In this document: in pieces, positions 1 through 34,589 of the stretch
Layout of the letters: every line of letters starts with the position of its first letter
Numbering within the stretch: the stretch's first letter is position 1
NCBI GenBank assembly: GCA_026417755.1
Contig: JAOACQ010000069.1
Coordinates: 1-34,589, forward strand
Source: Brevinematales bacterium
Lineage (GTDB): Bacteria; Spirochaetota; Brevinematia; Brevinematales; JAOACQ01
Reading direction: 5' to 3'
Length of the DNA: 34,589 nt
Made by a program: the position numbers and the translations under genes
Notes under the pieces: model-generated
Seen by the model: the letters and a program-made list of their open reading frames with translations, nothing else
Database searches by the model: none
Told to the model about the DNA's origin: nothing

Positions 1-3000
1 GAAATGGCACTTGAGTTGTTCAAACCTTTTGTTATGAGAGGACTTGTTGAACAGGGTTATGCACATAATATTAAAGCAGCCAAGAGAATGATTGAAAGTG
101 AACATGAACTTGTGTGGGGTATACTTGAAAATGTTGTAAAAAAACATCCTGTTTTACTTAACAGAGCTCCTACTCTCCATAGACTTGGTATTCAGGCTTT
201 TGAGCCAGTTCTTACAGAAGACAAAGCTATACAGCTTCATCCACTTGTCTGTCATGCTTACAATGCCGACTTTGATGGAGACCAGATGGCTGTCCATGTT
301 CCATTGACTCCAGAAGCTCAAATTGAAGCATGGATGTTGATGTTATCTTCAAGGAACCTTTTAAATCCGGCGAATGGTAAACCTATAGTTTATCCAACCC
401 AGGATATGGTACTAGGAATATATTGTTTAACTAAACCATATAGTGAAAAGCCGGAGAAGTTTAAGTTTTTTGATAGTATTGAAGAAGTTTTGATGGTTGT
501 TGATTCAAAGAGGCTAACTTATAATGATTGGATAAAGTATAAATTTAATGGTAATTTTATTGAGACTACAATAGGAAGAGTTATATTTAATGAAATTGTT
601 CCTGATGAGCTTAAATTTGTTAATGATACTCTTACAGGTAAAAAGATTGAAGCCTTAATATCTTCATGTTATCAGAAGTTTGGTATAAAGGAAACGGCTA
701 AACTTCTTGATAATCTTAAGGCTATTGGATTTAAGTATTCTACGTTATTTGGGGTTACAATTTCTCTTTCTGATCTTGTTATTCCAGAAGAAAAGAATAA
801 AATAGTTGAAAAAACAGAAAAAGATGTTGAAAAGGCCGAAGAAAACTCAAGAAATGGACTTATTACACATGATGAAAAGTATAACCAGGTTATTGACTAC
901 TGGACAAGTGCTAATGAAAAAATAAAGAAACTTGTTGAAAATAGACTTAAAGATGATCAGAAAGGATTTAATTCACTTTATATTATGATGGATTCTGGAG
1001 CGAGAGGTTCAAGAGAACAGATAAGACAGCTTGTTGGTATGAGAGGTCTTATGGCGAAACCATCAGGAGATATTATTGAACTTGCTATTAAATCAAACTT
1101 TAAAGAAGGGCTTTCGGTGATAGAGTACTTTATTTCAAGCCATGGAGCAAGAAAAGGTCTTGCTGACACTGCTTTGAAAACAGCAGATGCCGGGTATTTA
1201 ACAAGAAAACTTGTAGATATTGCACAGGATGTTGTTGTTACTATGGATGATTGTGGGACTGTTCGTGGTATTAATATGAGTGCTATAAAGGAAGGAGATG
1301 AGGTTGTTAAACCTTTGGCAGATCTCATTGTTGGTAAAGTTCCAGTATCAAATGTATATGACCCAAGAAATGGAGAGCTACTTGCTAAGGCCAATGAAAT
1401 AATAAATGAAAATATTGCTAGAAAAATAGAAGATTCCGGTATAGAATCGGTACTTATAAGAAGTGTTATAACTTGTGAGGCACATTTTGGTGTCTGCGCT
1501 AAGTGTTATGGATGGGATCTATCTTCAAGAAGTCTTGTTAATATTGGTGAGGCTGTTGGTATTATTGCGGCAGAATCTATTGGGCAACCTGGTACCCAGC
1601 TTACCATGAGAACCTTCCATATTGGTGGAACTGCGGCCACACAACTAGAAGAGAGTGAACTAAAGTTAAATTATGATTCATACATTGTTTCTGTTCCGGA
1701 CAATTTGATTGTGAGAAGTAAGACCGATGCTAAAGAAATCGTTGTACCTAGAAAGTCTTATGTAAGGGTAAGAAAAGTTTTACAGGTTTTTGAAAAGGAA
1801 AATATAAAGGATAATATTGAGCTAAAGCAAATTGATGGAAAAGAATTTTTAAGTGAAAAGGTTCTTTTTATGCTCAAGGATGGTACAGAAGTTAAATTTG
1901 GTAGAAAAGTTGTTGTTTGTGTAAAGGGCAAGTCTATACTCGTTATGGAAAGTAACCTATATGAGTATTCTTTGAAGATTGGAAGTATCCTTTTTGTTAA
2001 AAATGGGGATTTTGTAAAGAGAGGAGAGAAAATTGCTGAGTTTGACCCATACAATGAAATCCTTGTGAGTGAATATACGGGTATTTTAGGTTTTGCTGTT
2101 GAAAAAGTAGATGGTATTGAAGAGAAGAACAAGAATATACTTGTAATTTATTCAGAAGATGGCAAAGAATTAGATAGATTTGTTCTTGTCCCTGGAACTA
2201 CTTTGTTATTTGAAGAGGGATCAAAAGTTAGCCCGGGGGATATAATAGCCAGAAGACCAATTGCAAAGAGAAGGACAAAAGATATTATTGGTGGTTTGCC
2301 AAGAGTTACAGAACTTTTTGAATCAAGAAAGCCTAAGAATATTGCTGTTATTGCTAAGGTTAATGGTGTTGTTGAAAGTATAGAACAGAAAAAAGGAAAA
2401 TATGTAATAAATATTAAAGCAAAAAATGGGGTATCTTTCTCACATGTTGTTCCAACCGGTAAGAATATTTATGTTAGAATTGGTGATAGGGTTCAGGCTG
2501 GAGAGCCTTTGTGTGAAGGAGTTGTAAGTTCTCATGATATATTAAGAGTTATGGGTTATACAAAGGTTAATGAATTTTTGTTATCAGAGATTCAGGCAGT
2601 TTACCGCTTACAGGGTGTGGATATTAACGAAAAGCATATCAGTGTAATTATAAGACAAATGCTTAAAAAGGTTGAAGTTGTAGATCCCGGTGATACGGAG
2701 TTTATACTTGGCCAGAATGTTGACAAGGTAGTGTTTTATAGAGAAAATGAAAGGATAAAAAAAGAAGGTGGGCAGCCAGCTAAGTCAAGACCAATACTTA
2801 TGGGACTTACTAAAGCCTCTCTATTTACTGAGAGTTTCCTCTCAGCTGCTTCGTTCCAGGAAACTCCAAGAGTATTGTCTTCTGCTGCATTGAGAGGGGC
2901 AAAAGATAAGCTGGAAGGTTTAAAAGAAAATCTTGTTATTGGGCAACTTATACCGGCCGGGACAGGGATTAAACATTATCAGAACATAAAAGTTTCGATG

Positions 3001-3018
3001 TTCGGTGCAGAGAATTAA
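1..3018 (+). CDS. rpoC: DNA-directed RNA polymerase subunit beta' (C-terminal part, 5' end outside window)
   Basis: Catalytic beta' subunit of RNA polymerase; the frame is open from base 1, so this is the last 1005 residues of a protein that begins upstream. The catalytic loop NADFDGDQM places the Mg-binding aspartates at fragment residues 90, 92 and 94. The bridge-helix region ([17 protein letters not shown]) begins near residue 331. The second zinc site is C418, C492, C499 and C502, with the same spacing as E. coli C814/C888/C895/C898. The trigger loop ([21 protein letters not shown]) is followed by about 210 extra residues (544-760) before [14 protein letters not shown], which is an SI3-type insertion. 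The next gene starts 130 bases downstream behind its own promoter. Identification is certain; only the N-terminus is missing. Confidence 0.98.
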
Positions 3019-3072
3019 ATAACTTTTTGTTTAACTTTATATTTTGTCAAGAGTTTTTTATCTGAACAAAAG

Positions 3073-3101
3073 TTGACAATTTGTTTGAAATATATTATAA
3101 T
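3073..3101 (+). promoter_or_regulatory. Sigma70-type promoter for the str-S10-spc-alpha gene run
   Basis: TTGACA (3073-3078) and TATAAT (3096-3101) are separated by exactly 17 bases, a perfect consensus match. Transcription would begin near 3108, leaving a leader of about 40 bases with a GAGGAG ribosome binding site at 3138-3143 before rpsL. It is the only clear promoter seen before the 33 genes that follow. The -35 box also forms one arm of a TTGTCAA (3044-3050) / TTGACAA (3073-3079) inverted repeat. Confidence 0.85.
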
Positions 3102-3148
3102 CTATCTCACTTTTGTTGCTTTGATTATAAAATAGATGAGGAGAAACT

Positions 3149-3523
3149 ATGCCAACTATAAATCAGCTGGTAAGAATTGGAAGGAAAGCATTAAAATCGA
3201 AGTCAAAATCTCCTGCTCTCGAGGGTAATCCTCAAAAGAGAGGGGTTTGTGTTCGTGTTACAACAATGACGCCTAAAAAGCCAAACTCTGCTTTAAGAAA
3301 GATTGCAAGGGTTAAGTTGAGTAATGGTATTGAAGTTACTGCATATATTCCCGGTATAGGGCATAATTTGCAGGAACACTCGGTTGTGTTGGTAAGAGGA
3401 GGAAGGGTAAAAGACCTCCCTGGAGTAAGGTATCATATTGTAAGAGGAACTCTTGATGCCCTTGGTGTTGAAAAGAGAATGACCAGTAGGTCTAAATATG
3501 GTGCTAAAAAACCAAAATCATAA
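3149..3523 (+). CDS. rpsL: 30S ribosomal protein S12
   Basis: S12 sits at the decoding centre and monitors codon-anticodon pairing. The 124-residue length is normal for bacteria. [11 protein letters not shown] places the streptomycin-site lysines at K43/K44, both wild type in character. [12 protein letters not shown] holds the second lysine (K88) and the aspartate (D89) that RimO methylthiolates in other bacteria. The ATG has a GAGGAG ribosome binding site 5 bases upstream. It is the first gene after the promoter, and rpsG follows 17 bases later, as in the classical str operon. Confidence 0.98.
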
Positions 3524-3540
3524 AGTGAGGATTAAGATAT

Positions 3541-4014
3541 ATGCCTAGGAAAAAGAGAAAATTAAAGAGAAGAGAAGTAGGTCCGGATTTAAAGTATAAC
3601 AGTTTTATTGTTCAGAAACTTATTAATAGAGTTATGCTAGATGGGAAAAAGTCTATAGCTATGAATATTGTCTATGAGGCTCTTGATATTCTTGCACAAA
3701 AAACTGGAGAACCAGCTCTTGTTGCATTTGAGAAAGCGTTGAATAATATAAAACCTCCTATAGAAGTAAGGTCAAGAAGGGTTGGTGGTGCTACCTATCA
3801 GGTTCCTGTTGATGTAAGGCCGGAAAGACAGCTTTCTCTGGCTTTAAGGTGGCTTGTTACTCTTTCAAGACTTAAGAAGGGTATGGCGATGAAAGATAAG
3901 TTGGCTTCAGAATTAGTTGATGCTTATAACAATACAGGTAATTGTGTGAAAAAGAGAATAGATACTGTTAAGATGGCAGAAGCAAATAAGGCTTTTGCTC
4001 ACTATAAGTGGTGA
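3541..4014 (+). CDS. rpsG: 30S ribosomal protein S7
   Basis: S7 nucleates assembly of the 30S head by binding the 3' major domain of 16S rRNA and touches the E-site tRNA. The 157 residues match the usual bacterial length. The N-terminus ([16 protein letters not shown]) and the internal [16 protein letters not shown] stretch are typical of the family. It ends in TGA, showing that UGA is a stop codon here. fusA begins 8 bases downstream, and its ribosome binding site overlaps the end of this gene. In E. coli S7 represses the str operon by translation; no such target hairpin was identified here. Confidence 0.98.
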
Positions 4015-4022
4015 GGGTTTAT

Positions 4023-6098
4023 ATGGCTGAAAGATTGTTTCCTCTTGATAAGGTGAGAAATATAGGTATTGCGGCTCATATTGATGCAGGTAAGACTACT
4101 ACAAGTGAAAGAATTTTGTTTTATACTGGTAAAACACATAAGATTGGGGAAGTACACGAAGGTGCTGCTGAAATGGACTGGATGATACAGGAAAAGGAGA
4201 GAGGGATTACTATTACTTCTGCCTCTACCACCTGTTTCTGGAAGGAACATAAAATAAATCTTATAGATACCCCCGGGCACGTTGACTTTACGGCTGAAGT
4301 TGAGAGGTCTCTTAGAGTGCTTGATGGAGCTGTTGCAGTTTTTGATGGAGCTGAAGGGGTTGAACCTCAGTCTGAAACTGTGTGGAGACAGGCAGATAAA
4401 TATGATGTACCAAGAATAGCTTTTGTAAATAAAATGGATAAAATAGGGGCTGATTTTTATAAAGCAGTTGAATCAATGCACAAGAAACTTGGTGTTAAAG
4501 CAGTCCCAATTCAACTTCCTATTGGGAGTGAAAGTGATTTTAAAGGTGTTGTAGATATAATAAATAGAAAAGCTTATGTTTGGCCTAATGATGATTCAGA
4601 AGGGTTGAATTTTCAAGAAGTTCCTGTTCCAGAGGAATTGAAAGACAAAATGGAACATTATAGAACAACTCTTATTGATTATGTTTGCGATGGCAATGAT
4701 GATTTGATGGAAAAATATCTTGATGGCCAGGATCTTACAATAGAAGAAATTAAGAGGGGTTTAAGAAAGCAGGTTATAGCTTGCGAACTTTTCCCTGTTA
4801 TTTGTGGGTCTGCACTGAAAAATAAAGGTGTGCAGCTTCTTCTTGATGCAGTTCTTGATTTTTTACCTTCGCCTGTTGATATTCCACCTGCTAAGGGTAC
4901 TTTGAAAGCAGATGGGAAAGAGGTTTTTTGTAAAGCAGATCCTAAAGAACCTCTTGCTGCTATTGCTTTTAAAGTTATGGTAGATCCTTATGTGGGTAAG
5001 ATTGTATTTGTTAGGGTTTATTCTGGTAGAATTGAAAAAGGAAGTTATGTTTATAATGTTAATAAAGGGCAGAAGGAAAGAGTAGCAAGACTTTTAAGAA
5101 TGCATGCTAATAAAAGAGAAGAAATAGATTTTGTTGAAGCGGGTGATATAGTTGCTGTTGTAGGTTTTAAAGATACGATAACCGGAGATACACTTGCAGA
5201 TGAAAATAGGCAACTTTTACTTGAGGCGATTGATTTTCCTGAGCCTGTTATTTCTGTGGCTATTGAACCTAAAACAAAGGAAGATATAGACAAGATGTCT
5301 GAAGTATTGAGAAAACTTCAAGAGGAAGATCCAACTTTCAGGGTTAAAACAGATGAGGAGACAGGTCAGACCTTGATATATGGAATGGGGGAGCTTCATC
5401 TTGAAATTATTGTTGATAGAATGGTTAGGGAGTTTAAAGTTCAGGCAAATGTTGGTAAACCTCAGGTTGCTTATAGAGAAACTATAAGAGGTAAGTCTAA
5501 AGTAGAGAGTAAATATATCAGACAATCAGGTGGTAGAGGTCAGTATGGGCATGTTATTATAGAAATGGAACCTCTTGAACCTGGTAAAGGATTTGTCTTT
5601 GAGGATAAGATTGTAGGTGGTAGAATACCGAAAGAATATGTTCCAGCTGTTCAGAAGGGTATCGAAGAAGCCATGAATAATGGTGTGATTGGTGGGTATC
5701 CAGTTGTGGATGTTAAGGTGAGTTTGATTGATGGATCTTACCATGAAGTAGATTCTTCGGAAATGGCATTTAAGATTGCTGCTTCAAAAGCATTTAAAGA
5801 TGCAATGTCTCAGGCAGATCCGATCCTTCTTGAGCCAATAATGAAAGTTGATGTTATGGTTCCGGAAGATTATCTTGGGGATGTTATAGGAGACTTAAGC
5901 TCAAGAAGAGCTAAGATAAATGGTATGGAGCCAAAAGGTAATGCAAGACTTGTTACTGCTCACGTTCCTCTGGGTGAGATGTTTGGGTATGCAACTGTTT
6001 TGAGATCTATTACCCAGGGTAGAGGTAATTATGTGATGTTTTTTGATCATTATGCAGAGGTTCCTAAGAATTTATGGGAAGGAATAGTAAAAGCATAA
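4023..6098 (+). CDS. fusA: Elongation factor G
   Basis: GTPase that drives ribosome translocation and, with RRF, ribosome recycling. The start is placed at the ATG at 4023 ([20 protein letters not shown]), giving 691 residues, the family's usual size. In-frame GTG codons at 4008 and 4011 only add unconserved residues that overlap rpsG. G-domain motifs are AHIDAGKT (18-25), RGITI (60-64), DTPGH (82-86) and NKMD (136-139). Domain IV and V sequence follows ([26 protein letters not shown]). It lies between rpsG and tuf as in the str operon; only one EF-G gene is visible. Confidence 0.97.
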
Positions 6099-6137
6099 AT
6101 TAATTAAGCTAAAAGAAGAAAAATTAGGAGGAATACA

Positions 6138-7343
6138 ATGGCAGAGGGTAAATTTGAGAGAACAAAACCCCATTTAAATGTTGGTACAATTGGTCACGTT
6201 GACCATGGTAAAACTACATTAACTGCAGCTATTACAAAGTATTTGTCTTTGTTAGGTAAAGCTAAGATGAAGAAGTATGATGAAATTGATAATGCACCAG
6301 AAGAGAAGGCAAGAGGTATTACTATTAACACTGCTCACGTAGAATATGAGACAGATAAAAGGCACTATGCACACATTGACTGTCCTGGTCACGCAGACTA
6401 TATTAAGAACATGATCACTGGTGCAGCTCAGATGGATGGTGCTGTGCTTGTTGTTGCTGCTACAGATGGTGTTATGCCTCAGACAAGGGAACACGTTCTT
6501 CTTGCAAGACAGGTAGAAGTGCCTTCTATCATAGTTTTTATCAATAAGGTTGATCAGATTTCTGATGCAGATAAAGAACTTATTGATCTTGTTGAAATGG
6601 ATATAAGGGAACTTTTAAATTCTTATAAGTTTCCTGGTGATGAAATACCTATAATAAGAGGTTCAGCATTATTAGCAATGGAATCAGCTTCTAACGATCC
6701 TAATGCGCCTGAATATAAGCCTTTGAAAGAACTTACAGACGCTATGGATAGTTATTTTAAAGAACCAGTAAGAGAGCTTGATAAACCTTTCCTTATGCCT
6801 ATAGAAGATATATTCTCAATTACTGGTAGAGGAACTGTTGCTACTGGTAGAATCGAGAGAGGTAAAGTAAAAGTTGGTGAAGAAGTCGAAATTGTAGGAT
6901 ACAAAGAAACCCAGAAAACAACTGTTACAGGTGTTGAAATGTTCAGAAAACTTCTTGATGAAGGTATTGCTGGTGATAACGTAGGGTTGCTCTTAAGAGG
7001 TGTAGAAAAAGATGCTATTAGAAGAGGTATGGTTTTAGCTAAGCCAGGTTCTATTACACCTCATAAGAAATTTAAGGCAGAAGTTTATGTTCTTAAGCCA
7101 GAAGAGGGTGGAAGAAAGACACCATTTCATGTTGGTTATAGACCACAGTTCTATATGAGAACAGCTGATGTTACTGGGAATATTGCTGCGATTGATGGTG
7201 CAGATATGGTTATGCCAGGGGACAATGTTAATATGACAATTGAGCTTATTGTAAATGTAGCTCTTGAAAAAGGAATGAGATTTGCTATCAGAGAAGGTGG
7301 AAGAACTGTTGGAGCTGGTGTGGTTACTCAAATCTTAGAATAA
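6138..7343 (+). CDS. tuf: Elongation factor Tu
   Basis: GTPase that delivers aminoacyl-tRNA to the ribosomal A site. The 401 residues include GHVDHGKT (19-26), RGITI from R59, DCPGH (81-85) and NKVD (136-139), followed by beta-barrel domains II and III ending [16 protein letters not shown] very strong AGGAGG site (6126-6131) lies 6 bases before the ATG, fitting a highly expressed protein. The 39-base gap before it is the widest inside the whole gene run and shows no terminator. rpsJ follows after 11 bases, so tuf links the str and S10 blocks. Confidence 0.98.
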
Positions 7344-7354
7344 GAGGTTGTAAA

Positions 7355-7657
7355 GTGAATAGAATAAGAGTAAGGCTTAAATCTTACGATGTAAGTTTAA
7401 TTGATAAATCTGCAAAAGCGATTGTTGAGGCTGTAAGAAATAAAGGTGGGGCAGTCAGTGGACCTGTCCCACTACCTACTAAAATAAAGAAGTACACAGT
7501 ATTAAAATCTCCACATGTGAACAAGGATGCAAGAGAGCAGTTTGAAATGAGATTTTTCAAAAGGCTTATTGATATATATGATCCTAGTTCTGATTTGATA
7601 AATGCACTAATGGAATTACAACTTCCCGCTGGTGTAGAGGTGGAGATTAAACAGTAA
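7355..7657 (+). CDS. rpsJ: 30S ribosomal protein S10
   Basis: S10 is a 30S head protein that also serves as the transcription antitermination factor NusE. The 100 residues ([20 protein letters not shown] at the start, ending [11 protein letters not shown]) are close to the usual 102-105. The start is a GTG at 7355 preceded by an AGAGG site; no in-frame ATG would preserve the conserved N-terminus. It opens the S10 block directly after tuf with only 11 bases between, so its transcription depends on the upstream genes. Confidence 0.96.
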
Positions 7658-7681
7658 ATTTATTTACTTTGGAGATTAATA

Positions 7682-8266
7682 ATGAAAGCTAAAAAGATTG
7701 GAATTGTTGGTAGAAAGGTTGGAATGACACAGGTGTTTACTGACGAAGGATTAGTTGGTGTTACTGTAGTTGATTTTTCTGATATGGAAGTTCTTGGTAA
7801 AAGGACTTTAGATAAGGATGGATATTCGGCTGTTATTCTTGGTTGTGAAAAAAAGAAAGATGGTTCTTATAAGTGGGTTAGAGAAATAAGGCTTGACGAT
7901 GTTTCAGCTTATGAGAATGGTAATTTTGTTGATTTGTTTGACAATATAAAGCTGGTAGATGTAATTGGTTATATGAAGGGGCGAGGTTTTGCAGGTGCAA
8001 TGAAGAGACATGGGTTTCATGGAGGTCCAGCTTCTCATGGTGCAAAACACTGGCATAGAAGAACAGGTTCGGTAGGAGGACATACTTATCCTGCAAAAAC
8101 CTGGAAAGGTCAGAAAGGTCCAGGTCATTATGGTAATACAAGGGTTTGTGTTCTTAACCAGAAACTTGTTATGGTTGATAAGGAAAAAAGACTTTTATTT
8201 ATAAAGGGCGCTATTCCAGGTGCTAAGAATGGAATTGCCATTATTAGAGATGCAATAAAGGGGTAG
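7682..8266 (+). CDS. rplC: 50S ribosomal protein L3
   Basis: L3 is an early-assembly 50S protein whose long loop reaches toward the peptidyl transferase centre. The 194 residues are somewhat shorter than the usual 205-210. KGRGFAGAMKRHGFHGG and HRRTGSVGG are family hallmarks. The extended loop is atypical: GHTYPAKTWKGQKGPGHYGN stands where most bacteria have a GRVFKGKKMAGRMG-like sequence. The glutamine methylated by PrmB in E. coli (Q150) is replaced by L158. Family assignment is firm despite the unusual loop. Confidence 0.96.
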   Translation: MKAKKIGIVGRKVGMTQVFTDEGLVGVTVVDFSDMEVLGKRTLDKDGYSAVILGCEKKKDGSYKWVREIRLDDVSAYENGNFVDLFDNIKLVDVIGYMKGRGFAGAMKRHGFHGGPASHGAKHWHRRTGSVGGHTYPAKTWKGQKGPGHYGNTRVCVLNQKLVMVDKEKRLLFIKGAIPGAKNGIAIIRDAIKG

Positions 8267-8269
8267 GAA

Positions 8270-8902
8270 ATGAAGATAGATGTTTTTGAATTTGATAATA
8301 AAGTCGGAGAAGTTGATCTTTCTGTTTTAACATCTAAGTCAAGTGAAGCAGTTGTTTATAGAGCAGTTGTTGCAACTTTGGCGAACAGAAGACAGGGGAC
8401 AGCTTCTACTCTTACGAAAAGTGAAGTTAGAGGTGGGGGTAAAAAGCCCTGGAGACAAAAAGGTCTGGGTAGAGCTAGAGCAGGTTCTATTCGTTCACCT
8501 TTGTGGAGAGGTGGTGGTGTTATATTTGGGCCTAAACCAAGAGATTATTCTAAGAAAGTAAATAAAAAAGAAAAGGTTTTAGCTTATATTTCTGTTTTTA
8601 CCCAGCATTTTAACAATGGAAGTCTTAAGATTGTAAAAGATTTTTCAGTTTCTTCTATGAAGACAAAGGATTTTGTTAAATCCTATGCTTCATACTTAAA
8701 AGAAACAGAAGGAAGAAAGGTTTTTGTAATAAGTGAATATGATGAAAATATACTTCTGGCAACAAGGAATCTTCCTGATGTTTTTGTAGTAAGCAAGGAT
8801 TCTTTAGATTTGCTTCCTTTGTTTTATGCTGATAAAGTTTTTCTTTTTCAAAGTGCTGCTTTATCTCTTGATGAGAGATTTAAGCAGGTTGTGAAGGAGT
8901 AA
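8270..8902 (+). CDS. rplD: 50S ribosomal protein L4
   Basis: L4 is an assembly protein with a basic loop lining the peptide exit tunnel. The 210 residues are of normal length. The tunnel-loop region KSEVRGGGKKPWRQKGLGRA and the following GSIRSPLWRGGGVIFGPKPR are diagnostic. The ATG comes 3 bases after rplC and 3 bases separate its end from rplW, so the three are almost certainly co-translated. In E. coli L4 attenuates the S10 operon; with no S10 leader of its own visible here, that mode of control is uncertain. Confidence 0.97.
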   Translation: MKIDVFEFDNKVGEVDLSVLTSKSSEAVVYRAVVATLANRRQGTASTLTKSEVRGGGKKPWRQKGLGRARAGSIRSPLWRGGGVIFGPKPRDYSKKVNKKEKVLAYISVFTQHFNNGSLKIVKDFSVSSMKTKDFVKSYASYLKETEGRKVFVISEYDENILLATRNLPDVFVVSKDSLDLLPLFYADKVFLFQSAALSLDERFKQVVKE

Positions 8903-8905
8903 TTT

Positions 8906-9184
8906 ATGAATAGTAATCAAATATTGCTTGCTCCTGTTTTATCTGAAAAGGCAACAAATGCTAAGGGGCAAAAGAAGTATGTTTTTGAAGTTGCTATGGA
9001 TTCAAACAAAATTGAAATAAAAAAAGCCGTTGAAGAGTTATACAAAGTTAAGGTTGATAGTGTGAATATTGTTGTTGTGAAACCAAAACCAAAAAGAGTT
9101 AGATATAGATATGGTTTGACTAGAATGTTTAAAAAGGCGATTGTTACTTTATCGTCTGGTGAGATTGATTTTTATAAACTTTAA
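8906..9184 (+). CDS. rplW: 50S ribosomal protein L23
   Basis: L23 lies at the tunnel exit and is the docking point for trigger factor and SRP. The 92 residues begin LLAPVLSEKATNAKGQKKYV, which matches the family's PxxTEK-type start, and contain KRVRYRYGLTRMFKKAIVTL near the C-terminus. The ATG has an AAGGAG site located in the end of rplD. Length and position between rplD and rplB are canonical. Confidence 0.96.
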   Translation: MNSNQILLAPVLSEKATNAKGQKKYVFEVAMDSNKIEIKKAVEELYKVKVDSVNIVVVKPKPKRVRYRYGLTRMFKKAIVTLSSGEIDFYKL

Positions 9185-9198
9185 GTTAAGAGGTTATT

Positions 9199-10026
9199 AT
9201 GGGATTAAAAAGATTTAAACCGGTAACTGCTGGATTAAGACATAAAGTTGGCTATGATTATGCTGAAATTACGACTGACACTCCTGAAAAATCTTTGATT
9301 GTTGATGTAAAGAGAGGTAGGGGTTCTGGAAGAAATAACCATGGTGTTATAACGGTAAGGCACAGAGGCGGTGGTAACAAAAAGTTTTATAGACTTATAG
9401 ATTTTAAGAGAGACAAGCATAATATTCCTGCTAAGGTTGTTTCTATTGAGTATGATCCTAACAGAACTGCGAGAATTGCTTTACTTCATTATGTTGATGG
9501 AGAGAAAAGGTATATTATCGCTCCAAATGGTCTTAAAGTTGGAAGTTTTGTTGAAAGCGGAGAGAAAGTTGAAATAAATGTTGGGAATGCTTTACCTTTA
9601 AGAAATATACCCGTTGGTACTGTAGTGCATAACGTAGAATTAAAGCCTGGTAAAGGTGCTCAGTTGGCAAGAGCTGCCGGCACCTCTGCAAAACTTGATG
9701 GTAAAGAAGGAAAATTTGCTATTTTAAGACTGCCATCAAATGAGATCAGAATGGTTTTGCTTGATTGTTATGCTACTGTTGGTGAAGTAAGTAATCCTGA
9801 TAATGCAAATATATTTATTGGTAAGGCGGGGCACTCAAGACACCTTGGTATCAGGCCTTTTGTGAGAGGTGTAGCTATGAATAAGGTAGATCACCCTCAT
9901 GGTGGTGGTAGAGGTAAGCAGAAGGGTTATAAGACTCCGGTAAGCCCAACAGGTGTTCCTGCTAAGGGATATAAAACTAGAAAGAATGAGGCTACAGACA
10001 AATATATTCTTTCTAAAAGAAAATAA
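9199..10026 (+). CDS. rplB: 50S ribosomal protein L2
   Basis: L2 is one of the most conserved ribosomal proteins, binding 23S rRNA near the peptidyl transferase centre and bridging to the 30S. The 275 residues are normal. [20 protein letters not shown] and [20 protein letters not shown] are signature segments, including the histidine in DHPHGGG needed for activity. The usual HPVSPWG reads TPVSPTG here, a small deviation. It ends LSKRK and is followed by rpsS after 22 bases. Confidence 0.98.
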
Positions 10027-10048
10027 TTTTTAGTAATGGAGATGTAGG

Positions 10049-10330
10049 ATGGCAAGGTCTATAAAGAAAGGTCCATATGTAGATGCGAAGTTATACAAAA
10101 AAGTAATTGAAATGCAAGAATCGGCAGATAAGAAACCAATAAAAACCTGGTCAAGAAGATCAACCATAATTCCAGAGATGATTGGCTTGACATTTCAGGT
10201 ATATAATGGTAAAATATTTGTTCCTGTTTATGTGAATGAAAATATGGTTGGCCATAAACTGGGTGAGTTTGCCCCAACAAGGATATTCAGAGGGCACTCA
10301 GGTGCTAAAAAAGCTGAAAAAGCTCAATAA
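10049..10330 (+). CDS. rpsS: 30S ribosomal protein S19
   Basis: S19 binds 16S rRNA in the 30S head beside S13 and contacts the large subunit through a bridge. The 93 residues start [19 protein letters not shown] and contain [18 protein letters not shown] and [18 protein letters not shown], which together are unmistakable. Normal size, with rplV 17 bases downstream. Confidence 0.98.
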
Positions 10331-10347
10331 TTTTTTGGAGTGTTTTT

Positions 10348-10689
10348 ATGGAAGCTAAAGCTATTGGAAGATATTTGAGAATATCTCCTTTAAAATTGAG
10401 AAAAGTTATTAATCAAATAAGAGATAAGAGCGTTAAAGAAGCATTTTTTATATTAAAAAATCTTCCTAATAAAGCGGCTAAGATGGCTTATAAAGTTTTG
10501 AATTCTGCAGTGGCTAATTATAAGCAGCTCAGTGGAGAAGCTACATTGGATTTAAATGAGATAAAAGTGAAGATTGCTTTTGTTAATCAGGCTCCGGTTC
10601 TAAGAAGAATTATGCCGAGAGCAAGAGGAAGAGCAGATGTTTTAAGAAAACAGTCTTCTCACCTGTTTATTCTTGTAGAAAAAAAGTAG
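10348..10689 (+). CDS. rplV: 50S ribosomal protein L22
   Basis: L22 stabilises 23S rRNA and sends a beta-hairpin into the exit tunnel, near the macrolide site. The 113 residues show the family start ([20 protein letters not shown]) and the hairpin and C-terminal region [30 protein letters not shown] ribosome binding site precedes the ATG. Position between rpsS and rpsC is canonical. Confidence 0.97.
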
Positions 10690-10702
10690 TGGAGAGGTAA
10701 CT

Positions 10703-11341
10703 ATGGGTCAAAAGACAAGTCCTATTGGATTGAGAATTGGTATTTCAAGAAACTGGGATTCTATATGGTATAATGAAAGAGATTATGTTAATTTTTTAAT
10801 TGAAGATTTTAAGATCAGAGAATATATTAAGAAAAATTATTCAAAGGCTTTTATTTCAAGAATAGAGATTAACCGTTTTCCTCAGCTTGTTAATGTTGTT
10901 ATTAATGCGGCTAAACCTGGTATGGTTATAGGGAAAAAAGGAGCTGAAATTGAGGTTATCTCGAAAGCTCTTGAAAAGATAGCAAATGGTAAAAAGGTTA
11001 CAGTTTCTGTCAGAGAAATTGAGAACCCAGAGCTTGATGCAGATGTAGTTGGGCAGGAAATTGCAAGGCAAATAGAAAAAAGAGTTTCATATAAAAGGGC
11101 TATTAAACAGGCTATCAGAAATGCTATGAAGTCTGGTGCTAAAGGAATAAAGGTAAGAATTTCAGGAAGGCTTAATGGTGCTGAAATTGCAAGAACAGAA
11201 GAGTATAAAGAGGGAAGACTTCCTTTAAGTACTTTAACTGCAAACATAGATTATAAGGTTAATGAAAGTTATACAGAAATGGGAACAATCGGAATAAAAG
11301 TCTGGATATATAAAGAAGAAAAGGAAAAAAGGAGAAAATAA
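10703..11341 (+). CDS. rpsC: 30S ribosomal protein S3
   Basis: S3 lies at the mRNA entry channel and contributes to its helicase activity. The 212 residues contain an N-terminal type II KH domain with [18 protein letters not shown] as the GxxG-bearing segment, then the conserved [20 protein letters not shown] and [12 protein letters not shown]. Its TAA stop shares its last base with the A of the rplP ATG (overlap 1 base), so S3 and L16 translation are coupled. Confidence 0.98.
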
Positions 11342-11754
11342 TGCTTTTTCCAAGTAGAACAAAGTATAGAAAACAGCAAAAAGGTGTTATAAAAGGAAAT
11401 GCAAACAAAGGTGAACTTGTTTCTTTTGGTGATTATGGGATTATTGCTCTTGAGCCAAAATGGATAACCGATAGGGAAATTGAAGCAGCAAGAGTAGCTG
11501 TTACCAGAAATATGAAGAAGGGTGCTAAAGTTTGGATAAGAATTTTTCCAGATAAGCCTATTACTAAAAAAGGTGAAGGTGTAAGAATGGGAAAAGGTAA
11601 GGGTATGCCGGAAGGTTGGGTTGCTGTTGTTAAACCTGGAAGAGTTCTTATGGAAATTTCAGGGCTTTCAAAAGAAGAGGCACAGGAAGTTTTTAGACTT
11701 GCTTCACATAAATTTTCTATAAAGGTTAAATTTGTGGAAAGGATTGAGGCTTAG
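11341..11754 (+). CDS. rplP: 50S ribosomal protein L16
   Basis: L16 organises helices around the A site and peptidyl transferase centre. The 137 residues start [20 protein letters not shown] and contain [20 protein letters not shown], the conserved central loop. The start overlaps the rpsC stop by one base. Its stop codon lies within the AGGAGG ribosome binding site of rpmC, so the next gene is also tightly coupled. Confidence 0.97.
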
Positions 11755-11762
11755 GAGGAAAA

Positions 11763-11969
11763 ATGAAAACGAAAGAAAAAAAGGAATTGAGAAGTTTATC
11801 TGATAAAGATTTGTTAAATATGCTTAATGAGATAGAAGGAAAAATAAGGGAGATAAGATTTAAATCAAAAGTTGAAAGGCCTTCTAATCCTATGGAGTTA
11901 AGGAACTTGAGAAAAAAAGTTGCTGTGATAAAAACTATACTTAATGAAAGAAAGATAGAGAAGAAATAG
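11763..11969 (+). CDS. rpmC: 50S ribosomal protein L29
   Basis: L29 is a small helical protein near the tunnel exit beside L23. The 68 residues match the usual two-helix fold: ELRSLSDKDLLNMLNEIEGK in the first helix and PMELRNLRKKVAVIKTILNE in the second. The AGGAGG site overlapping the rplP stop fixes the ATG. It lies between rplP and rpsQ as expected. Confidence 0.95.
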   Translation: MKTKEKKELRSLSDKDLLNMLNEIEGKIREIRFKSKVERPSNPMELRNLRKKVAVIKTILNERKIEKK

Positions 11970-11980
11970 GTGGGGTAGTT

Positions 11981-12235
11981 ATGCAGAAAGAAAAGATAAA
12001 GAAGGTTTATGAGGGTGTCGTTGTAAGTGATAAAATGGATAAAAGCAGGGTTGTTGTTGTGGAGACAGTTAAAAAACATCCTCTTTATGGAAAATTCTTG
12101 AGAAGAAGGAAAAAGTATATGGTTCATGATGAAGAAAACAAGTCAAAGGTTGGCGATAGAGTATCTTTCGTAGAAACCAGACCCATAAGTAAGAGAAAAA
12201 AATGGGTTATTCAGGAAATTTTAAATAATAGATAA
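11981..12235 (+). CDS. rpsQ: 30S ribosomal protein S17
   Basis: S17 is a primary 16S rRNA-binding OB-fold protein of the 30S body. The 84 residues show the family pattern: [20 protein letters not shown], then [20 protein letters not shown] and [20 protein letters not shown]. Normal length, 14 bases before rplN. Confidence 0.97.
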
Positions 12236-12249
12236 ATCAGGAGCTTGCT

Positions 12250-12618
12250 ATGATAATGTTAGGAACAAGATTGGATGTTGCAGATAATACAGGTGCAAAG
12301 ATTATAGAATGTTTTCATGTAGAGGGAAGTTCTAAGAGAAGATATGCTTATATTGGTGATACAATTATAGCAAGTGTTAAGCAGGCTTTGCCAAATAGTT
12401 CGGTTAAAAAGGGAGATGTTGTCAGGGCCGTTGTAGTTAGAACTACCAAAGAAATCAGAAGAAAAGATGGAACCTGTCTCAGGTTTGACAGAAATTCTGC
12501 TGTTTTGATTGATAAACAGAATGAGCCAAGAGGAACAAGAATCTTTGGGCCGGTTGCAAGAGAGTTGAGAGATAAGAATTTTATGAAGATAATTTCTCTT
12601 GCGCCAGAAGTATATTAG
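12250..12618 (+). CDS. rplN: 50S ribosomal protein L14
   Basis: L14 forms intersubunit bridges and is the docking site of silencing factor RsfS in other bacteria. Two in-frame ATGs occur at 12250 and 12256. The first is chosen because it lies 6 bases after the AGGAG at 12239-12243 and restores the family MI..[13 protein letters not shown] start. The 122 residues include [20 protein letters not shown] and [20 protein letters not shown]. Canonical position between rpsQ and rplX. Confidence 0.97.
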
Positions 12619-12627
12619 GAGTTAATT

Positions 12628-12939
12628 ATGCAAAAAATAAAAAAAGGTGATAATGTTGTTGTAATTGCGGGAAAGGATAAGGGGAAGAGAGGAGAGATTT
12701 TAAAGTGCTTTCCTCAAGTTGATAAGGCTATAGTTAAGGGTGTTAATCTTGTGAGAAAGGCAGTTAAAAAATCAAAAGAACACCCTAATGGTGGTTTGAT
12801 TGAAATTGAAAAACCTATACATATTTCCAATCTTATGCTCTTTTGCCCAAAGTGTGGTAAAGGAACAAGGGTTGGAATTTCTCTTGAGAAGGATAAAAAA
12901 GTTCGAATTTGTAAAAAATGCGGTAATAAATTTGAATAA
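12628..12939 (+). CDS. rplX: 50S ribosomal protein L24
   Basis: L24 initiates 50S assembly by binding the 5' end of 23S rRNA. The 103 residues have an N-terminal KOW motif (KKGDNVVVIAGKDKGKRGEI). The C-terminal half carries CPKCGK (C73, C76) and CKKCGN (C95, C98), a four-cysteine zinc ribbon that is common in bacterial L24. Length is normal. rplE follows after 13 bases. Confidence 0.96.
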   Translation: MQKIKKGDNVVVIAGKDKGKRGEILKCFPQVDKAIVKGVNLVRKAVKKSKEHPNGGLIEIEKPIHISNLMLFCPKCGKGTRVGISLEKDKKVRICKKCGNKFE

Positions 12940-12952
12940 TTAAGAGGTTGCA

Positions 12953-13576
12953 ATGGCAGAAGAAACTGTAAAGAAAAAGACATCTAAAAAGAAAGAAGCT
13001 GAAAAGCAAGTTGTAGAATTAAAGAAAGATTATGTGCCAAGATTAAAGATTCATTATGTGGAAAGTGTAGTAAAGGAATTGAAGAAACAATATAAGTTTT
13101 CTTCAGTTATGGCAGTTCCAAGAATTGTTAAAGTCATTTTGAATATGGGAGTAGGAGAGGCAACTCAGGATAAATCTTTGCTTGATCCGGCTGTTGATGA
13201 GCTTACTCTTATTGCTGGGCAGAAGGCTGTTAAAACTTATGCAAAGGTTGCTATTTCAAATTTTCATTTGAGAAAAGGGATGCCTATAGGTGCTAGAGTT
13301 ACTTTGAGAGGCAATAGAATGTATGATTTTCTTGATAAACTTATTTCTATTGCTTTACCGAGAGTTAGAGATTTTAAAGGGCTTAATCCATCAAGTTTTG
13401 ATGGAAGAGGAAATTACACCTTTGGTCTTAAGGAACAGCTTGTTTTTCCTGAAATAGATTATGATAAAATTAAGAAAATAAGAGGACTTGATATTACAAT
13501 TGTTACTACTGCAAGAAATGATGAAGAGGCATATCAGCTTCTTAAAATGATGGGATTCCCATTCAGAGAAAAATAG
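12953..13576 (+). CDS. rplE: 50S ribosomal protein L5, with N-terminal extension
   Basis: L5 binds 5S rRNA and contacts P-site tRNA in the central protuberance. The protein has 207 residues against the usual 178-180. The extra length is a lysine- and glutamate-rich N-terminal stretch (about residues 1-27, [20 protein letters not shown]) before the family sequence [20 protein letters not shown]. The extension is not a start error: the ATG at 12953 has an AAGAGG site, and no in-frame ATG lies near the family start. The core ([40 protein letters not shown]) is normal. Confidence 0.96.
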
Positions 13577-13585
13577 GGAGGATTT

Positions 13586-13771
13586 ATGGCAAAGAAGTCA
13601 ATGATTGCTAAGTGGAAAAAACCAAAAAAGTTTAAGGTGAGAGAATACAATAGATGTAAACTTTGTGGAAGACCGAGAGCTTATATAAGAGATTTTGGTC
13701 TTTGTAGATGTTGTTTCAGAAAGTTTGCCTCCCAGGGTTTAATTCCCGGGGTAAGAAAGTCAAGTTGGTAA
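13586..13771 (+). CDS. rpsN: 30S ribosomal protein S14, zinc-binding short type
   Basis: S14 is a late-assembly protein of the 30S head. At 61 residues it is the short zinc form (type Z) and not the roughly 100-residue cysteine-free form. The zinc ligands are C24, C27, C40 and C43 (CKLC...CRCC), with the same numbering as Thermus S14. It ends [11 protein letters not shown], as this type always does. Position between rplE and rpsH is canonical. Confidence 0.97.
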
Positions 13772-13784
13772 GGGAGAAAATAAT

Positions 13785-14168
13785 ATGGATATTATTGCAG
13801 ATGCATTAACAAGAATAAGAAACGCTATTGCAAGAAAGTTTCCAGAAGTTGAAGTTAAGAAGTCAGGTGTTGTAAAGAATATCCTTGATATAATGAAGAA
13901 AGAAGGTTTTATTGAGGATTTTTTTGTGGCAGAAAAAAATCCTTATTTTTTTACAATTAAATTAAAATATTTCAATGGTAAATCGGTAATAACCGGCATC
14001 AAGAGGATAAGTAAACTTGGTAGAAGATTTTATGTTTCGCATAAAAATTTGCCAAGAGTTTATAATAATTTTGGTATTGCTATAGTCTCTACCTCCAAGG
14101 GCGTTCTTACAGATAGAGAGGCAAGAGAGCTTGGAGTTGGTGGAGAAGTTATTTGTTATATTTGGTAG
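13785..14168 (+). CDS. rpsH: 30S ribosomal protein S8
   Basis: S8 is a primary binder of the 16S central domain and, in E. coli, represses the spc operon. The 127 residues start MDIIADALTRIRNAIARKF and end STSKGVLTDREARELGVGGE VICYIW, both hallmark segments. The start lacks the one or two residues that usually precede DxIAD. The ATG has a GGGAG site. No E. coli-like S8 mRNA target was recognised near rplE. Confidence 0.97.
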   Translation: MDIIADALTRIRNAIARKFPEVEVKKSGVVKNILDIMKKEGFIEDFFVAEKNPYFFTIKLKYFNGKSVITGIKRISKLGRRFYVSHKNLPRVYNNFGIAIVSTSKGVLTDREARELGVGGEVICYIW

Positions 14169-14177
14169 GAGATTGAT

Positions 14178-14717
14178 ATGTCAAGAATTGCTAAAAAGCC
14201 TATTGTTTTGCCAGATGGTGTTAAAGTAAGTGTTGAGAAAGGCAAGATTGTGGTTGAAGGAAAATTAGGAAAACTTGAACAGACTTATAAATCTGAATTT
14301 ATTGATGTGAAAGTTGAAAATGGTGCAATAATGGTAAATAGAAAGGGAGATGCAAAGGAATATAAGGCTTTGCAAGGTCTATACTACAGATTATTTGTTA
14401 ATATGGTTAAGGGAGTTACGGAAGGTTTTTCTAAGACTCTTCTTTTACAGGGTATAGGTTATAAAATGGAGCTTAAGGGTAATAAACTTGTTCTTACAGT
14501 TGGTTTTTCACATGCTGTTGAGTTTGAAATTCCAAAAGGAATTTCTCTTAAACTTGAAAATCCTCAGACTCTTATTGTGAGTGGTATAGACAAACACCTT
14601 GTGGGACAGACAGCTGCAAATATAAGGGCTATAAAACCACCAGAACCTTATAAGGGTAAGGGTTTAAGATACTTAAATGAAAGAGTAAAAGTAAAAGAAG
14701 GAAAAACTGCTAAATAA
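14178..14717 (+). CDS. rplF: 50S ribosomal protein L6
   Basis: L6 binds near the sarcin-ricin loop and the factor-binding site. The 179 residues form the expected two repeats: SRIAKKPIVLPDGVKVSVEK in the first, and the C-terminal segment VGQTAANIRAIKPPEPYKGK, then GLRYLNERVKVKEGK. Length is normal; rplR starts 20 bases downstream. Confidence 0.97.
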   Translation: MSRIAKKPIVLPDGVKVSVEKGKIVVEGKLGKLEQTYKSEFIDVKVENGAIMVNRKGDAKEYKALQGLYYRLFVNMVKGVTEGFSKTLLLQGIGYKMELKGNKLVLTVGFSHAVEFEIPKGISLKLENPQTLIVSGIDKHLVGQTAANIRAIKPPEPYKGKGLRYLNERVKVKEGKTAK

Positions 14718-14737
14718 AGTTTAATTGGGAGATAAAA

Positions 14738-15103
14738 ATGATAGATATTACGAAGAAAAAAGCCGTAAGAAGAACAAAAGCAAAAAAAAGAACAAGATTT
14801 TCCGTTGTAGCATCTTCTGATAGACCAAGGCTTCTTGTTCATCGTTCTAATAAATATTTATATGCTCAGTTAGTTGATAAAGATGGGAAAATTCTTTGTA
14901 GTGTATCTTCAATTTCAAAGGAGTTGAGGGAGAAAAAGCTGACAAATAATATTGAAAGTGCAAAGATTATGGGAGCTTTCCTTGGTGATAAGTTGAAAGA
15001 AATGAAAATTGAAAAGATTTGTTTCGATAGAAATGGTTTTCTTTATCATGGTAAAATCAAGGCTTTAGCCGATGCTTTGAGAGAAGCAGGAATTAAATTT
15101 TAG
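14738..15103 (+). CDS. rplR: 50S ribosomal protein L18
   Basis: L18 binds 5S rRNA together with L5. The 121 residues have a basic N-terminus (KKAVRRTKAKKRTRFSVVAS) and the conserved DRPRLLVHRSNKYLYAQLVD. The C-terminus FDRNGFLYHGKIKALADALR matches the family. Normal size, followed by rpsE after 12 bases. Confidence 0.97.
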   Translation: MIDITKKKAVRRTKAKKRTRFSVVASSDRPRLLVHRSNKYLYAQLVDKDGKILCSVSSISKELREKKLTNNIESAKIMGAFLGDKLKEMKIEKICFDRNGFLYHGKIKALADALREAGIKF

Positions 15104-15115
15104 GTGGGGTAAATT

Positions 15116-15625
15116 ATGGAAAAAGAAATAAAGAAAAGCGAATGGATGGAAAAGGTTGTAAGTTTAAGAAGAGCAGCTAAAGTAACTTCAGGAGGAAAAA
15201 GATTCAGATTTAATGCTCTTGTTGTGGTTGGAAATGGTAAAGGAATGGTTGGTATAGGATATGGGAAAGCCAATGAACTTACTGATGCAATAAGAAAGGC
15301 AAAGGATAAAGCTATAAGGTCAGCTAAAAAAATCACTCTCAAGGGAACAACTATACCTCATGAGATTAAAGTAAAATATAAAGGTGCTGTTGTATTTTTA
15401 AAGCCGGCATCTGAAGGTACCGGTGTTATAGCTGGTGGTGCGGTTAGACCTATTCTTGAAATGGCAGGGATACATAATATATTGACAAAATCGCTTGGTT
15501 CTCCCAATGCTTTAAGCCTTGTAAGAGCTACTCTCAAGGCATTGGAAAGTTTAATGGATGTAAAAGAAGTGGCAATGAAAAGAGGAAAATCTGTGGCTGA
15601 AATTTTTGGAAGTCAATCAAAGTAG
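15116..15625 (+). CDS. rpsE: 30S ribosomal protein S5
   Basis: S5 helps form the mRNA entry site and affects decoding accuracy. The 169 residues comprise a double-stranded-RNA-binding-like N-terminal half (VVSLRRAAKVTSGGKRFRFN, GNGKGMVGIGYGKA) and a C-terminal half with SEGTGVIAGGAVRPILEMAG. rplO starts 15 bases later. In most bacteria rpmD (L30) lies at this junction; no reading frame for it fits here. Confidence 0.97.
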   Translation: MEKEIKKSEWMEKVVSLRRAAKVTSGGKRFRFNALVVVGNGKGMVGIGYGKANELTDAIRKAKDKAIRSAKKITLKGTTIPHEIKVKYKGAVVFLKPASEGTGVIAGGAVRPILEMAGIHNILTKSLGSPNALSLVRATLKALESLMDVKEVAMKRGKSVAEIFGSQSK

Positions 15626-15640
15626 TATTGGAGGAAGTGA

Positions 15641-16084
15641 ATGTCTGTGATAAAATTAAATCAACCAGCCGGAGCTGTTAAAAAAGCTAAAAGAGTTGGT
15701 AGAGGGATAGGAAACGGTAGAGGAAGATATTGTGGAAAAGGGCAAAAAGGTCAGAAAGCTAGAAGTGGTGGTGGTGTTAGAATAGGTTTTGAGGGAGGGC
15801 AAATGCCTCTTTATAGGCGTTTGCCAAAAAGAGGGTTTAAAAATATAGACAAAGTTTTTTATAGAATTATTAATGTTTCTCAGCTTGAAGTTTTTAAGGC
15901 AAATGAGGAAGTTACTATTGAAAAACTTGAAGAGAAGGGTCTTGTGAAAAAAGCTAATACCCCAGTAAAGTTACTTGGGAATGGTGATCTGAAAGTTAAA
16001 GGTTTGAAAGTATCTGTTAATGCAATAAGTGCTTCAGCTAAAGAAAAAATAGAAAAACTTGGTGGTAGTGTTAATTTAATATAA
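15641..16084 (+). CDS. rplO: 50S ribosomal protein L15
   Basis: L15 is a late-assembly 50S protein. The 147 residues have the glycine- and arginine-rich N-terminal extension RVGRGIGNGRGRYCGKGQKG followed by GGGVRIGFEGGQMPLYRRLP, which is diagnostic. The C-terminal globular half (KVSVNAISASAKEKIEKLGG) is normal. It directly follows rpsE with rpmD missing, and secY begins 14 bases downstream. Confidence 0.97.
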   Translation: MSVIKLNQPAGAVKKAKRVGRGIGNGRGRYCGKGQKGQKARSGGGVRIGFEGGQMPLYRRLPKRGFKNIDKVFYRIINVSQLEVFKANEEVTIEKLEEKGLVKKANTPVKLLGNGDLKVKGLKVSVNAISASAKEKIEKLGGSVNLI

Positions 16085-16098
16085 AAAATGGAGATAAT

Positions 16099-17406
16099 AT
16101 GTTTAAAATATTGAAGAATATATTAAAAACAAAAGAGTTGAGAGATAGATTCTTATTTACTATTGGGATGCTTATTGCTTTTAGAATTGGAGTTCAGATT
16201 CCTTCTCCAGGTGTAGACTTGATGAGGCTTATGGAGATTACAAAAGCTGGTGGTTCTGGTGGGGGGCTTGCTGATTTTCTTAACCTTTTTACGGGTGGAG
16301 CAAGAGAGAATGCTTCTATTTTTTCGCTTGGAGTTATGCCTTATATTACGGCGATGATTATTCTTCAATTGCTTAAGACTGTAGTCCCATCTATAGAACA
16401 GATGTTGAAAGAAGGTCCTGAGGGCAGGAAAAAGTTTCAACAATATGGTAGACTTGCTACTGTGCTAGTTACAATTATACAGGGTGTTATTTTTGCTCAG
16501 GGGTTACTTGCACAGAATGCAGGGCAAAATTTCTTATATATGGAAGGGATTCCATTTATTATAGTTTTTACTCTTTCTGTTACAGCTGGAACACTTGTTT
16601 TGATGTGGATGGGTGAACAGATAACTGAAAGGGGAATAGGAAATGGGATTTCTTTAATAATTATGGTTGGTATTGTTGCGAGGTTACCTCATTCTTTGTT
16701 CAGGCTTTTTGTTGGAGTTGAAAAGGGGGCTACTGACCCGCTTAATCTTGTTATTATACTTTTAGTATTTTTTGTTATAATTGGTTTTGTTGTTTTTGAA
16801 GAGCTTGGTTTAAGGAAGATACCTATTCAGCATACTAATAGAGGAGCTGGAGCTCAGGTAGCATATTTGCCGTTTAAAGTTAATCCGACAGGAGTTATTC
16901 CTATAATTTTTGCGTCTTCGCTTCTTATTTTTCCAAGTCAACTTGCGAATTGGTTTGGCGGCAAAATACACATTCTTAAGGTAATAAGTGATCAGATGTT
17001 ACCGGGAAGACTCTGGTATTCTATCACTTATTTTGCTCTGATTTTGTTTTTTGCTTATTTTTATACTGAAGTGGAGATTAATCCGCATGATATATCTGAA
17101 AATTTAAGAAAAAGTGGTGCTTTTATACCGGGAATAAGACCGGGGCAAAAAACAGAAGAGCATCTTGCATATATTTTGAGTAGAATTACCTTACCGGGAG
17201 CTATTTTCTTAGGAATCATAGCGTTGCTGCCAAATTTAGTAATAAATATATTGAAAGTTCCTTCAAATTTAGGTTATTTGATGGGGGGAACTTCACTATT
17301 GATTATGGTTGGGGTAGCTCTTGAGACGTTAAAACAGGTGGAATCTTTACTTTTAATGTATAGAATGGATGGATTTTTATTAAAAGGTGATAAGAAGGGG
17401 TTATAA
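16099..17406 (+). CDS. secY: Preprotein translocase subunit SecY
   Basis: SecY is the pore of the Sec translocon in the inner membrane, working with SecE, SecG and SecA. The 435 residues contain about ten hydrophobic segments, as expected. Family segments include FRIGVQIPSPGVDLMRL in and after the first membrane helix, LGVMPYITAMIILQLLKTVV, TERGIGNGISLIIMVGIVAR, and the cytosolic-loop and later region FYTEVEINPHDISENLRKSG. The stop shares one base with the adk ATG. It sits at the end of the spc block, its usual place. Confidence 0.98.
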   Translation: MFKILKNILKTKELRDRFLFTIGMLIAFRIGVQIPSPGVDLMRLMEITKAGGSGGGLADFLNLFTGGARENASIFSLGVMPYITAMIILQLLKTVVPSIEQMLKEGPEGRKKFQQYGRLATVLVTIIQGVIFAQGLLAQNAGQNFLYMEGIPFIIVFTLSVTAGTLVLMWMGEQITERGIGNGISLIIMVGIVARLPHSLFRLFVGVEKGATDPLNLVIILLVFFVIIGFVVFEELGLRKIPIQHTNRGAGAQVAYLPFKVNPTGVIPIIFASSLLIFPSQLANWFGGKIHILKVISDQMLPGRLWYSITYFALILFFAYFYTEVEINPHDISENLRKSGAFIPGIRPGQKTEEHLAYILSRITLPGAIFLGIIALLPNLVINILKVPSNLGYLMGGTSLLIMVGVALETLKQVESLLLMYRMDGFLLKGDKKGL

Positions 17407-18059
17407 TGAAAAACTTAGCATTGTTGGCACCACCGGGAGGTGGTAAAGGGACTCAAGCTGAAAGGCTTGTTAAAACTTTAAATATAGCTCATATTTCTAC
17501 TGGTGATATATTTCGTTCGATTGTTAAGGGAACTTATAAAGGTTCTTTTCCGGTAAATGAAATACTTGATTATATGAATAAAGGCCTTTTAGTTCCGGAT
17601 GATATTGTTGTTAAAATTACACTTGAAAGACTCAATCAGGATGATTGTAAAAATGGCTTTTTGCTAGATGGATTTCCAAGAACCTTAAATCAAGCTGAAA
17701 TGTTTGATAAACTTGCATCTGACAAGAAACTTGATGTTGTTGTTTTACTTGAAGTTAATGAAGATGGTTTAATAAAGAGATTGACAGGAAGAAGAAGTTG
17801 TCCTAAGTGTGGAAAGATTTATAATATTTATTATACTCCACCAAAGAAAGAAAATATTTGCGATGATGATGGCGAAACCTTAATTACAAGAAGTGATGAC
17901 ACCGTTGAGACAGTTAAGAAGAGACTTGATGTTTATAAAAATGAGACAATGCCTCTGATTTCTTATTATGAGAAGAAAGGGGTTTTAAAGAGGGTTGATG
18001 GAGATAGATCTGTAGAGGAGGTATTTAAGCAGATTATGGAGGTTATAGAAGGTAAATGA
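17406..18059 (+). CDS. adk: Adenylate kinase, zinc-lid type
   Basis: Converts AMP plus ATP to two ADP in the cytoplasm. The 217 residues are the long form with a LID domain. The LID has a structural zinc site C132, C135, C152, D155 (CPKC...CDDD), as in Bacillus. The P-loop reads [11 protein letters not shown]: the first glycine of the usual GxPGxGKGT motif is alanine (A8), while K14 and T16 are kept. [10 protein letters not shown] (AMP and catalytic region) is normal. It overlaps secY by 1 base and infA by 4; map, which often follows adk, is absent. Confidence 0.97.
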
Positions 18060-18277
18060 TGGACAAGGAGGATGTTTTAAGATTTGATGGGACTGTTCTT
18101 GAACAGTTGCCGAATGCGATGTTTTTGGTTGAGCTTGACACCAAAAAGAAGGTGCTTGCTCATATTTCGGGTAAGATGAGAATGAATTATATTAAAATTA
18201 CCCCTGGTGATAGAGTAACACTGGAAATCTCCCCGTATGACCTCACGAAGGGGAGAATTGTATATAGATATAAATAA
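18056..18277 (+). CDS. infA: Translation initiation factor IF-1
   Basis: IF-1 is an OB-fold protein that occupies the 30S A site during initiation. The 73 residues include [37 protein letters not shown] and [20 protein letters not shown]. Two tandem ATGs (18056 and 18059) are possible starts; the first overlaps the adk stop as ATGA and is used here. The upstream GGAGG lies in the end of adk, indicating translational coupling. Confidence 0.97.
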
Positions 18278-18291
18278 TGGGAGTGTTGAAT

Positions 18292-18420
18292 ATGAAGGTT
18301 AGATCTTCTGTGAAAAAGATTTGTGAAAAATGTAGAGTAATTAAGAGACATGGTCTTGTATGGGTGATTTGTGAAAATGTTAAACATAAGCAGAGACAGA
18401 TGGGAAATAAAAGGACATAA
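18292..18420 (+). CDS. rpmJ: 50S ribosomal protein L36, zinc-binding type
   Basis: L36 is the smallest 50S protein. This frame encodes 42 residues beginning [20 protein letters not shown]. The zinc ligands are C11, C14, C27 and H32 (numbered from the ATG), so it is the cysteine-containing type. The family usually ends at KHKQRQG, about residue 37; here [12 protein letters not shown] adds about five residues. A GGGAG site precedes the ATG. It lies between infA and rpsM, the canonical order of the alpha block. Confidence 0.95.
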
Positions 18421-18432
18421 TGGAGGAAGGAT

Positions 18433-18798
18433 ATGGCAAGAATTGCTGGTAGAGAAATACCGGGAAATAAGGCAGTTTTTATTGGTCTAACATATATTTA
18501 TGGAATAGGTAATGCTACTTCTGCTAAGATTCTTGAGATGGCAAAAATTGATCCTCATAAGAAAGTTAAAGATCTTACAGAGGAAGAACTTGCTAAGATC
18601 AGGGATGTGATTGAAGAAAATTATAAAGTGGAAGGAGACTTGAGAACAGAAGTGGCAATGAATATAAAAAGACTTATTGATATTGGGTGCTACAGAGGAT
18701 TGAGACATAAAGTTGGGTTACCTGTGAGAGGGCAGAGGACAAGAACAAATGCAAGAACATGGAAAGGTCCTCGTGCAAATACTATTAAGAAGAAATAG
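18433..18798 (+). CDS. rpsM: 30S ribosomal protein S13
   Basis: S13 lies in the 30S head, forms bridges to the 50S and touches P-site tRNA. The 121 residues begin [20 protein letters not shown] and end with the basic tail [20 protein letters not shown], both diagnostic. A GGAGG site precedes the ATG. rpsK follows after 8 bases. Confidence 0.98.
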
Positions 18799-18806
18799 GA
18801 GATAAT

Positions 18807-19202
18807 ATGGCGGCTAAAGTTGGAAGAAAAACTACAAAGAAAAGAGAAAAGAAAGGCGTATTAGAAGGAATCGTTGTTGTTCATTCTACTTTTAATAATA
18901 CGATTGTAAGTATAACTGATTTAAATGGGAATGTTATATCCTGGTCCAGTGCTGGTACTGTAGGATTTAAAGGCACAAAGAAAGGGACACCTTACGCAGC
19001 CCAGCTTGCAGCAGAGAAAGCTGGAGAAGCAGCTAAGGCTCATGGTTTACAGTATGTTCATGTGAGAGTAAAAGGTCCTGGTCCGGGAAGAGAAGCTGCT
19101 ATAAGGGCAATAGATGCTGTTGGTATAAAGGTAAAAACTATAAGAGATGTAACACCTATACCACATAATGGTTGCAGACCAAGAAAAAAGAGAAGAGTTT
19201 AA
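18807..19202 (+). CDS. rpsK: 30S ribosomal protein S11
   Basis: S11 forms part of the 30S platform near the E-site codon. The 131 residues include [40 protein letters not shown] and the C-terminal [18 protein letters not shown] with the expected NG/Cys-Arg-Pro ending. Normal length and position between rpsM and rpsD. Confidence 0.98.
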
Positions 19203-19217
19203 GTGAGGTAAATTGAT

Positions 19218-19850
19218 ATGGGAAGATATACGGGTCCTTTATGTAAGTTATGTAGAAGGGAAGGAATAAGACTTTTTCTTAAAGGGGATAAATGTGTTTC
19301 ACAGGCTTGTACTTTAAACAAAAAATCTTATCCTCCTGGAAAGGTTTCAAAGTTTGCAAAGAAACCTACTGAATATGCTTTGCAGTTAAGAGAAAAACAG
19401 AAGGTAAAAAGATATTATGGTGTTTATGAAAGGCAATTCAGAAAGTTTTTTGCTATGGCGTCAAAACATAAGGGTGTTACAGGTGAAATGTTGTTACAAT
19501 ATCTTGAGAGAAGGCTTGATAATATAGTATATAGAGCCGGTTTTGTTTCTTCAAGAAGGGCAGCAAGACAGCTTGTATCTCATGGAACTGTATATGTAAA
19601 TGGTAAAAGGGTAACTATTCCATCTTATATTTTAAAAGCCGGTGATGAAATAGAACTAGCTCCAAAGGCTAAAACTTTTGATTTTGTTGTTAAAAGCCTT
19701 GAAGCTTCTGTTAATAAAGTTATTCCTGGGTGGCTCGAAGTAGATAATTCAAATGTAAAGGTAAAAATAACTTCAATTCCGACCCGTGCAGAGATGAACC
19801 TTGATATTGAAGTTAATGAGCAGCTTATTGTTGAGTTGTATTCTAAGTAG
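19218..19850 (+). CDS. rpsD: 30S ribosomal protein S4, zinc-binding type
   Basis: S4 initiates 30S assembly by binding the 5' domain of 16S rRNA and, in E. coli, represses the alpha operon. The 210 residues carry N-terminal zinc ligands C9, C12, C26 and C31, the positions seen in Bacillus-type S4. The S4 RNA-binding domain begins near LERRLDNIVYRAGFVSSRRA and includes RQLVSHGTVYVNGKRV. A 35-base gap then leads to rpoA; it holds only a strong ribosome binding site. Confidence 0.98.
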   Translation: MGRYTGPLCKLCRREGIRLFLKGDKCVSQACTLNKKSYPPGKVSKFAKKPTEYALQLREKQKVKRYYGVYERQFRKFFAMASKHKGVTGEMLLQYLERRLDNIVYRAGFVSSRRAARQLVSHGTVYVNGKRVTIPSYILKAGDEIELAPKAKTFDFVVKSLEASVNKVIPGWLEVDNSNVKVKITSIPTRAEMNLDIEVNEQLIVELYSK

Positions 19851-19885
19851 TTTCTTGCTTCAATTAGAATTTAGGAGGGTCGTTA

Positions 19886-20902
19886 ATGAAAGATATTTGG
19901 AAAGATTCTTTGTTTCCATCTGAAGTTAGATATGATAAGAATGTTTATACAGATAGTTATGGAAAGTTTTCTATTTATCCATTCGATAAAGGGGTGGGGG
20001 TTACGATAGCAAATTCTTTAAGAAGAATTCTTCTTAGTGCTATTCCCGGTTATGCGATAACCTCTGTTAAAATAGAAGGCGTTAATCATGAGTTTGAACC
20101 TATTAAAGGTGTAAAGGAAGATTTTACTGATATAATTCTTGCTTTAAAAAAAGTGAGAGTTAAATTAACAGATGGTAGTGACAAGAAGATTATAAGAGTT
20201 GTTAAGAAAGGAAAAGGTGAGTTTGTTGCTAAAGATTTGGTTGTAGATCCAACTGTTGAAGTTTATAATCCTGATCTTAAAATTGCAACTTTAAATGATG
20301 AAGCTGAACTTTATATCGATATTCAAATAGAGCTTGGAAAAGGTTATAGATCAGCAGAAGATCTTCTTGATTCAAATTCTGTGATTTCTGTTATTCCTAT
20401 AGATGCTATATTTTCTCCTGTTTTAAGAGTAAACTATTATATTGAAGATTATAGAGTGGGTGAAAAAACTGATTGTGAGAAGGTTGTTCTTGAGATCTGG
20501 ACTAATGGTGGACTTTCTCCTATTGATGCATTAACAGGTGCTGCTAAGATATTGAAAAAGTATTTTTCTATATTTGTTGGTTTTGAACCTGAAGATGATG
20601 AATCATTAGTGGATATTGCTGTTGCGACTTCGAGAGATGATATAATGTCGAAGTCAATAGCTGATCTTGAGCTTTCTGTGAGATCATCCAATTGTCTTAG
20701 GGCTGCAAATATTTCAACTATTGGCCAGTTAATGTCTTATACAAAACAGGATTTACTCAATATAAAGAACTTTGGTAGAAAATCTCTCAATGAAATAGTT
20801 GATAAACTTAAACTTTATGGTTTAACCCTCAAAGATGGTGAAAACTATGAAGAAATAACAGATAGAGAAGATGAGCAGGAAAATTTAGAGGAGGGCGAGT
20901 AA
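19886..20902 (+). CDS. rpoA: DNA-directed RNA polymerase subunit alpha
   Basis: Alpha dimerises to scaffold RNA polymerase and reads UP elements and activators. The 338 residues have the N-terminal domain (GVTIANSLRRILLSAIPGYA, the dimerisation segment), a linker, and the C-terminal domain LELSVRSSNCLRAANISTIG with KNFGRKSLNEIVDKL; the arginine of VRSSNC corresponds to the DNA-contacting R265. It ends in an acidic tail. A strong AGGAGG (19873-19878) lies 7 bases before the ATG. rplQ begins 1 base after the stop. Confidence 0.98.
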   Translation: MKDIWKDSLFPSEVRYDKNVYTDSYGKFSIYPFDKGVGVTIANSLRRILLSAIPGYAITSVKIEGVNHEFEPIKGVKEDFTDIILALKKVRVKLTDGSDKKIIRVVKKGKGEFVAKDLVVDPTVEVYNPDLKIATLNDEAELYIDIQIELGKGYRSAEDLLDSNSVISVIPIDAIFSPVLRVNYYIEDYRVGEKTDCEKVVLEIWTNGGLSPIDALTGAAKILKKYFSIFVGFEPEDDESLVDIAVATSRDDIMSKSIADLELSVRSSNCLRAANISTIGQLMSYTKQDLLNIKNFGRKSLNEIVDKLKLYGLTLKDGENYEEITDREDEQENLEEGE

Positions 20903-20903
20903 T

Positions 20904-21278
20904 ATGAGACACGGAGATAAGGTCAAAAATTTTAGTAGAACTTATTCACATAGGCATGCGTTGCTTAAAAATTTAGCTATTTCTCTTTATAAATATGAGT
21001 CTATAACCACAACGCTTGAAAAGGCAAAGGCATTAAGACCATTTGTTGAAAAACTTATTACTAAAGCAAAAAATGACACAGTGGCATCAAGGAGACTTGT
21101 CTTTTCAAGATTAAGAGATGACAAGATTGTTAAGAAACTTTTTGAAGATATTGCTCAAAGATATAAAAATAGAAATGGTGGTTATACTAGAATATATAAG
21201 CTGGGTCACAGAGCAGGTGATGCTTCTGAAATGGCCATAATTGAGCTTGTTGAGGAGATGCTTGTTGAGAAGAAGTAA
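20904..21278 (+). CDS. rplQ: 50S ribosomal protein L17
   Basis: L17 lies at the tunnel-exit side of the 50S. The 124 residues start MRHGDKVKNFSRTYSHRHAL and contain ITTTLEKAKALRPFVEKLIT and GGYTRIYKLGHRAGDASEMA, all family hallmarks. It is the last ribosomal gene of the run. Its 3' end contains GAGGAG (21252-21257), which is placed to serve the following membrane-protein frame. An intrinsic terminator begins 19 bases after its stop. Confidence 0.98.
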   Translation: MRHGDKVKNFSRTYSHRHALLKNLAISLYKYESITTTLEKAKALRPFVEKLITKAKNDTVASRRLVFSRLRDDKIVKKLFEDIAQRYKNRNGGYTRIYKLGHRAGDASEMAIIELVEEMLVEKK

Positions 21279-21786
21279 ACTTATTTTATTCATAATGCCC
21301 CTATTTTTAGTAGGGGCTTTTTTTTTAGATTTATTTTTTAAGATTTTATTATTTGTTTCTGTTGTTTTGTTTTTATTGTTCTATAACTATCGTTTGTTTT
21401 TTAAAGCTATTAATGTTTTGTTGGGGATTTTTGTTTCTATTTTGCCTTTTTTGCTTTCTATTATTTTTAATAACAAGGAAGGCAAAATTTTTTATTTTTT
21501 GGGGTTAAAATTTTATTCTCTTGGTATCTTGAAATCTATGAATTACTTATTAAATATACTTAGTATTGGCCTTTTTTCGTTTTTTATTATTAAAGTATTA
21601 AATTTTTTTGAATTTTTCAAAGATAAGAGATTTTATGTGTTTTTTATGGCGATAGAATTTTATTCTGAGTTAGTTACAGACTTTTTTAAAGAATTTAAAA
21701 ACATTAAACTTTCTAGAATAATAGAATTCATTGATAAAAAATATAAATATTACAAAAACATTAGTCGTCAATCAGACGAATCATAA
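21265..21786 (+). CDS. Small hydrophobic membrane protein, weakly EcfT/CbiQ-like
   Basis: I do not recognise this gene with confidence. From TTG at 21265 the frame gives 173 residues: a positive start (RRSK), about four or five hydrophobic segments, and a charged C-terminal third. This pattern and the segment FYSELVTDFFKEFKNIKL are weakly reminiscent of EcfT/CbiQ proteins, whose genes often follow rplQ, but no signature motif is present. The TTG is chosen because GAGGAG lies 7 bases upstream, inside rplQ (14-base overlap). An ATG at 21295 is the alternative but has no ribosome binding site. The rplQ terminator falls inside this frame. The 3' end overlaps the convergent hom gene by 26 bases. 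Confidence 0.5.
   Translation: MRRSKLILFIMPLFLVGAFFLDLFFKILLFVSVVLFLLFYNYRLFFKAINVLLGIFVSILPFLLSIIFNNKEGKIFYFLGLKFYSLGILKSMNYLLNILSIGLFSFFIIKVLNFFEFFKDKRFYVFFMAIEFYSELVTDFFKEFKNIKLSRIIEFIDKKYKYYKNISRQSDES
21297..21326 (+). terminator. Intrinsic terminator after rplQ
   Basis: A perfect 7-bp stem GCCCCTA (21297-21303) / TAGGGGC (21311-21317) with a 7-base loop is followed at once by nine Ts (21318-21326). It lies 19 bases after the rplQ stop and is the only strong intrinsic terminator seen in the + strand gene run. It overlaps the coding frame of the downstream membrane protein, so any expression of that gene from upstream needs readthrough. On the minus strand it lacks a T run. Confidence 0.92.
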
Positions 21787-23038
21787 CTCCCCTTTTCTTT
21801 GAAAAGTCAAATCTTTCAATATTATCAAGGGCATTTTTAATATTTTTTTCTCTGGCTGGATGGGTTGTAAGAATTAAAGGGACATATTTTTCTTTACTTC
21901 TTTCTTTTTGAATTAAAGAAGCTATACTTATATTATTTTCTGCAAATACACCTGAAATCTTGCTTAATACACCAGGTTTATCAGGAACAAGAAACCTTAT
22001 ATAATACCTTGATTCAATTTCTCCAATATCTTTAACAGGATGATTTGAAATATGTTTGAGCTTTGTGTGACTTTTTCCCTTTGCGATCTCTATTATATCT
22101 CCTACTACTGCAGTAGCAGTAGGAAATGCTCCAGCACCTTTGCCATAGTAGAGAGAATTACCAAAATATTCACTTTCAAGAAATACGGCATTATATTCAT
22201 TTCTTACAGAAGCAAGGAGATTTTCTTTTGAGACTAGACAGGGATGAACCCTAACCTCTATTGAGTTATCAGGGTCTAATTTTGCAATAGCAAGCAATTT
22301 TAAAATGTAGCCAAGTTCATCCGCATTTTTTATGTCTTCAAGTTCGATATGTTGTATCCCTTCTATATAAACGCAACCAAAATCAATTGGTGAGTTAAAG
22401 GCTATTTGACCTAAAATTGCGATCTTATGAGCAGCATCTGTACCATTAATATCGAGGGTTGGGTCTGCTTCTGCAAAACCTAATTTTTGAGCTTCTTTCA
22501 AAGCTGTGTGAAAACTTATATTTTCTTCATACATTTTGGTTAAAATAAAATTTGTAGTTCCATTTACTATCCCAAATATACCTTTAATTTTATCGCCGGC
22601 TAAGGCATCGAAGATAGTTCTAATGATTGGAATGCCACCACAAACACTTGCTTCAAAACCTATTGTTTTACCCTTTTCTTCACCTAATTTGAATAAGTCA
22701 AGACCTTTCTCTGCAAGTAAAGCCTTGTTTGCTGTTACAACATTTTTCCCATTTTCGAGGGATTCTTTTATAAGAGTATAAGCAAAGTTTGTTCCACCTA
22801 TTAACTCTACTATTATATCGATTTCTTTGTCATTTATAGCTAATTTATAATCTTTCGTTTTTACAATATCTTTAGAAGTTATATGGTTTAGTTTATTTTC
22901 GTCTTTATCTATAGCATATTTTATTTCAATATCTACCTTTTGTCTTTGTTTGATTAATTCTCTTTCTTTTGTTAGAAGATTTAAAACACCATTCCCAATT
23001 GTTCCAAGTCCAATTATAGCTATTTTGACATTCTTCAT
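21761..23038 (-). CDS. hom: Homoserine dehydrogenase with ACT domain
   Basis: Reduces aspartate semialdehyde to homoserine, the branch point to threonine and methionine. The 425 residues have an N-terminal NAD(P)-binding motif GLGTIGNG (10-17), GGTNFAYTLIKESLENGKNV with VTANKALLAEKG, and the catalytic region GIVNGTTNFILTKM and EADPTLDINGTDAAHKIAIL. A C-terminal ACT domain (FLVPDKPGVLSKISGVFAEN) suggests feedback control by threonine. The start at 23038 is set by GGAG 6 bases upstream; a longer frame to 23158 adds only unconserved residues. It has its own promoter and no partner genes of the pathway nearby. Confidence 0.95.
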   Translation of the reverse strand: MKNVKIAIIGLGTIGNGVLNLLTKERELIKQRQKVDIEIKYAIDKDENKLNHITSKDIVKTKDYKLAINDKEIDIIVELIGGTNFAYTLIKESLENGKNVVTANKALLAEKGLDLFKLGEEKGKTIGFEASVCGGIPIIRTIFDALAGDKIKGIFGIVNGTTNFILTKMYEENISFHTALKEAQKLGFAEADPTLDINGTDAAHKIAILGQIAFNSPIDFGCVYIEGIQHIELEDIKNADELGYILKLLAIAKLDPDNSIEVRVHPCLVSKENLLASVRNEYNAVFLESEYFGNSLYYGKGAGAFPTATAVVGDIIEIAKGKSHTKLKHISNHPVKDIGEIESRYYIRFLVPDKPGVLSKISGVFAENNISIASLIQKERSKEKYVPLILTTHPAREKNIKNALDNIERFDFSKKRGVMIRLIDD

Positions 23039-23054
23039 AAAAAGCTCCAGTATT

Positions 23055-23083
23055 ATTATACCTGATGTCTTGATAGTTTTCAA
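23055..23083 (-). promoter_or_regulatory. Promoter of hom
   Basis: On the minus strand TTGAAA (23083-23078) and TATAAT (23060-23055) are 17 bases apart, close to the sigma70 consensus. The predicted start lies near 23048, so the leader would be only about 10 bases and consist of little more than the GGAG ribosome binding site. The rest of the 152-base gap up to 23190 is AT-rich and shows nothing else. Confidence 0.6.
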
Positions 23084-23190
23084 ATTAACTACTTGTTTGT
23101 ATTGAAAGATATCATATTTTATTATCAGGTTGTTTATTAATGGAAAAGTATTAACCAATTTTATGGATATAGGTATTTTTTATTTAAAAG

Positions 23191-24006
23191 TCAGTCTTTT
23201 TCATCAAACTTTTTGTTAGATAGATTAATAAATTTGAGGGTCGAAAAATTTTTGTTTTTTTCAATTTCATATAAAGTGTTTAAAATTTCAGAAATTGTTT
23301 TTTCCTCTAATTCAGGAAGAAGAATTTCATTTTTTTCTTTATATTTGAGAGGGTTCTCAAAAATTTCAAAACTTTTATGTTTTAATTCTTTATAACATAA
23401 AGCATTGATAGATGTTAACATTAGAAGTTTTGTCAAATTGAAAAAAAATCTTTTTTTTATCAAATATTGAAAAATAGAGTATTTAAAAAGATTTGATTTT
23501 ACCTTTACTATATGCTCACTATCTCCAAAGAGGAATAGGGAAAGAAATTGATAAAATTCTTTTGACTTAGTTGAATCAATAAGTTTCTTAAGACTATATG
23601 TTTGAAGTTGTATTTTACCAATATAGAAAAGATCAAGTTCAGTTTCAAATTTTCTATGCTTACTTATAATATCGTTTGTATAGGTAATGACTATAGGATG
23701 ATAGTTTATATCGGTTAAAGCATGACAAATTGTTCCGGCTACAAACGAAAATAAACCTGGTGGAATAGATTGGTAATAATTCCATATTTTGTCATAGTTT
23801 GTTTCTGCATATCTTTTGTCCTTACCATGAAGTTTTGAGCCAAGCTCGCTCATTTTTTTTGAAAAATCATAGTAAGGAATATCAAAAGCTATAGCTCCGA
23901 TTAAATATTCGCTATAAAAATTGTTGATTTCCTGTTTTATCAATCCGTCTTTGAGTTTTTGCCTCACTAGTTCTGCAATTGTCCAGTGAACTATTTCTTT
24001 AGGCAT
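23191..24006 (-). CDS. Zinc-dependent phospholipase C-like protein
   Basis: The 271 residues match the zinc-dependent phospholipase C-like family (Pfam Zn_dep_PLPC type), which resembles the bacterial S1-P1/PLC fold. Likely metal ligands are the histidine in PKEIVHWTIAELV near the start, D in GAIAFDIPYYD, H in KLHGKD, and H and D in ICHALTDINYHPIV and HRKFETELDLF. No signal peptide is visible, so it probably acts in the cytoplasm; many such relatives have no known substrate. The start overlaps the stop of the MFS gene by 8 bases, so it ends the ZIP-MFS-PLC operon. The enzymatic role is inferred only from the family. Confidence 0.7.
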   Translation of the reverse strand: MPKEIVHWTIAELVRQKLKDGLIKQEINNFYSEYLIGAIAFDIPYYDFSKKMSELGSKLHGKDKRYAETNYDKIWNYYQSIPPGLFSFVAGTICHALTDINYHPIVITYTNDIISKHRKFETELDLFYIGKIQLQTYSLKKLIDSTKSKEFYQFLSLFLFGDSEHIVKVKSNLFKYSIFQYLIKKRFFFNLTKLLMLTSINALCYKELKHKSFEIFENPLKYKEKNEILLPELEEKTISEILNTLYEIEKNKNFSTLKFINLSNKKFDEKD

Positions 24007-25207
24007 TTTTTTTCTCCATTGAGGAAAGAGTGAAAAGGATTAATCCGGCTATAAAAAGAATAATTATAGAAGAGATTCCAGTTCTATGATTTTTTGTTAT
24101 AAATGTTGTTATTCCAACTAAAAAAGGTCCGACTATTGTAGCAAATTTTCCGACCATATTGTATAATCCAAAAAGTTTTCCACTCTCACTTTCATTAATC
24201 ATATTTGAAAAATAGCTTCTACTTAAAGCCTGTATACCACCTTGAAAAATAGATACAAAAAAGGCAAGTATAAAAAAATGTAAAGAATTATTCATAAAAA
24301 CTGCAAATATTGTTATACAAGTATAGCCAATTATTGCAAGAATAATAGCATTTTTGGCACTTATTAATCTTGCAAATAAAGAATATAATATAGCAAATGG
24401 GAAACCTAAAAACTGAACCATAAGTAAGGCTAATATAAGCATTTTTGAAGATAATCCTATGGATATACCATAGTCAATAGACATCTTTATAATTGTGTCA
24501 ACACCGTCAATATAGCACCAGTAGGCTATGAGAAATAGGATGATTTTTTTATTTATTGGATTTTTAATCATTGAAATAAAACTATCTTTTTTAGTTTCTT
24601 TCTTTTCTTTTATGAATAAAAATAACGGAATTGAGAAAATTAGCCACCATATTCCAACAAGAAGAAAGGAAATTTTTAAGGCAATACTTTCGTTTTCTAT
24701 TTTAAATATTGAAGGGTTTTGATAAATTATTATAGTAAGAAGAAAAAGCAACCCACCACCTAAATAGCCCAGGGAATAACCAAGAGAAGATATAAAATCT
24801 CTTCTGTCTGGGATTGATACTTTGTTTAGTAAAGAGTCATAAAATACGTTCGCACCTGCAAAACCGATATAAGCAATAATATAAAATATAAGAGCAAAGA
24901 ACCAGTTTTGATTGATAATGAAAAGTAAAGATGTAAATAAAATACCAGCCAAAGCAAATATTGAAAGTAAACCTTTTTTATTATTTTTTATGTCTGAAAA
25001 AGTGCCAAGAAAGGGAAATGATATTGCAATGATTATTGATGCAATGGAACTGCCTAACCCCAGATAAAAGGTTGAAAGTTGTGTCGATTTTGTAATAAAT
25101 AGAGATTTAAAAAATATAGGGAAGAAGCCAGCCATTACAACAGTGGCAAAAGCACTGTTAGCAAAATCGTATAAAGCCCAGCTTAATTCTTCTTTTGTGA
25201 TTTTCAC
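23999..25207 (-). CDS. UMF1-family (Atg22-like) MFS transporter
   Basis: The 402 residues form a twelve-segment major facilitator of the UMF1 type, related to the yeast vacuolar effluxer Atg22. The N-terminal SWALYDFANSAFATVVMAGF and the internal GFAGANVFYDSLLNKVSIPD and SSLGYSLGYLGGGLLFLL are typical. The start is GTG at 25207, which overlaps the ZIP stop as GTGA, with a GGGG-containing site upstream. Translation is therefore coupled to the ZIP gene. Substrate is unknown; bacterial members are often annotated as amino-acid or sugar effluxers without proof. Confidence 0.85.
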   Translation of the reverse strand: MKITKEELSWALYDFANSAFATVVMAGFFPIFFKSLFITKSTQLSTFYLGLGSSIASIIIAISFPFLGTFSDIKNNKKGLLSIFALAGILFTSLLFIINQNWFFALIFYIIAYIGFAGANVFYDSLLNKVSIPDRRDFISSLGYSLGYLGGGLLFLLTIIIYQNPSIFKIENESIALKISFLLVGIWWLIFSIPLFLFIKEKKETKKDSFISMIKNPINKKIILFLIAYWCYIDGVDTIIKMSIDYGISIGLSSKMLILALLMVQFLGFPFAILYSLFARLISAKNAIILAIIGYTCITIFAVFMNNSLHFFILAFFVSIFQGGIQALSRSYFSNMINESESGKLFGLYNMVGKFATIVGPFLVGITTFITKNHRTGISSIIILFIAGLILFTLSSMEKKNA

Positions 25208-26013
25208 TTTAACCCCACATCGAGAATCATCATTATTGCAAAACCTAAGATTGCTCCAATGGTTGCAATGTCTGTATTTTTATTTCTTTCTGCTTCTGGG
25301 ATTACTTCTTCTATAACAACATAAATCATTGCCCCCGCTGCAAAAGCAAGTGCATAAGGTAGTATAAATCTTGCAGAAGATACAGAGTAGAAACCTATAA
25401 TGGCTGCAATAGGCTCAACTATACCTGACAATTGACCGTAGAAGAAACTTTTTAATCTTGAATTCCCATCCCTTCTTATCGGGAATGCTATAGCCATACC
25501 TTCGGGAAAATTCTGAAGTCCGATACCAATAGCCAGAGCTAAAGCTCCAAAAGTTGAAGCCCCATCTATGCCATGTGATACTGCTCCAAAAGCTACTCCT
25601 ATAGCAAGCCCCTCTGGGATGTTGTGGATAGTTATAGCTAAAATTCAAAGGATAGATTTTGATAATCTAGTTTTTAAACCTTCTTTTTCTTCTATTGGAG
25701 TTTCAAGATGTAGATGTGGTAAAATTAAATCAATGAGTCTTAAAACAAAAGCTCCCATAAGAAAACCTACAGATGGTGGAAACCATACAGGTAAAGAGGA
25801 GCTTTTTGATAACTCAATAGCAGGTTCAAGTAATGACCAGAAGCTAGCTGCTATCATAACCCCTGCTGCAAAGCCAAGCATCGTGTCTAAAAATTTTTGA
25901 TTAATTTTTTTAAAGAAAACTACCGTTAATGCACCTAAAGCTGTAATTCCCCATGTAAATAGGGTAGAGATAATTGTAAGATAGATTTCTGGAAGTGCTA
26001 AAAATTTTTCCAT
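25204..26013 (-). pseudogene. ZIP-family metal transporter interrupted by one in-frame TGA
   Basis: Read from ATG at 26013 (GGAG 6 bases upstream), this gives 268 amino acids of a GufA-like ZIP importer for zinc or other divalent metals, broken at codon 123 by TGA (25645-25647). The frame is unchanged across the stop. The first part holds the first membrane segments (GITALGALTVVFFKK, GFAAGVMIAASFWSLLEPAI). The second resumes ILAITIHNIPEGLAIGVAFG, whose HNIPEG is the metal-site motif of helix IV, then NFPEGMAIAFP and GAMIYVVIEEVIPEAERN. A TTA (Leu) to TGA change would explain the stop. It may be a true pseudogene, a sequence error, or read through. It is the first gene of the minus-strand operon and diverges from the CDF exporter. 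Confidence 0.85.
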
Positions 26014-26036
26014 CTTTATCTCCAAAATTGATTTTA

Positions 26037-26065
26037 ATAATAATTTTTTTTATTTAAAATGTCAA
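26037..26065 (-). promoter_or_regulatory. Promoter of the ZIP-MFS-PLC operon
   Basis: Minus strand TTGACA (26065-26060), a 17-base spacer and TATTAT (26042-26037) place transcription start near 26030, about 17 bases before the ZIP ATG. The -35 box lies within the imperfect palindrome described separately. Confidence 0.65.
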
Positions 26066-26085
26066 ATTTATGAGAAATTTTGACT
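26061..26085. promoter_or_regulatory. Candidate operator palindrome between ZIP and CDF genes
   Basis: GTCAAATTT (26061-26069) and AAATTTTGAC (26075 onward) form an imperfect inverted repeat with one extra T in the right arm. It overlaps the -35 box of the ZIP promoter and lies between two divergent metal transport genes, so a metal-responsive repressor site (Zur- or Fur-like in position) is plausible. The sequence alone does not identify the regulator. Confidence 0.35.
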
Positions 26086-26126
26086 TTTAATATTTTTGTA
26101 AGAATCTTCTTTAAAATCAAAATTAT

Positions 26127-26155
26127 TTGACTTATTAATTACTATGCACTAAAAT
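26127..26155 (+). promoter_or_regulatory. Promoter of the CDF exporter gene
   Basis: TTGACT (26127-26132), a 17-base spacer and TAAAAT (26150-26155) give a good sigma70-type match on the + strand, with start near 26162 and the CDF ATG at 26176. Confidence 0.6.
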
Positions 26156-26175
26156 ATTTTTTAAGGTAAAAATTA

Positions 26176-27045
26176 ATGAAAAGAGAAAAAAAATACTACG
26201 GCTATTTAGAGGGGTGGCTTTCGATCGTTGTTAATACCTTGTTATTTATATTAAAACTTTATGCTGGTATTGCCTCAAAATCTATCGCTGTTATTGCTGA
26301 TGCGTGGCATACTTTGTCTGATAGTCTTACCTCAATTGTTGTTATAGTGGGGTTTAAATTATCTTCAAAGCCCGCAGATAAAGAACACCCTTTTGGGCAT
26401 GGAATGATAGAAAATATCTCTTCAGTTGTCATTGCAACAATGTTAGGAATAGTAGGATTTAGTTTTATTGTTGATTCTATAAAGAAGTTGATTTCAAGAG
26501 AAAGTTTTGAGTTTAATTTTTTTGTCGGTTTTGTTGTTGTCTTGTCTATAGTTGTAAAAGAAGCTCTCGCACAATTTTCTTTTTATTTAGGTAAAAAAAT
26601 TAATTCACAGGCATTGAAAGCAGATGGGTGGCATCATCGTTCTGATGCTATTACCAGTGTGATAGTTTTTGTTGGGCTACTTCTTGGAAGATATTTCTGG
26701 TGGATTGATGGAGTTCTAGGTCTTATAGTTGCTATTGTAATTATTTATTCTGCTTTTGAGATTGTCCTCTCCTCTTCAAAAATGATTATAGGGGAAAGTT
26801 TATCAGATGAAGATTCAAAAAAAATTATTTCTCTTGTTAAGACGGTTTCAAAAGATATAGAAGAGGTCCATCATCTTCATTGTCATCAGTATGGAGATCA
26901 TAAAGAACTTACCCTTCATATAAGATTACCAAATAAAATGAGTGTTGAGGATTCTCACAGCCTTACTCAAAAGATAGAATCTTTGCTTTTTAAAGAATTA
27001 GCTATGATTGTGACTGTGCATGTTGAACCTAAAAATAAGGTTTAA
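26176..27045 (+). CDS. Cation diffusion facilitator (CDF) metal exporter
   Basis: Exports zinc or related divalent metal from the cytoplasm by exchange with protons. The 289 residues have six membrane segments and a cytosolic C-terminal domain. The transport site is H45/D49 (ADAWHTLSD) plus H153/D157 (ADGWHHRSD), a His-Asp pair arrangement more typical of zinc carriers than of manganese ones. D68, H71 and H75 (DKEHPFGHG) fall at the site-B positions of E. coli YiiP. The C-terminal domain is histidine-rich (VHHLHCHQYGDHKELTLHI). It is divergent from the ZIP importer gene; its stop overlaps the convergent truA stop by 4 bases. Confidence 0.92.
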   Translation: MKREKKYYGYLEGWLSIVVNTLLFILKLYAGIASKSIAVIADAWHTLSDSLTSIVVIVGFKLSSKPADKEHPFGHGMIENISSVVIATMLGIVGFSFIVDSIKKLISRESFEFNFFVGFVVVLSIVVKEALAQFSFYLGKKINSQALKADGWHHRSDAITSVIVFVGLLLGRYFWWIDGVLGLIVAIVIIYSAFEIVLSSSKMIIGESLSDEDSKKIISLVKTVSKDIEEVHHLHCHQYGDHKELTLHIRLPNKMSVEDSHSLTQKIESLLFKELAMIVTVHVEPKNKV

Positions 27046-27755
27046 TAGTATATTTTTTCTAAGAATAAACCTTCCGCTGGTGCTATGAGATTTTTTTTGT
27101 ATGAGTTTTCTTCTGAAATTTTTCGATAGGCAAGTAAAACTAAGTTTCCAACTATACATCTGATCATATTGTATAGAAAACTTTCTCCTGTTATTTCAAT
27201 TAATAAAAGAGGATAAAAATTTTTAATCTTTATATCGAAAACATTTCGCACTGTATCTTTTTTATCGCTTCTGGATAAATTCTTGAAATCTTTTTTACCA
27301 ATGAATAAATTTTTATACTCTTCCATCAATTCTAAATTAAGTTTTTCCTTAAGATGCCAGCAATATGGATAATATTTCCTGTCTATTTTTGGGGAGTTCC
27401 ATATTTGATAAATATATTTTTTACCTATCGCAAATTGTCTAGAATGAAAATATGTCGGAACATATTCAACATTTATTATATATATGTGTTCAAGTGAATT
27501 TCTTAAGGTTTGTTTAAATTCAGACAGGTTTATATCACTATAAGTTCTGAAGTTTACAATCTGCCCTAGAGCATGAACGCCTTTATCAGTTCTTGAGGCA
27601 GCATACAGCACGATTTCTTCATTAATAATGTTTTTTATGGCTTTTATAAGGGTAGCTTCAACTGAGTTGTCATTTTCTTTATGTTTTTGCCAGCCGTTGA
27701 ACTTACTGCCATCATAAGCCAACTTTATCTTAATATTTTTGAGTTCACTCACCAT
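27042..27755 (-). CDS. truA: tRNA pseudouridine(38-40) synthase TruA
   Basis: Makes pseudouridine at positions 38-40 of the tRNA anticodon arm. The 237 residues include the start KIKLAYDGSKFNGWQKH and the catalytic ASRTDKGVHALGQ with D57. The later FLYNMIRCIVGNLVLL is also characteristic. It is a little shorter than the usual 245-270. The ATG at 27755 lies within the end of the hslR-like gene (11-base overlap). It is the last gene of the clpB operon and converges on the CDF gene. Confidence 0.95.
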   Translation of the reverse strand: MVSELKNIKIKLAYDGSKFNGWQKHKENDNSVEATLIKAIKNIINEEIVLYAASRTDKGVHALGQIVNFRTYSDINLSEFKQTLRNSLEHIYIINVEYVPTYFHSRQFAIGKKYIYQIWNSPKIDRKYYPYCWHLKEKLNLELMEEYKNLFIGKKDFKNLSRSDKKDTVRNVFDIKIKNFYPLLLIEITGESFLYNMIRCIVGNLVLLAYRKISEENSYKKNLIAPAEGLFLEKIYY

Positions 27756-28140
27756 ACTTAAATTTTGACATTTCTCTTCTTTTTTTCTTGTTTTCTTTTG
27801 CGTCTTTCCAGCCTTTTCTGTTTTCTCTTTCCTGTTTTTCTATTATTTTTATCATTTCTTTAAGTTCTTCTGATATTTCTTGATTGCCACCTATTATTTC
27901 ATAAAGTTCTCTGGCAAGTTTTGCTGAAAGAGATTTGGTAGTAATCTCTTTTATCTTTAATTCACTATATTTTTGCCCTTTTCTAACGGTAAGAACGTCT
28001 CCTGCCTTCACATTTTTTGCTGGTTTTGTTCTTTCTCCATTGAGTTTTACATGGCCAGCTTCGATTGCTTCTACAGCTTCATTTCTACTTTTGAAAATTC
28101 TTGCAACTTTAAGCCATTTGTCAATTCTTAGTTCTTCCAT
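27745..28140 (-). CDS. hslR: S4-domain RNA-binding protein, Hsp15 (HslR)-like
   Basis: The 131 residues begin with an S4 domain (RIDKWLKVARIFKSRNEAVE, then AGHVKLNGERTKPAKNVKAG) and end in a long lysine- and glutamate-rich tail, the layout of Hsp15. In E. coli Hsp15 binds stalled 50S subunits carrying nascent chains and is heat-induced. Its position in the same transcript as clpB fits a stress-linked role. An AGAGG site precedes the ATG; 2 bases separate it from hemW. The S4 assignment is firm; the Hsp15 function is inferred. Confidence 0.82.
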   Translation of the reverse strand: MEELRIDKWLKVARIFKSRNEAVEAIEAGHVKLNGERTKPAKNVKAGDVLTVRKGQKYSELKIKEITTKSLSAKLARELYEIIGGNQEISEELKEMIKIIEKQERENRKGWKDAKENKKKRREMSKFKYGE

Positions 28141-28142
28141 GT

Positions 28143-29291
28143 TTACCTCTTAGTTTCCCAGAGTAAGGGGATTATTGTGTTCATAACATTGATATAATTT
28201 TTTCTTAAGGCTATTTTATTCTCACTTATTTTTAAATATTTTTCAAGTTTATTAATTTTTTCTTTTTCAAAGTAGTCATAAAAGTCAATCTTGAATATTT
28301 TTTTGAAATTTTTAAGATCAATTCCACTCATTTTTCTTAACCCAAGCATTGTAAATTCGAGCGTTGCTTTTTCAAGTTCTATTTCTTCGGTTTCAAAAAT
28401 GGGTAATAATCCTTTATTTATACTTTCAAAGTAATCTCTAAAATTTTTGAAATTTGTAAATCTATAACCTTTGAATTTGTTTTCAATCTGGTAATAAAAT
28501 CCTACAGATCCCATCCCTATTCCAATATAAGGAGAGTAATTCCAGTAATTTGTGTTGTGAATTGAAAAATATTTCTTACTTTTTGCAAAGTTTGAAACCT
28601 CATAATGTATATAACCCTTTTTCATGAGATGTTTTCTTATTATATTCAGATCTTTTGAATAGTCAAAATCACTTTTTGGAGTGAATAAGTTTTTTTTATA
28701 ATCATTATATAACTTTGTGTTTTCATCCAATGTGAGAGAATAAATTGAGTAATGTTCGGCTTCAAAACTATCTATAGAATTGATTAATTCTTCTGTATCA
28801 TTACCCATAATTGATGAAATAAAGTCAATTGAAATATTGTTAAAACCAATTTCCCTTAATATTTCATAGCTTTTCTTATTTGTAATTTGTGAGTTTGATC
28901 TACCTAGAAATTTAAGTATAGTATCATTCATACTTTCAAAGCCAAGACTTACGCGATTTATGCCAATATCAAACCAACACTTTGCTTTTTCATAGGTAAC
29001 ATCTTCGGGATTTGCCTCTATTGTAAATTCAAGATCTGTAATATTAAAATTTTTTAGAAAAGTTTCTGAGATTTTTTCTATATTTTTGTTGGAAAGTAGG
29101 GATGGAGTACCCCCACCTATATAGATTGTGAGGGGAAAAAAACCTTTTTCTTTATAATACAAGATTTCTTTACATATATAGTCTGTATATTTGTCTAAAA
29201 GGTCTTTCTCTGGCTTAAAGCCAGAGAAAAAACCACAGTAATTACACTTTTTTCTACAAAATGGGATATGTATATAGAAACCAGCTTGCAT
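28143..29291 (-). CDS. hemW: HemW-like radical SAM protein (heme chaperone family)
   Basis: The 382 residues open with YIHIPFCRKKCNYCGFFSGF; C12, C16 and C19 form the CxxxCxxC cluster-binding motif of radical SAM enzymes. GGGTPSLL and EANPEDVTYEKAK follow, as in HemW. HemW proteins bind and deliver heme and are often misnamed coproporphyrinogen oxidase. After the cluster cysteines the sequence is YCGF, whereas most HemW have YCDF; true HemN enzymes have a further cysteine that is absent here. The gene starts 1 base after clpB ends and is 2 bases from hslR. Confidence 0.85.
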   Translation of the reverse strand: MQAGFYIHIPFCRKKCNYCGFFSGFKPEKDLLDKYTDYICKEILYYKEKGFFPLTIYIGGGTPSLLSNKNIEKISETFLKNFNITDLEFTIEANPEDVTYEKAKCWFDIGINRVSLGFESMNDTILKFLGRSNSQITNKKSYEILREIGFNNISIDFISSIMGNDTEELINSIDSFEAEHYSIYSLTLDENTKLYNDYKKNLFTPKSDFDYSKDLNIIRKHLMKKGYIHYEVSNFAKSKKYFSIHNTNYWNYSPYIGIGMGSVGFYYQIENKFKGYRFTNFKNFRDYFESINKGLLPIFETEEIELEKATLEFTMLGLRKMSGIDLKNFKKIFKIDFYDYFEKEKINKLEKYLKISENKIALRKNYINVMNTIIPLLWETKR

Positions 29292-29292
29292 A

Positions 29293-31881
29293 TTATTTAA
29301 AAATGAATTTACTATCTAGAGCATCAATTATTACTTTGCTATTTTCTTGATATTTACCAGCCAGTAACTCAATCGCAAGTTTATCAAGAAGTTCTCTCTG
29401 GATAACTCTTTTAAGTGGTCTTGCACCAAAGTTTTCATCATATCCCATTTTAGCCAGTAATTTTTTTGCATTATCCGTAATCTCAAGTTTGATCTTTTTA
29501 GCGTCAAGTCTTTTTCTTAAATTTTCGATCTGTATATCTACTATTCTTAATATATCTTCTTCATTAAGACTTCGGAAAGTAATTATCTCATCTATTCTAT
29601 TTAAAAATTCTGGCCTGAAATGATTACGTAATAATCCCATAACTTCATCGTTAACCTCTTTATCCACCGATTCCTTTCTACCAAAACCTTTTATCTGTAT
29701 TATATTTGAACCGATATTGCTTGTCATAATAATAATGGTGTTTGTGAAGTTGACTGTTCTACCCTGCCCATCGGTTAATCTTCCATCATCAAGGATCTGT
29801 AGCAAGATATTAAAAACTTCTGGATGGGCTTTTTCAATCTCATCGAATAATATCACAGAATAAGGTCTTCTTCTTATTACTTCTGTAAGTTGCCCACCTT
29901 CTTCATAACCCACATAACCTGGAGGAGCACCTATAAGCCTCTGAACACTGAATTTCTCCATATATTCTGACATATCAAACCTTACAAGAGCCTTTTCAGT
30001 ATCAAACATAAACTCCGCAAGTGCTTTGGATAGCTCTGTCTTACCCACACCTGTTGGACCTAAAAACATAAAGCTACCTATAGGTCTATTTTCTTCCTGA
30101 ATACCAGCCCTTGAACGACGTACAGCATTTGCTACAGCAGAAATAGCTTTATCCTGCCCTACTACTCTCTTCTTTAACTCTTCTTCGAGATGTAAAAGTT
30201 TCTGCTTTTCTCCTTCAAGCATTCTTCTTACTGGGATACCTGTCCAGTCAGAAACAATTTTAGCAACATCTTCATCAGTAATTTCTTCGCGAAGAAGAGG
30301 GTTATCCTTTTGAATATCTTTCAATTTATTTTGAAGTTCATTAAGTTCCTTCTCGTTTTGTGGAATAAGACCATATCTTATTTCTGCAACTTTGTTCAAA
30401 TCACCTGCTCTTTCAAATCTTTCCTCTTCAAGCCTTAATCTATCAAGCTCTCTTGTTATTTCTTTTATTCTTTTTATTATCGATTTTTCGTTATTCCATC
30501 TTGTTTTAAGTGTATTTGCCGCTTCATTGAGGCTTGCCAACTCTTTTTCTATAGTTTCGAGTCTTTCTTTTGAAGCATTATCTTTTTCTTTGAGTAAAGC
30601 CTGTTTCTCAATAGAAAGTTTGAGTATCTTTCTTTCAAGATCATCTATAGCCTGTGGCTGACTTTCTATTTCAAGACGGACTCTTGAGGCAGCTTCATCT
30701 ATAAGATCAATAGCTTTATCAGGAAGTCTTCTTTCTGTTATATATCTTGACGAAAGCATAACACTTGCTACTATTGCTGAATCTGCTATTCTTATACCAT
30801 GGTGTGCTTCATATTTTTCTTTTAATCCTCTGAGTATGGAAATAGAGTCTTCAATAGAAGGCTCATTTACATAAATAGGCTGAAATCTCCTTTCAAGAGC
30901 CTTGTCTTTTTCAATATATTTTCTGTATTCGTCAAGAGTTGTGGCTCCGATAACCTTTATTTCTCCCCTTGCGAGTGCTGGTTTAAGCATATTTCCAGCG
31001 TCAACCGATCCTTCAGAACTACCAGCACCAACAACAGTGTGAAGTTCGTCAATAAATAAAATTATTTCTCCATTGGATTCTGAAACTTCTTTTAATAAAG
31101 CCTTAAGCCTATCTTCAAATTCACCCCTATATTTTGTACCGGCTATCAATAATCCGAGGTCTAGAGCATAAATCTTTGAATTTCTGAGGCCTTCAGGAAC
31201 ATCACCTGACACAATCCTTCTTGCTATTCCTTCGACTATAGCAGTTTTACCAACTCCAGCTTCTCCGATTAAGACTGGGTTGTTTTTTGTCCTTCGAGAG
31301 AGAACTTGCATTGTTCGCCTGATTTCTGCATCTCTCCCTATAACAGGGTCTATTTTGCCCTGTCTTGCCATTTCAGTCAGATCTCTTGCGTATTTTTCAA
31401 GAGCATTGTATTTTGCTTCCGGATTTTCATCTGTTACTCTATGTGTTCCTCTTATTTTACTTATGGCTATTAAAGCTCTATCATAATTGAGATTTAACTC
31501 CCTGAAAAATTGTTGTAAAGATGGCTCTCTCACAAGAAGCATTCCAAGAAGTAAATGTTCTGTACTTATATATTCATCTTTAAGTCTTGATGCCTCTTTT
31601 GTTGCATTATCAAAGGCTTCGTTAAGTTCCCTTGATAACATGGTCTGGGCAACTCCATAGATCTTTGGCTTTTTTGAAAGTCTATCTGAAAGTAACGAAT
31701 TTAATTTTTCAAAATTTATTTCCAGATGCTGTAATATAGGAACAATTAACCCATCTTTTTGTTCTAACATTGCGGATAGTAAGTGCTCTACATCAAGCAT
31801 TTGATGAGACATAGAAACAGCAATCTCATTTGCCCTTTCTACGGCTTCTCTTGCTTTTATAGTTAATTTTGAAAGATTCAT
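29293..31881 (-). CDS. clpB: ATP-dependent disaggregase ClpB
   Basis: Hexameric AAA+ chaperone that, with DnaK, rescues aggregated proteins in the cytosol. The 862 residues run: N-terminal Clp_N repeats ([20 protein letters not shown]), NBD1 with Walker A GEAGVGKT (206-213, same numbering as E. coli) and Walker [15 protein letters not shown], a coiled-coil M domain from about 390 to 510, which separates ClpB from ClpA/C, and NBD2 with [16 protein letters not shown] and [16 protein letters not shown]. The start at 31881 is fixed by GGAGG 5 bases upstream; an ATG at 31893 overlaps that site and adds unconserved residues. It is the first gene of clpB-hemW-hslR-truA. Confidence 0.97.
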
Positions 31882-31909
31882 AAAATCCTCCATTTTTGAT
31901 TTCAACAAA

Positions 31910-31938
31910 AATTTAATATAATTTTTAAAAATTGTCAA
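31910..31938 (-). promoter_or_regulatory. Promoter of the clpB operon
   Basis: Minus strand TTGACA (31938-31933) with a 17-base spacer and TAAATT (31915-31910) is a strong -35 with a weaker -10. Transcription would begin about 22 bases before the clpB ATG. Neither a CIRCE element nor a sigma32-type CCCCAT -10 was found, so heat control, if present, works by some other signal. Confidence 0.5.
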
Positions 31939-31945
31939 GCCTTTA

Positions 31946-31974
31946 TGTATAATTTTTACTCAGTGTATAATTTT
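31946..31974. repeat. Direct repeat TGTATAATTTT x2, 18-base period
   Basis: TGTATAATTTT occurs at 31946-31956 and again at 31964-31974 between the divergent clpB and MFS genes, just upstream of the clpB -35 box. Each copy contains a TATAAT on the + strand, so the pair may be tandem -10 elements or a repeated regulator site. Confidence 0.4.
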
Positions 31975-32004
31975 GACACAATACTGATTAATGAGTGTGA
32001 AAAC

Positions 32005-32033
32005 TTGCTTTTTCATGCCAGTGTTTATATAAT
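32005..32033 (+). promoter_or_regulatory. Promoter of the MFS-nitroreductase pair
   Basis: TTGCTT (32005-32010), a 17-base spacer and a perfect TATAAT (32028-32033) lie upstream of the MFS gene, with start near 32040 and a GAGGT ribosome binding site at 32051-32055. Confidence 0.6.
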
Positions 32034-32058
32034 AAGCCTCTTAATAAAATGAGGTCTT

Positions 32059-33327
32059 ATGAGTAAATTGGATTTAGACAGATATTTTTTAAGAAATACT
32101 TTTGCCATATCTCTGAGTGAATTTTTGTGGGGTTTAGGTATACCTGTTATTCTTGAGTCAAATTTTGTAACTGTTTTTCTTACCTATCTTGGAGTTAATA
32201 ATTTTAAGATAGGGCTAACGAATTTTGTTTTTTCAATCTCTATGGCTATTGTTCCTTTTTTTTCTGCATATTTAACTTCTGGTATGGTATATAAAAAGAT
32301 GGCCAATATTTTCACTCAGTATATTCCATCATTTAGTGTTATTTTGCTTGGAATTAATTTTTTATTTTTCTATAATCCGAAATACGGATATGAGCTATTT
32401 TTATTTTATTTTTTGCTTTTCTCTATAGGACTTGCTTCCACAGTACCGGTATGGCAAAATTATATAACTAAGATTTTTACTCAATCGAAAGCCCTTAAAG
32501 GGATTTCTGTAATGATGTTTTTTCAAAATACTGGTAAAGTGATAGGTGGATTTTTACTTGGACTCTTTTTGATTTTTGTTCCTCTTAATGTGCACAATGC
32601 TGGAATTATTTTTCTTGTTACCGGAATATTATTTTTTCTTGGTTCTACTTCTTTTATTTTTACTGTTGAAAATCCCGATGAGGTTGATAAGTCTAGGGAA
32701 AAAGGTTTTATAAAATATTATTTGTTTTATTTAAAAAAGATTTTTAAGAATAAAAATTTTGTTTTTTATATTATTCAGGATATAGAATTTACAATTGTGA
32801 TTGTGGGGTTTATTTTCTATTCGAGATATGCACTTGAATGGGGTAAAATTGATATGGCACAGATTTCGGGTGCTTTTGTTATTCTTGCCTTTTTTGGAGC
32901 GATTTTTGCTAATTTTTTGCTTGGTTTTTTAGAGAATATAAGATTAAAATCAAGATATTTTTTGATTAAATTGAGTTCTATTTTTGCTTTTCTACTTTTG
33001 ATTTTTTTTAGACACATTATTGGGTTTTATGTTGTAAGTTTTCTTCTTGGTTTTTCAAGATCAGGAAGGATTCATCTTTATATTCCTGTTGTTAAGAAAT
33101 TATCAGGCTTAAATGATGCTTCTCCGTATTATGCTATTTTACCATTTGTTATGTTACCGGTTTCAGCAACTTTACCAATATTGGCAGGAACATTTCTTGA
33201 TAAATTCAGTTTTATGGGTGATACAGCATATAATTTCCTTTTTGTATTGATGTTTTTAGGTGTGATACTGTCTATAATTCCTTTTATAAAGATAGATTTT
33301 GATAAAAGTATTGACAATGATAATTAA
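32059..33327 (+). CDS. MFS-type membrane transporter of unknown substrate
   Basis: The 422 residues contain about twelve hydrophobic segments and a central cytosolic loop (ENPDEVDKSREKGFIKYYLF), the layout of a major facilitator. I do not recognise the subfamily. Conserved-looking segments include GLASTVPVWQNYITKIFTQS, SVMMFFQNTGKVIGGFLLGL and GFSRSGRIHLYIPVVKKLSG. The ATG has a GAGGT site 3 to 4 bases upstream. The nitroreductase gene follows after 30 bases without a terminator, so the two are probably co-transcribed. Substrate cannot be inferred from context. Confidence 0.75.
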   Translation: MSKLDLDRYFLRNTFAISLSEFLWGLGIPVILESNFVTVFLTYLGVNNFKIGLTNFVFSISMAIVPFFSAYLTSGMVYKKMANIFTQYIPSFSVILLGINFLFFYNPKYGYELFLFYFLLFSIGLASTVPVWQNYITKIFTQSKALKGISVMMFFQNTGKVIGGFLLGLFLIFVPLNVHNAGIIFLVTGILFFLGSTSFIFTVENPDEVDKSREKGFIKYYLFYLKKIFKNKNFVFYIIQDIEFTIVIVGFIFYSRYALEWGKIDMAQISGAFVILAFFGAIFANFLLGFLENIRLKSRYFLIKLSSIFAFLLLIFFRHIIGFYVVSFLLGFSRSGRIHLYIPVVKKLSGLNDASPYYAILPFVMLPVSATLPILAGTFLDKFSFMGDTAYNFLFVLMFLGVILSIIPFIKIDFDKSIDNDN

Positions 33328-33357
33328 ATTTTATAAAATAAATAAGAGGAAAAGAAT

Positions 33358-33945
33358 ATGGATTTTAAAAAATTAGTAATGAAAAATAGAAGCTACAGAA
33401 GATTTTTTAACCATTATAAAATTTCAAAAAATACACTTCTTGAACTGATTGACCTTGCAAGATTAACTCCTTCTGCTAAAAATTTACAACCTTTGAAATA
33501 TTTTATCTCTTACGATGAAAAAACAAATCAAAAAATTTTTGACACTCTTTCCTGGGCTGGATATCTTAAAACTGGAGGTATAGATATTGAACCTGAGGAA
33601 AGGCCTTCAGCTTATATAATTATTCTTGGAGATAAGAGACTTGCAGATAATTTTTTAATTGATGCTGGTATAGCTGCTCAAACAATCTTACTTGGTGCTG
33701 TAAATAAAGGTTTGGGGGGCTGTATTGTTGCAACAATCAAAAGAGATAAACTTAAAGAGTTGATCCCGGAAAATGAAAATTATGAGATATTAATTGTTGT
33801 GGCTCTTGGAAAACCAAAAGAAAAAGTTGTAATAGAAACAGTAAAAGATAATGATGTCAAATATTGGCGTGAAAATCTAACACATCACGTTCCCAAAAGG
33901 AGCCTTACAGAGGTTTTGTTAAATGATTTATCTCATTTGCCTTAA
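33358..33945 (+). CDS. Nitroreductase-family FMN flavoprotein
   Basis: The 195 residues carry the FMN-binding RSYRRF motif (R11, S12, R14) and LARLTPSAKNLQPLKYF, then the second FMN segment DAGIAAQTILLGAVNKGLGG. Members reduce nitro compounds, quinones or other substrates with NAD(P)H, usually as dimers; the natural substrate is unknown here. AGAGG lies upstream of the ATG at 33358. It is the last confident gene before the gene-poor end, and no intrinsic terminator is seen after it. Confidence 0.87.
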   Translation: MDFKKLVMKNRSYRRFFNHYKISKNTLLELIDLARLTPSAKNLQPLKYFISYDEKTNQKIFDTLSWAGYLKTGGIDIEPEERPSAYIIILGDKRLADNFLIDAGIAAQTILLGAVNKGLGGCIVATIKRDKLKELIPENENYEILIVVALGKPKEKVVIETVKDNDVKYWRENLTHHVPKRSLTEVLLNDLSHLP

Positions 33946-34044
33946 TCTTTTGTCATGAATTAAATCTTTTTTCTCTAAAATTGTTTATTTATTTTAAATG
34001 TCAGAATTGTTTAATTTTTAAGTTATCTTCTGTTTTCTTGGGTA

Positions 34045-34073
34045 ATCAATTAACACTTTTGACATTAATTGAT
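34045..34073. repeat. AT-rich inverted repeat downstream of the nitroreductase gene
   Basis: ATCAATTAA (34045-34053) and TTAATTGAT (34065-34073) are perfect 9-base arms around an 11-base loop that contains TTGACA. It could be an operator or a weak transcript end. The stretch 33946-34110 otherwise shows only AT-rich sequence with no gene. Confidence 0.45.
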
Positions 34074-34112
34074 AATCTCTCTTTTGGGATTGAATGGAAA
34101 GAGGAAGGATCC

Positions 34113-34137
34113 CCACACCCCACTATGTGGGGTGTGG
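34113..34137. repeat. GC-rich hairpin, 11-bp stem and TAT loop
   Basis: CCACACCCCAC (34113-34123), loop TAT, GTGGGGTGTGG (34127-34137) is a perfect stem, unusually GC-rich for this genome. It stands at one edge of the structured region. It could stop transcription, but neither strand has a proper T run after it (CTTTCT on +; GGATCCTTCC on -). Confidence 0.7.
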
Positions 34138-34147
34138 CTTTCTACCG

Positions 34148-34463
34148 CCAGCCGTCTCTGCTGGATAAGCAAATGAATTTTTCCGCTTTAGCCACCTGTA
34201 GCAAGAATCGACAGCAACTCGACATCCTGTCTTCGGATGTTTATTCAAAAACTTTGCGAAACTTTTAGAAAGCTACCTCTTTCTGTTAACTAATCTAATT
34301 AGACCTTTAGTTAGCCACTTTCAAAAGCCCTCAACCACTCGCAAAGTTTTTTCATTAGTAGAGTCAACATATCTGTCTTAACGGAAGCCTCCTTGCTGCC
34401 TTAGTATAGCATTCGGTGTCTAAAGCGGAAAAATTCATACCCAAGAAGTAAACCAGCAGAGAC
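34148..34463. other. Large structured element with nested inverted repeats (possible non-coding RNA or mobile-element end)
   Basis: Three long arms pair in nested order. GTCTCTGCTGG (34154-34164) pairs with CCAGCAGAGAC (34453-34463). ATGAATTTTTCCGCTTTAG (34173-34191) pairs with 34420-34438 over 19 bp, extended by one mismatch and CACC/GGTG (34193-34196 with 34415-34418). AAAAACTTTGCGA (34247-34259) pairs with TCGCAAAGTTTTT (34339-34351). Inside are a hairpin ACATCC/GGATGT (34222-34240) and TAACTAA/TTAGTTA (34287-34313) around the palindrome TCTAATTAGA. No coding frame is convincing. I did not recognise tmRNA, RNase P RNA, 6S RNA, SRP RNA or a group I/II intron. The strand of any transcript is unknown. 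Confidence 0.55.
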
Positions 34464-34481
34464 TTATAACAACAACAAAAT

Positions 34482-34589
34482 TTAAAAAACAAACAACATT
34501 TGCCCTTCATCGGCAATCATCCTGATTGCCTCAGCTAAGCCATCGCCCATCAAAGAGAGCTTCAGGGCTACAATGGAGAAGACAGGCAG
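34482..34589 (-). CDS. Possible C-terminal fragment of an unrecognised protein (5' end outside window)
   Basis: On the minus strand the frame is open from the window edge (34589) for 35 codons to TAA at 34482-34484, ending MGDGLAEAIRMIADEGQMLF plus two residues. Composition looks protein-like and its GC content is higher than in neighbouring genes. The opposite strand is also open here, and 35 codons can be open by chance, so support is modest. I do not recognise the family. If real, the structured element lies about 20 bases past its stop, an arrangement seen when a transposon gene is followed by its non-coding end. Confidence 0.4.
   Translation of the reverse strand: MPVFSIVALKLSLMGDGLAEAIRMIADEGQMLFVF

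Follow-up and report, generated by a model that had tools for sequence, protein, structure and literature searches.

A 316-base region near the end of the window (the whole stretch of DNA analysed here, 34,589 nucleotides from a Brevinematales bacterium) belongs to a repeat that occurs at 16 or more intergenic loci of the 1.87-Mb draft genome, almost always at the end of a contig. The repeat has no reading frame and comes in three subtypes, which have their loops in common and differ by two-sided changes in their helices. It is probably a genome-restricted family of dispersed, non-coding, non-autonomous repeats, the functional form of which is the folded minus strand of approximately 310–390 nt. 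This strand would form a rod of nested helices (P1, P2, P2b and P3) with conserved internal loops, which carry two small AGGA-loop hairpins (H1 and H2), followed by a GC-rich hairpin. We infer that copies move in a transposition-like manner and land in intergenic DNA, and that the minus strand is made single-stranded, most likely as RNA read from the tail side, and then folds. A trans-acting protein would recognise the conserved loops, and the helices would be scaffolding only, free to change.

Copies, subtypes and extent of the unit

The copy list was built from sequence searches of the genome contigs, and its count is a lower bound. Sixteen heads have their own unique left flank (C27, which is the window, C7, C77, C42, C59, C17, C16, C91, C103, C32, C52, C56, C44, C34, C43 and C13, the last being a head only), while C62 and C95 carry additional right ends. 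A search within the genome, called for by the original prediction, gave many matching places, i.e. the element is multicopy. All copies lie between genes, and the neighbouring genes are found on either strand. The window ends just past the element because the assembly stopped in the repeat, and most contigs end inside it. The draft assembly from which the copies were taken is broken at these sites, and only two complete single copies have both flanks.

Subtype A is found in the window and at least eight other places (copies approximately 92–96% alike), subtype B is complete in C32 and subtype C is complete in C44. The three align by their loops and ends; the arm sequences of P2 and P3 are unrelated.

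The full unit spans approximately positions 34110–34490, beyond the originally predicted 34148–34463 on both sides, and consists of the GC-rich hairpin, the nested helices and an A-rich tail (Table 1). On the plus strand, copies begin with the left hairpin CCCCACACCCC..GGGGTGTGG, continue with GGCTCGCTACCGCYA.GCC and the nested fold, and end with the tail TTATAnCAACAAnAAAATTTAAAA. The GC-rich hairpin is kept at the same place in most copies and is truncated or absent in C59, C91 and C103.

Several other features were seen around the copies. In C91 (L029:1–170) and C103 (L031:1546–1687), subtype A is interrupted in the right loop and gives way to another sequence, which the two contigs share and in which both end. 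This sequence contains a 14-bp hairpin, CACCTTTTCTTTTG..CAAAAGAAAAGGTG, as well as a second hairpin, GACAGGATGTC, and is possibly a further repeat or subtype. In several copies, a degenerate TGTCATTGCGAGGAGCAAAGCGACGAA motif, which resembles a dispersed repeat found in other bacteria, immediately precedes the hairpin (L022:1440–1520; also near the head in L033, L036, L037 and L032), so that the unit may begin further to the left. In C13 (L044:150–230), the head hairpin and linker (..GGCTCGCTACCGCTATGCC) stand without the rest of the element, directly after a terminator-like hairpin. Elsewhere in the window, an RpoC ORF (4–3018) lies in a run with EF-G and contains a weak biotin/lipoyl-like and RPOC hybrid domain match (Pfam).

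Table 1. Parts of the repeat unit in the window and the half copy joined to it, in order of plus-strand position.
Feature	Position	Strand	Description
GC-rich hairpin	34110–34137	minus	CCACACCCCAC/GTGGGGTGTGG; arms 34113–34123 and 34127–34137, 11 bp; forms the left end of the unit and, on the minus strand, its 3′ end
Conserved linker	34138–34153	minus	Plus-strand consensus GGCTCGCTACCGCYA.GCC, from alignment of heads and pattern matches
Helix P1	34154–34164 / 34453–34463	minus	11 bp; 5′ arm 34453–34463, 3′ arm 34154–34164
Helix P2	34173–34196 / 34415–34438	minus	24 nt with one mismatch, 19 + 4 bp; 5′ arm 34415–34438, 3′ arm 34173–34196
Helix P2b	34210–34214 / 34373–34377	minus	Short, covarying; 5′ arm 34373–34377, 3′ arm 34210–34214
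Hairpin H2	34221–34231	minus	GAC-AGGAU-GUC; AGC-AGGAG-GCU in subtype B
Tandem G.A/G.A step plus 2 bp, beside P3	34243–34246 / 34352–34355	minus	3′ side 34243–34246, 5′ side 34352–34355
Helix P3	34247–34259 / 34339–34351	minus	13 bp; 5′ arm 34339–34351, 3′ arm 34247–34259
Apex inside P3	34260–34338	minus	Sequence and length vary between subtypes
Hairpin H1	34383–34400	minus	GGCAGC-AAGGAG-GCUUCC; GGCAAC-AAGGAU-GUUGCC in other A copies
A-rich tail	34464–34490	unassigned	TTATAACAACAACAAAATTTAAAAAAC; common to copies
Half copy of subtype C	34494–34589	minus	Joined to the tail; runs past the window end

The fold, its covariation and the likely functional strand

The three nested perfect helices of the original prediction (11, 19 + 4 and 13 bp) are present where it placed them. 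The MFE of the 316-base region is −95.6 kcal/mol, compared to −59.7 ± 4.4 in dinucleotide shuffles (z = −8.15). Within a span of 340 nt, no perfect inverted repeat anywhere in the window is longer than the 19-bp pair; shuffles of the window never exceed 15 and contain on average 0.6 inverted-repeat pairs of at least 13. Two further statements of that prediction also hold: the GC content of the element (43%) differs from that of the upstream gene (31%) and of the intergenic stretch preceding it (24%), and a coding frame is lacking, with stops breaking the frames of the copies.

The subtypes were compared in a structural alignment made by hand. Between them, 39 of the 49 helix columns are changed on both sides, and 170 of the 174 helix cells (98%) are paired across A, B and C. 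The P2–P3 part is hand-anchored and rests on three independent subtypes, copies within a subtype being close. Each subtype is nearly perfectly paired by itself, and when arms of different subtypes are crossed, pairing falls to 53% in P2, 50% in P2b and 37% in P3. P2b, for example, is GACAG/CTGTC in the window, GGTG/CACC in subtype B and GGGC/GCCC in subtype C. Two-sided change is also found within subtype A (CACC/GGTG vs CAAC/GTTG in P2). The P1 arm GCAGAGAC is near invariant among copies. H1, with the general form GGCANC-AAGGAN-GNUGCC on the minus strand, was counted independently on a MAFFT alignment and has seven cells changed on both sides; its covariation score is 0.352 compared to 0.176 ± 0.043 for shuffled alignments, none of 500 shuffles reaches it, and it drops when the pairing is slid by one to three columns. 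Thus, the check for compensatory changes, made between the subtypes of one genome, finds covariation in P2, P2b, P3 and H1. As almost wholly different paired sequences give the same fold in three subtypes, it seems to be the folded shape as such that is preserved. Judging from these alignments, the fold is under selection or is maintained by a copying process.

Three properties suggest that the element is to be read from the minus strand. First, in all three subtypes, a GA stands opposite a GA immediately outside P3 on this strand, the plus-strand equivalent being TC opposite TC; the 2-bp step that follows covaries between subtypes (AT/AT, GT/AC and AC/GT). Tandem GA/GA steps are typical of RNA. 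Second, the sole wobble pair of the long helices, in P2 of subtype B, is G.T on the minus strand. Third, the minus strand folds better than the plus strand in every copy folded. The first two make sense only on the minus strand, on which the GGA-loop hairpins are meaningful as well. Read in this direction, the order is tail, P1, P2, left loop with H1, P3 with its variable apex, right loop with H2, P2′, P1′, linker and GC-rich hairpin. What is kept appears from these sequences to be the folded minus strand, as RNA or, less likely, as single-stranded DNA.

It is unlikely, though less so than the other alternatives, that the fold matters as DNA only, either as MITE- or attC-like folded single-stranded DNA for a recombinase or transposase, or as a large palindrome with arms that hairpin-templated repair keeps alike. 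The near-perfect long arms (13–24 bp with a single wobble) and their wholesale replacement between subtypes fit arm-to-arm copying, and the element is multicopy and intergenic. However, the small hairpins H1 and H2 and helix P2b covary too, the GA/GA steps speak for RNA, and a Y1 transposase was not found in the 87%-complete genome. The fold of an integron attC has R′/R″ core sites GTTRRRY at its ends; these core sequences are absent from the fold ends here, where the outer helix is GTCTCTGC/GCAGAGAC.

The AGGA-loop hairpins and CsrA

The two AGGA-loop hairpins raise a more specific question, namely whether CsrA binds the folded minus strand as RNA, with H1 and H2 as its sites and dispersed copies that jointly titrate CsrA or put nearby genes under its control. 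We regard this as doubtful. FliW is a protein antagonist of CsrA, and the genome encodes CsrA (81 bits) adjoining fliW, with the CsrA residues L4 and R44 present. Both sequence features of a CsrA sponge are at hand, i.e. GGA in hairpin loops and CsrA in the genome. The positions of H1 and H2 agree between all subtypes and their stems covary; H2 reads CAGGAUG. In subtype A (C7 and C77), H1 reads ACAAGGAUGU, which is the core of the CsrA SELEX consensus RUACARGGAUGU; most of the selected RNAs have the GGA in a hairpin loop (PMC7652899). Against this, H1 in C62 and C56 reads CACGA and has lost the GGA, AGGA-loop hairpins are common in the window (with stems of at least 3, 64 on one strand and 33 on the other), and two sites per copy are few beside CsrB. 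Furthermore, sRNA sponges are not known in FliW organisms, and whether FliW and RNA antagonists of CsrA co-occur is an open question (PMC7652899). That a mobile repeat family has seeded the genome of a FliW-bearing bacterium with a structured RNA carrying paired GGA hairpins, as a dispersed CsrA sponge, would be a long shot.

The locus L087:47–2346 contains a flagellar hook-associated-like ORF, a fliW-like ORF, csrA and a bactofilin-like ORF; all names except CsrA were assigned by eye.

Mobility, range and relation to known repeats

Left-truncated copies (C59, C91 and C103) and half copies chained to tails are expected of mobile repeats, and the preferred reading of a dispersed, non-autonomous repeat accommodates both. 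The number and scatter of the copies and the head-only copy in C13 likewise speak for movement. Half copies of subtypes C and B are chained behind tails: the window carries A and then half of C, and contig C62 carries A, half of C and half of B. The A–tail–C junction is the same at these two loci, the sequences of which differ by approximately 5%, so the composite itself was probably copied as a unit. The original prediction offered two readings, a folded RNA and the folded terminus of a mobile element. It finds support as to the fold, which covaries between subtypes, and as to dispersal, with at least 16 copies, but the unit seems to be a complete small dispersed element rather than the end of a larger one. 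It was further proposed that several identical copies bounded by target-site duplications would mark an insertion element. There are indeed many copies, but no clear target duplication. In the comparison of the two complete copies, the flank and tail of C44 have a 9-base word in common, as is the case in 17 of 1000 shuffles, and those of C32 have none. No promoter-like site at the tail scored above shuffles against the sigma-70 consensus, and terminator-like matches, sought as an intrinsic terminator of the element, were inconsistent between copies.

The A-rich tail, the left-truncated copies and the half copies joined behind tails could also suggest a retroposed SINE-like element copied via an RNA of the plus strand, the 3′ tail of which is A-rich. 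This is very improbable, given that no reverse transcriptase was found in the 87%-complete genome, that C13 is truncated on the right and that the A–C composite was probably copied as a unit. Equally improbable is a decayed protein-coding repeat with loops as ORF remnants: the three right loops do align in one frame (YYYRKQEAEFSPILTT / FYYRRQDVKFCPIITP / INIRRQDVELLSILTT), but we rejected this reading since most copies have stops in all frames and paired columns change together, and third codon positions, compared by eye, are not favoured by changes.

Among the genomes compared, the repeat is, as far as these searches reach, found only in this bacterium. The original prediction recognised no structured RNA here, and Rfam likewise gave no match at gathering score in the window and nothing credible at relaxed thresholds in the loci holding subtypes A, B and C. 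Searches with the three subtypes by blastn against 393 genomes of the phylum, including only one other genome of the bacterium's own taxonomic family, returned only chance matches of 23–33 bases. In the same 393 genomes, a covariance model of the left loop found the bacterium's own genome only; two marginal covariance-model matches (G057 and G202) were discarded, being without nested helices and resembling coding DNA. No relative was found by blastn among plasmids and phages, and the loop patterns matched none of the viral contigs. The strict loop pattern had one match in 84,980 species, a set in which this bacterium's genome or very close ones may not be visible; it lies in GC-rich Acidobacteria DNA and was dismissed as a chance match.

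The family is best classed as new and restricted to this genome; its members are large, structured dispersed repeats of a bcr-like kind that have no entry in Rfam. The bcr1 repeat is structured, and we know of no sequence relation between bcr repeats and the present family. Like the present repeats, bcr1–bcr18 of Bacillus cereus are non-coding dispersed repeats of 100–400 bp with tens of copies in one bacterial group and features of mobile DNA (PMC6542083), but their TTTAT target motif was not seen here, and the three subtypes that coexist in this genome share loops, not helices. Stem-loop repeat families of bacterial genomes are also intergenic with conserved predicted secondary structure; they were found by short stem-loops (PMC2267715), whereas the present family is a long rod of nested helices and internal loops. 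Palindromic elements mobilised by IS200/IS605 and REPINs are likewise non-coding, multicopy and hairpin-bearing, but have a pair of subterminal hairpins in place of the rod, and no Y1 transposase was found in the 87%-complete genome. HEARO (omega RNA), group II introns and other large Rfam RNAs are similar as large structured RNAs associated with mobile DNA; unlike them, this family has no credible Rfam match and no reverse transcriptase was found. CsrB/RsmY-type RNAs share the GGA motifs in small hairpin loops, but here there are two sites per copy in the internal loops of a long rod, a dispersed repeat instead of one gene, and no Rfam match.

Most dispersed repeats of bacteria are short palindromes, compared to the 310–390-nt unit described here. 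That the loops are conserved between coexisting subtypes whose long helices have been rewritten is strong evidence, at the level of sequence, for a role of the folded strand, be it for the element or for the host. Were CsrA to bind this strand as RNA, the family would speak directly to the question of whether CsrA antagonists of both kinds, FliW and RNA, coexist (PMC7652899).
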